64,000 bases of DNA from Macrocystis pyrifera (taxonomy: Eukaryota; Sar; Phaeophyceae; Laminariales; Laminariaceae), in NCBI GenBank assembly GCA_031763025.1, contig JASSKH010000006.1, positions 5,949,691 through 6,013,690 on the forward strand. The letters are read 5' to 3'. The notes beneath the pieces are model-generated. The model saw only the letters and a list, made by a program, of their open reading frames with translations. It was not told the DNA's origin and did no database searches. The stretch's first letter is position 1, and each line of letters opens with the position of its first letter. Shown in pieces: positions 1 to 64,000 of the stretch. A program made the position numbers and the translations under genes.

Positions 1-2042
1 GCAACAGCCAAGATCTCTCCCCTCAAATTGTTCGAGAAACATCGTCGAACTACAGTTCACTGTTCAAATATATATGGCCGGGTTTCGGCTGCAATGCGTA
101 CAAAGTTGTGCAGTGCAGCTAGCTGCCCGATACTGCTTGACATGAGGTCGTACCTAGGAGGGTCTCCCCGCACCGTCCTGATTCCTCTGTAGCGGGATTC
201 CTTCTCCACTCCAGTCCGTGTACCTTGTTACACATACAAACATACGATGACACCGCTATTCACCCATCGTAATATTGTTATATTCCATTGGTATATCAAA
301 GTAGAAAACACTCAATAAGAAACAGGAAAACTGAGAATGGGTGCGTTAAACATTCATCTCGGTATATATAGTAACGAATCCCGAAATTCAGGTTTCTTGT
401 GTATCTCAGCCTGCAATTCTGTACTCCTACTACTACGTATATACGACGGTAGGAATAGCTCAGTTGCGTACCGCATTCAATGTGTTTTCAACAATGCATA
501 CATAAATGCCGGTAAATACAACGCCAGCATTCGTTTACCAGAACCAACGCACAGTAAAAGCAGGAGACATAATAAGAAACAAAAATCTGACCCAGGCTGG
601 ACTTCTTGCTTCAGAAGGGGGACGCGTTATCCACTAATTCCATTGAAACCATTCGTTTTCTTTTGGTTAATAGTCTCCCTGTGCTGAGTTGCAAACGTAT
701 CAGGTACATACACCTGGTACTAAATATCTCAACCGAGTAATTTGATGGTGTTGTACGCATGACCTTATAGTGTACTCGTATACCACAGGGTGGACTGGTG
801 TTGGCTGCCGTGTCCCCTATCCCCCTGAGAGGCGTTCGAACTTTTATTTTCGGTTGGAAGTTTTTTTATAAAAGCGTGAAACACGTCAGCTGTGAATTCG
901 ACTAATTAAGTAGTTGATACTCAACTTTGCAAGCTGCACAATACGTCTCGTCTATATCCCATTTTTACTAATTTTCACAAGTGTTATGATAAGCTTTTCG
1001 CGCGTATTCTATATGTAATTCCTTATTTAGGATATAAATTGTATTTTCTATCGAAGGCGACATCGAAACGTTAGGTTCTATACATGCAGCAGAACCTCGA
1101 AATAAAGTTAAGTTTTTTTGTTGGAATTTAGGTTTTCCTAGCATACATGCTGGGGGTCTTGAGACTCGGGAACTCCGTGATCGATCGACCGTGCACACGC
1201 CCACTCCTTCAGTTATATTATCTTCTCTTCTCCTTCTCGCCTACATCCTATTATATCCTATTGGACAAGACCGATCATCAACCATGACCATGAGCGCCAT
1301 TTGGTTTCATGGGTCGTGCAGAGAGCCGAAGCTTCAACCAGTCGGTTCGACACCGGCTGAAATGCTTACCTCTGCAGCGGGCTGCCTGATCTAACCTAGG
1401 AGCCGAGTACACACGCCTACTACAACAGTAGTACGGGGATCCATCAAGGGGTCTTGAGCCTTCGGTTCACGTAAGCACTGCAGAGCCACGAGCCGTCAGC
1501 ATCATCAAGGAACGATAACGACGGGGGCTGGACTGCTGCTACGTCTCACACAGAGCTGCGACGATCATCATCTGGAACTGCTGTACAAAGAACGACAACG
1601 GACAAGAAAAAGAAAAATTACAGATGGGCCACGATCATATGTTTCTCACTAAGGACAGCAAACCGCTGCCACGATTATCGCCATCTGGAGGCATTGCTAC
1701 GAACCATGAGCATGCTACTGCTGCGCACACAAAGTAGGTGAACCCTGGGTTGTGAACCCAAGCACGCGTATACTGCTGTAAAATCAGTTGAAACGCTCAT
1801 TTGAAGTGAGTGGCGGACCGATTACGTTTCTAAACACAAGTGCATTCGGCCCAAGTGCGACACGTCAGAATCGATTGCTTTCGTGTGTATGTGACAGACT
1901 GGTTCGAGACTGCTGCACTGCTGCTGCTGGTAGGCCAAGGCCCACTGACTGCGCGTAATCAAACCACGGGCGTTCTTCTCATCGTGTGCACATACTTCGC
2001 TGCTGCTGCTAGATAAAAGCGAAATTACAACTCTGCTGAAAC
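1..2042. other. Gene-poor stretch, possible old LTR debris
   Basis: I see no convincing gene here. Open frames are short and lack recognisable domains. The stretch upstream of the copia gag relic would be expected to hold its 5' LTR and leader. The only support is the repeat at 1089-1183, which recurs at 4598-4700. No clear TG...CA borders or tRNA primer-binding site could be fixed. Confidence 0.4.
1089..1183 (+). repeat. Dispersed direct repeat, copy 1 (possible decayed LTR piece)
   Basis: This stretch shares ordered blocks with 4598-4700: GCAGAACC(T/C)CGAAATA, then a GTTTTTTTGTTGGA block, then GGGGGTCTTGAGACT, then CGTGATCG. The two copies flank the copia gag relic in the same orientation, about 3.5 kb apart. 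That is the layout expected of eroded LTRs. The assignment to LTRs is inference, because neither copy has clear ends. Confidence 0.45.
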
Positions 2043-2964
2043 ATGGGCGATTTGAACGCGAATGGCAGTCGTTCAAGCGCATTGAGGGGTATAAAGCCAT
2101 TCAGTGGTACTAACCTCGCCTCAGCTTGATGACTGGTACAAAAAATCCTTCTTCGTGCTGATTATTGCCTGTCCAGAAGTCTTTGACGTACTGAAGGGGC
2201 AAGTCGGGGCGAGCATCACGACAACAAGGACGGCAGCTTACTCGCGAGAGTCTCCTGAGCGACGCCAAGCCGCGTATGACCGAGCCAACCATTATATTTT
2301 CGCTATCTTCCACTTGATCATTGAGAAACTAGCAGCGATACCGGTAACAAAGCACGCAGAGGCCCCACGAGAGACTCGCGGCAACGGATCAAAGGCCGTC
2401 AAGGAGCTAGAGTCGAAATACCTCAAGCTCGCTAATGGTACCAGAGGTGCCACACAGGAGGCAATCGTGACTACGAGCTTGACGCCGGGACAAGACCCCG
2501 ACAACTACACCAACGAAGTCTCGCGACTGCGCAACCTCCTGACCGAGATGGAGGAATCTATCATGGACAGTCACTTCACCGACATCATTCTCCAAGGTCT
2601 CACGGAGGAGTACTGGGACGTCAAGCTAATGACCTGGAAGGACCCAGACTTCGATCTGCCAAAGATTTAGTCTGCACTGCGTCACCTCTAATCTACCTGG
2701 ACGGACTGCCGAGGAAAAAAAACGGGAAGGATTGCTGGACGTGGCACAGCCATGACAGCACCGTCAACATCGCTTGACCCCAGTGTTATTATCTCCCATA
2801 CGTCTGGCAAGGTAGGGCATTACAGTAGCGGCTGCACCGTGCCTGCCAAGGCCTTGGGGGGAAAAAACAACACACTCGCCGGCCAGAAGAAGACATTTGG
2901 AGCAGGGGGCGTGCTGGGCACGACGCCGAGTCCTACGCGCGAGGGGCTCCGCGTCCGCAGGTGA
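2043..2964 (+). pseudogene. Ty1/copia-type retrotransposon gag, decayed
   Basis: The frame opens at 2043 with a hydrophilic start leading to KPFSGTN, typical of copia gag N-termini. A stop and frameshift follow near 2127. It then continues from about 2104 in another frame through the helical gag body, with a YLKLANGTRGA block and an SLTPGQDPDNYTNEVSRLRN block. A TAG at 2668 interrupts it. The downstream piece (2752-2964) holds a relic zinc knuckle with the spacing C-x2-C-x4-H-x4-C, in which the first two Cys codons are now TCC and TCT (Ser). In living elements gag packages the element RNA in cytoplasmic particles. No integrase, RT or RNase H follows, so this is a truncated, dead fragment. The family call is confident; the exact ends are not. 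Confidence 0.75.
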
Positions 2965-3372
2965 GTAGTACGCACACGGCTGCTGCGATGGGATCCAAAA
3001 CCCGCCTCGATTACACCGAAAATATATCGGTTATACCTTTGACGACGGTTTTGACAGGGGCGTGGCATTTTAACCTGCGAAAATACAACGGACCGCCAGC
3101 CATAGTGGGAGTCGCCTTACCAACGCGGGGTCACCGGAAGACGTTTCACGAAATCGCTGAAAACCAAAGCGCTTGGAAATTTCGAAACGACAACGTTCGT
3201 AATCGCTACAGCACTGTTCGATGGGATTGTCGGAGCTTCCGGAGTCGCCGCCCAAAGAACATAACCGTGGGGTCACCGAACTATCTTGTGAGGATCAGGC
3301 CACCGTATCATCTATCAATTGGGATTGCAGCGGAAGAACGTTCTCTGGAATCGCCGCATCGTCATCGATCGT

Positions 3373-3662
3373 TTAGGGGTGCTGGATCATTGCTTCTGGG
3401 GTCGCTGGACATGCCAACGTTTTGGAGGCTGCTATAACATTGCTTCTGGGGTCGCTGGGCATCATCTGTATCGCTTTAGGGCCGCTAGAATATCGCTTCT
3501 GGAGTCGCTGAACGCTTTTGAGGTCGCTGGACATCATCTGGACCGCGTTAGAGCCGCTGTGACATCGCTTCTGGAGTCGCTGGACATAATCCGGACCGCT
3601 TTAGGGCTGCTGGAACATCGCTTCCGGGGTCGTTGGACATCATGTGAATCGCTGGGCGAGAC
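3373..3662 (+). repeat. Degenerate minisatellite, ~55-65 bp unit
   Basis: About five imperfect copies of a unit built from CGCTTCTGGAGTCGCTGGA, CATCATCTGGACCGC and TTTAGGGCCGCTGGAACAT follow one another. Units differ by substitutions and small indels. The array keeps a short frame open on the plus strand, but nothing suggests a protein. Confidence 0.7.
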
Positions 3663-3702
3663 ATGCATCGCGGGGTCGCATCCATTTAACGGCAATATTT
3701 AG

Positions 3703-5849
3703 TTGCCTCGTAGTACGTAGCACCACACGTCTCATTTGTGTGAGAGGGGGCGGCAGAAACGTGGGCCTTATGCTCGTCTACTTGGCGAAGTTTGCTTGTT
3801 AGAAGCACCACATGACATTTTTGCACGGGGGGGCGGCAGAAACGTGGTAGTCTGCTTCACAGTTACTTTCTTGGTCAACAAACTGATCGTTGTGCAATAT
3901 TGGTTTTTCCTCAGATGCGGTGGTTGTGCGTTTTTGGAGTGATACGTCTTGTTTCTCGACAACACCAGCCTGTCTTGAACTGTTCAATCACCCTTCGGGC
4001 AGTACCATCCCATGTCAGTGTAATAGTTGTTACAGAGACAAAGGATGACAATTAACACTGCTGTTCGACTGGTATTCGTCCAGAAGTAAAACTCTACAGC
4101 CAGGAACGGCCCGTAGTAGTTAGCTTACGAAGTAATACGGTGCCGAGTACGTCTGTCTGGTATATGTATAGTGCGACCCGCGAGAATTCCCAGGTCTGCG
4201 TGATATGTTTGCGGTTTGCATGCTCGTCCATGCTTCAAAGCTGTCACAGCACTAGTATGCCTTTTGTATGTTGCTAGATTATGCGTGTTTTTGTTAGCTG
4301 TACAAGGGTTGGTCACCCATCGTAAGCGAGAGAGGACCGGTTGATGTTATAGTTGAATGCAGCAAGTCTGGCTATGTCATCTCCACCAAGGGAGACGTAA
4401 TACATATAGATATCATGCCACCCAGCAGTAGCCAGTAGTCTATACCGAGTCGCTGATCGGTATCATGGTCGCCTGTAGCGAGTAGTCCACAGCAGCTGTA
4501 CCATGTGCTTCTGCAGTACAAGTAGTGCGGTATGTCCAATGCCGTTGCTGTTGCTTGCGGTGGAACTCCGTTGGATCTCATCCCGGGTTTACTTGCGGCA
4601 GAACCCCGAAATACCGTTACGACACCAGCCGAGTTTTTTTGTTGGATGTTCAGTTTTCACCGCATGATGGGGGTCTTGAGACTTGAGAGCTGCGTGATCG
4701 CCGTCCTGTTGATGTGCAAATTATAGTACACACCCCACCTGACCTTCATTGCCGGCGATGCCTACTTTTTGTAGACATCATGCCAGCGAACCTGTTTGGG
4801 AAATTTATTTTGGCAAACAATCATTTTTCCCGTTTTTTACCTCACCGTACAGGAACGCATAGTCAACTTGAATTCCAGTGACGTTTCCTAGTCGAGTGCA
4901 CTCCGAAAGGGGTTAACCCTTTTAAGACCGCAGCCCCGTTCTGGGGAAAAACTACTTGAAAATTGAGTGGATCTGTTCTCGGTTGTTGAAAGGACCTGGT
5001 GGGGTAGACTATTCGTTGTTGTAGACACAGCTCTCCGATTCAGTTGTGATCAGTTTACAATACTGTTTGCAGGCAAACGCCGGAATGTATCGAAATATTA
5101 ATGCATGCTATACGAAGGTCATGTTGATCGAGCAATCCAAGTTGTGGTCAATATCTTATAATTGTCGACTCGTCGCCGTTGATATATAGCAGGTAGTAGG
5201 TGAGAGGGTGGGGGTGGATAAACGTGATAAAACCTTTTAGGACTGCAGTCCCGTCTTGGGCACAAACCACTCAAAGTCTAAGTAGCTTGTCCCCGAAACG
5301 GGACTTAAATGGGCTGAATAATGACCTGCGAGCTGGGGTTAATTGATTGCTGTTGTCTTTTACAAAAAGGACATCTATCGGTTAACTGAGCCCCTACCTG
5401 GCGTGTACCTGTTATGATATGGTGTCGAGGTTCATATTATGAAAACAAACGAGCACCGAGTTTACAGCAGCCGAGTTCGTACTTCTGTTGCGTACCTTGA
5501 ATGTGCACTTCACTCACACGAGTGAGGGGCGCAACATGCATGTCCAGGTCGGGGGTGGGTCTCAAAAACCAGATACGTGCAGTAGATCTCTAGGTGATAG
5601 CTGCTTATTATACCCCAGACCATATACCGTAAACACGGTTGGGTAATTATTTGCTCCACGACACGGCGACTAATTTTGGACCTCCATCGCCCATGGACTT
5701 GTCTTTGCGCGTGCCCGCCACCAGACTCCCCCAGGTTTTGCTCGTGCGTGGCCTCGACACACCCAAGAACGGTATGTTGCCGGTTTGACCTCCGAGCATC
5801 TCTCTGCATTGGGGCCCGTCGCGACGTGCGTCTGGTGACCGGGATCATC
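3703..5849. other. Gene-poor stretch with small dispersed repeats
   Basis: No gene is recognised. It contains the second copy of the 1089 repeat (4598-4700). It also contains two related blocks at about 4915-4990 and 5231-5320 that share AACCTTTTA(A/G)GAC(C/T)GCAG(C/T)CCCGT. The part just upstream of 5850 should hold the MFS promoter and 5' UTR. An in-frame ATG at 5676 exists, but its 58 codons look unlike protein. Confidence 0.4.
4598..4700 (+). repeat. Dispersed direct repeat, copy 2 (possible decayed LTR piece)
   Basis: This is the partner of 1089-1183, in the same orientation, with shared blocks in the same order. It lies downstream of the copia gag relic. It may be the 3' LTR remnant; this is inference. 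Confidence 0.45.
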
Positions 5850-8800
5850 ATGGCTCCATTTCCGTATTTTCCACTTGCAGCGATAGTCGCTAGTTTCGTC
5901 AGCCAACAGGTCGTCCAAATGAGTGTGTTCGCCTACGCTCCCTTCATGGTGGAGTTCGTGGGAGTCGTCGATGATAGCGACGAGGCGGGTAAGATGTCAA
6001 CAGGTGGTCGATCTTTGGCCGGTTTCGACTTCGTGGTAATGGGTTCGCAACTCGGACACATCATGGATGGATTCCCTGCTTGGTGATCTGTATTGTTCAG
6101 GGTATATGCATTATGTCCTGCTATGGAGAACCTGACTCGTGCTGCCGGGTGGGGTGTAGTGCCTTAGTGGATCACTCGTGCATGGTGGATCACCTCGACG
6201 TTTGGCCTGGTGGACCGCCGACATATTGAATCACACTAACGTTCAAGATTAGTGGATAGCTGTGGTTAGTGAAACGCTGAAACAAGAATGACTGAGGGAT
6301 CACCCGCCTACTGGATGGCACGAACAAATGTTATTGCTGAACCGTCCTAATCAGTGTGTGCGCGCGGGCAAAAACACTTCCAAAAAGGCACTATATCGTA
6401 CCATACAGGACACACTTCCCTGGTTGAATCAGTACCAAAGACACTGAACAATATCTCAGTACGGGAGGTAATGATCTACTAATGCATTGTCTAAATCGTG
6501 ACCTGTATGACGTCTAAACGGTGTGGACATGTTGTGGTTGTAAGCGGCGAAGGACGGTGAGAGGTGTGTGTCCGCACGGGCTCCTTCCGCGGTAGTCACT
6601 GCTCGTTTTCATATAGTCAATTCGGTACATTGTTTGTATTGCTTTTCCACCACCCTGGTATGCTATATTTTCCCGCTGCATTGCATAGCTTTCATCCGTG
6701 AAGCTCGGTTGTATTTATATCTCGACGGTTGACAAACCTTGCGTCGTACAACGAGTAGAACAGCGTCTACGCGTCACCTTGATCGAATCTTCTATTTTCT
6801 TCTGAACCGCAGAGGAGTGGTAGGCGTGATGCGCCGCTCGTCTCTAGCTTGATGAACGCGACTACCTGCTACGTGCCCCTACGTGCCCCGCGCACGTGGC
6901 TTAGCATGATGTTTCCACAGCTGACGACAAAACCTCTCTCACAAATCCTCTCCTCCGCACACACCAGGATACTACGCGGGGCTGCTTTCTTCGTCCTTCA
7001 TGACTGGTCGTCTATTCTCCTCCCACGTCTGGGGTCTGGTTTCAGACCGCTATGGCAGCCGCTTTGTCATAGTCGTCGCCCTGCTGTCGACCATGGTACT
7101 ATCCGTCGCCTTCGGGTTTTCGACATCCTTTACAGCGGCTTACATCTTGAGGTGAGGGTATGAATCGATAAGAGCTTAGGCGAACCCTCGTTGCACATAT
7201 CATTTACGTGCCGCGGAAACATGATTGTGTGACATACCACTGTGTGCGTCGGACGGTTCACAGGAGAAGCATCGACGTGTCTCGGGTTTTCAAGGCAGGC
7301 GCGGTGAATAGCGTACAATCGATATATCTCACCTCTAGATACCTCGGAAAATAATATATCTGCCACGCAAATGACTGCAGATTCTGCGAGATCACCAAGG
7401 TTGCCCTGAAAACAATTACGAATATAAAAAACGAGTGACATTCCCAAGGTAAGATTTGCTGTCGCTGCAGCGGAGGGTGGCAGGACTCTACTGGTGGCGG
7501 CACAGGCAACGGTACGATTGCTCTCTGTTCTTGTACAAGCGGCAGAATCGTATTATACAGTTGAAAGCAAGATATGTCCTGCTCGATCCGCTGTAACTAG
7601 CCTCAGAAGCGCATCCAGATACTCCTGTAGATCCGGTCGACTCGGTTTTGAGCTAACCTTTGCTAGCCGATCTGGTACTACCTGCGTAAATGTCACTCGC
7701 GATATTTAAACCTCGAGACTAAAGTGCGTACAATGCCGAACCCTTTGTAGGGAGTTATAGCATACATTTTCGTTGAGAGTGTTCATGAAGCGGGTGGTGT
7801 ACGCGATACATCCGCGTTTGACTCTTTACTGCATGAGCCCTGGTCAAAGGCCGTACGGTGCGCTACAACTGCGCCCGGCTTCCTGTACAGCGCACAGCAC
7901 GAAAGCCATGTCAAACGCGGACGGGACGACAAACGCTTACGTTTCTAAGTTGCCCTCCAGGTTTCTCCTCGGACTATTCAACGGCACATTCGTGGCAGCG
8001 AAAGCCTTCGTGTCCGAAGTGTGCGCCAAGGAGCACCAAGCAGTGGGGATGGGCTTTGTGATGGGTGAGCTTCTTTGTCCGCATCGTGTGCGCATAGATT
8101 TTGCAATGAGCGTTATCGATGAACATATACGCCCATCCACGGCAACCTTTGCACGCAGAACCCGAAATGTAAGTTCCACAACGCGCTGTGTACAGCAGAA
8201 CTGTTTGGATGGCTAAGTGAAGGACGGGCCAATTCTAAGGACCCAAATCGTGTTTCGAAACGACGTATCTTTTGACCTATCACCATATATTCAGGGCGCA
8301 GATATGTGATTTCAGCGCTAATCATTAGAGTACACTCCTGTTTTGTCGTCAGATATCATTATTGGTGAGAGCCATTGCCGCAAAATGTAGTTCGTGGAAA
8401 CCTTACAGCGCATTTCGACGTACGTCCAATGGAGACAACGATTACTGATCAAACGGCTTTCCCGCGGAAACGTCGTGCAACTTGTCTGTCCAGTGGAGCG
8501 GTCGTTGGCTGGTCGTGAGTCGTTCCCAGTGGTTCTCTCGGTAAAATTCAGAAGGTGGCTGCGGCCCCCCTCCGGGGATTGCGTCATGAAAACCGATCAT
8601 TGTATAACACGAGTATGGGGGAATAATTTTGTCAAGTAAACAGACAAGTCAATAGTTTGCTCCGTCGCTCTCGCAAACGTTGGCACACCTTCTTTCGATC
8701 CTCTTGCCCGCGAGTTCCATAGCCGTGGCTTAAACGACAACCCCACTAGCTCCCAAGAAGACCGATAAAGCGAGCATGTCGAACGATACCACTCGTAATC

Positions 8801-11800
8801 AACCCCCGATCTCCCCACCCACCCACCCACCCCCCCCCGCGCGCGCGCACACCATGATTACTCTCGTTGTGACGCTGTCCAACATTACCCTAACACCAGC
8901 TGGCTGGGCGCTCGGAGCAATATTGGGGCCTGGCGTCGGCGGAATCCTGTCGGAACCGGCCATACACCACCCGCAGACTTTCTCAAGCGATGGAATATTC
9001 GGGAGGTATTTGCTTTGAAGTTGAAGCGGGCTGCTGTTGTCGTCGGTTGTCCTGGAATATCGATGATCAGGCCTGCCTGTGTTTCTCACCGTGCTGAAAC
9101 ACCTGTGTCGTATATCCATTGACAACGGTTGGTGCCCCGCAATGCTGACCCGCTATAGTCTCTATCAACGTGATCTAAGTGCGCCCCGAAGAGCCAACTT
9201 ATCCTGCTCGCTGCCCACTTCAACCGACGCTCTAAAGCGTGCAACAGAGGAGGGGGGCGTTGAAACTTGAGTCGGTTATCCTGTTTTACGACCTACTTGC
9301 ACACACGTTTGAAGCGAGTGCTGAAATCCGTTTTGGTTTTGCATCGTCTCAGCCATCGGCACAGCCCACTGCAAAACTTTATACATGTCGGACAAATATC
9401 GATCTACAGTAGATGTTTTGGATACGTTTACCTTGCCGTTGGGAGATGCTTTGCACGATCTGTCTACAGCAGGTATATACCCAGCCCAGTAAGTATGTCC
9501 TAGATCATGCAAAGTTGACGGCTTGCACTCGGAAACACGAGCTACTGTACAGGAGTTCAACACACGTCAGTATTTTATGGGTCATACTACGGTAAGGCTG
9601 ATGAACCTTTTGCCGTCAGAGGCAAAATGCTCTGGCGGTTTGGAGCTGATCAAGCGAGCAACCATTTTACCGGCGGTATGATACCCTTACTGCTTAAATA
9701 GTTTTTGACGTCCTCGGAAGTCGTGTTTCGGGTGAGATATCTTAAGCTCTCCGCGCGAGGAGCTTCGACAAAAAGGCACCACCCCGATCTCCTTGGCTTT
9801 TGCTCCTATCCGCCCTGAAATATCTACAACAGTAGATGATGAGTCATCCCACGGCATAGAGGGGTGCTGCTTGTGCATCGTTTTCTGCGCCCCTTACCCG
9901 AGGGGCTCAACATCTCGCATCACCCGACACGTGTCTTCGAAGAAGTCTAGATCGCGCAACCCGATCAATACGTCCATGAGCTAGTAATAGCAACAGTACT
10001 ACAGGAAAACGAACATACAGAAGTGGTAAAATTGTTTTAATACCCGGTAAGAGGACGTGAGGAGCTCAAGCGGTCAGAACGGTTTCAGCAAGACAAAAAC
10101 CTGCAATACATATATCATGGGGTTCGTCTCGTCGGAGTATGAATCGATGATCACTCCGATGAGTGAGACCTCAGGACTTCTGGTTTCAGTTTCGCGCATG
10201 GTACTATCATCATGGTCGACCTTTCCCCTCTAAGGTGATAATACTGCGTTCGTTCCGTTTTGGAATACACCGCAGGTATCCGTACCTTCTTCCGAACGTA
10301 GTCGCCGCCGGCTTGGCATTTTTGACGTGGCCACTTGTGATGGCTTCGATCAAGGATTCTCAGCGCTCAGGAAGCGGCAACGAGAACAGCAAGGATACTA
10401 ACAAGAAAGAGGAGGTCCACAACGGGGACATCTTCGACGCCGACCCCAAGAAATCATCCACGAAGGCAGCATTCGCGCTGCAGCTGGAGGAGTTCGGTGT
10501 CAGGAAGCCGTCGTGGATGCAGACAGATATCCCGGAGGTTGCCATAAAGAACGAATCTGGCCAGGTTGCACGTCAAGGGAGGGGCAAGACGACAGACCTG
10601 AGGCCGGAAAGCTTGTTGGCACGGAAGGATGTTCGCGCTCTCCTGGTCATCGACGTGATCTACTCGGTGTGTGCTTACTGGTCGTGGTTGTGTTAGATTC
10701 TTCAAACACAGTACTTTAGGGTATGTGCTAGTGGTGTGTTGGTTTGTTCGAGGTGTAGTTCAATCTGCCAGGCGAAGGAGGCGTGGGATCGTACGTGGGG
10801 GGGGGGGGGGGTGTCACGGGCAGAGTCCGAACGTCTAGATCTTTTCCCGTGCACGTTCAAAGGCACAAGAAGTGAGCACGATTTCCTTTGTAGTGTAGTA
10901 CTTGCTGCGTTTCTGCTGTATGAGTAATATGTACGTATTTATCAGGTACACTACCGGTCACATTCTTCGTTTCGTGAGGCCTATTTCAATCACCTGACTG
11001 ACATAGCCCAACCGGTAGCTCTTTCTGTTTAGCACGTTGGAAGTCGAAGCACCGGATACAGTGAGCACTGATCTCCGAGACCTCCCTTCGTCACGCACAC
11101 TTGCAGTATCAATGGAGCACACCATTTTCGTCGTTGATGTTCTATAACTTTCGGAAGCTTTGAGTTATCCTGATGAGAACGCTGTGCATGATGTATTGTC
11201 TTCGTTAACCATCGCCAGCGGACACGACGACCGATCACGAACATGACCTTCTCCCGCCTGTCCCGTGTGCCGCCTTCCATAGTTTGCCTTCTCTGGATTC
11301 GATGAGGTTTACAGCCTGTGGACCCTCACCACCCTAGCTAAGGGAGGGCTGGGTTGGTCAACTCTGCACATTGGGAAGGTTGGACCGATTCTCAAGTGTT
11401 TTCGTGCGGTGTCTACGTTGGCTGGTATTTTGCTGGTATTTTGTCAAAAAATACAATGTTCAGGACGGGGACTGCAACCTCTCCCGCCACACATACATGT
11501 CCATTTCACGTGTGTTCGGAAAGTATCGATATCGCCGCTTGCAGCCAGAAGTGGGTATCTGCTGTTTGTCGACGCACAAGGTTTCAGCAGCTTCAGCGCG
11601 GCGTCACTAAAACGTATTGCGCGTTGGCTAGATATTTCGCGTTCTGGTGGCCTCGAACTGGAAAAGGAACCCGAGGGTCTCAGCGGCATGCCAACATTCT
11701 TCTCTCGTCCACCAACAAAACGCGCGCCGAGTAAACCGCGATGTGGTGGTGGGTGAGGCTGTAACTGTAGTATCCCACCCTCATTGTGTGTAACGACGAG

Positions 11801-13131
11801 CATGGTGCTGGTGGCGTTGGTTGACACTGGGTGTTGGGCGTCTCTTCTCTGCCCGCGATACATACCTCTCCCCTCTTCCGCGTTTCCCGCGACAGGTGTA
11901 CTTCGCATGCGGTGCGATGGTGATGGTCTTCGAGTTTTTGGCCGTGCCAAACCTTACGCCGCGGTTGGGCATCAAGACGTCACAGAGGGTGGGGGCATCT
12001 ATCTTGGTCCCCCTCTATGCCTTGCTCCCCGTGCTGTCCAGCGTTGAGGGTTCCGAATTGGCGGTAACCATCGCCGCGACTATCTTCCTGTTCACGGGCT
12101 ACGTGTGCTCCCACGCGGTGAGTACTGCAGGGCGATAAACCGCTGACCCGGAAACTACAACGAGAGTCCGAGTCCGACTGACTTCAGCGCGTATGATGCT
12201 GCTCTTATATCCGTGTAAACCATCCCGATATGTATGAGGGAACTTCAGAGGAAGAGTCGATGGCTACCTGGATGGACTCTATACCGAATTTGTCATCATC
12301 GTAACGCATTCAGCTGCATTACGTGGATGATTGAGGTGCACCAAATTTTGCTGAGAGCCCTTTTTCGTGAGCTCTATCTAGCAGCCAAACCCTGGCCGTG
12401 AGGAAAGCTGAAAACTTCGACCCGATGGACACTCCTACGGCGTAGGTATCATGCAACCCAAATTGATAGTGCTTCAGCGATAATGCGTTTCTTTTCGGGT
12501 GGTTACTCAGTTGGAGACCCTCGTCAGCGCTACGTACCCATATGCGTATATACGTGTCTCTACGGTGGCGCGTTACTTTGATTAGGGGCAAACGCTCACT
12601 ATTGCGCTCGACGAACTACTGCAAAAAACGACTTCCGATAGACTTAGCTTCGAGAGGAATGTATACGTGTGAAAGCAGTATCACGCACGCGACGGCAAAC
12701 GCGGTCAGAAAAGAACCCAGAAAAAATGTCCACCCTCTCCCCCCGGCCTTATCGTTAACCTATCGTTGTCCCTTCCTGCTGCCACCTCTCCCTTTCCGGC
12801 GTGATCGTCCCTCTTCGGCGTGAATTGTCCGCGGGGCAAGCAGTTTTATGTTGGTCTCTCCCTGGCTATCAACAACGCGGCTGGATCCGATCGACGGGGG
12901 GAGCTGAACGGCATTTCGATGACATTGGCCTGCCTCTCAAGAACCGTATCCCCCATCGCCTGTGCGACGCTGTACGCCTACTCCATCAACAACGACTATC
13001 CGTTCCCGTTCGACTACCACCTCGTCTTCTACCTCCTCGCATTCGTCAGGCTAGCCGTCGCGTACATGGCTTGGAACAAGATCGAAAACGTCGAAAGCGG
13101 GGAGAAAAACGTCCTGTCGCTGGCTGAATAG
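5850..13131 (+). CDS. MFS transporter (ZIFL/multidrug-like), 8 exons, apparently intact
   Basis: Exons read as 5850-5988, 6968-7151, 7961-8064, 8900-9005, 10276-10666, 11283-11378, 11896-12117 and 12841-13131. Every junction is GT-AG, the codon phases agree throughout, and no internal stop appears. The result is 1533 nt, or 510 aa, usual for a 12-TM major facilitator. Exon 1 ends in VVDDSDEAG and exon 2 continues with YYAGLLSSSFMTGR. Exon 2 also holds MFS motif A, GLVSDRYGSRF. Exons 3 and 4 carry GLFNGTFVAAKAF and ALGAILGPGVGG. Exon 5 is mostly the hydrophilic central loop (about 100 aa). Exon 8 carries RRGELNGISMTL and the last membrane segments. The layout resembles zinc-induced-facilitator-like and multidrug antiporters of plants and stramenopiles, so a membrane drug/proton or small-molecule antiporter is likely; the substrate is unknown. 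The start at 5850 is chosen because the decayed paralogue at 15659 has a matching ATG. An upstream in-frame ATG or a missed 5' exon cannot be excluded. Confidence 0.85.
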
Positions 13132-15658
13132 GTCCGGCGATAACTATGCTGCCGTAGAGGGTTTAGTAGAGGCATTTGTAGTCCTAAGGTGGTTTCTGGC
13201 TTTGACAGGCCTATCCTCAACTAAACTCACTGCCCGGTGTCTTCAGAATCCCTTTCGGATTGCAGATATATTGTGTTGATGAGCTCGGCTAAAGCGACCA
13301 TTCGATCGGGTTATTGCACGAACACGTTTTCACGCTCGGAAGCATTCCTCGAGGCACGCGCGTTCCCTCGACTCCGTCACCCTGCCGTGATGCACGCGGT
13401 GAACGGGGAAGCGGCGCCAAGGTACAGCGACCACTTGGTTTCGATTAACCTGCTATTTTGTTTCTTGAGGGAGAGGTGTTACTCTTACAGAACCCACTAC
13501 CACTACAGTTGCTTCTGTTGTAATCGTAGTTGATGACTGCGGTGTCTTCCTGCTGTGGGTCTTTGTACGTTTTCACTGACCAGCGGCGACCCTTATGTAC
13601 ACCGTCTGGGCCCTACTTCGCGTAGTATAGAGCCACTTGAACAATAGAACTGTATTACTATGCTAGGTACGAGGACCGTGAAGTAGGCAAGCTTTGGGGC
13701 TAGTGTAGCTGTCTGTCTCGAGTGAGTTCGGTGTGAAACCTGTGGCCAAGCACAGCTGACTGTGTATCTGGTATCTTCAGACAATGCCATGCACGACGTA
13801 TTGTAGTGGTCTGTGTAAAACGCACTCGAAACGATTGAAGCAGTGCCTTTCGTTTTATGCGCGGTTATCCATCACCTTTCGCTTCGTCTTGCAGATTTCA
13901 AAACAAGCCGTGGTCACAAGTGTGTGCTCGTGTCCCCCCAGGCACCTGATTTTCAAACCTGGTATGTCACAAGAGCGTTCAGCATTCATTCCCACTGCTC
14001 GTCGGTTGTCATCGATGTTTGCTGCGAAAATTGCTGGCACGCTCTTCAAAATTGCGGCGCATCACCTAATGCTCGAACACGAGGTGAAAAAAAGAAAATG
14101 CAAAAGTCTGCACAGCTGCTCTCCCGCCTCGGTAGACTCAGGGTTTGTTCGTCGAAAATAGTGGATGATATTTCTTGAGGTTGCGAAGGATTTCTATCCA
14201 CCCACCGTGCCTGGTGTTTGTCCAGGTGACTCTAATTTCTAGATGTTTCGTGGCATAAAATTCATTCACGGTTCTGTTAATAACACACTGCTGTGCTTGG
14301 CCCTTTGGCTGGTCCGTGCCTCACCAGGGAGCGATTTTTTCGGCTGAGTATCTCATGTGCAGCAGATTGTGGTGATCTTGAGATTGACCGGCGGCGCTTT
14401 CTCAACAGAGGCCTACACACCTTGACTTTTATAGAGTGGTCGAAAATGGTCCAGATTTGGAGGTACACAAAATGAGCCTTTAGACCAAGCCGACACCTGA
14501 ACATTAAGCTTCGCCGCCGTTCCAGCCGGGTTCTGCTCTCTCCTGTCTCGTCTGCTCCTTAAGTACAAACGATGAAATGGGGAAAATCGAGCTGCCTTGA
14601 GCCTCGGCCAGTAGTCGCACATCACTTGCAGACAGCTAAACCTACTCACAAGCAACGAAATCGAGGCACACTGTCGATGGGGTGTCGGGTGCATCAGAAA
14701 CGACTCACGAGGTGTTTTCGTGATGTCGAAGTTTTAAGCCAGCAGCATCAAAACTCGCAGAATCACCAAATATGTTTCACGCGCGGGCGCATTCCTTCGT
14801 AGTGTTGGTGGCTACATCACCGAGGAAAAAAAGGCTTTCACCAAACGTTGGCTGGTCTCCGGCCGCGACGTTTGAACTATTGACCTGAGACGTACCCGAG
14901 GAACGTGCGCGGAGAGGGCAATGACGTTTCCGTTTGGGGTTAATTGGGGCCCCGAACAGTGCAAAACAAACTTCATATCTCTGGATTATGTTTCATTTGC
15001 AGCGCTTTTTCTAATACTAGTTGCGTATAGTATCATATTTGCAAATATCGTCCTTTGAGTCCAAGCCGTTTGCACCTGTTGGCAGAACGCCCCCGCGCGA
15101 CTACTCGACAACAGGTTCCTGAGAGGTCTGCCGTCCCCTGAAGGGGGGCCTTAGGTCACAGCGAAAACAAAACACTTGCGTCCGTTTAAATACCCGTGCT
15201 TTTTTAGTTTTTTTATAAAATAAAATATCTTTCGGTCAAAAGTTCAAAGCTGGTCGAGATCTCGGATAGCTTTGAAAAAAAATAGAAACACTTCTCTTCG
15301 TTGAGATGCTTTAGATCAAGCCGGGTTTAATTTATTTTTGCGGAGTTCAACCAGCCAAGACGATCATATGTTCGAGGACTACTTAGTATGGCAAGCAAGC
15401 AATGAAGTACATACACTACGGTATTGCGTTGACATGCGAGAGTGCGAGCCATGCGCAGTTTACTATGATCCACGTCGCCGGAGATCTTTTGTCCTTGCTG
15501 TTCGTGCTCGCCTCTCCGTACGCACTCCGGGCTTTGAGGCGTGTTGCCTTGTTCGTTCGGTGTGTCGCTCACATTCAAAAGTGGTTGGAGAAACGGCTAT
15601 TGAATTACCCGCCGACGTGCCCGTGAACCGTCGCGACGTCGGTGTCACGAGTGGGGAT
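13132..15658. other. Intergenic stretch between the MFS gene and its decayed copy
   Basis: The first few hundred bases must include the 3' UTR and poly(A) site of the MFS gene; no single signal stands out. No gene or element was recognised in the rest. The last ~30 bases before 15659 still resemble the DNA upstream of the MFS start (CGTCGCGACGT shared), so the ancient duplication reaches beyond the first exon. Confidence 0.4.
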
Positions 15659-15702
15659 ATGACCCCGTTTCCATGTATGTTTGCCAATGGCAGCAACCAT
15701 GC

Positions 15703-15919
15703 CTATTTCGGGGGACCATAGTATATAGGACCAAATTCTGTTATTACGGGGGTCTATAGTTAACAGGACCTATGGTATACATAAAAACCTATATATTTAG
15801 GTATTTTTACCAACAATATTTGGTCCCGTTAACTATGGACCCCCGTAATAGTAAAAATAGGGGAACATATAGTATATTTGTGTACCGCAGGTCCTATTTA
15901 CTACGGTCCCCCGTAATAG
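15703..15919. mobile_element. MITE (outer), interrupted by a second MITE
   Basis: The ends form an inverted repeat of about 29 bp. The left end is CTATTTCGGGGGACC and the right end reads, in reverse complement, CTATTACGGGGGACC; the repeat continues with (A/G)TAGTA(T/A)ATAGGAC. It sits inside exon 1 of the decayed MFS copy. Removing the inner element leaves about 106 bp, the size of the other family members in this window. No target duplication could be fixed. It has no coding capacity. Confidence 0.8.
15741..15851. mobile_element. MITE (inner), nested in the outer one
   Basis: This 111-bp palindromic element has TIRs (C/T)TATTACGGGGGTC and GACCCCCGTAATAG. It is nearly the same length and sequence as the copy at 47617-47728, including the shared centre AAAACCTATATATTTA and AACAATATTTGGTCC. 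The match to an independent copy fixes its ends and shows that it jumped into an existing MITE. Confidence 0.85.
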
Positions 15920-16273
15920 TCTCCTCAGCATGGTAGGTACCGAGATGAGCCTGGTGTCCTACGCGGGTCACATGGTGGTGTAACTGGGCGTTGTCGACGA
16001 CAAGAACGAACCCGGTGAGACCACAGTAGGTTGATGCTATGTTGCTTGTTACTCGGCGGAAGTTTCGACCTGCGTTGGGGGAGGAGCAATGCAAAGGTGG
16101 GGTGCCACGTCGACGGTTTTCCCCATTCATTCATCCTGCGCCGTGCCTATGACGAGGCCAGTTAATATTTCTCAGGACACCTTCTGTATCAGGGCATCCA
16201 CTATAGCAAAGTTGCACATATCGAACAGATGGTCGCCGATTTCGTGGTAAGGGTCCCGCAAGGCGTCTGAAGA

Positions 16274-16338
16274 TCCCCTAAGCCTGTAAGGGATCCACTA
16301 AGGCGAGAGTATACGCCCTAAGCCTGTGAGGGATCCTC
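16274..16338 (+). repeat. Short direct repeat, two copies 42 bp apart
   Basis: CCCTAAGCCTGT(A/G)AGGGATCC occurs at about 16275 and again at about 16317. The copies differ at one base. No function is suggested. Confidence 0.6.
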
Positions 16339-19300
16339 ACTTGCCTATATGTGGCCGCAAACAATCCGGGGCCGCCGACGTATTCTTGCGTGGGAGCTGC
16401 ACATATTTAGCTAATCAGCTTACCTGATGATACCCAAATTGCACGCGCGTCCTAAAATAAATATTAAAATGTACATGCGCGAACAAGAACAAGGAGTTTC
16501 ATCTCAGACCGATATCCGAGACGTTCTGCATAGATACGATCTAGGTGTGTCCTGTTTTATCGAATTGAAGAATTGCATCGGATAGACGATAGCATGCAGT
16601 ATCGTGTGCTCCTTTCGCATAACCGGACTTTAGACCTTGCGCTGCTACCGTACCACGCCGAAGGATACCACACGCATGACGTAAGTGCTGATTGTTGAAA
16701 GAAGCCGCGCACACCGAAATCATCAAACACCTACAACAGAAAACACCTGTTTACACGCCCTCCCGGTCTGCGTTGCAAGGCGCAAAGAGAGTATTCGTAT
16801 GAAGATACAAAAATGCGGCGGCATTGCGAAACGGCGACATGCGGTAGAATTAGCTTGTATCGGCTTGTTGTGCATCGTGTACCCTTGCATTCTTGTACAC
16901 TTGGACAAGCTCTCCTTGATGGCAGACAGTATCTGAACGAGAGCTTCGCACCTATCATCCACCAGTCACTCGTGAGTTTCTCTTATATGGCAAGACCCCC
17001 GCCGTGAGCAGTCAAATGTCACCTGACTTGCTTCCTCAGTTAAGGCTCGGGTGCTCCTCTCAGGCAAGACCGGAACAAACCATGGCTAATCATCTTGATT
17101 ACAAGCGATGTAGATTCTCGATTGAGCTCGTCATCACGCAGAAGGATGCGTTTATGCGACGGACAGTCGGTTTACCCATTTATCCTTTAACGGCCCTCGA
17201 ATCCACAGGGGTGATAGTACAAAACTGAATTAAGTTCTACCAGGTATACCGCATGCTCTACACACCACTATTCTAAACATGCGCCCAGACTGATATAGCC
17301 ACCGTGTGAATGGTTGTCCGTGGGTCTCGAAGGCTCGAACGTTCTGGTCGTGCTAAACTAAAGCGCGAATAATGTTCAGATTCTCGTCCAAGAGTGTATT
17401 TGGAAGGAGCGGCCTTTGTCGATATGATGAAACCCTGTTCAGAGTACTCCAGTCTTGAGATGTCAAGCAAGGGACGCCCGTCGACGACGAGAGTTAGCAG
17501 TGCTCATCCGGTGCAACTCACGAAGAACCAAAGCAGGCGACGGACGGGTTGGAAGCAAGGGAAAGGTGCGCGTACGTCTTCGACAGACAGAAACTTGTAG
17601 GCATCTGCTGTTGTACAATTGTACCATGCTTGTTGTCAGTCCGTGACCTAATCTCTCTATTGACTGCCCCTCGACTACTTAGTCCGACCCTCACCGTCCA
17701 AAGGCGTGGCATGCGTCTTGGTTCTTTTTCGTTGACGGTGACGATGGTGACAACAACGACAGCAGCGAGCGAACCCATGCGTCAAAGGAGGCGAAGGCAG
17801 AATCATCGACGACGCTAGAAGAGCATGGTATCAGGAACCGTGTTGGATGCAGCCCAAGACGATATCTCCGACCGTCAGAAGATCAGGATCTGGAAGAGAT
17901 ATGGAGGAGCTCGGTCAACAAACGAGCATAGTCAAGCCGGAAAGATTGCTGGCACACACGCACGTCCGTGTTCTTCTGCTCACCGACGCAATATGTCCGG
18001 TATGTTCTGACTTGTTATGTTTAGACTGATGGACGTTGGAGGTGGTTCCTCCAAGCGATCCGCTGACGACGCCGGGGGCTTGATAGATGCAGCTCCGATC
18101 ACGATGGCGCCATATTTGTGCTCATCTTACACCACAAACTCCACCCGAAAAATTGCTTTGTTCTAGATTGTTAAAACGAAGAATCGAAATCTGGCCGTTG
18201 TTTCTCGCATCTGATCCACGTAGATGCGCTGTTGTGCGGTTTATTTACTCTTTGCACTCACAGATGTGCCATGAACTCACTGGGGTCAACCTTATAGGAG
18301 AAACAAACTTGCCCCATTTTTCGCGGCCCCCCGATTGTGCACCGAAGGCCACGTTTTCTGCGTTCGATGGGGTATACGCCTTGCGAGCTCTCAGTGCTAC
18401 TGCCAGGAGGGGCTGGACTGGTCAAGTTTGAAACTCGGCTCGGTCAGGTGGGACGAACACACTCACGTTAAAATTAAAGCTCTCTCTCTAGAGCGCCTGG
18501 AATATTAAAGAAAGGCGTATTTATTTCATGGGATGCCCTAACACATGTGCAGTGAGTTGGAAGGGGTGGAGAGAGTAACGCAAACTCGACGTGCAATGAT
18601 TAACCAACCATCCTTAACGACACCAGTCAAAATGTCGATCGCCGCAGGCACGTTTGCCATACCCGAACGTTCCAGGTATTATGAGAGATATTTCATTGTA
18701 AGGTGGGGAAGTCGGGGTGGCGATCCTTGGGCCCCCCCCCCGACACCCACGCCGAAGCCCTGATTTTGTTTTCTAATTAGTCAACGTATCGAACAGAAGT
18801 ACCTGCGGAGTGGGGTTTAAACTGATACCATGACGGTGTCGTCGCTAGAGCGAGCCAACATCATGATGACCGAGAGCCCGTTTTCTGGCTGCAAGTATAT
18901 AAAACATTCACTCCTAGCTGTTTGGGGCCAGCGAATTTATTTGGGGGAGGGGGTCAGAGCATCGTGCGGGTTGATGGTGCCTATCCTTAAGATTTTGCCG
19001 GTGCCGTACTTCACGCCTTTAAAGCGTCAAGATATCGCGAAGGATTTGGTCGGTCTTGGAGGTCCCCGTATACTTCGTGTTACCCGTCTCTCCCTAGCAC
19101 ACGTCGCCGGTTTCCCCCCCGTGAGTATCCTCCTGTTCACGTGCTGCGTGTGCACGAACTCGGTGGGTTGTTGCTGCAATTGCCATAGCTTCATTGGGAG
19201 TGGAACGCGGCGTCAGAGATTATACGGTAGTTGTGTCTGGTTGCCTCCAGCGTTAAAGTGCTGCGACTGTGTACCTTGGGAAATTATCCAAGACGCTTAT

Positions 19301-19890
19301 GCAGGATCTTCGTGTAATCAGCGGACGTTCATGGCGTTGATATAGATTGGTTGTGGCGACCCCCACCAAGTGTGATTGGGTAATCTTCAGTGAATATTGA
19401 CCGAAGAACCTGTGACCGTAGTTCCACCTACGTTGGCGGGATATGCAGAGGTTTTCATTGCAAGGATCATCCCTAGCGCCTATTCAAACGAGCAAGGAGA
19501 CTTGTTGAAAGTATACAGGTACTGAATATTTACGATCTCCTTGGAAAAGATCGAACGCTAGCCCGTCATGCTGCCTGCTGCGGTTGTCTCTTGCCCCCGC
19601 CCCAGTTGATCCGGTGCGGATCGTTTCGGCGCTAAGCCAGTTTTACGTTGGCGTCGCACTGGCTGTCAACAACGCCACCGGACCGGACCGCCGCGCCACG
19701 GGGGGATGAACGGGCTTTCGACGACGTCTCTCTTCTCTCACGAGGTCAATCTCGCCCACCTTCTTCTCGTCGCGGTTCGGTTTCTCCATCAACAGCAACG
19801 ACCCCTACCACTTTAACCACCACCGCGTGTTTCACCTTCTGGGTTTGGCTAGGCTGGTCGCTGCTGACCGGGATGGAGCAGGATAAATGA

Positions 19891-22695
19891 TGTCGGAAAC
19901 ATGGAATGACACGATTGTTTAAGGAAGCATCGAGTCTTCAAGCGCGAGGCCGGTTTTAGCCGTAAGGGGCGTGCTACTCAGTCGTGCCGCCGCCCTCAAG
20001 GCCACGTATGTCAATATTTAATAGTGTACACCGTACGCATAATCCACGTACCAGGTATGTCTGTAGTTTTGCACTAGACAAGAAACGGGGTGTCCAACCC
20101 GGGCTTTGGGACGGTTGAATGCGGTCGAATCTTGGCTGACAGTGGACAGCGTTTATGGTGTAGGGTCGCACTAATGAGCTTTAAGGCGATACCGAATGGT
20201 TTGGCTGCACGTTTAAAGATCAAACATTTTTGCCGTCTCATGTCGATTAGATTTGTATGGTGCCCACACGTCGCAGTGTGGTCGGCGCTCTAATAATAGT
20301 CAGTGTTGAACGTGCTCGGGAGTTTCGCCTAAAAGAACCATTTAGTGTCGCAAGGTGACACCTTCTCGGCCAGAAGTTTTGACGGAAACGACATAAGAGG
20401 TGAAAGAGAGATGCTCGAGAGGGCGCAACCATCGTCAACTAATTCGGCACCATGTGAGCTCTTCGGGAAGATGTGTAGTGCGAGTCGTTATGGAGACCGA
20501 CCCACAGTCAGACACGTTACTTCGTACTTGCCCGGTTCAAGATATTCACGCAATTGTCAACGTTTCGAGAAAGTTAATCTCTCCTATAATGCGCTCCGGG
20601 CTTCGGTGATTTATTTACAGAAGTACCGGACAAGTAATACAGACCAAACACGTAGTAGTCAGTTCCGTCTGCTGCTAGTGGACGTTGTCTAATATATTAG
20701 CTAGGAACGTAGCGGGGTTTCAATATATCAGTATTCCTCGGTGGGGAGCATGGAGTAGACAGTCTGCGTAGTACGCCTACCTGCTGTAGCCGCCGTTGAT
20801 ACCGATGAGAGTCTCGATAGGATACGGACTACTGCTGCCGTAGCAGAGTAGATATCGTGCACCCTACTCTTCCATCGAAGTGACGAAGTCGAGTTAGCGG
20901 TTAAATGTGGAAAGCAGTTGATCGATCAACTTTGTCTAAGGTACTTCTGCTTGGTTTTAAAGCAAGTAGGACGTATTATGTATTACGAGTATGTCTTCTC
21001 GGCAGTTTTAACTCTCGAGTTTAGGTGACTATTTAGTTGCCTCCAAAAAATCGTTTGTGTCTGGTGTATTCCGTTGTTGTGCCACAGCAGAGGCAAAAAC
21101 ACTAATCATTGAACCTGTCGCAACAACACCAACCATTCATGACTCACTGACGACGGGTGACCAATGCTTCTGCAGTTTACGCGATACGCAATACGCCGTA
21201 GATCTCTTACGAATGAGGTCTGTGTTTTGGCTATCTCTCGTTTTGAGTTACGATGCGTGTAAGTCCCAACAATCAAATATATGTATCTGATGTATTACTA
21301 TTACAAGGGAATAAGCGTCCCCCACACCCCCACGGCGGTAGAGCCGCAGTGACTAAAAGCACAGTTGTTCTGGGGCGAATGTGGAGCAAATGTGGAAGGC
21401 TGAAAATAGATGATGAAATAAATAGGCCTGATGTGATATGATATAGTATCGGGCTATAGAAGTGGTCACAAGATAGCCTGTAGTGTCAAAGCTCTGAATA
21501 CCTCAAGAGTATTCCTGGAGCTCCGACGTTTCTCTCAGTAGATAAGACAGCCAGTAGTATTAAGGTTTTCGTAAGGACACAGGGATCGTTCCTAGGACAG
21601 ATCTCCCTTCAAGACCGGACGACCCGGGTTAGTAGACTACAGAGGTATCCTAGGGTTTGGATACTCCTTTGATAAGGATCGCCCTTAGGAGAAGAGTAGA
21701 CCAACGTCCAAGCAAAGTTCCTCGGGGAAGTGCGTTTACCCGTCTAGCGGGTTAATGAAAGAGAGCCCCCATCGAACCTCCCTCAAACTGCCCCCTTTTC
21801 TCTCATCATAAACGGGAATAACACGACAACGAAAGAAATTAGTCTTCTAAACAAGAGAAGCTGCCTTCCGAGCCAGTTCCTGCCTTTCCATTTCCCTTAC
21901 CAAGAGAATCGGGTGATACTACACCTGAGAAGCAAGTGGAAGGACACCTTAATAAGAGGGACAAGGCCAGAACAAATTGTGGAAAACGCAAAAAGCATGT
22001 CTGGCATATACGCGGCAGAAACCAAGTTTGAGGATGAGAAAAGAAAATAATTTACAGGCGTTAAGGGCAGGGGGTCTTCAGTTTCTCCCCGCCCGCGTTT
22101 TTTCATTTCACGACCAAATCATCCCTCGGTGGTAGAAATAGTATTCCATGCCGCCAGAGGCCTGGACCAATGATATTCCTACTTATGTATGGTGATACTG
22201 GTGGATGGTACGAGGCACGAAGCGAACTCTCCGATTATCCCACACCAACTCTCGTCGAAGGTGAGCCTTGACCCAAACGGCTTGTCTCCGGGTCAGCTAT
22301 CCCTTCTCCTGACGTTACAGTCGAAAGCTAACGCCCCGCCGATTATTCCACGAGAATGCCTGAGTGAAGCCTGGAGCACGTATATGGTAAAAGCATCTCA
22401 GTTGTTCCATCGGCGGCGGGTTAAAAATGTAGGCGGTGGCTCATTTAAGAAAAATGATCGGCGACTCAATAAAGAAAAGGGTCGAAGCATCACGCATAGC
22501 TTGCAAAGATGAGTTTCGATTAAATCCTCGATCGCAAAGAAGTTTTTTTCTGTTCTATAAACTTAAAAAAAACACTCGGCAGCTCACTAAAACAAACGCT
22601 CAGCGGTACGTTCCTAATATTCCTCTCTTGTTTTTTCAGTCCAGCTGGAGAACCTACTCGTTTACACTCTTATATATTGTGGTTTAGTGTTGCGA
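19891..22695. other. Gene-poor stretch
   Basis: No gene was recognised. Two short open frames stand out only slightly: about 21823-22050 (plus, about 75 codons, ends EDEKRK-stop) and 22189-22512 (plus, 107 codons). Neither shows a domain I know. They could be exons or worn element fragments. Confidence 0.35.
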
Positions 22696-23016
22696 GGATT
22701 ACCCTGGGCTGGGTGGTCGATCGATCTTTTCCCCCCTAAAGCTCAGTAGGCAACACCTTCCTTGACATTTGACGTCGTCCAGGTCACGGGTTTGAACCTC
22801 ATTTCGAACGTTTCTTTTACAGAAACGCTTGCGCGTGCCTAGAACCACATCTCACTGGTTCCCCAAGTAATGAAACGAAGCGGGTAGGACGGCGTACAGG
22901 TGAAATCGATTCCGACGCCCCAAAGATCTGGGGGGGAGAGTAATATAAGGATTACCCTGGGCTGGGTAATCGGTCGATCTTTTACCCCTATAGCTCAGTA
23001 GGTATCACCTTCACAT
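22696..23016 (+). mobile_element. tRNA-like SINE, one full unit plus a truncated second unit
   Basis: The unit starts GGATTACCCTGGGCTGGG. It has a box-A-like TAAAGCTCAGTAGGC at about 22738 and, about 50 bp on, a box-B-like CACGGGTTTGAACC. A body follows, ending near the G-rich stretch at 22931. At 22949 the same head begins again (GGATTACCCTGGGCTGGG) and runs through TAGCTCAGTAGGTATCACC before similarity stops at about 23016. The A and B boxes at tRNA-like spacing point to a polymerase III retroposon. The same unit-plus-partial-head arrangement recurs at 26660. Confidence 0.7.
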
Positions 23017-24039
23017 TATGGCTTTGTTTGCTTACATGTAATAGACGGCTTGGCCCCGCACGGTTTCCGAGGAGTTGTGTCTTTTTAACGCGAGAGGGCG
23101 AAAAAGCTATAAGAGGCGGCGACGGGGAGGGTACAACGACAGGAGCTAAAGGGCCACCACTACAAGTACTGCTAGTACTGGACACAGGAATTATCCCACG
23201 TAGACATGGAATTTGTGGGGTAGTCGTAGTTTTGAGGTGTGTCGTGTTTTCGGCTACTACAAACATAGTACTTTAACAGGACGTCGGCTGGTTGAAATTG
23301 AAGCGTTAGGGCCATTTTTAACGACACACATTTTGCCGAAAAAAAACAAAATGCCAAATTGACCAGTTCATGGAAATTTGGATTTGCCACACGAGCCGGA
23401 AAAGTGTGTTTTAGATTTGTTTGACTGGAGGTTCAGGTCTTCATTGCCGTTTCACGTGCTCTGACGAGCCTCCACGTGTTTTCGTCTGGTAGGCATGAAT
23501 GACCCCCCTACAACAGTATTAGTGGTAGCCTGCTTCCGTGTGTTCTTGGACAATCTACATCGTGCAAAGAATTACCTTAGTGAAGATGTTGGTAGACAAT
23601 ATTAACCCCCATAGACTTGGAATGTTTGGGGGTGTCCTAGTTGATTTGTTCCCCTGGATCTTCGTGTGTTCAGGTGCTGGACTGCCATGCATACAGCCTT
23701 TGAAAAGGATCTCGGCTGGTAAACAATTGATGCGTTAGAGTCGTTTTTAGCGCCGCAGGTTTGACCAAAACACTTGCCTATTTGACGGAGTGAACATTGT
23801 GAGCGTCGTGTGCCCATATTTATCAGAGTACCAGGGTATAAACTATTTGGCAACTGTCGCCGTGCTGATTGGCTCAAAGCACTAAATCTCCCGAACTCAA
23901 AACCGAACCAAAGACGTAACGAAACTCTACAATAAACCCTGCACGCGTGATACTGATATTAACAGTAGGATAGGGGTGTGAACGTTTCGCCTTGCAAGGC
24001 AAGCGCTTGCGACTGACGGGGCTCCTCAACATTGAGACT
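23017..24039. other. Gene-poor stretch
   Basis: No gene or element was recognised. About 23170-23280 and 23600-23700 share short phrases (AGACATGGAATTTGTGGGG versus AGACTTGGAATGTTTGGGG, followed by TAGT and GTT blocks and a conserved GGCTGG further on). This suggests two worn copies of an unidentified dispersed repeat about 430 bp apart. Confidence 0.35.
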
Positions 24040-24240
24040 ATCCAATAATGCTGTAAGGCATGCTTTCTTACCCACGTAGGCATGTCTTGTACCCAATAAT
24101 GCATTCCTCACCACGCAATACGGCATTCCTTATAACCAATGAGGTATCCCTTGTACCCAATAAGGCATTCCTACTACTATAATAGTATTCAATAAGAAGG
24201 CATGCCTCATACCCAATAAGGCAATCCTTACCGCCTGAAT
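24040..24240 (+). repeat. Degenerate minisatellite, ACCCAATAAGGCATTCCTT-type unit
   Basis: About seven imperfect copies of a 20-30 bp unit occur, including TACCCAATAATGCATTCCTC, TACCCAATAAGGCATTCCTA and TACCCAATAAGGCAATCCTT. They are separated by short variable spacers. Confidence 0.65.
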
Positions 24241-24546
24241 ACCAGTTGTGCTATGCATTTGAATTTTCGACGAGGGAAGAACGGGACAAGAATCGTAGGC
24301 GGGGGGGGGGGGGGGGTGACTGTGACCCCCGATCTGAGCTATTAGTATTGATAGCATGGAGAAAAAAAAAAGGGCGATAAAAATAAATGGGACGAGGAAA
24401 ACCAAATATGACATATACTTCATCGAGTTGCACTCTCCAAGTCAGTATCAGTGTACTGTAAAAGTATGGAGCTCCTTCAGTGAGGACTTCTCCAAAAAAT
24501 AAGAACATGAGGTGCTACCACTGCCTACCGTAGCAAACACGCCTCC

Positions 24547-25137
24547 TTACGAGTATATACCCCTTTCATCCTGCGCCGACGTTCGCGTATATACCTGTTC
24601 GGCCCACCCTTCCGCGTCCGCTTTCGCCCACAGCTTCCGCACCCGACCTGCAGCTAGACGGAGGTAGCTCGCCTCCTTCACATCGAGCAGTTGTACCGCA
24701 CGAGGCGGCCGGTCCGCGGAACGAGAACAGGACCCGTCCCTCAGCGGTCCCACCCACCGTGCCGCCATCTGATTGGCAGACCCGCCACTAGTGTGCCCCT
24801 CGCCATTGTCGCTGTTGTTAGTGATAGTGTTGGCCGGAGCCGCCAAAATCGCTTCCTTATGGATCCCATCGGTCGATGCCGCTCCCTGACTGACTGATTT
24901 TATGGACACCGCTTCCTCATTGGACCCACCAACAGTCATCGCGTTCTGAGTGGCCAGTCCTACCGACGCCGCTTCCTCACAGGTTCCACCAACAGACACC
25001 GCTTTATGATTGGTTGGAGCCGCCGCCACCGCTCCCTCTTTGGCTCCATCAATCGGCACTGCTCCCTGGTTGGCCAGTGCTGCCGCCGCCGCTCGTTCGT
25101 TGCCGCGAGCAATCGATGCGACTGCCTGACTGATCAA
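24547..25137 (-). CDS. Unknown protein fragment with five ~20-aa repeats
   Basis: A 196-codon open frame on the minus strand shows about five tandem copies of a ~20-residue unit. Representative units start GAVPIDGAKEGAV, KAVSVGGTCEEAA, NAMTVGGSNEEAV and GAASTDGIHKEAI. Each unit is a 60-bp DNA repeat, visible as spaced TCC-rich blocks. A basic, Trp-containing tail follows (RVRKLWAKADAEGWAEQVY) and ends at a stop. No ATG precedes the repeats within the frame; an in-frame stop lies about a dozen codons upstream. It is therefore either an internal or last exon, or a relic. No family was recognised. Repeat divergence at third positions with the frame kept open argues for past coding use. Confidence 0.45.
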   Translation of the reverse strand: MISQAVASIARGNERAAAAALANQGAVPIDGAKEGAVAAAPTNHKAVSVGGTCEEAASVGLATQNAMTVGGSNEEAVSIKSVSQGAASTDGIHKEAILAAPANTITNNSDNGEGHTSGGSANQMAARWVGPLRDGSCSRSADRPPRAVQLLDVKEASYLRLAAGRVRKLWAKADAEGWAEQVYTRTSAQDERGIYS

Positions 25138-26659
25138 GGGGGTAGGCAGCGCTCAAACAAACTCTAGCAGAATGCAATCAACCTTGGTGGGCGAAAGGCT
25201 GCTCAGTGATTCCGCCGCCTGTGCGCATGCATACGCAACAGGATGCACAAACGTCGGGCAGGGTCACAAGTTAACTCATACGTTTCTCCATACGACCTCA
25301 ACACCGGAAAACATGGGTAGGTAGGACAATCTTCTGCGGCTCACAACCGTCAAAAGATGTGATTAGTGCTCATGTAAGCTCCCTTGAGGAGCATGTGTAA
25401 ATGAGATACCTTCGTACATGTCAACCGTTGCTCACCCCCAGTATGCACGTGTACATAGACGAGCAAATCTCCTACAGCTCATGTACGCGACGAACATATA
25501 ATAGGTCATCAGGTAGCTCCTACCGCTCTGGGTGTCTGTCAATAGAAGCACCGCTAGATCTTCATACCAAATGTACAATGGTCCTTGTATTCCCGTCCGG
25601 AGCTCTACCCCGGAAGTGGTAAATGAGAGCAATCGAAAAATTGATACGGTCGACGTGTGAAAGTGAAGGTTTGCCGTGATTAGGAGGCGTTACGAGAAAG
25701 AAAAAATAATGGGGAGAGCTTAGGCCGTCGTTCACTCATCGCTCACTATATATATACCAAGGCATACGACACCAGTGTACCAGGGGTGCTCGAAAAAAAA
25801 AAAACGGCACGCCACTAGTTTTGTTTAGGTCCCAGACCTGGGTGGAGGAGGAATACTAACACCAAGTAAACATAAATACAAAAAAAAAACTCATTCGATT
25901 GTGCTCGGTTGGTCGTTAGTCCAACAATTTCCACTATTCTGGTATCGTCTTCCTCATTCTGACCTTGGGAAGGAGTTTACAGTGTACAGAGTTGGCCGTT
26001 TTCTCTTCGCTTTTTTTCGTGCGTTATGGGCGAAAATACGAAAATACAGGTACCGTTAATACATTAACATCAAGACCAAGCAGTCCTCATAATGCCGGTC
26101 AGAGTGGCACGCATTTGAGAGAGGACTCCAGACGTCGAACAGGACCTATCTGATATATCTGATCTATTTGATCTATCTACAGTAGATCGTCTATATATAT
26201 TAAGCTGCCGTTATGAGATTCCGGCGTAGGATCTGAATAGTACAGATAGATCCAACGCAGGAAACATTGGGCTACAGCAGTAGGTCATGCAGATGAAAAC
26301 CACTCCCACCAGACAACGTGAGCTACATCAAACATATCATAGTCAATACAGATGAGGAATACGCCTGCTCTGGAGGGTCTACTTATTGGTGATGAGGAAA
26401 CAATCACTTATCTATCCGATACGTGTGGTTCAAGAACGGGGGGTGGGGGGTACAGTGTGGCTAGCGTGTGGTTCCGCCGCCTTCTCATAAAAGGAAAAGG
26501 TTTTCACTACCTAGACAGGAGGCGGGAGGCGAGCCCCTACAGTAGCACATGCGTATATAACCGGTTGTTCGTTTGCAATCAGGACTCAATGCAGCAGTTT
26601 CTGCAGAAAGCTTCCACGAAAACGCAAGAAAAACGGTTCTATTTACACTGATGTTATGA
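25138..26659. other. Gene-poor stretch
   Basis: No gene was recognised. There is an AT-rich patch at 25740-25890 and a GATCTAT/GATATAT simple-sequence patch at 26150-26200. A 99-codon plus frame at 26352-26651 shows no known domain. Confidence 0.35.
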
Positions 26660-26995
26660 GGATAACCCTGGGCTGGGTAATCGATCGATCTTTTACGCCT
26701 GTAGCTCGGTAGGTAATGCCATCACAACTGACGTCAAGGCCACGGGTTCGAACGTCACTTCGAACGTTTCTTTTACAGAAACGATTGCGCGTGTGCCTAC
26801 CAAACAAAACACATCTCCCTGGTTCCCCAGGAAATGAACCGAAACGGGTAGGTCAGCGTACAGACGTATACGGTGCTGACGCCCCAAAGATCCCGCCGGC
26901 TAGAGGGGGGGGGAGAGTGTTACAAGGATTACCCTGGGCTGGGTGATCGATCGATCGTTTACCCTTGAAGCTCGGTAGGTAACACCTTCACACTG
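26660..26995 (+). mobile_element. tRNA-like SINE, one full unit plus a truncated second unit
   Basis: This is the same family and orientation as 22696-23016. It has head GGATAACCCTGGGCTGGG, box-A-like GTAGCTCGGTAGGTAATGCC at about 26700, and box-B-like CACGGGTTCGAACG at about 26742. The body then reads CCCCAAAGATC and a G tract. The head restarts at 26926 and stops after GGTAGGTAACACCTTCACA. Box B is closer to the polymerase III consensus here than in the 22.7-kb copy. The second head breaks off at the same place as in the other copy. Confidence 0.75.
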
Positions 26996-27762
26996 AGGAC
27001 GCGTGTAACGGCAAGAAGTAAAGACGTTTTGGACAAAACAGTTCTGCCGGCGAACGACTTCCAGTCGTGACTCGCATTTGTGAAAGCATTATCATATCAA
27101 CAGGGCCTTGATTTAATTATTATTGTCGCTAGCTGTATGGATCATAGTATAGTATGGCGTAGTACCATACAAAGCCATAAAAAAAAAACTGTCTCGAAAA
27201 TTAAGGAGTGCTTGAATTAAATGATCACTTACAAACGGTAGGTATGCGGTGAAGAACGCCCAGCACAAAGTATCTGCACACAAAACGTGTGTGTATCATG
27301 GTGAAGAACCGAATCGTAAGGGTTTGATCCAGTACTCCCAATAAAAAATGTCACGATTTGCAGGTTCTTCAGTAGGATGCCATATATATATATATACTAG
27401 ACGGCATACGCGGGGGGACTGTCTGGTCTTTCAACACAGTAGTCGTTGCGTTCAGGCGACTCCTGGAGCGAGTATTTCACGGGAACACAAGACGATGCCA
27501 GTTGGCGACTGAAAGCGCAGAAAATGGCCTGGTACAACATTGGGTATACCACCAGGGTATTGGGGGCGAAGCGAGAACGGGAGCAGACCTGACTGACCAA
27601 CGCATCCGACCTACCGTGGCCATCCGAATTTGCTGTCCGCGCACGGAGGTATTGCTACGAACAACGTAGGTTTGGGTGAAGGGAGGCAACAGGACTCCGG
27701 CGTTCCTTGGCGTTGGGGTGTCCGGGTGAACGTGGGCAGCGGGGGTGTACTCATTATACGCG
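26996..27762. other. Gene-poor stretch
   Basis: No gene or element was recognised. A short (TA)n tract lies at 27381-27395. Confidence 0.35.
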
Positions 27763-28445
27763 TGGGGGGGGGGGGGGGGGGGGGTGTACTCGATAGGATA
27801 GATGTACGCGATCTCATGCACGGCCGCAGTCGTATGACCATGGGGGGGGGGGGGAGGTGTTCTCGATATCATGCATGGCCGTAGTCACATGACCATAGAC
27901 CTTCGCATCCCTACAATGCCGGGACGGAGTACGTCGGGTTTTCACCGACCGGGCGGGAAGAGGGGAGAGGGGGGGGGTGTAGTAGGTGAGGCTGCGGAGG
28001 GAGGTGTGGTCATCGTCGTGCATGGCGATAGTCGTGTCACCTGTGGAAGAAGCCTCGCATAGGAGTGACGTTGGGTTTTCGTCCCGCTCCAGCAGATATT
28101 GCTTGCAACGATTGCAACGCTTGCAACAAAATCGCGAAGCGAAACGTGAGTGAGTTGTATCCTACGAATAATAAGAACAGCTGGTGAGGTGAACTTCTAG
28201 CATTTATGTCGATGACAAACGCTGAATGTATTCATATTTTTCCCGCCGGTGTGGCCACTTTCAGGGACAGCCATGGGTATACTACAGTATGTGACTGCCT
28301 CGTAGGTGCCTTACCATGTACACACTACGTGATACAGATATTACATTCCCCTTGTGAGTAGGAAAGGTTCTCCACTCCACCCCGAACAAACGATCAAACC
28401 CGACCACCATCCATGGTGATCGACAAAAAATGACATTGGGCGGGG
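27763..28445 (+). mobile_element. G-tract-associated element, copy A (rearranged)
   Basis: A run of about 22 G is followed at 27785 by the element head (TGTACTCGATAGG...CATGCACGGCCG). The head restarts after a second G run at 27853 (TTCTCGATATCATGCATGG) and again in part at about 28019 (GTGCATGGCGATAGTCGTG). Only the third pass continues into the body (ATTGCTTGCAACG, then GGTGTGGCCACTTTCAGGGACAGC, then CACTACGTGATAC). The 3' part with the two hairpins seen in copies B-D is missing. It looks like repeated or aborted insertions, or slippage between heads. Confidence 0.7.
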
Positions 28446-28499
28446 GAGAGGGTGGAAGGCAGAGTTGGGGAGGGGGGGGGTGGTGCCATGGGTATAAAG

Positions 28500-30764
28500 C
28501 TACAGTAGGCTCACTTCAGATACCTCTGTTTTAGCTCTGTGTATAAATACGAGCAGGACATCATCAGCAGCACGGACAACGGCACCAATACGAACCACGA
28601 CGACATCACCACCACCGCCACCGCCAGTACAGCCCTCGGCCGCGACAATAGAGCCAACACTATCCACCGATGTCGACACCCACACCACCACCAGTGATGC
28701 ATCAACGTCGCCACCAATAAGACGAACAAAGGCAACAGCATTGCCTACCAGCGACACCATACCCAACACCAACACCACCAACGAACAACGGCAACAGAAA
28801 CAGTAACAACAAGAGCAACGGCAACAGCAACATCAACAACAACAAGAGAAAGAAGAACAACAACAACAGCAACAACAACATCGGCAACAACAACAACACG
28901 AACCAAGACAAAAAACCAACGACACTATCAACGCTAACGCCACCACCAACATCGCCAACACCAACACCATAACCACCACCACAACTACCACCACCACCGC
29001 CGCCAACAACGACTAACTACTTACCATTTCACCTGCTGAAGCTGAGAGTTGTATGAGCGTCTGAATCTTGGACTTTTCATCGAAAACAGCTCCACCACCG
29101 ACATGCCTCTCCCGTTGAACCTCACCCTCTCCTCGAACGCCTCATCAAGCACCTTCAAAACCCATGGCGCGAAAGGGTTTTGAAAACAATGGTGATTCAG
29201 CACCCCAGCGGCTTTAACCCTCTTGAGACTCGAGAGGGGGGGGGGAAATAGACGGGGGGCAAAGTGACTATGATGACAGCAAAGAGCAATGCGTCATTAA
29301 GGGTGGGGGGTGATACAATAGTTGGTTTCCGGGTTAGAATGGTTGAAAGCAAGGAGTCGTGTGGCAAGGGCGCGCCATGATATTACCTGTACTGCTGACT
29401 GCTCACGCTGGTCGTAGATAACATCCAAATTATTGTCTCGGGGACCTAACGAGGTTCATATCGACACTGAATGAATTGCATGTTTGATAGATTCCACCTG
29501 TTTAGCGATAGCTTGTTGACAAAACAAAACACCAGGTTTCCGAATAGTGTGCTCTGATCCCAGTAAGATTCGGTAGGAGCGCACCCTCTCCTCTTCCCCT
29601 CGCATACTTCACCACATCCGCAAAAACTCTGCAGCGATACGCTGTTTGAAAAGAAAACAAAAACATCCTACGAGCGAGACTACACTTACTTCAGCAGTGT
29701 TCAGTGGTATCGCACCCCCCCCCGCCCTCCCGCGTGCCTGATCAGGCACCTTCTAAACCGGTTGAGCGAAACGTTCCTGAAAAAACACAAGTACCGAGAT
29801 AAGCGCGAAATTAAATTAACTATGGTATGTTTCATGATTCCCGAACTCAGTCTAACGATATATGTTCCTTTGTTCTCGTTTCCCGCTCAGATTATACTTT
29901 TTTTTTACGAAGTCCTAGAGAAATCATAAACCACGACGAACCCGAACCCAAACCACCATAAACTATATATACACATATGTTTACACACCACTATTGTTTT
30001 GTTTGCTTCAACCCATTTAATATTTTCGCCCCCTCTTTCTGCCCCCTCTCAATCGTAGTCGTACAGTAGCGCAGACCCGGGGTCACACAAATACAATATA
30101 ACAGGCTCTTCTCCCCCCCCTCCCCACTAATGTACGTGCCTTGAGTAACTCTATCGCTCGCTCGTCGGCCCGTGCCTGAATATACACCAACTATTTGGTT
30201 CTGATTATTACCGAAGAATACGGCATAATAACGCAAACTCCTCGGACGAATTTCGAGGCTGGTTTTCTCGAGAACGGGTGAAAGGTGCTACTATCGCCGA
30301 GCGGTACGTCCACAAGAATGGCAATATCTCGCCCACCATTTGGGCGGGTGTGCTACGCCCCCCGGGTTTGTAGAAAAATGCCTCGGAAAAAAATCGTCCC
30401 AGGGTGTGTGCGTGTGTTATCTTGCGTGTTATACGGTACTACTGTATGCTCACCTGCTGGACGTAGTAAAGGAACCAGAGCGTTAACAAGCTCTGCTGCC
30501 CTGACATTGCTTGCTACTACCTGTCAATACTACCTGTCAATGTTGAGCGTTTCCGATGTTTCCCAGAACGTTCTTGGGCTGGAGTCGTCTGAACGCGAAA
30601 AAAAAACAAAAATCCCGGCTACCTGGCGCTAGAACATTCCTGTTATATATGGATCATGTTTCTACTTTGTAGACGACCCAAAGTCTTGAAAACGGTTCTG
30701 CTGGCCGGCCAAAACTTTATGCTTGTCACCGCTCGCTGTAACGTTGATCTTCTCCTCCTCCTCA
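28500..30764. other. Gene-poor stretch with AAC/ACC triplet repeats
   Basis: 28550-29010 is a compound triplet repeat (AAC, ACC, CAC, CAG) on the plus strand. It leaves long leucine/valine-rich frames open on the minus strand; I do not regard these as genes. From 29020 to 30764 no gene or element was recognised. G and C homopolymers occur at 29238 and 29717. Confidence 0.45.
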
Positions 30765-31284
30765 TTAAGATATAGGTTGGTTGGGCGTCGGTTGGCAACG
30801 ACACTGCCGTAAAACATGCCGCTCACTAAGTGAGCTATATAACCATGGTGTCGGGGTTTTTTGTATTTGGGTTCTTGGCGGTCGATCACACCTGGCGATC
30901 GGGATAGATCATTTGTGCGCGGTGGAAAAGCTTTACTCCGCACAAGGGGCCTAATCGTATCCCGTAGAATCTGTGGCAAGGCACCCACGACGTAGATACA
31001 TCGTACCCCCCCTTTGCTGTCTTTGGAAGTGGCCACACCGGAAATTAAACTAACTCATTGAAACTGTCGTCCGTAAGCAAGTCTGCTTCACAGGTGATTG
31101 TTAGCACGATGCAGCTTACCCTTCGTGCGACTCGCCGAACACCTCACGGGGTTTCGAGCTTGGTGCAAGCAATGTCAGCCTGGTCGATGAAAACCCGACG
31201 TGCTCCGTCGCGATATTGTAGGGATGCGAGGGTCTATGGTCATACGACAACAGCCATGCATGATGTCGAGTACACCCCCCCCCG
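30765..31284 (-). mobile_element. G-tract-associated element, copy B
   Basis: A full-length reverse-oriented copy. Reading the minus strand, it runs from the C tract at about 31275-31283 (a G tract in element sense) through TGTACTCGACATCATGCATGG. It passes the GGTGTGGCCAC block at about 31030 and TGATCG/CACGTAG-type sequence near 30955, and ends with the two terminal hairpins at 30821-30835 and 30785-30804. Body order and length (about 520 bp) match copies C and D. It carries no open frame conserved with the other copies. Confidence 0.75.
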
Positions 31285-31514
31285 CTCCCCCCTTGTTGAC
31301 GCCTGTCTTACGGACACAGAGGTACCTATAAAACCTACAAGAAAGAAATATTTGCGATTTCGATGCTGCACGAAAAAGGCCAGAGTCTTTCACGGGTCAT
31401 GATCCCAACGCGCGGGTCGGCTCAAGAAATGTAGAGGAATGTCCTAACAGTCTAGGGTTTGGCGAATCGGAGAGAAGAAGTAGAACTTCCGGGTGGGGGG
31501 CGGGGGTAGTTCCA

Positions 31515-32323
31515 GTGGAGAGATATCTGGTTCTGGGATGTTACAGTAGAATCATAGTTGCACATTTATTCAGGGCAAGCATACACAGAGGCATCGGTAC
31601 AGCAGTGGAAATAGAAGCAGGGGCTGCAACAGCAGCAGCAGCAGTTGAAACGATCGACGGGCTGGCAGTACGTGGGTATCCGATCGCAATCATGGCCAAG
31701 AGCACCACCGACGATTATGAAGACGCGTCATCGTCACAAGAGAGGGAACTGCAAAACAAAGGGGGGAAGATAAGAAAGTTCAAACGGAGGTGGAAGAAAC
31801 GGAGCAAGCGTGAAAATAAGACCTGGCCAAGGAGGCCGAAGCCAGGAAGACGAAAGGCAGAGGAGCGGGAAGAGCGGCAGGCGGGGCCGAAGAAGAGAGC
31901 GGCCGTCGAGTCAAGTCGGCGCAGGAAATCAGTGGGGGGCATCGGGGAGAGGAAAGTCCCGAAAAAAATACGGGTTAGAGCGAAGTAATGAAGACGACGG
32001 ATAGAAGGAAGATGCCGGCAGAGAAACGCTTGTTTGAACAGGAAGTGGAAAGAGAAGTAGACAGGAGGATGTATGTTTTAGCTGTACGCGGACGAACCCA
32101 CGTTGCACGCAGTAAACTCGCAGGCGCACATACAGAGCGCCCGGGACACAGAGACCACGAGATGGACAACCAGCGGGAGCCCCCGAGTAGCATGGGAGAA
32201 CCTTTGAAGAGCTGGTGGGTTTCACATGAGACGGAAGTCTGGGGAAATCGGGGACAATTCGGCCCGAGAACGCAAAGGGGGCAGAGAAGGCGTCAGGATC
32301 GGCTAACGGAAATACGGAAATAG
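31515..32323 (+). pseudogene. Leader/ORF1-like region of the YR retroelement
   Basis: From about 31692 a frame beginning MAKSTTDDYEDASSSQE runs into a very basic stretch (KFKRRWKKRSKRENK). Just after a GGGGGG run at 31761 the neighbouring frame reads as a more natural acidic/basic helix (KKVQTEVEETEQA...DLAKEAEARKTK). A G-run frameshift is therefore likely. A second frame (31988-32323, MKTTDRRKMPAEKRLFEQE...) continues. No domain was recognised. Its position at the 5' end of the element suggests ORF1. Confidence 0.35.
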
Positions 32324-32550
32324 GAAGGTGGGAAGCAAGGGGTAGAGGTCCCCAAAGAGAAGCGACCGAGGAGGACGGCTACTGGACGAAACAAAGAGGT
32401 GGGGACCAAGGAGAGTCGAGCTGGGAGGAGCAAAAATAAGAGCTGGAAAGGAGGGGTGGACCTTGGTCGGTGCAGTAGAAAAAAAGGGGGGATGGGTCGA
32501 TGAACCGAGGAGCGGGAGGGGAAACGACGGAGGGGATTAGGGGAGGCGGG

Positions 32551-32584
<34 letters not shown>

Positions 32585-32670
32585 CGAAATCGGGCGCCGG
32601 GGGGGGGGGGTGGGGTGATAGAGAGCGACACGGAACATAGCAGCTTCTACAAGGAGTCCGAGCAAGCATT

Positions 32671-33352
32671 ATGGACGCACGTTATAGACATGGGGATGAT
32701 CATGTGGAGGGTGATCCGAGCGGATGGCGGATTACCGGCGTGCGGTTCCATGAAGGAACAGGCAATGTCACCGTTGTGCCCAGGACTGTTTTTCATGACC
32801 TGAAAAGGTCAGAGGGACCTGATGAGCTTCGCCGACCTCGACCGGACATGGTACGCGAGGACGGAGCCGTCGGGGAGGCGCAGAAGGGAGGGTGGGACAT
32901 CGCTGACAGACAGGGTGGAGGCTACGATGGGCGTGGCCATATATATGGCAACGCTGGCGATGGACGACGATATGCGGATGGGAAGGGAGGCGTTGCGTCG
33001 GGTGGGGATGCAGTGGGGGCGTCAGTTCCAACAGGTGAAAGAAGGGATCAATCATTTTTACGTGACGAACGATGGGGTGTTGGAGACAAAGGCCTTCGAG
33101 GAGGAGTTCACGAAGCGTTTTAATGCGGACTCGATGAGGTTGAGGGAGGCGGTGCGGATGACGGCCATAAACTCTGGAACGGAGGGGATCTACGAGGCCG
33201 ACAACCAAAGAGGGAGGTCCGCTGCCGGAACCGACCTTTCGGGAGACAGCGACGTGGTTGCAGTTGGCGCCGCTACATATCAGGGCCGAATACTGGTGGA
33301 AGAGGGGGGGGGGGGGGGGGGGGGGGGATGGGCGGGGGGGGGGCTTCACTGA
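32671..33352 (+). pseudogene. Gag-like frame of the YR retroelement
   Basis: Two frames overlap. The first runs from 32671 (GVRFHEGTGNVTVVPRTVFHD). From about 32822 the second reads RVEATMGVAIYMATLAMDDD, GMQWGRQFQQVKEGINHFYV and KAFEEEFTKRFNADSMRLRE. This is a helical, protein-like composition, unlike the repeat-derived frames nearby. It ends in a run of about 22 G at 33305-33327. The position before RT fits a DIRS gag-like ORF1 product, which binds element RNA. No motif fixes the family, so the role is inferred from position. Confidence 0.45.
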
Positions 33353-33984
33353 GAGCAACCGCCGAGAAGGTGAAGGGCGAGGGTACACGGAGAGCAACTG
33401 GCGGGGAGCAGACTGACGGGGGGAGAAGGATAGAGCAGGGGAAGGGGGGGGGGGGGGGGGGGGGGGCGACAAGACACGTGCGCCAGCAGGGAGTGCTTTT
33501 TCTTCAAGAAGGATGGACATTGCCCGTATATGGAGAGATGGGGGGACTTTAAGTTCGAGCATGGAGGGGAGAAGAGGGGACGCGACGAGAAGGGAGGGGG
33601 GGGGGCGGAAGGAGAAGCGGTCGGCGGGGGGGTGGGGAAAAGGGGGGGGGGGGATGGTAAGAGAAGCAGGCGCGAATGAGGACACGGGCTCTCGCGGAGC
33701 CAGGCGGGGAGACGCGACGGACGGGGGAGGCGCAGGCGCAAGGTGGAGCTCGTCGCGGAGATCAGCACAGCTGGGAGACGACCGTCCCAGAGGGGCCGGC
33801 CCGGGTCCATCTGATTTGTCAACTTAGGTGCGGTGAAGCAGAAGGGGGGGAGGAGGTGAGGACAGGGAGGGGGGAGAACACGGGAGCAGCGAAGAGGTAG
33901 TGCAAGGAGAGGGGGGGTTAGCGTGCGGTAACGGGGCCGCGGAGGAAAAAGGGGGGGGGTATGCGCAATGGGGGGGGGGCGTAC

Positions 33985-35540
33985 GGGAGCGAGGGGGAAG
34001 TGCGGGTCGACGGGGCTATACTTGGAACGGGACGGCACGTGAACGACGGGGCCACGCACGGTTAGGAGGGTCAGGTCCGCGACGGGGCCGTGCACGAAGC
34101 GAAGAAGGGGTCTCGCGACGGGGCCGAACAAGGAGCGGGCCGGGGGGAGCGCGCGGCGGGGGCCGTGTACGAGACAAGGGAGAGGGTGTACGGCAGGGCC
34201 GTGCGTGGAACGAGAGGGGAAGCGCGCGATGGGGTAGCACACGGGACAGGAGGGGAGATGCGCAGCGGGGCCGTGCACGGAACGAGGGGGGCGATGCGCC
34301 GCGGGGCCATGCAGGGATCCAGCGGGGAGACGCGCGAGGGGTGAGCACAAGGAACAAGAGGGGAAGTCCGCGGCGGGGCCGTGGACAGATCGAAATGGGA
34401 GACGCACAGCTACTAGACAAGGGGGGGGGTGTACGTCGGGGGCGTGCACGGAACGAGAGGGCAGGCGCGCGACGGGGCCGCACACGGGGCAGGAGGGGGG
34501 AGGTGCGCGGCGGGGGCGTGCACTGAACGAAGGGGGAGATGCGCGGCGGGGCCGTGCAGGGATAGAGAGGGGAGACGCGCGAGGGGCGCGCACAAGGAAC
34601 ACGAGGGGAGGTGCGTAGCGGGCCCGTGGACAGATCGAGAGGGGGAGTGCGTGGCGGGGCTTCCCACGCAACAAGAAAGGAGGGGCACGGCGGGACCGTG
34701 CACGGAACTAGGGGGGAGATGCGTGGCGGGGCCGTGCAGGGATCCAGAGGGGAGACGCCCGAGAGGCAACCACAAGAAACGAGAGGGGATTTCCGCGATG
34801 GGGCCGTGGACAGATCGAGAGGGGGGGTGCGCGGCCGGGCCGCATACGGAACAAGAGAGGAAAGGCACGGAACCAGCAGGGGGATGCGCGGCCAGGCCGT
34901 GTATAGAACGAGAGGGGAGACGCACGGGGGGGGCGCACAACGAACGGGAGGGGAAGCATGCGGCGGCGTCGTAGACGGGTCGGGAGGGGAAGGGCGCGGC
35001 GGAACCGCACAAGAAACAAGAGAGGAGGGATGCAGCGGAACCGTGCACGGAACGAAGGGGGAGATGCGCGGCGGGACCGTGCACAGAACGAGGCGGGGGT
35101 TGCGCGGCGGCGCCGTGCAGGGATCCAGAGGCGAGACGCCCGAGAGGTACGCACATAAAACGAGAGGGGAAGTCTGCGGCGGGGCCGTGGACAGATCGAA
35201 AGGGGGGGTGCGCGGCGGAGCCGCACACGGAACAAGAGAGGAGAGGCCCGGAATCATGGGGGAGAAGCGCGGCGAGGCCGTGTATGCAACGAGAGGGGAG
35301 ACGCGCGGGGGGGGTGCACAACGAACGGGAGGGGAAGCCCGTGGCGGGGTCGTAGACGGGTCGGGAGGGGACGTGCGCGGCGGGACCGCACAAGAAACAA
35401 GAGAGGAGGGGTGTGGTGGAACCGTGCACGGAACGAGGGGGGAGATGCGCGGCGGGGCCGTGCACGGGACTAGAGGGAGGACGCGTTGGGGGGGGGGGCG
35501 CAAGGAACGAGTGGGGGAGTTCGCGATGTTCAGGTCGAGG
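33985..35540 (+). repeat. Minisatellite: 36-bp unit in a ~381-bp higher-order repeat
   Basis: About 1.5 kb is built of ~36-bp units such as ATGCGCGGCGGGGCCGTGCA followed by CGGAACGAGAGGGGAG. Because 36 is divisible by three, one frame reads as 12-aa units of the type RGGAVHGTRGEM. Distinct variants (GGGATCCAGAGG, GTGGACAGATCGA, GTAGACGGGTCGGG) recur in fixed order. GTGGACAGATCGA lies at about 34807 and 35188, and GTAGACGGGTCGGG at about 34970 and 35351, both about 381 bp apart. Two higher-order copies therefore stand back to back. The array lies between the gag-like and RT regions. The very long open frames on the minus strand here (such as 34016-35617) come from the stop-poor repeat and are not called as genes. 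Confidence 0.85.
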
Positions 35541-35739
35541 AGGGAGGCGCGCACGCGGAGCAAGAGAGCAAGAGCGCGGTGGGCCGTGTACGCAGCGAGG
35601 GAGAAGTTGCGTGGCAAGGCCGGGGAAGGAACGGGGGTGCAACAGGCGCGGGCAGTAGAGTGGGAAGAGCCACAACAGTGGAAGGGGGCGTTAGGGTTTT
35701 TGAGGAGGACAGGGGGCGAGACGGTAGAGTAGGGTCGGC

Positions 35740-36638
35740 TGATACGGGTGGTGGCGGAGGCAGGGGGGAAGTTGTTACAACGGGAGGGAGATGATTTAGC
35801 AAAAGTGGAGTGGGGGCTGAGGGGGGAGTTACTGGCTCTCCTTAAGGATGCGGAGCGGGTGATGAAATTGTCGGGAAACGCTCAACATAGACCAATTCGA
35901 ACGGCTAGAGCAAATAGTGAGGGCGGGCGTACCGGTAGATGTCGGTCCAGAGGGTAATCTCGAGCGTGAGCTGGCGTACGGGAGTCAAAGCAGCGCCGAC
36001 AGGCACGCGAACGAGGTGTGGGAGAAGGCGGTGGGCGACGTCAACTTAGGGAGAGCATTGTTGGTTCCAGCGGGGTTGGCGAGGATGGTGCGAGGCCTGC
36101 GGGCGAACCCGGTGGGAATGATTGACGAAAAAGGGGGGAGAGGAGAATCATCCACGATGCGACTTTCAGCGGCGAGCCTCAAGGGTGACGAGGGGGGGGA
36201 GGGCGGCCAGTGAACGAGGCTATATATTGGGACCAGATCCCGAAGTGCCATTCGGCGGACGTGATGCTCCAGATCGTGCGGAGGATCCTGGGGCTGAGAG
36301 ACAAGTTCGGGAGGGGAAGGAGGACACTGATGCAGAAAGGGGACGTGAAGAGTGTATTTCATCAAGTGGGGGTGAACCCCGCAGGGGCCGTGAACTTCGG
36401 GTACGTCCTGGGGGATTACCTGTTCGTCGACCTTCGGTTGAAGTTCGGGTGGAGGGGGAGCCCCGGGTGGTGGGGGGGTATTAGTCAGTGCCCTTCAACA
36501 AGCGCAGCGACAGAAGACCCGTGAATCAGCGACGATCCTGGCGGCAGGAGTGGCGGCTACAGCGCATGTCCGGGTCACAGCTGATACGGGAGCAGAGGTG
36601 GAACCGTTGCCAGACTGTTCAACAGTCAAGGTGGTTGA
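35740..36638 (+). pseudogene. Reverse transcriptase, N-terminal part (YR retroelement)
   Basis: Successive frames give KLLQREGDDLAKVEWGLRGE, then FERLEQIVRAGVPVDVGPEG and ANPVGMIDEKGG, and then, after a G-run shift, RRIIHDATFSGEP. The last two correspond to the RT fingers pattern of DIRS and related elements (NPVG-x-EKGG-R-IIHDxTF). From 36210 a clean frame continues with HSADVMLQIVRRILGL and MQKGDVKSVFHQVGVNPAG, which carries the first catalytic Asp region (D-V-K-S-x-F). FGYVLGDYLFVDLRLKFGW and SPGWWG follow. RT copies element RNA into DNA in this family. The region has at least three frameshifts and is cut at 36639 by the G-tract element C, just before the second catalytic motif. Confidence 0.75.
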
Positions 36639-37204
36639 GGGGGGGGGGGGGGGGGGGGGGGTACTCGTTATGCATGGCCGTAGTCGTATGACCATAGACC
36701 CTCGCATCCCTACAATGCCGGGACGGAGCGCGTCGGGTTTTCACCGACCAGGCAGACATTGCTTGCACCAAGCGCGAAGCGCCGTGAGGTGTTGGGCGAG
36801 TCGCATGAAGGATGAGCTGCATCCTACTAAGAACCGCTTTACAGGCAGATTTTCTTGCATATGGATGACAGCATCATTAATTGATTTTATTTCTGGTGTG
36901 GCCACTTCAAGAGACAGCAATGGCTTTACCATGGAACTGCCTCGTGGATGCCTCACCATATATACACTACGTGATACGACCATCCCCCGTGTGCGGAGGG
37001 AAGGTTCTCCCCGCAAACAAATGATCTAACTTGACCGCCAGCCGTGGTCAACCGCCAAACAAAAAAAACAAACAAACAAACAAACGGTACCCTAGCTGTC
37101 TAGCTCACGCAGTGAGAGGTGTGTTTTACAGCGTCGTCGCCAACCGACGCCAACCCAACTTATATATACCAGTCATCTAATAGGCGGGCGGTAGGGGGGG
37201 GGGG
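36639..37204 (+). mobile_element. G-tract-associated element, copy C, inserted in the YR element RT
   Basis: The body is 36661-37184, with about 21 G before it and about 11 G soon after its end. It reads GTACTCGTTATGCATGGCCG, the CTTGCACCAAGCGCGAAGCG palindrome-like block, GTGTGGCCACTTCAAGAGACAGC, CACTACGTGATACGACC, a (CAAA)n patch, hairpin 1 at 37104-37116 and hairpin 2 at 37131-37150, ending CATCTAATAGG. The RT frame on both sides (VVEGGG... and ...AEDTAWVVFFMDD) shows that it landed in a G tract inside coding sequence. Confidence 0.85.
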
Positions 37205-38300
37205 TGGCGGAGGACACAGCGTGGGTGGTGTTCTTCATGGACGACTCGATGTCCGTGGAGGTAGAGTGGGAACCGGATGAGGGGAAATGCATAACGCTGG
37301 CGCAATCGCTAGCGTCAATTCATTTTCAGGCCGAGGGGGAGAGGGGCGAGGGGGAAGAGCCCCTGCTGTCGCACAACAAGGTCACGGACTGGGCACCAAA
37401 GCAGGAAGTGCTAGGGTTCAACTTCGACACGGAAAAAATGACAATATCATTGCCACCCAGAAAGATCAGGGAGTTGCAAAATCTGCTGGAGGAGTGGCCT
37501 GAGGGGAGGCTCACGGCGACGGTACGGGAGGTTCTCGTGTTGGCGGGAAAACTGCACAACGTGGCGTACGTGATTAGGCCAGGGAGGTATTTTGTGCGGC
37601 GGCTTCTGCATCTGAGCAAGCTGCATCTGAATGGGCAAGAGAAACGGGAAGGGGGGAGGGCATGGGGGAGGAATAGGAAGAAGGCGGAAGCCACGAGCGT
37701 GTTGAGATCGACAGAGGGGTTCATAGCACATGAGGGTTGGTGGAGATGGTGCCTGAAGGAGGGCATGGCCGCGGAGGCATAAAGGTTGGCTGCGCCGTTC
37801 TTCAGATTCGTGAAGCAGGCCCACAAGAGGACATGGTTTTCGAACGCGTCGTTCGAGGGTGTTGGGAGGCTGTGCCTGGAAACGAGGGTGCACTGGAGAT
37901 ACAGTCTGTCGGAGGAGGAGACGAAGAGGGCGATTAGGAGCAGAACGGGCGGGAACGGGAATCGTTTGTCTATCAACCTTCTGGGGTTGATGGGAATGGT
38001 GGTGACAGCTTACGTGATGATAGTGATCAAGAGAGATGGACCAACGAAGAAAAGAGAATCGGTGCTGATGAGGAGGGACAGTTCATCGGCGGTACAGTGG
38101 GTAATTAACTGCGGGGGGGGGGGGAGAGGGAGGAGAGTTCAGGGGGGATGATGAGGATTATGGGGATGTTGGAGAGGATAAGAGCGTGGTGCTTCCAGGC
38201 AATGCCCGTACGGGGCTTGGAGAATGTTCTGGCGGACGGGGTATCGAGGTGGAAGGCGAACGAAATTCTAACCAGGCTCACCGCAGAACACCCGACCGTC
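37204..38300 (+). pseudogene. Reverse transcriptase C-terminal part and RNase H (YR retroelement)
   Basis: The frame opens with VVFFMDDSMSVEVEW, the RT motif C (F-x-D-D) of this order. The palm and thumb follow with KQEVLGFNFDTEKMTISLPP and KIRELQNLLEEW, then VLVLAGKLHNVAYVIRPGRYF. A TAA at 37780 interrupts the frame, which continues without a shift: FFRFVKQAHKRTWFSNASFE, then RRDSSSAVQWVIN. A further frame carries VRGLENVLADGVSRWKANE, the usual end of a retroelement RNase H (G-x-x-N-x-x-AD-x-x-SR). RNase H removes the RNA template. Catalytic residues remain visible, so decay is recent or partly a sequencing artefact. Confidence 0.75.
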
Positions 38301-38359
38301 CTATGGCAGGCCCAGGAGCTCGGAGTGGAGGGGAAGGAGATGTGTTCGGAGGTTTTGCG

Positions 38360-39420
38360 CGCTGCTACGCACTCGAACCAGTTGCTAGGTCCACTAGGAA
38401 GGCTTATGCGCGAGGTTGGAGGATATGGGTGAGCTGGAGGATCATGTGGGGAAAGGGGAATCGGCTGGGGGGGGATATGAACGAGCGGGAGCTGAGAGAA
38501 GATCTGACGGAGTTCATGGTCTACTGCTGCGCGGAAAGGAATATCAAGGAGTCGACCGTGGCGGGGAAGCTGGTACCGGTGAGAGTTTACCACGAGCAGT
38601 AGGTGGGATTGTCATTGCCGCTGCATCATTTCATTATCAAGGCGGTGAAAAATGGGATCAAGAGGACGCACGTGGAGGCCGGGCACCAAACGCGGGTGAG
38701 GAGATCGCTAACATGGGAGAGGATCAAGGGGATGAAGGAGAGCATAGGGGACTGGGGGGGGAGGATAGCGTGGATCGGCTTGGCCTTGTCGTACCAGCTG
38801 TGTCTGAGGGCATCGGAATTGTTTGCAAGGGAAAGGGGGGGGGTGCACCAGGTTTGGTGCTAGAGGAGGGGAGACATTGCCTTTTTCGACAGAGGCGTAC
38901 AGCTGGGGCCGGAGAGGCGGGGGGCGGCGGACACCGTGGAGGTGAATATCAATCGTGAAAAAGGGGACCAGGGGAGGAAAGGGGCAGTCATGGTAAAAAC
39001 GAAGGGGGGAAACGGGGGGCGGCGGCTGCGGAGGAATGTGGTGGACTTGTTGCTGGAGCTGTTCGAGTAGTACCGGACAATGATCCGTAGAAGAGAGAGG
39101 GCGCATCTGATGGCATACAGGAACGGCGGGGAGTGCAAGGTAAGGACGAGAGGGCAGGCAACGTACTGCCTAAGGAGCGGGCTGGAGTGGGTGGGGGAGA
39201 AGGAGAAATGGTGATCGAAGGGGAAGGGAGCAGTGGCGGGGCTGATACCGGAAGAATTCGCGTTGCATTCGGGGAGGACAGGAGCAGCAACGAGGCTGGC
39301 GGAGATGGGAGCCCCACACCGTGGGTGATTCAGATGGAGGGGAGGTGGGCGTCGCAGGCGTTCATGAGATACGTGAGGTCGAATATGGAGGATCCCCTGT
39401 GGGTCTCCAGAGTGTTGGTG
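38360..39420 (+). pseudogene. Tyrosine recombinase of the YR retroelement
   Basis: The core-binding region begins STRKAYARGWRIWVSW (about 38390-38440) and runs to a TAG at 38600. The same frame continues with VKNGIKRTHVEAGHQTRVRR and LALSYQLCLRASELFARERG, holding the first catalytic Arg (LRASEL). After frame changes, LIPEEFALHSGRTGAATRLA gives the H-x-x-R box, with His at 39266 and Arg at 39275. A one-base shift in ACCGTGGG leads to VIQMEGRWASQAFMRYVRSN, with the nucleophilic Tyr codon at 39370. This enzyme family joins the circular DNA copy to the genome by a 3'-phosphotyrosyl intermediate. All hallmark residues but the open frame are present; at least four frame breaks are seen. Confidence 0.8.
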
Positions 39421-39477
39421 GGTAGGACGGGCGAGAGGGGTAGGCAGCCGAGGCAGGGGACGAGGTGGGGCGTGTAG

Positions 39478-40600
39478 GAGGGGGGGAGGGAGGGGGGGTG
39501 AGTAGGTAGAGAACGCGGCTTGTCAATGGGACTCTGGCTGTTGAGGTTATCTGTCGGAGTGGTGAGCAGGTCAGCCGCATACAATAAGACAAACGAACAC
39601 AAAAACAAACTAAAAAACAACCTGTTATTTCCCATCAAGCTCCCTGCTTCCAACTCTCAGTCTCCTTTTGTCCTATTTTTTCCCTCGTGTCCGCTTCGGT
39701 GTCATCCTCCGACGCAGCCTGTTCTGCGACCCTCGGCCAGCCGTGTGGGCCCTCCCTCCAATGCTCCTCTCCCGCCTTGTTCTCCGTCTCCCCTAGACCG
39801 TCTTTGGTTCCGGACACCCCTCCACCACCGCGGGGGTCCTCGTTTCCTGTTAGATGTTTTCTGCACTGGATTTACCAGACGGCTCCTCCTTGGGTGCAAG
39901 CACAACATCGATGTTGTACTTGTGCAAGCACAACATCGATGTGGTACTTGCTCCGATGCGCATCGCTTACAACCCTTAGCGTTGCGTCGCCAGTTCTCGT
40001 AGGCGACGGCTGCTACCGGTCAAGCACGCGTCCTTGTTCAGTCGTACCCTCTGGCACTCTCTATCTCGTGCGGGAAGTTCCTTCCGCGTCGGCGATGATC
40101 GGAGCGTTCAGCTCAGTCTCACCGGGCTACTCCCTCTGTATCGCCCGTGTGTTGTACTCCTTCGACCATTTGGCACAGCTTCTCTCGCGTTCGGGGAAAT
40201 CTCTCCCCCCCGATAACCGGCCCGCTTGGAAGAGCAATCAGAGCTTTGAGGAGTTCAACGATAGAGGTTCTCCCTAATTCGTCTAGGACTCGTCACTTAA
40301 GGAGCTCCATACCCGACCCGAAAACTGACTTCAGCAAAAATCAAATTGCATTCCGACGAATAATTCCAAGGCCCCAGTGTATAAAAACGTCATAGTCCGA
40401 AATAAGATTGGCATTCCGACGATTTTGGGTTAAGGAACCCCGTCATTCAGAAAAGAGTCTAGCGGAAATGTGCTTCCTCTATCGTAGAACGCGTCCTGTT
40501 TTACCGGGCAACTGCCTCTGCATCGCCCACGTGTTGTTCTCCAGCCTCTCACCGACCCCTGCTCTCTCTGTTTCGGTATATTTTCCACGTGCAAACACCG
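39478..40600. other. Gene-poor stretch
   Basis: No gene was recognised. The 3' end of the YR element should lie in the first ~150 bp, but no terminal repeat was found. Two segments at about 40095-40150 and 40493-40545 are related (ACCGGGC(T/A)ACT(C/G)CCTCTG(T/C)ATCGCCC then GTGTTGT), so a small repeat of unknown type is present. Confidence 0.4.
39894..39949 (+). repeat. 28-bp direct repeat, two tandem copies
   Basis: Two units beginning GTGCAAGCACAACATCGATG follow directly (39894-39921 and 39922-39949), differing at one base (TTGTACTT against TGGTACTT). Confidence 0.85.
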
Positions 40601-40603
40601 GCG

Positions 40604-40690
40604 TCCCCAGTGGTTTGGTAGGTGGATCGCGTGCCGACTAACATCAATTTCGTGGGTTCAAGTCTCACGGAGTGCATACTCGTAAAAGAC
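40604..40690 (+). repeat. tRNA-like segment (SINE head or decayed tRNA)
   Basis: A box-A-like AGTGGTTTGGTAGG and a box-B-like GTGGGTTCAAGTCTCAC stand about 45 bp apart. The latter folds into a good T-arm (GTGGG/CTCAC, loop TTCAAGT). No proper D or anticodon stem can be drawn, so it is not called as a tRNA gene. A related segment lies at about 60727-60790. Confidence 0.4.
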
Positions 40691-41049
40691 GATTTATTGC
40701 ATCATATAAATTATTGGCGGAAAGCGCGAACGCGTGAGTTAGCTACATTCGATGAAAATCGACGAGCAGTGGGAATTGAACGCTGAACCCTATGCGCGTT
40801 AAAAAATGAAGGCATATACCAGGGGGAGAAGGGAGGCGCCTGTGACCAAGTCTTGTTCAGAAGAAGACCGCTCAAGGTAAAACTTCCTACGAGTTAAGCT
40901 GAAAAGTGAAATTGATGATTAAAAAAACAAAAAATGCAAAAAGTCGTTCGCCTCGTGTTCTGCAGCAGGCGTAAAAAAAGTAGAACAGCACTGGCATGGA
41001 AACCTGTCCGTTTGCACTTCCCACGACCACAGTCGCCTGAAACGCCTGC

Positions 41050-41240
41050 CGCTGCTACTGCTGCTGCTGCACGCGCTGGGGGCACTGCTGCTGCCGTTAC
41101 TGCTCCTGGTCGAGTCACTGCTGCTCGAATTGCTGCCGTTGCTTGACGAGCTGCTGCTTGAATTGCTGTTGTTGTTAAAACTGTTGGTCGAGCCACTGCT
41201 GCCGCTGCTGCTAATGCTGCTGCTCGAGCTGTCGCTGTCT
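41050..41240 (+). repeat. CTG/GCT-rich triplet repeat
   Basis: A compound CTGCTG/TTGCTG tract leaves serine-, alanine- and leucine-rich frames open in several phases on both strands. The Ser-rich minus frame 40919-41395 is the longest readable one, but its composition is fully explained by the triplet repeat. Confidence 0.7.
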
Positions 41241-41484
41241 CCGATCTGCGACCCACTGCTGCGGTGGCAGGGATGCCAGCTAGGCACTGGTGAGGACACG
41301 ACTGTAAACGATGTAGTGGTAGAGCCAGGAGGCAGGATTCCAGCGTTGAAGTAGGCGTGGAGCGGCGGGGTCGGAGGGTCCATGAGTTGCGCCACCGCTT
41401 TATACTACGGTAGGGCGTGACCAGTCCGCTGCCAACTCCTGCATCGGATCTCGCCCATGCCGAATGTGGCCATCTGGCTTCCAT

Positions 41485-43084
41485 TCATAGCTGAACGAAC
41501 CATTGAAAAATCAAAGAAAGGCCTGGAAGCACCTCTACTTCGATTTTTTCCTCGCCGCTATTTCGAAATGATTCTCTACCTCAAAACTTCCCCATGGATT
41601 CAATATCTCGCAAGGCGGATGTGGGCTCCTTGGTACACTCCTGTGACGCTGGCAAAGCGACAGAAGCCTCCGTGCCCTGCTTCCAGTCGAACCTCGTCGC
41701 TGAAGCTTGACAATGGATGACAAAGATGGTTCCAGAAGTTTGAATTTAGTTTTTTTGTACTGGAACCAAGCCCAATATTTTTGGCTGCTGGAGAAAAATA
41801 TGCTCGTATCAAAGAGTGCCTTAATACCTCCAAGGAACATGGGAACGAGGCTGCTCGTGGTCATTCGTTCCGGTCCCATCTAAACAACCGTGTTTGGGTC
41901 CATGCAGAACCCTGGGCCTCGCCAGCCGAATCAGTACAAACGGTATATTTTGCATATGCCACGGCAAATTGTAGTCCACATACATCTTCGGTGGTGTCCA
42001 TCTACATGGATTAATATGCTATTTGTTCCCGTTCGGTCGGGCCGTTCGGTCTTACCAAACAAGAAAAAGGGGTGCAAAACTTATTCTTCCTCTTCCTAGA
42101 TATACTGCTGTTCTCGGGCTGCACTGAATCTACTCGCTTCCCACAAACGATCAGCACAAATTCATGCGGCAAATAATATTCTATTCAGTTCGTTCCAATG
42201 CTCTCTGGGGGTTAAGACACGCCGTCATACTCGTACCAGTTTCCTTGTTAAGTTTAGTAACGGTTTTTAATGATATTTTGGTAGGTCTTAGCCCGGAAGC
42301 AGAAGCGTAGAACATGCTCCGTCGCTCTGCCGCTACTCTTGCCAAGAGTACAGTAGCGGCTGTATTATTAATAGCGAGGCCAGCAAGTACCACGTGTTTG
42401 CGTATGCGTCAGGACAGAAAACGGAGTTTTTTGGCGTGTTCGACTCTCGGCACAAGCGAGGGCAGGATAGCCGTTTTGTGCACGTGTTGGGTCTTTGTTT
42501 AGGCGCCATTTTCAGGTTGATGATGGCAGCTGAAGGTTCGATACCTAATTTCTCAAGGCGGAAATGACATGGCTGGCTGTGTGCGAGCACACAGACGGAA
42601 ATCTGGTCAATTTCGTCAAGGTCGTCGAGTCAAACCTCGGCCGTGAACATCTCCCAATCGGGCGGCGGAGTTGCCTCGACCGAGGAAGCTGCCGTTTACT
42701 TGAAGCTGCGGTAATTTAAACCGAATTTTTCCAACCCTGGGACAGCCAAGCGTCAACCAGCCACATAACAGACTCTGCCGTTACTTGATAGAGTTCCACT
42801 GAGCGCCGTGTGTTATTTGGGGGCTTTAGTGGGTAGCAGGGAGACCGTGAAGAGTGCCTCAAAAGGTCCTATAAGGGGCTGATCTCTGCCAAACCCCGTT
42901 TTCCTAGTTATTCGCGTTATTTTTTATTGTACCGAAAATAAAGTTTTTGTGGGCAATGCAACACGGGAACACGGGGGAATGGCTAACAGCGGACAAACAA
43001 TCTCACAACCCGTTTAATGCTCCACACAGAAACACGCATATCTCCTGTGTGTGGCACTCCTAAACACCGTAACACAATGTTCCC
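41485..43084. other. Gene-poor stretch
   Basis: No gene or element was recognised. Short frames of 60-114 codons occur on both strands without domains. Confidence 0.35.
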
Positions 43085-43690
43085 TGCACCCTCTCGTACT
43101 CGAAGGTCCTCGACGGGACAGGTTGAGAGAGCATCGAAACGACCAATCGTAAACGGCGGCTCTTTTTTTGCCACGGCCGGGGTGCGGCAAAGTATGGAGC
43201 AATTGCCCAGAGTCGGTCAATCGTTGGGATGATGGCTGGTGGAGAGAACCCGAGACATGGCGAACTTGGCATAGATGCATAGTCGAAGACCTTGGGAAGT
43301 TCTGAGCCACCGAAGGACCATCTGAAAACTACCCCTTGGTGACTGGAGTTGAGACCGCGCTGTGGTCCACTGCAGGAAACAAGGCGGGGGGAAGAAGTAC
43401 CAGGAGGTTCTTGAGCCAGTCGAACGGTTCATGGTGAAGTAGCATGAGGATGGGGTATAGCTAAGTAGGTGGCGCCGCGCATCCACCGTGGCTGGTGCCC
43501 AAAAGAATATGGGGAGGGGGGGGGCAACAGAAAGAGTGGAAAGAGACCCGACCAGGGGAATGGGGATAGGGGGGGCAACAAGAGGAGCATAAGGGAAACC
43601 AGGGTGGACAAGGTAAGAAGAAGACGAGTAGCAAGGCACCAGACCAACGAATATGTGGAACAGTTCTATGCTAAAAAATTGCGGCCAACT
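43085..43690 (+). pseudogene. LINE ORF2 C-terminal fragment
   Basis: In plus orientation it matches the last third of the LINE frame at 57398-59365. The matching blocks are: CGAAACGACCA(T/A)(C/T)CGTAAACGGCG, encoding the RKRRLF region; then ATGGCTGGTGG; the segment corresponding to [14 protein letters not shown]; and the C-terminal Gly/Arg-rich tail (RRRVARHQTNEYVEQFYAKK). Several stops and shifts make it dead. The 5' end is truncated, as is usual for LINE insertions. Confidence 0.75.
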
Positions 43691-43814
43691 GCTGCAACTG
43701 ATTCGAACGTGAGCTTCCTTTGTTAGATTTTGTTTTTTTTAACTTTGATCCTCCGTGATTTTCTCAGGTTAACTTTTTCTAAATTACTTCTTGTCCTTAT
43801 GAAAGGAGTCTTGT

Positions 43815-44200
43815 ATGTGTTCTTCACACTAACACATCGTTCTTTCTACCCGTCGACATCCAGCACAACCAGTGTCCGTGCCGATTCTTCAATCCTATAA
43901 TAGAGAGTTTTTACAAGTTGTGTGGTGACAAAACTACGCCACAGAGATATTATGTTGTTATGCACTACGCGCAGTAAACATCGCAATACCATGTCATCAT
44001 ACTAGATACGACAGGCACGACAGGCACGACATACACATTCTATAAATTAGAGATACCAAAAAGGAACAAAAAAAAGGAAGCAAAGAAACAACTCAATGAG
44101 AAACAGGAAAAGCAAAGACAAAAGAAAAATATGCCATGCCTCCCTCAGGAGATATGGCAGACACCTAGAAAAGAGCGAGCTAAAGAAACAGCACCACTAC
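43815..44200 (-). mobile_element. LINE 3'-end fragment
   Basis: This is the 3' UTR of the LINE family, antisense on the plus strand. It has a CGTCGACATCCAGCACAACC block, GTGTCCGTGCCGATTCTTC, a CGACAGGCACGACATACACA block, an A-rich stretch and the GGCAGACACCTAGAAAAG block. It is 5'-truncated and lacks the coding part. Confidence 0.75.
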
Positions 44201-45342
44201 ATAGAACTACTTATAGATATGGCAGTCTCTGAGCGTGCTCGATTAGTACATCCCTGGCCTCTCAGAGCTCCCACTTGGAAATCGCCTCCTTTATTTACTT
44301 GCCGGACCTTTCCAGTGCGTCTTTATTTTCTCCATTTCGCTTGGCATTTTCGGTTACTTTTTCCTTTTTTTTTTTGCTTTCGCTTCGTGTGCGTGAGCGT
44401 ACTCGGAGCACTGCACGTCGGGCGAGCTCGGCGCCGTCGCGGGTTTCAGCGGGGGTGGTGGCGGTTAGAGAGGGGGTTGAAACGAGCGCGGTCGCCGTCT
44501 TCGCGCCTAGGCGTCGTGTGTGCCTCGAGACACGACGGAAACATGAATGAGCTCTGTCTAGCCTCCATCTGCATTCTATTGATTTGATTGTGTTATGTAC
44601 GATCTATAAGGGTCGTTCGGGATCGCAAGGTAAGATTCAAGCGGTGCTTATTTTCGCGACCGGACTGAGAGAGCTACGCAGTCTGAGCACCAACATTGTC
44701 GAGCTGGTGAGCGAGGGCCACGGTGAGCACCGGGCTTCACGCGAGGCGGGCGACGAGGCTCACTGTGGCAGACAGGGAGGAGAGCTTAACCCGGGCCGAA
44801 TCGGTGGCGAGGTGGTCGCGAGAGGGGCGGGAGGCGTACGAGGCTGAGAGAGAAGCTCTGCTGTTCGATTTTTTTTCTTTTTTACCCGTGCAAGGTGTTC
44901 CAATTAGTTGGGCAGAAAATTATTACATGAGAGGGGACGGGGGTTGTTTTTCTCTCTTAAATTCCGGTTTCATTTTCATTGTTGAGGTGCTGCTGCTGTC
45001 CCGTGCTGTGCTTTCTCTTTCGTACATACAGCACATACTCGAAAGAAGAAAAAATGTACCATGCGTACCTGGGGTACGTACGCACATATGGCATGTAAGC
45101 GAACCGCCCGCGACGCGAAGCGTATGTGGCGTCCGAGCTGTTTTCTCCTGAGGCATGGCGGCGGGCCTCGTTGCATTATCAAGTCGCCAGTTTGCAACTA
45201 CAATCAATCATGACAAAACTATATTCAATCATGGACTTCTGTCTGCTTCGCATAATTTGATGTACTTTTCTTTCCTGAGCGAGCGTAGCGGGCAGCGTTG
45301 GCCGCCCGTGGAACCAAGCACCTTGTAGAACTCTTCACAGAT
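44201..45342 (+). repeat. 1.1-kb tandem duplication, unit R1
   Basis: The unit is repeated at 45343-47015 in the same orientation, with moderate divergence along its whole length. Shared landmarks are CTGAGCGTGCTCG, CATCCCTGGCCTCTCAGAGC, GCAGTCTGAGCACCAAC, GGTGTTCCAAT, CGAAGCGTATGTGGCGTCCG and GTTTGCAACTACAATCA. A short frame is kept in both units (here EESLTRAESVARWSREGREA). R1 has a one-base indel just before it relative to R2. R1 carries the empty target site (GAGGGGACGGGGG at 44931-44943) of the element that sits in R2. Confidence 0.8.
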
Positions 45343-47015
45343 ATTTCGTTCTCTGAGCGTGCTCGGTTGGTACATCCCTGGCCTCTCAGAGCTCCCACTT
45401 GGTAGTCGCCTTCTTTTATTACTTGCCGGACCTTTCCAGCGGTTATTTGTTTTCTCTATTTCTCTCTTCGCACGTTCAGTCTTTTTTTCCTTTTTCTTCT
45501 TTCGTTTCGTGTGCATGCTTGTACTCCGACCACGGCACCGCGGGCCAGCGCGGCACCGTCGCGGGTGTCAGCGGATGGGGCGGGTAGAGAGAGGGTTGCC
45601 AGGAGTGCGGTCGCCATTTTCGTGGCTAGGCGTCGCGTGTGCCTTGAGACACGAAGGAAGCATGAATGGACTATGTCTGGCCTCCTGGTGTGGTTCCGGC
45701 CATACCATATACGAGTAAATAAAGTCGTTTTGATATGCAAAATAAAATTCAAGCGATGCTGATTGTTGCGAAGAAACCAAAAATCGCGGAGTGAGCGAGA
45801 CAGTCTGAGCACCAACTTTGTCGAGCTGGCGAACGAGGGCTACGGTGAGCACCCGGCTTCACACGAGGCGGGTGACGGGGCTCACTGTGGCAAAGAGGAA
45901 GAAAGCTTCACCCGGACCGAATCGGTTTCGAGATGGTCGCGAGAGAGGCAGGCGGCGTGCGAGGCTGAGAGAGAAGCACCGCTGATCGTTTGTTTTCTTT
46001 TTACGTTTAACCGGTGTAAGGTGTTCCAATCAGGCAGGAAATAATTACACGAGAGGGGACGGGGGGGGGGGGGTGTACTCGATAGGAGATATGTACTCGA
46101 TCTCATGCATGGCCGTAGTCGTATGACCATAGACCCTCGCATCCCTACAATGTCGGGACGGAGCATGTCGGGCTTTCACAGACCAGGCAGACATTGCTTG
46201 CACCAAGCGCGAAGCGCCGTGAGGTGTCCGGCGAATCGCATGAAGGGTGAGCTGCATTCTACTAAGAAGCGCTTGTGAGGCGAACTTGCATTTGGATGAC
46301 AGCTTCAATTAGTTAGTTTAATTTCCGGTGTAGCCACTTCCAGAGACAGCAATGGGAGTACTATAAAACTGCCTCTTGGGTGCCTTACCTTGAACACTAC
46401 GTGATACGATCAATTCCCTTGTGCAGAGTTAAGGTTATTTACCTCGCACAAATGATCTAACTCGACGACCAGCTGTGGGCGAAAAAAAGAAAGCAGCAGC
46501 CTGGATGTCTAGCTCAGGTACTGAGCGTCATGTTTTACACTGTCGTTGCCAACCGATGCCAACCCAACCTCTATATATAGTATATACCAGGTATATCATA
46601 GGGGACGGGGGGGGGGGGTTCGTTCCGAATTTTTCGGTTTCATTTTCATTGTTTTTGCCGTGCTGATGTGCGGTGCTGTGCTTTCTCTTTCGTATATACG
46701 AGTACAGACATAGAGCTTATCAAAAGAAGAAAATAAGTACCCTACCTAGGGTATGGACATACGTACGACATGTGAGCGAGCGTAGCGGGCGGAATCGCAG
46801 GCGACGCGAAGCGTATGTGGCGTCCGAGCTGTTTTCTCCTGGAGCATGGCGGCGGGACTGTTGGCATTATCAAGCCGCAAGTTTGCAACTACAATCATGA
46901 AAAACCTACATTCAGTAAATGGACCTATGTCTGCTTCGCATAGTTTGATGTACTTTCCTTCCTGAGCGAGCGTAGCGGGCGGCGTAGGCCGCCCGCGGAG
47001 CGAAGCGCCTTACAA
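45343..47015 (+). repeat. 1.1-kb tandem duplication, unit R2 (with element D inserted)
   Basis: Second unit of the tandem pair, about 1.1 kb without the inserted element at 46074-46600. In the possible coding patch it reads NEGYGEHPASHEAGDGAHCG, then SFTRTESVSRWSRERQAACE, in one unbroken frame. In R1 the same patch is split by an indel. The product is not recognised. It could be an exon of an unknown gene or part of a larger unclassified element. Confidence 0.75.
46061..46618 (+). mobile_element. G-tract-associated element, copy D, with target-site duplication
   Basis: The body is 46074-46600. AGGGGACGGGGG stands on both sides (46054-46073 and 46600-46618), while the unoccupied R1 unit has it once. 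The order is TGTACTCG repeated, CATGCATGGCCGTAGTCG, CTTGCACCAAGCGCGAAGCG, GGTGTAGCCACTTCCAGAG, CACTACGTGATACG, hairpin 1 (GCTCAG-gta-CTGAGC, 46512-46526), hairpin 2 (46541-46558), and end ATATCATA. There is no open frame and no terminal inverted repeat. The duplication longer than 10 bp and the lack of TIRs suggest retroposition rather than cut-and-paste; this is inference. Confidence 0.85.
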
Positions 47016-47036
47016 AATACCAGGTACAAACAAAGC

Positions 47037-47195
47037 AAGACTAAGAACCAAGGGCTTGTGGCGTGGGTGGATGACGAGCGTGCTCTGTTTGGTTTGCATT
47101 GTCTGATGCATCCTCTCCGGGGTTGTGGCACCGTTGACGAAAGCAAGACGGAGACGGCAGACAGGGTGGCAAGGTACCATGCCGACTATCAATAG
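47037..47195 (+). mobile_element. LINE fragment, sense orientation
   Basis: The C-terminal end of the LINE frame and the start of its 3' UTR, in plus sense (GACGAAAGCAAGACGGAGAC, then GGCAGACAGGGTGGCAAGG). It meets an antisense LINE 3' end at about 47200. Confidence 0.6.
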
Positions 47196-47204
47196 TAAAT
47201 GTGT

Positions 47205-48090
47205 GTGTGTTCTTGAATTCACATTAAACCGTTCTTTCTACCGGTCGACATCCAGCACAACCAGTGTCCGTGCCGATTCTTCATTCCTAGAGAGATATCA
47301 TACAAGTTCTGTGGTCACAAACCTACGCCATAGGGATATTACTTTCTCACGCATGCAGTAAGCACAGTGGACAATGCAACCTCATGTCAGCATACTGGAT
47401 ACGGCAGGCACGACATACCCATTCTATGAAATAGGGAAACGAAAGAAAACAAAGAAGAAACAAAAACAAAGAAAACAAATCAAATGATACAAAGAAAAAA
47501 AAATGAAGAAACAAACTGTCGTGCCCACCCGCAGGGGGTGTGGCAGACACTTGAAAAGAAAGAGCTGGAAAAAAAGAGAAAGAAGAAAAAACACTACTAC
47601 AGTACTTGTAAACAGACTATTACGGGGGTCTGTAGTTAACAGGATCTATGGCATACATAAAAACCTATATATTTACCTTGTTTTACTAACAATATTTGGT
47701 CCTGTAAACTATGGACCCCCCGTAATAGGACTAAGAACCAAGGGAAAATAACAGGCAAACCAAAGCACAAAGCACCCTCGCGGTAGCGGCAGCAGTTTGT
47801 GGTACGAGTAGCAAAGCCAGGTTCTCCCTGCTAGTCGGCCTGGTACCTTGCTACCATGTCTGCCGTCTCCGGCCTGCGTTCGTCAACTGTGCCCCGCCCC
47901 TCGGCGTCAGACAATATGATTCAAGCAAAGCAGGCTCGTCATCCACCCACGCCACACGACTCCTTTAACAAGGCCTATCAATCGAAGAAGGGAAGAGAAA
48001 GAAATAAAATGAAAAATTGCAGGTGAAAAAAGGAAGACAAAAGAAGACCACGTTCGAACCACAGCTGCACCTACGGGGGGGTACGATGGT
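47205..48090 (-). mobile_element. LINE 3' UTR copy, interrupted by a MITE
   Basis: Antisense on the plus strand. A (TG)n patch at 47200 (the LINE tail) is followed by the AAACCGTTCTTTCTACCGGT and GTCGACATCCAGCACAACC blocks, the A-rich centre, GCAGGGGGTGTGGCAGACAC, the MITE at 47617, and then CTCGTCATCCACCCACGCC and the GACCACGTTCGAACC block. No coding part is attached. Confidence 0.75.
47617..47728. mobile_element. MITE in a LINE 3' UTR
   Basis: A 112-bp palindromic element with TIRs CTATTACGGGGGTC and GACCCCCCGTAATAG and centre AAAACCTATATATTTA. Flanking LINE copies without the insert (at 49500, 52500 and 62115) show the AACAGA...CTAAGAACC junction it entered. The target duplication is at most a few bases (GA on both sides). 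It belongs to the same family as 15703 and 15741. Confidence 0.85.
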
Positions 48091-48094
48091 TTGT

Positions 48095-48426
48095 TGCTAT
48101 ACTGAAGTATATACATATACCAGGTATATTTTTGTTTCTTTTTTTTGTTTCTTTTCTCTTTCGAATTGTCTTTGTTTTTGTTTTTTCTCTTTGTTTCGTT
48201 TTTGTTTCTCTAGGTCATGGAATGGATATGTCGTGCCTGTCGTACGCAGTATGATGACATGGCATTGCATTGCATACGTGGCAACGTAGTATCTCTGTGG
48301 CGTAGCTTTGTGACCACAGAACTTGTATCTCTCTAGGATTGAAGAATCGGCACGGACACTGGTTGTGCTGGATGTCGACGCGTAGAAAGAACGGTTTAAT
48401 GTGAAGAAAACAACAACAACAACAAC
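48095..48426 (+). mobile_element. LINE 3' end, sense, with (CAA)n tail
   Basis: In plus orientation this is the end of the 3' UTR (GGCACGGACACTGGTTGTGC, then GGATGTCGACGCGTAGAAAG and AACGGTTTAATGTGAAGAAA), finishing in (CAA)6 at 48408-48425. The simple-repeat tail marks the true 3' terminus of the family. Confidence 0.8.
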
Positions 48427-48551
48427 ATTTTGGCGGCACGAGTAGTACAGGCATTTGGTCGGCCTGGTACCTTTCAACCCTGTCTGACATCTTCCTACTT
48501 TCGTCTACCACAGCAGTTTCAAGCGTCTGTCTATGCTAGGCGAGCCACAAG
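48427..48551 (-). mobile_element. LINE coding-end scrap between two opposed tails
   Basis: Antisense piece of the LINE frame end (GGTCGGCCTGGTACC, then CTTTCGTCTACCACAGCAG). It separates the tail at 48408-48425 from the opposed tail at 48560. Confidence 0.6.
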
Positions 48552-49005
48552 CTGTTCTGTTGTTGTTGTTGTTGTTTTCTTCACTTTAAACCGTTCTTTC
48601 TGCCTGTCGACATCCAGCGCAACCAGTGTCCGTGCCGATTCTTCAATCATATTAATAGAGAGATACAAGTTATGTGGTCACAAAGCTACGCCACAGCAGA
48701 GATACTACGTTGCCACGTATGCAATGCAATGCCATGTCATCATACTGCATACGACAGGCACGACATACACATTCCATGACCTAGAGAAACGAAACGAAAC
48801 AAAGAGAAAAAAAAAAAACCAAGAAGACAATTCGAATGAGAAAGAAACAAGAAGAAATAAAAGAAACAAATCATCGTGCCCCCCCACGCAGGGTATCTGG
48901 CCGACACTTGAAGAGAACAAGGTGGAAAAAGACGAAAAACACCACTAGTCGTCCTCAACAGAGTAAAAGACTACAGTAAGAACCAAGGGTGGTGATTACC
49001 TGGAG
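48552..49005 (-). mobile_element. LINE 3' end, antisense, with (GTT)n tail
   Basis: It begins with (GTT)5 at about 48558 (a CAA tail in LINE sense), then TTCTTCACTTTAAACCG and the standard UTR blocks up to AGTAAGAACCAAGGG. It is 5'-truncated. Confidence 0.8.
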
Positions 49006-49009
49006 GGTT

Positions 49010-49918
49010 GTTTTTTTGTGTGTGTTCTTCGCATTAAACCGTTCTCTGTACCAGTCGACATCAAGCACAACGTGCCGATTCTTCAAACCTTCGTAGAGAG
49101 ATACAAGTTCTGTGTGTCTGTTCTTCAATTCACCATAAACCGTTCTTTCTACCCGTCGACATCCAGCACAACCATTGTCTGCGCCGATTTTTTATTCCTA
49201 GAGAGACACATGTTCTGTGCCACATAGATAGATGCTGGTACTACTTTGCCACGTGTGCAGTAAGCACAGCCAGTGGACAATGCAATGCCATGTCGTCATA
49301 CTGGATACGACAGGCACGACATAGTATTACGCAGACTATGAAATAGAGAAACGAAAGAAAACAAAGAAAACAAGCCAAAAGAGAAAGAAAAAGAAAAAAA
49401 AGAAAAAAAACACGTGTCGTGCCCCCCCGCAGGGGATGTGGCAGACACTTGAAAGAAACGAGCTGGAGAAAAAAGAAAAAGAAGAAAATACTACTACTTG
49501 TAAACAGGCCAAGAATAAGAACCAAGGGAAAATAACAGGCACACCAAAACACAAAGCATCCTCCAGCTAGCGGCAGCAGTCTGTGGTACGAGTACCATAG
49601 TCAGGTTCTCCCTGCCTGTCCGCCTGGCACCTTGCTACACTATCTGCCGTCTCCGTCCTGCGTTGGTCTACCATGCCCCGCCCCTCGGCGTCAGACAATA
49701 CGAACAAGCAAAGCAGGCTCGTCATCCACCCACGCCACACGACTCCTCTACCAAGGCCTATCAATAGAAGAAAAGGAGAGAAATATATAGAATGAAAAAT
49801 CACAGAGGAAAAACAGAAGACAAAGGAATGTGAAGTGGTGGCCGAGATAGGGTAAAGGTAAGGGACGCAGGTGTATATAGAATGAAAAATCATAGAGGAA
49901 AAACAGAAGACAAAGGAA
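49010..49918 (-). mobile_element. Two LINE 3' ends in a row, the second running into a coding tail
   Basis: A 100-bp stub (49010-49110) is followed by a second 3' end with its own TG-rich tail (about 49111). The second carries the whole UTR to 49918, where the TRIM element is inserted. Beyond the TRIM it resumes at 51161 with AAGACCACGTTCGAACC and the coding end. Confidence 0.75.
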
Positions 49919-49966
49919 TGTGAAGTGGTGGCCGAGATAGGGTAAAGGTAAGGGACGCAGGTGTAT
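49787..49966 (+). repeat. 90-bp tandem duplication across the TRIM/LINE junction
   Basis: 49787-49876 and 49877-49966 are the same 90 bp with one visible difference (CACAGAGG against CATAGAGG). The unit joins the last ~42 bp of LINE UTR to the first ~48 bp of the TRIM LTR. The duplication therefore happened after that insertion. Confidence 0.9.
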
Positions 49967-51160
49967 CTGACAGCTGAGAAGCAGTGCTGCACTTCTTCTG
50001 ATTTAGATCTCTTTATTGATGGCGAGAGCTGAGGAGGTGCTCTGATAGAAAAGCGCGAGGTAAGGGGAAGGGATTCGACACCCAGATATACTCGTCCCAC
50101 CCCATGCCGCAAGCTCTCCTACATTCCTCTTATCTGATGTACTCCTAAAGAACTTTCCTATGGCTACCGAACGTTCTTCTGCTAATATTAGAATTTCTCA
50201 CTTTATGGTCCTACGTATCTCCGTTAAGGAACACTACTCTCGTCTAACGAGCTATCCGCCCTAGAGAACACTCCTAAAATAACGTTGCTAATATCGACTA
50301 TTAGTAGCAGAATATCCGCCGGGTTGATCCATTCTTTGGAATATCCTCGTGTTCTTGGTACACTTGAAACCTGCAGCCTATGTAATCTATATCTGAAGCC
50401 CATGAGTACTTCACTCATATCGCATTAGCCCACCCTGAATTTTTGTATAGGCAGACCACCATATTGTCGGAGAGTGATGACAAAGTTCATCCCAAACGGC
50501 CAGGGAAAGGTGGTCGAAGAATCGGCTATTCAAAACAATAGAAAGCAGGCCATATATTTCCCCACACCCCGTAAGAAGACCCAAACACCACGAAGGGGGG
50601 CGGGGTTACTGAGAACAACTACCAAAAGGGAGACCAAAAGAGAGAAAAAATAACTGCTGACGACGCCAGATGTGAAGTGGTGGCCGAGATAGGGTAAAGG
50701 TAAGGGACGCAGGTGTATCTGGCAGCTGGGCAGCTGTGCTTCGCTTCTTCAGATTTAGATGTCTTTATTCATGACGAGAGCTGAGGAGGCCCTCTCGTAG
50801 AGAAGCGAGAGGTAAGGGGAAGGGACTCGACACCCAGATATACTCGTCCTACCCCACGCCACAAGCTCTCCTAAATTGCTCTTATTTGATGTACTCCTAA
50901 AGAACTTTCCTATGGCTACCGAACTTTCTTCTGCTAATATTAGAACTTCTCACTTTATGGTCCTATCCTCGTTAAGGCTCATTACTCTCGTCTAACGGGT
51001 TATCAGCCCTAGTGAACTTTCCTAAAATAACGTTACTCTCGACTAACGGAATATCCGCCGGGTTATTCCATTCTTTGGATTATTCTCGTGTTCCTGATAC
51101 TTCGAAACTGCAGCCTATAGTATATATTCTAAAGCCCCTGAGTACTTCAATCATATCGCA
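49919..51160 (+). mobile_element. TRIM-type mini LTR element
   Basis: Two direct repeats, 49919-50424 (506 bp) and 50671-51160 (490 bp), start TGTGAAGTGGTGGCCGAG and end CATATCGCA, the TG...CA of LTRs. Only 246 bp lie between them, with no coding capacity. The flanks are GGAA on the left and GAAA on the right, where uninterrupted LINE copies read GGAAGACCACG. That gives a 4-5 bp target duplication with one later change. A purine-rich stretch (about 50616-50651) lies upstream of the right repeat. The LTRs differ by many substitutions and indels, so the insertion is older than the LTR element at 55467. Confidence 0.8.
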
Positions 51161-52186
51161 GAAAGACCACGTTCGAACCAGTTGCACCAGTGGGCGGTAC
51201 GAGTATTTTACGCTTGTTCTACTTCCTAGTCCGCCCGGTGCCTTGCTACCCTGTCTGCCATCTCCCTCCTACTTTCGTCCACCGCAGTTTCTCTGCTACT
51301 CTTCATGCCCCCCCCCCTCCCCGCATTCCCTTGGTGGGGTTTTCTGCCACTCCTCCTGTTGCCTCCTCTACCTCCATTCCGTTGGACCTCACCCACAGCG
51401 GATGCGCGGCGCTGCCTTCTCAGCTCAGCTGTTACAGCAGGGTACAGCTCTCAGACCGTAAAAAGGACCTGTGTTCGTTAGATCTCTGAGGCCGGCTCAC
51501 CTGTTGTTTGGGAGTTCGCGGAAGTGCCTTCAAGCAGAACTGATCGGGTCATGCAGAACGTGGATCGATGCAATGCGATAGATGCAAGCAGTCAGCGTGA
51601 ACACTCAACGAAGCACCACAGACACGATGACGGGCACGACGGGCACGGCAGGGTCCAAGGGACTGGGGGTCGACAGGACGGGTATCACAGATCACTTGGC
51701 TTTGACTTTCTTTCTTCACTCTTGGTGGTGTTTTGTAAACACCGGGTGGTCCCGGAACCTCGTTACTGGCTCTGTACCCGAGACCGAAGGCGTTCCCACA
51801 CCGGGGATCCTCCCTGCCCCTATAAGATCCGCCCAGAGGATGCTAACCAAAGCTTGCCCTCTGCCTATCGAATAGACCCGACGCGTGACCCTGGTCAGGA
51901 CTGGTCTCGCGCCGTATTATCCTCCCCATAGCGCTGGTCACGACAGTCACAGCGCTATGAACCTCCCTCCCTGGCGCCACCCGCTGTAACACAGCCTCAT
52001 CTTCGCGCCTCTCACCGTGAACCGTTCGGCTGCTTCGCGGATCCCCCAGTACCACTTCCCCGCCTTTTTTGCTGCAGTGGACCACAGTGTGCTCTCAACT
52101 TAAAACACGGAGGGGGCAAGTTCCATTGAGCCTTCGGTGGCTCGGAACTCCCTAAGATCTTCGACCATGCATCTATGCTAAGTCAT
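51161..52186 (-). pseudogene. LINE C-terminal coding remnant, split by a TIR element
   Basis: Continuation of the LINE copy left of the TRIM. 51161-51425 and 51995-52186 are antisense to the last part of the LINE frame (GGTGCCTTGCTACCCTGTCT, TTCCGTTGGACCTCACCCAC, then GAACCGTTCGGCTGCTTCG and GGTGGCTCGGAACTCCC). The insert at 51426-51994 splits them. It is truncated at about 52187, where another LINE 3' UTR starts. Confidence 0.75.
51426..51994. mobile_element. Short non-autonomous TIR element in a LINE
   Basis: The LINE sequence is interrupted here by about 569 bp with inverted ends: left CTGTTACAGCAGGGT, right (reverse complement) CTGTGTTACAGCGGGT. Comparison with uninterrupted copies at 53100 and 55235 shows that the LINE resumes at CCTCATC. 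The interior has no transposase-like frame. The CAGC-rich palindromic border blurs the target duplication, so the superfamily is not assigned. Confidence 0.6.
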
Positions 52187-55020
52187 AAACTGTCCCAAAC
52201 CTACGCCACCGATATACTACATTGTTACGTATACAGTAAGAGCAGTAGACAATACAATGCCATGCCATCATACTGTATACGACAGGCACGACATGTATAT
52301 TCTATGAAAGAGAGAAAACGAAAGGAAACAACGAAAATCAAGAACAAAGTAAAAAAAAAAGAAAAACAATCGAAAGAGAGAAAAAGTAAACATAACAAAA
52401 AAAAAATCTATAAAACATGTCGTGCCTCCCCGCAGGGGATTCGACAGATACTTGAAAAAAGGTTCGTAAAGAAAAAACAAAAAACACTCTAGTTCTAAAC
52501 AGAGTGGCACTAAGAACCAAGGGAAAATAACAGGCTAATCGAAGCAAAACGCACCCTCCAGGTAACCGCAGCAGTTCGTGGTACGAGTAGCATACTATGA
52601 TAGGCAGGTTCTCTCTGTTACTCCGCTTGGGACCTTGCTACCCTGTCTGCCGTCTCCGTCCTACGTTCGTCAACTACTCCCCGCCCCTCGGCGTCAGAAA
52701 ATACGAAACGAGCAAAGCAGGCTCGTTATCTAACCACGCCACACGACTCGTTTATTAAGGCGTATCAATAGAAAAAAGGAAAAGAAAGAAAAAAAAGGAA
52801 AATCACAGAGGATCAAACGAAAAATTAAAGAAGACAAAGGAAGACCACGTTGGAACCAGCTACACTAGTTGGTGGCACGAGTAGCATAGGCATGTTCTAC
52901 TTCCTTCTCGACCTGGTGCCTTGCTACCCTGTCCGCCATCTCCTTCCTACTTTCGTCCACCGCAGTTTCCCTTCTACTCCTCCTGTTCCCGCCCTTCCCC
53001 GCATTCCCTTGGTCGGGTTTCCTTCCACTCCTCCTGCTACCCCCCACTCCCCCCATTCCCTTGGACACCACCCACGGCGGATGCGCGGCGCTGCCTACTC
53101 AGCTGTGCTTCATCCTCGTGCTACTTCACTATGAACCGTTCGGCTGCTTCGAGGACATCACGGCACCACTTCGCCGCCTTTTGTGCAGCAGTGGGCCACA
53201 GTGCGGTCTCAACTCCAAACACTAAGGGGGAGAGTTCCGTTGACTCTGCGGTGGCTTGGAACTCCCTAAGGTATTTCGACTATGCATCTATGCCAAGGCT
53301 TAAACTGCCCGCCAGGTCTCGGGTTCTCCCCACCAGCCATCGTCCCGAGCATTACCCGACTGGGTATTCGCTCCTTGCTTGGCCGTGCTACTCCCCCCGC
53401 AAAGAAGAGCCGCCGTTTGCGAAAGGTCGTTTCGATGCTCTCGCAACATGTCATCTTGAGGGCCTTCGCGTACGAGAAGGTGGCATGGTCAGTATGAAGT
53501 CGGCGCTGGAAGCCAATAACTCGCAACAGGACTTGGTGGTGAGCCGTTCGAAGCTTGGCAGAGTGTTTCGCTCTGAGGTCCATGTCACACACCCGTACAG
53601 CAGGGTCTCAATCACCTCGGCCTTCAGCATTCGAACTTTCAGGCTAAGGGGGGCGGTCGTCCTATCATACAGCTCCGAGCCGAACCGTTTGAGGCATACT
53701 CGCATGAGACGGATCCGTCGATCGATTTATAGCAAGAGGTCAGCGTTTTCGTGGATAATGTCGCCTAGGTATAAGAACTAGGCCGTCTGTGTATGCCTCT
53801 GGACTGCTGCTTCGATGACGAGCGGTGGTGCGAGGGTTGTCTGGTCTGGTGTTCGTAGAAGCATTGTCTGTGTCTTCTTTTCCGATACCGTGAGGCCTGC
53901 TGCTTCGAAGATAGTCACGACAAGTGTCATCATTTTCGCGAGCGCTTCAGCCGACTTCGAGACAATTCCTGCGTCATCGTCGTGCAACATGCCCCACACA
54001 GCCTTTCGCACGCACGCCAACGGCTCCTGCTCCTCTGTTCCGACTACTCCAGCATGACCGAGTTGAACCGAATCCCTTACGATGAGTTCGTCATGTCTGA
54101 AGCGTACTTGTAAGACGTGTAGCGCAGGAGCGAATAATACTTTGAACAGTAACGATGATAGCACGCAGCCTTGCCGCAGCCCCTGCGAGATATCAAAAAC
54201 CATTCTAAGTGCTCGCCGTCATTTGTACCCACGCGAGCCCGCATGCCATCGTGGAAATTACAGATAACTGTCAGCATCTTGGTTGGTACGCAAAAGCGTG
54301 TGAGTACCTCCAATAACATCTTTTGGTCCACAGAGTCGTACGTTTTCTGCAGATCGAACAAGCACAGGTACCGGGAGGTTTTCCTCTGTCGTCCAAGCTC
54401 TTTCAACCGACGCACGACGAACAACATATCACAATCGTTGATCGTGCGGGGCGGACGCCGCACCGTTCCTCCGGGAGAAATCCGTCGGTCTCGAAGTAGT
54501 TGCTGAGGCGGGACGGGAAAAATTTCAACAAAACTTTGCCCGTGTGGGCAAAAAGCGAAATCCATCTGGACGGAGTTGTTGCAATCAATGCGGTCCTTCG
54601 TTTTGGTGAAGGACCTTGATTATCGTATATATCCATTGCTGGGGGATTTCTTCTGTTACCCAAGCATTGCCAATGATGTTTTGAAAGCACTGGGCGAATG
54701 CGGGGTGGTCGAGGTTTAGGAGTTTGGCCGGGAAACCGCCTGGCCTAACAGCCTTCCAAGTTTACATCCCCTTAAGTGCTTCCGTCATCTCGTCCATGGA
54801 TGGTTCATCTCCGAGCGACAAATTAAGCGGTCGCGGTGCAAATTAAGCGGTCGCGGTGGCAAGAGGTCAATGATCGTGGGATCGAGTTTAAGCGATTTCG
54901 TGTCCAAGAGTTCGTGGTAAAACCCCGCCCATCGTCCACGAATTCAAACCTTGTCCCGCAACAGCGTGCCATCCTCGTCCCTAATGAACTTCTCGCTCTT
55001 CGCTTTAGTTCCTTCCAATC
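52187..55020 (-). pseudogene. LINE ORF2 copy 2, multiply broken
   Basis: The 3' UTR is about 52195-52850 and the coding part runs to about 55020. It extends about 130 bp further 5' than copy 1. RT blocks in order: SMDEMTEAL; a Gly-poor [10 protein letters not shown]; the ILPEE region damaged; [17 protein letters not shown] (motif B); [20 protein letters not shown], where motif C reads H-D-D-D instead of Y-A-D-D; then [20 protein letters not shown]. There are many stops and frameshifts. The motif C change alone would be expected to cripple RT activity. It is an old copy compared with 57398-59390. Confidence 0.85.
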
Positions 55021-55466
55021 CCACCGTACTTTTCTACTTCCTAGTCGGCCCGGTGCCTTGCTACCCTGTCTGCCATTTCCTTCCTGCTTTCGTGCACCGC
55101 GGTTTCCCTTCTACTCTTCCTGTTCCCCCCCCCTTCCCGCATTCCCTTGGTCGAGTTTCCTTCCTCTCTTCTCGCTACCCTAATACTCCCCATTCCCTTG
55201 GACACCACCCACGGCAGATGCGCAACGCTGCCTACTCAGCTGTGCCTCATCCTCGTGCCACCTCACCATGAATCGTTCAGCTGTTTCGATCGAGGACACA
55301 CCGTTATCACTTCCTCGCCTTTTTTGCTGCAGTGTACCACAGTGCGGTCTCAACTCCAAACACTAAGGGGGCAAGTTCCGTTGACCCTTCGGTGGCTCGG
55401 AACTCCCGAAGGTCTTCGACTATACATCTATGCCAAGTCTTAAACTGTCCGTCAGATCTCGGGTTC
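55021..55466 (-). pseudogene. LINE coding end, cut by the LTR element
   Basis: Antisense C-terminal LINE coding sequence running up to ATCTCGGGTTC, where the LTR begins. It resumes at 61544 with GGTTCTCCCCACCAACC. The two halves together form one interrupted LINE copy. Confidence 0.8.
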
Positions 55467-55732
55467 TGTTGATTGTACTCAGATATACGACATATAAGAT
55501 CCATGGTAGATTGGGGAGTTCCACGCTGGAAAGGGATTCCGGCAGTAGGGTATTGGGATATCGGGGTAATGTGTGCCCACCAATGCCACTCGTCAGGTGG
55601 AACCCTATACTGCATGTGGGGCGAGTCAACTCTACAGCGAGGATGTAATATAAGAGGAGTTCCGTGTCATGTCTGGAGTCAGCCACGCGTTCGCGTGCCA
55701 GCTGCGCCTATACCTTTAGGGATCAATCAACA
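55467..55732 (+). repeat. Left LTR (266 bp)
   Basis: TG...CA-bounded and identical to 61278-61543. It contains CATATAAG near its start, a possible TATA element for the transcript, and ATATAAGAGG at about 55650. Confidence 0.88.
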
Positions 55733-56666
55733 CACTAGTGGGATACCGGTGATCTTCTATTGGCAAGCGTAGCCCAGGCCAGCCCACAGAGGCGGGAACC
55801 TGCTTCCAGCATGTCTGTTCTTTTTAGATGATGTGCTTCGTGAGGGAGCAAGCGTGTGTGTATTTTGAAGATGAGATCGAGGTCCTGGAGGAGAGGACGT
55901 GTGTGTGAGAAGAGTGAGGAGATGCCGCACCAGGAGAGCAGCAGCGATCCCAGCGGGGCCAAGTTTGAGCCGGACCTGGTAGAATCGCTTGGCACTGGTG
56001 GCGAAGGCGCTGGAGAATAGTAGTTGCAGGGACAGCAGCAGCTCCAGCAGCACCGTCAGCAACGTCGGCAGTCAGAGGATTGCTGCATTTTTGTTGCGAC
56101 GATGAAGCGCATGCAGTAAGCACCGTTTCCGCCGCCGTCGTGTCGACCGCCGCGTAACCGTTGCTGCTGCAACACCCCGAGATAGCCAGGCATCTGCCTG
56201 AACCTGTGGGTTCGCTGCGCGCTGGCGACATAAATGTACGAGAACGTATATTATTATATCAAAGAGGGAGTTTGGCCGGCAGGAGCCGGGAGGGAAGGTG
56301 GAGACCGCGGGAGCGACGCTGAAAGCGTTCTGGCAGAATCCGCCTGGACTGCTGAAGCACCACGCCCGCAGGTGGTTGATGGGGGGGACGTTGCCCCCGA
56401 GGAAGGAGTCGAGGGAGAGAGCGAACATGGGCGCAGGGGGAGTAGTCTGCATCATCTGTTCGGGATGCGGTGCCCCAAGAGAAGGGATCGAGGCGCCACC
56501 GGCAAGGACTTACGTCCGCACCAGGCACGTTTGGCTTTGTTGAGCGACTGCTGTGGTGATTTTCGTTTTTAAATTGATTGTGTATCGATTTGAGAGTAGG
56601 AGAGAATCTGCGAACATTGGAGATTCAGATTTATTTGGGAATACTGGAAATGAAATGAGATGAAGA

Positions 56667-56950
56667 GACGTTGTTGTTGTTGTTGTTTTCTTCACATTAA
56701 ACCGTTCTTTCTACGCGTCGACATCCAGCACAACCAGTGTCCGTGCCGATTCTTCAAACCTAGAGAGATACAAGTTCTGTGCTCACAAAGCTACGCCACA
56801 GAGATGTGTGTGTGTGTGTTCTTCACATTAAACCGTTCTTCTACTCGTCGACATCCAGCAAGCCCAGTGTCCGTGCTGATTCTTCACCCTAGAAAGATAC
56901 GAGCTCTGTGGTCACAGACTACGACACAGAGATAACACACCGTAATGCAT
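56667..56950 (-). mobile_element. Two LINE 3' termini in tandem
   Basis: A (GTT)n tail at 56668 with one 3' end (to about 56800) is followed by a (TG)n tail at about 56806 with a second 3' end. Each carries the GTCGACATCCAGCA and GTGTCCGTGC blocks. The second lies 3' of the long LINE frame at 57398, though the intervening 56950-57360 differs from other UTR copies. Confidence 0.75.
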
Positions 56951-57397
56951 TAATAGCCTACGTAATACCATGCCTTCGCACTAGGTGCGGCCGACACAAC
57001 ATACATACATACGCCAGCAACCAAAATACACCATAAAGAAAGAGAAGCAACGAAAAAACCAAACCGAAAGAGAACAAGAAAAAGAAAAAGAAAAGGAGAA
57101 GAATCCCAAATAAATAAATAAAATGGGAAGCCAAAGCTCAGACACATACATACTTACCCCGAGCATGAGCCAAAAGGGACGTGCAAGGGGAAAGATACGA
57201 GAAGGAAAAAGGGGACTATGCATCCCGGTGAACACTTAACTAAGTAAAAAGAGCAATAGTGAGTGGGCCAAAATACGCTCGTCACCCACCCACTATGTAG
57301 TACTTCTTTCATAAGGATAAGAAGGGAAAAAAATCAAAATGCATACCGAACGGCCGCAGCAGTTGGCGGTACGAGTAGCAAAGAAACGTCCAACCTA

Positions 57398-59390
57398 TTA
57401 GTCGGCCTGGTACCTTGCTACCCTATCTGCGGTCTCTCTGCTACTCTCTTCTACCGCGGTTTCCCTTCTACTCCTCCTGTTCCCCCCCCTGCCCCTATAC
57501 ACTTGTACGGTGTTCCCTCTACCCCTCCTGCTGTTACCCCTCCCCCCATTCCCTCTAACACTACCTGCAGCGGATGCACGGCGCTGTCTACTCAGCTTTG
57601 CCTCAGCCTCGTGCCACCTGCCCATGAACTGTTCAGCTGCTTCGAGGATTCCCCGGTACCACTTTCCCGTCTGTTTTGCTGCAGTGGGCCACAGTGCGGT
57701 CCCAACTCCAAAGACTAAGGGGGAGTCTTCCGTTGATCCCTCTGAGGCTTTGAATACTCTAAGGTCCTCAGCAATTGCCCTAGGCCAAGTCTTAGGCTGC
57801 CCGCCTGGTTTCGGGCTCCCCCCACCAGCGATCGTCCCGAACATCAACCGACTGGGCAATCGCCCCTCGTGTTGCCGCACCACAGCCCCCGCAAAGAAGA
57901 GTCGCCGTTTACGGATGGTCGTTTCGATACTTTCGCATCGTGTTATCCTGAGCGCCTTCGCATACGAGAGGGTGGTGTGGTCGGTGCGTAGTCGGCGCTG
58001 GAAACCAATGACTCGCAGAAGGACTTCGTGGTGGGCTGATCGAAGCTTGGCGAAGTGGTCCGCATTGAGGGTCCACGTCACGCAACCGTACAGCAAGGTC
58101 TCAATCACCTCGGCCTTCAGCATCCGGACTTTCAGACTAAGCGGTGCGTTCGTCCTATCGTACAGTTCCGGACCATACCGTTTGAGGCATGCCCGCATCA
58201 GACGGATTCGTCGCTCGATTTCGAAGGAGAGGTCAGCGTTCTCGTGGATAATGCCTCCTAGGTACAAAAACTGGGTCGTCTGTTTATACTTTTGGCCTGC
58301 AGCTTCGATCGCGAGCGGTGAGGTGGTAAACGTCTGATCCGGTGTTCGTACGAGCATCGTCTCTGTCTTCTTCTCGGATACCGTGAGACCTACTGCTTCG
58401 AAGACAGTCACGATGACTGTCATCATTCTCGCAAGGCCTTCCGCCGACTTCGAGACTATTCCTGCATCGTCTGCATACAACATGCCCCACACAGCCCTTT
58501 GCACGCATGCCAACGGTTCCTCTTTTCCGACAACCCTGTCCTCTTCGAGATGAACCAAATCCCTTACGATGCATTCGTCTTTGCTGAAGCGTACCAGCAC
58601 GATGTGTATCGCAGCGGCGAAGAACACGTTGAACAGTAACGGCGATAGTACGCAGCCTTGCCGCAGTCCCTGGGTTACATTGAACCAGTCCGAGTGTTCA
58701 CCGTCATCCGCACGCACGCGAGCCCGCATGCCTTCGTGAAAATTGCGAATGATTGTGAGCATCTTGGTTGGTACACCAAGGCGTGTGAGTACCTCCCACA
58801 ACAGTTCTCGGTCGACAGAGTCGTACGCTTTCTGCAAGTCGATAAAGCACATGTACAGGGGGATTTTCTTCTGCCGCCCGAGCTGCTGCAACCGGCGCAC
58901 GACAAACAGCATATCGACTGTTGACCGTGCGGGGCGGAAGCCACACTGTTCTTCAGGGAGTATATGCTCGGTCTCGCAGTAGCTGCTTAGACGGGACGCA
59001 ACGATTTTCAACAACACCTTGCCTGCGTGAGCAACAAGCGAAATACCTCTGTAGTTGTTGCAATCAGTTCTATCCTTCTTTTTATGAAGGGTTTTTATGA
59101 TCGCATCTTTCCATTGCTGGGGGACTTCTCCCGTTACCCAAACGTTAACAAGGATACTGTGAAAATACTGCACGAAAGCGGGGTGGTCAAGTTTCAGTAC
59201 TTCGACCGGGAGACCATCTGGTCCAACGGCTTTCCAGTTTGACATACCCTTCACTGCTTCCATCATCTCGTCAATGGATGGTTCATTTCCAAGGGATAGT
59301 TTCAGCGGTCGTGGTGGCACTAGGTCGATGATCGTGGGGTCAAGTTTCAGCGATTTCGTGTTCAATAGTTTGTGGTAGTGCCCCGCCCAT
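57398..59390 (-). CDS. LINE ORF2 reverse transcriptase, 5'-truncated, frame intact
   Basis: An unbroken minus-strand frame of 655 codons from 59365, open back to the truncation at 59390, and ending in TAA at 57398-57400. Counting from 59365: [13 protein letters not shown] at about 46-58; [17 protein letters not shown] at 104-120; [17 protein letters not shown] at 135-151; motif [14 protein letters not shown] at 174-186; motif [15 protein letters not shown] at 233-246; motif [10 protein letters not shown] at 295-303; SEKKTE at 330-335. After the RT come a conserved [20 protein letters not shown] thumb region and a Gly/Arg-rich C-terminus. The enzyme primes reverse transcription at a nicked target. 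The endonuclease domain that should precede it is missing, so this copy cannot move alone. The intact frame and whole catalytic set suggest recent insertion into the LTR element. LINE clade not assigned. Confidence 0.9.
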
Positions 59391-59475
59391 CAGAGATACT
59401 ACGTTGCCACGTATGTAATGCAATGCCATGTCATCATACTGCGTACGACAGGCACGACATACACATTCCATGACG
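59391..59475 (-). mobile_element. LINE 3' UTR scrap at the truncated 5' end of copy 1
   Basis: CAGAGATACTACGTTGCCAC, then CGACAGGCACGACATACACA, belong to the middle of the family's 3' UTR and abut the coding truncation directly. It may be a twin-priming or template-jump product, or an older fragment into which copy 1 landed. Confidence 0.6.
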
Positions 59476-61277
59476 TATACGTATACGTATAGCTTTCCTC
59501 GCTGAAGTTTTTCTGTAGACGCACTGCTGTAGGACTATGACGTCTGTCTGTTTTATGGTTGACTGGTCGAGGGCTCTGGTTGAGCATCGACACGAGTACA
59601 GCAGGAAGAGGTATATGTGTTGAACCCTTGTGCCCAACTACAGCAACACGTCTGTTTGCGGCATTTCACAAATTTACATCTTTGTATGCGGGTATCTCGT
59701 TTTTGAGTTGTTGGGTTGATGTGTAGTACGACCCGCGCCACTTGTTACGTGCTAAAGGCAAGATATTTGCGGACGGAGTAAAATACTATACGAGTATAGC
59801 AGCAGCAGAAGTAGTATGGTACTGCTGTGAGCAGAGCCGAAACGGTTTACTTGGCACTGCTGTATATGTTCATCAAGTATGTACTGCAGCATATATAGTG
59901 GTCGAGGAATACATGGGTTTGATGTGGAACCAGATATTCTCGTTGACAAGTAGCTGTTTATTTGCAGTAGCATTTGAGAAGAGGAATTTGCAAGCAGTGC
60001 ATGCGTGAAAAGAGCGAAACACCCAATGCAGACCTAATCGCTCGAATGCACGTCCCATCCCTTCTGTATGCCGGGTCAATGCTGCGGAGGCGACGTTTGA
60101 TTTCACCCAGGAGGAATAGCTGGATGACCCGAGCTGCGGTGACGCCATGAGACCGAACGGAGAGGCAGCCGTGGCGGAGGCAACAGCAGTAGTGTTCGGG
60201 GCATCGGGGTGATTCGTACTGAAATGTGTTTGCCTTTGAATCTGGATGAATATTTTCATTGCTTGTATTTTGGGATTGTTTTTCTGGTGTATTTGGAGTC
60301 CGCGAGAGTTACTGGAGTTTTCGAGTAGATCCATATCAAATAAAATTCAAGTGAAGGAATGTATGCTACCCTCGCATTACCGTCGCGATCTGTGTATCTA
60401 TGGCGGGAGTAGGGGACAAGGGGAGACCCTTGTCCGGGGGAACGGGGTTCCTTGCGATCTCTGGCATTTATTTTCTTGGCTTAATTTTTATTTTTGATGA
60501 GTAGGACTACTGTGATATTTTATATGATTTGCATTAATTCCTCATGAAATAGAGGGAGATTTTTTGGTTAAGGTTGAAGAGAGACTATGAAGCGCCTGGG
60601 GGCGTGTGCGGTCCATAGGAAATGTTTTCTGATTTGGAAGGTTTGGGTAGTATTTCGGAAATTGAGAGTTTGATTTTTTTTGGTTGTTGAAAATTTGTGC
60701 TTTTGTTCAAAGTCAGTACTGACTGAGTGGTCTAGCAGGTAGTGCTATATAATTCCCTATGGTGGGTCGGGAGTTGAAGTCTCGCCGAATTCGTAAGTTG
60801 ATCTTTTCGAGCGTGCGCGCTGGAGACAATACGAATGATTATAATAGTGTGCCCGTAGACACCAGTAGCGTTTGGCGAGGGGAGGGCCCCGGAGATCACT
60901 GTACGAAGTTGACGAGATTCCACTGAATATCTTTTGACCAATTCCGCGGAAAATGCCGTTTTACCTGACTGAATCCGAGAAGAATGCCGTTTTACTTGGC
61001 ATTGGATTTCGAGAGTTTTATTTGTTTGCAACAGAGAGGCTGGGGATTTGAGTATTTGAATACTGATTTGAGGATTTGAGTGTTGATTCAAGAATTTGAT
61101 TTTTGAAGTTACAGATTGGATTTTTGACTTTATGAGTTTGACTCGAGTTGATATTTTTATTGACATGTATCAGCTCTGCGATGTCGTACATTTTCATGTG
61201 CAGAGCTGAGGGGAATATTGCTCATGCACAGGAGCAGGGGGGATATGAGTATGGTCGTGTATATTGAGTAGGGGGGA
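59476..61277. other. LTR-element interior without coding capacity
   Basis: No gag or pol motif was seen. It includes a tRNA-like patch (see 60727) and ends in the polypurine tract before the right LTR. Confidence 0.5.
60727..60800 (+). repeat. tRNA-like segment
   Basis: GTGGTCTAGCAGGTAGTGC resembles box A, and GTCGGGAGTTGAAGTCTCGCC resembles a worn box B about 45 bp later. The tail (TCGTAAGTTGATCTTTTCGA) loosely matches the tail of the 40604 segment, suggesting a second worn SINE family. Confidence 0.35.
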
Positions 61278-61543
61278 TGTTGATTGTACTCAGATATACG
61301 ACATATAAGATCCATGGTAGATTGGGGAGTTCCACGCTGGAAAGGGATTCCGGCAGTAGGGTATTGGGATATCGGGGTAATGTGTGCCCACCAATGCCAC
61401 TCGTCAGGTGGAACCCTATACTGCATGTGGGGCGAGTCAACTCTACAGCGAGGATGTAATATAAGAGGAGTTCCGTGTCATGTCTGGAGTCAGCCACGCG
61501 TTCGCGTGCCAGCTGCGCCTATACCTTTAGGGATCAATCAACA
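61278..61543 (+). repeat. Right LTR (266 bp)
   Basis: Identical by eye to 55467-55732. It is preceded by GAGTAGGGGGGA and followed by the target duplicate GGTTC and the resumed LINE. Confidence 0.88.
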
Positions 61544-61690
61544 GGTTCTCCCCACCAACCATCGTCCTGGACATTACCCGACTAGGTAATCGCTCCTTGC
61601 TTTGCCGTGCCGCGCCCCCCGCAAAGAAGAGCCGCCGTTTACGAATGGTGGTGTCGATGCTCTCGCAGCGTGTCATCTTGAGGGCCGTCG
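61544..61690 (-). pseudogene. LINE coding remnant, far side of the LTR insertion
   Basis: It continues the copy interrupted at 55466 (CCCCACCAACCATCGTCC, then AAGAAGAGCCGCCGTTTACG). It ends where a (TG)n tail of another LINE insertion begins. Confidence 0.8.
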
Positions 61691-62505
61691 CGCGCGCGTG
61701 TGTGTGTGTGTGTGTGTTTCACATTAAACCGTTCTTTCTACCCGTCGACATCCAGCAAAACCAGTGTCCGTGCCGATTGTTCAATCCTAGAAGATAGACA
61801 AGTTCTGTAGTCACAAAGCTACGCCACGGAGATACTATTAATACGTTGCCACGTATGCAGCACAGTAGGCAATGCAATGCCATGTCATCATACTGGATAC
61901 GATGGGCACGACATACACATTCCATGAAATAGAGAAACGAAACGAAACAAAGAATAAAAGCAGAAACAAAAAAGACAAATCGAAACAGAAAAGAAATAAG
62001 AACAAATATAAGAATCAAACTGTCGTGCCCCCCCCCGCCGTCGATGTGGCAGACACTTGAAACGAACGAGCTGGAAAAAAAATGGAATAGAAGACAAACA
62101 CCACTACTTGTCGTGAACAGAGTAAGACTACGTAAGAACCAAGGGAAAATAACAGGCAAACTAAAGCACAAACCATCCTCCAGGTAGCGGTAGCAGCTTA
62201 TGGTACAAGTAGCATAGCCATGTTATCTCCTCGCTAGCCCACTTACGACCTTGCTACCCTGTCTGCCGCCTCTGTCCTGCGTTCGCAACTATGCCCGGCC
62301 CCTCGGCGTCAGACAACACGAAACAAGCAAAGTAGGCTCGTCATCCACCCAACCCACACGACTCCTTCAATAAGGCCTATCATTCGAAGAAAGGAAGAGA
62401 AAGAAATAAAATGAAAATCACAAAGATCAGCGCAAGAATAAGGAAGACAAAGGAAGACAAAGGAAGACCACGTTCGAGCCAGCTGCACCAGTTGGTGGCA
62501 CGAGT
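61691..62505 (-). mobile_element. LINE 3' UTR copy with (CA)n tail
   Basis: A (GC)n/(GT)n run at 61690-61717 (a CA tail in LINE sense) precedes TTTCACATTAAACCG and a complete UTR ending near GTTGGTGGCACGAGTAATAC. It has no coding part. It is one of the cleanest full-length UTR copies for defining the family's 3' end. Confidence 0.8.
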
Positions 62506-64000
62506 AATACGGATGTACCATGAAACACAACGAGCGCGGCTTAGGCAGAGATAGCACAGGTCACCAATGGTACGAAAACCGTGTTCAAACCATCTTGAAT
62601 TTCCGTCGAGTCTACGTGTCTGAATTTTCTGATATTTCTTGGTGTGATTGGAGCAAATAAGCACTATATACACTGCTGTCAGATGGCCAACAAAAATTCT
62701 GAAGAATAAATGTGTAACAAGGTACCCCGTGCAACATACTAGGTATAATAGTAGGTATACAACGGCAGTTAGTTAGTGCCTACGTTTCATACCAGTATCA
62801 TCGAAGCTGGAGCAGAACGATCGCGTTTTTGTTATGTCAATGTTATATTACAGTGGTGTCTTACTTGTTATAGGCCCTGTGAAGGTAGTGCAGAGATATG
62901 AACTGGTGAGAGACACAGGGATGTCGATACTGGGTAGGACACGCTGCTTGTAGTGCGCGATCTTCTTATCACTCACTGCCGACCAATAGCACCCCAGAAA
63001 AACACGTACACACAAGAAGAACTATTCATAAAAGCTGTCCTGGAGTTTAAACTCCGACCTGGTTGTTGTGAAGCACAAGGAAGGAAAGGACGATCTCTTA
63101 TTATTTCGTTGTACCTGGACAGATGTGTATATACGTAATATATGCACTGAACGATTGGACAGAGTTGACATCGCGCGAAGAACCCTTGTTTGAAAAAAAT
63201 ACACAAACAGCACGCCCCCCCCGGGCGACGACGCGAGCGCGGCCGTGGCTATCCCCCGGAGAGACGGGAGGGGCGGGCAAGGTGAGGCGCGAGCAGGAAA
63301 CAACGTACCGATTGGTAGACCTAATGGCGAGCTACAATAGTAGCTCGTAAACGATTAAGAAATCAGATCTAAAAATAATATTTCGATTTTTCACACCCGA
63401 CCTCAATCAACTTGGCATCCATGCATCTGATGTACGACGAGCTTGGCCAGCCGCAAAATGGATAACCATCCGAAGGTCGGATCTCGTGAACCACTGCAAA
63501 CTAGGAATTGAAATTTTGAGGCACTACCTACGACACAACACTGCTGCATGGTGTTCCAAAAATAAAATTGTAAGAAAGACCACGAGATATCGGCAAAAAC
63601 TCGAAAATATCAACTTTTCAAAATGAAATTCGTATTAAAATCGTCGATCCCGATCAAGGCGAAACTTGGTGAAGACTTGGCTGGAGACCCTCCAACGAAT
63701 AGTTTACGATAAATATATGTCGGTTTTCTGCGATGTCCGGCTCGATTTCGCGAGTCTCTCTCTGAAAAATAAATCTTGTATTCGCACATATGTACTGGTA
63801 TATATTATCTTATTTTATGCAGACAAACGGAAAGAAAGAGCATTTTTTTTCTTCAGACAAGTTACGATCGGTCGCTTTCTTGTTTTTACTTTTTTTCGGG
63901 ATCTTTGTATCGGTCATATCTTTCGAACATAAAATAGGGCTTGCTTTCCATTTGTGGGTTGGTGCATGAATCTCACCGGGTAAAAACGTAAAAACAACGC
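62506..64000. other. Gene-poor stretch
   Basis: No gene or element was recognised. A GC-rich patch at 63210-63290 stands out from the AT-rich surroundings. The last 300 bases are rich in short T runs. Confidence 0.35.

Follow-up and report, generated by a model that had tools for sequence, protein, structure and literature searches.

The 64,000-nucleotide stretch of the Macrocystis pyrifera genome analysed here, hereafter the window, contains two tandem units, R1 and R2, of which the second carries an insert of about 525 bp with its empty counterpart in the first. The features of this locus are collected in Table 1, together with three further copies of the insert family (copies A, B and C). 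R1 and R2 are members of a dispersed repeat family, for which the R flank gave 2231 first-look places in the genome (best 40 scored). Other features of the window include a region at 32000-36000 where the strand is strongly G- and A-rich (GC skew about 0.4), with G runs of up to 33 and tandem units of about 36 bp at 34144-35465, and a palindromic element at 47617-47728 with the ends CTATTACGGGGG(A/T)C, which resembles a small inverted-repeat transposon and has similar stretches in locus L032 and around 5090-5200 of locus L089.

Table 1. Positions of the R1/R2 locus and of the other copies of the insert family in the window
Feature	Position	Strand	Remarks
Unit R1, empty relative of R2	about 44202-45324	+	
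Empty target site AGGGGACGGGGG in R1	44932-44943	.	
Unit R2, insert-bearing	about 45326-47011	+	
Target duplication, tail side	46054-46073	.	AGGGGACG + 12 G
Putative non-autonomous retroposon, body	46074-46599	-	Insert relative to R1; 5' end 46599, 3' end 46074
LINE-shared 3'-terminal part	46074-46160	-	From alignments; some 73 nt, to which this subfamily adds a short internal GTACTCGAT duplication
Target duplication, 5' side	46600-46618	.	AGGGGACG + 11 G
Copy C	27764-28480	-	5'-truncated piece 27785-27841 and a degraded longer copy; G runs 27764-27784 and, between them, 27842-27854
Copy A	30770-31274	+	Tail-side C9 run 31275-31283; 5' side without a G run of at least 4
Copy B, within a repeated gene	36662-37187	-	Flanked by G runs: G23 (36639-36661) and G11 (37194-37204)

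With the insert removed, R2 aligns to R1 over 958 columns at 76% identity and is collinear through the insertion point (one scripted alignment; 77-78% identity when the pieces are aligned separately), as the sequence-only reading of this DNA, which took the two units to be orthologous across that point, had supposed. The site is single in R1 (..CATGAG/AGGGGACGGGGG/TTG..), and in R2 the insert lies between two copies of it (..CACGAG/AGGGGACG+G12/TGTACTCG...TATCAT/AGGGGACG+G11/TTCG..), so that the pattern first described by that reading is seen in the sequence of both units. Both states of the site, empty and filled, are genuine, as is the duplication. Four further empty relatives of the R site (L021, L127, L128 and L129) read (A)AGGGGACG with two to three G's and then A or T, and a G-rich tract is present in all five empty relatives read, R1 included. 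The tract is short in these relatives (GGGG-AC-G3 to G5) and both ends of the filled site in R2 hold 12-13 G's; it was thus lengthened in R2, either before or after the insertion, and either a long homopolymer is not strictly required or R2 differed from its relatives.

The insert lies on the minus strand of the window and ends in GAGTACA followed by C's, and its window-left end is therefore its 3' end. Many of the G tracts adjoining the insert family contain fragments of another family, ending in GGGG-(C)GTACTCATTTGTTGC, which on the other strand is a LINE with an endonuclease and a reverse transcriptase. At locus L089, where the frames are broken, a PF14529 endonuclease domain (9.5e-7, above its cut-off) lies upstream of reverse transcriptase pieces, and L113 holds a reverse transcriptase frame of 687 amino acids (RVT_1, 6.3e-26) with PDB matches to the R2 element (8.5e-20; unrelated in name to tandem unit R2) and to LINE-1 ORF2 (3.2e-18). 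The family thus has a reverse transcriptase domain and an APE-type endonuclease on the same element, as well as 5'-truncated copies with one common 3' end, in the form of pieces of many lengths that all stop at a G tract. The reverse transcriptase query gave 7978 first-look places in the genome, of which the best 115 were scored, and 12 of these, taken from the top rows by protein similarity that reached the end of the query, were read as LINE ends. The frame ends in KASNK and the stop codon TGA, followed by GTA(CG), and the C's begin 3-5 nt past the stop, so that the LINE would have practically no 3' UTR. A C-rich tract lies directly behind the stop codon in 12 of 12 ends; its first unbroken run is at least 13 in ten of them, and in L119 and L124 the tract is interrupted by T.

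The 3' end of this LINE is shared by the insert family, with 84% identity over 73 nt in copy B and 79% over 71 nt in copy C. Since the last ~73 nt are common to both families, the window-left end with its C tail is the real 3' end of the short element, and the truncated pieces therefore miss the window-right, true 5' end; truncation is found at the 5' end only. The short element has no reading frame above 94 amino acids across the insert, and the 94-amino-acid frame extends into the flank. No tRNA was found in the window or in 13 loci, Rfam gave no relevant match, and the sense strand of the consensus contains no B box within two mismatches, with A-box-like matches at one mismatch (box patterns as generally known). 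An origin from Pol III, tRNA, 5S or 7SL sequences found no support here. As these searches gave neither the Pol III promoter nor the tRNA, 5S or 7SL head of a SINE in the strict sense, we class the element as a LINE-dependent non-autonomous retroposon, in agreement with its LINE-shared 3' end, the lack of a long frame of its own and its target duplication.

Searches for the retroposon gave 5054-5559 first-look places in the genome depending on the query, of which the best 40 were scored per search. A recount by genome place, which took in the window and loci L001-L088 and required an intact tail end with 80 nt of flank or more, gave 120 copies. On the tail side, the longest G run within the 58 nt ahead of the element core was at least 8 in 103 copies, at least 5 in 116 and at least 4 in 119, these copies being those nearest to the queries and not fully independent, as chain neighbours share tracts; the one exception, L057, has GGAGGAGG in place of the run. 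Of random 58-nt stretches drawn from the window, 1.6% contain an unbroken run of at least 8. On the 5' side (90 nt), 79 of 80 readable copies have a run of at least 4 and 64 of at least 8, a length found in 2.6% of random 90-nt window stretches, and the sole exception is copy A of the window. Two of the three queries that supplied the copies contained G's. The third was without G runs, and with it a run of at least 8 ending at the element was recorded by script in 25 of 30 loci; the remaining ones have runs of 4-5 (L069, L070, L082 and L088) or a long tract that the script overlooked (L077). The association with G runs is not chance. It was likewise proposed in the sequence-only reading that the family inserts preferentially at G homopolymers and that most copies would lie in G tracts, and both proposals agree with the 119 of 120 copies in this query-nearest sample and with the tracts that pre-exist at empty sites. 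The same reading had further copies abutting G/C homopolymers; window copy A has a G run on its tail side only. The run is not significantly longer on the tail side than on the 5' side (medians 14 and 10, p 0.28, n = 74 copies), and a longer tail-side run was thus rejected as a mark of C's borne on the RNA, of which it gives no direct sign.

Empty relatives of the site of copy B show that the tract came before the insertion. The host gene has 67 first-look relatives, of which 39 were scored besides copy B itself, and the best 20 are all empty with a G-rich tract of at least 10 nt exactly at the insertion point, as an unbroken run of 9-16 G's in 13 and interrupted by A, with longest runs of 5-7, in the other seven. 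As these relatives are already G-rich, the tract preceded the insertion. The target was accordingly present before insertion at two sites, in 20 of 20 relatives fetched for copy B and in all five that were read for the R site. In addition, locus L014 contains two tandem empty units with AGGGAGGGAGG(G/A)GGGA and a third that is filled. An automatic scan for empty sites gave many false pairs among family members; of its pairs, those of the R unit, copy B and L014 were retained. The copy at 36639-37204 had been described as sitting in a G tract inside a retroelement reverse transcriptase; the flanking G tracts were confirmed, and the host is a repeated gene around which Pfam found no reverse transcriptase in four pieces, which leaves the retroelement label unconfirmed. 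Copy A was rejected as a further empty-site test, since its sole junction-spanning relative, L114 (C220:6069850-6070110), carries the insert and is uninformative. L114 lies about 56 kb past the end of the window and holds the same insert as 30770-31283, so that the stretch with copy A was duplicated after the insertion.

The target duplication can be read beyond the G's in eight copies, namely the window copy, L013, L023, L053 (= L078), L065, L079, L083 and L086 (= L054). In all eight, the duplication begins with its unique part, and the G tract is at the other edge, in contact with the C-tail end; the duplication of copy B is compatible with this layout but ambiguous. In LINE-1 duplications, the priming homopolymer likewise lies next to the tail, and a G tract always at the C-tail edge is the layout expected under target-primed reverse transcription with the G strand as primer on the C tail. 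Two of the duplications are unusually long (about 45 bp in L065 and about 85 bp in L083), and both lie inside other family copies. Compared with shuffled flanks, duplications were found in 4/66 vs 1.1, 8/56 vs 3.9 and 5/67 vs 1.8 in three of five settings and in 11/67 vs 6.9 and 5/66 vs 2.0 in the other two, and the sequence behind the 5'-side tract recurred on the tail side in 4/66 vs 1.2, 9/53 vs 2.9 and 6/63 vs 0.9, with 9/63 vs 5.0 and 2/61 vs 1.0 in further settings. The excess of readable duplications over shuffled flanks is thus modest; most duplications would fall within the G's and so be invisible. At the 5' junction, six of the eight copies (all except the window copy and L013) show some 4-11 additional G's separating the element from the duplication. 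Priming at the tract does not by itself account for these; at a guess, untemplated addition of C's to the end of the cDNA would.

The insertions also occur in chains. Across a G tract, a second piece of either family was found for 39 of 80 copies (23 on the tail side and 27 on the 5' side), and the chain neighbours have the same orientation on 50 of 50 sides. The pieces can be as small as about a dozen bases (L086). In L113, the order is the short element, a C tract, a 5'-truncated LINE, a C tract, a LINE piece of ~70 nt, a C tract and a further LINE piece. Beyond their C tracts, three of the 12 LINE ends (L118, L120 and L126) continue into LINE sequence and two (L115 and L116) into the short element (by eye). 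Two neighbouring repeats were noted in passing: L014 contains, at about 2089-2400, tandem units of ~121 bp, each combining a G-rich tract with a LINE 3' piece, and a LINE piece in L015 lies beside an open frame of 456 amino acids (2149-3519, plus strand) composed largely of AEAKAAAE-like repeats.

Taken together, what can be read directly from the sequences is G tracts at both ends, G-rich empty sites, a LINE-shared 3' end, a constant position of the tract within the readable duplications, 5' truncation and one-way chains. On this basis, the short family is quite probably a LINE-dependent, non-autonomous retroposon targeting G homopolymers, with priming of the G strand on its C tail. The retroposon RNA would end in GAGTAC(A) followed by C's, the C's presumably being on the RNA itself, and the LINE with the same 3' end would provide the endonuclease and the reverse transcriptase in trans. 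Its endonuclease, by predicted activity, would nick the G strand where a G tract ends, and the freed 3' end could pair with the C tail, where reverse transcription would begin. A second cut, upstream on the opposite strand, would give the target duplication and leave the tract on both sides. Since the duplication includes the tract, every insertion would leave two G tracts open to further insertions in the same orientation. The family reading of the earlier note, including a G/C tail that primes on such sites, is supported, with the C tail (G on the window strand) suited to priming at G tracts, so that its tail alternative and its pre-existing-tract alternative join in one scheme; it did not recognise the element's orientation, its LINE partner or the chains running one way.

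An unlikely alternative is that G tracts are targeted without dedicated nicking, at breaks, gaps or exposed 3' ends such as may arise at G-quadruplexes, with pairing of the C tail alone picking the site. Duplications as long as those in L065 and L083 do not resemble the product of a fixed stagger, and the G tracts of this genome are long and numerous (41 runs of at least 8 in the 64 kb of the window). Against this, the LINE has kept a recognisable endonuclease domain, and in the readable copies the very existence of duplications implies that the second cut was staggered. It is far less probable that the element carries both G runs itself, as its own C-rich ends or as untemplated additions, and inserts without preference. 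The extra G's at the 5' junction and the greater length of the runs in filled R2 than in its empty relatives would suit such an element, but this explanation is already disfavoured by the empty sites, where the tract stands at the exact point (20/20 for copy B, 5/5 for the R site and two L014 units), and the duplications themselves contain the tract. A DNA transposon or a recombining satellite unit would agree with chains of units separated by G tracts and with the filled relative of copy A 56 kb past the window, by which some copies have spread through duplication, but is highly improbable given the one-sided truncation, the 3' end in common with a reverse transcriptase LINE, flanks that differ between loci and the lack of inverted ends in the copies read.

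Returning to G-strand priming on a C tail, we give about even weight to the broader idea that a brown-algal LINE has exchanged poly-A/T for poly-C/G priming, and that, together with its short partner, it multiplies the sites at which both can land and spreads G homopolymers through the genome. With a G-tract target duplicated at each insertion, such priming would make the spread of G homopolymers, and of potential quadruplexes, self-feeding, and the one-way chains, often of 5'-truncated insertions, would be its visible outcome. LINEs and the short elements that depend on them are well known. As in LINE-1 and Alu, the kelp pair would match a homopolymer tail of the RNA to the target primer, and it shares with them the homopolymer beside the tail, the 5' truncation and, presumably, the use of a LINE by a short element, but it would differ in having a C tail and a G primer instead of an A tail and a T primer, and in its near-exclusive targeting of homopolymers. 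The pair thus looks like a natural mirror image of the LINE-1 logic, with C/G for A/T, and it occurs in a multicellular lineage only distantly related to animals and plants. It may explain part of the long G homopolymers of this genome and why chains of repeats form, and its thousands of replicate insertions offer a test bed for whether tail-primer pairing or endonuclease choice sets the target of a LINE.

In the part of the literature covered by our searches, we found no LINE with a poly-C tail or targeted to G homopolymers. LINEs that target simple repeats have been described, with Togen at (TG)n (PMC4640811) and DONG at (TAA)n and TRAS at telomeric repeats (PMC2887409). Judged from the portions of these reports consulted, the kelp elements resemble them in entering a pre-existing simple repeat, but the targets of Togen, DONG and TRAS are di-, tri- or pentanucleotide repeats and that of the kelp elements is a G homopolymer (PMC4640811; PMC2887409). 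The microsatellite-making RTE of Lepidoptera shares with the kelp LINE a very short 3' UTR, a simple-repeat tail and many copies of the 3' end only; it differs in that its sites, in the sections consulted, are described as not sequence-specific and the repeat lies between the duplications (PMC2887409). A close parallel is found in Ectocarpus, where RTEX-N1_Ec32 is an element of ~600 bp with more than 6000 copies and a 3' end in common with RTE-X LINEs (PMC12477816). Like the kelp element, it is a short non-autonomous brown-algal family of thousands of copies, with a LINE-shared 3' end and a 5' region of unknown origin; unlike in the kelp element, a C tail or G target is not mentioned in the sections of that report consulted, the two being compared by description only (PMC12477816). 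C tails or G targets may already have been noted for the Ectocarpus family, and RTEX-N1_Ec32 and RTE-X are perhaps the same kind of pair as that of the kelp.
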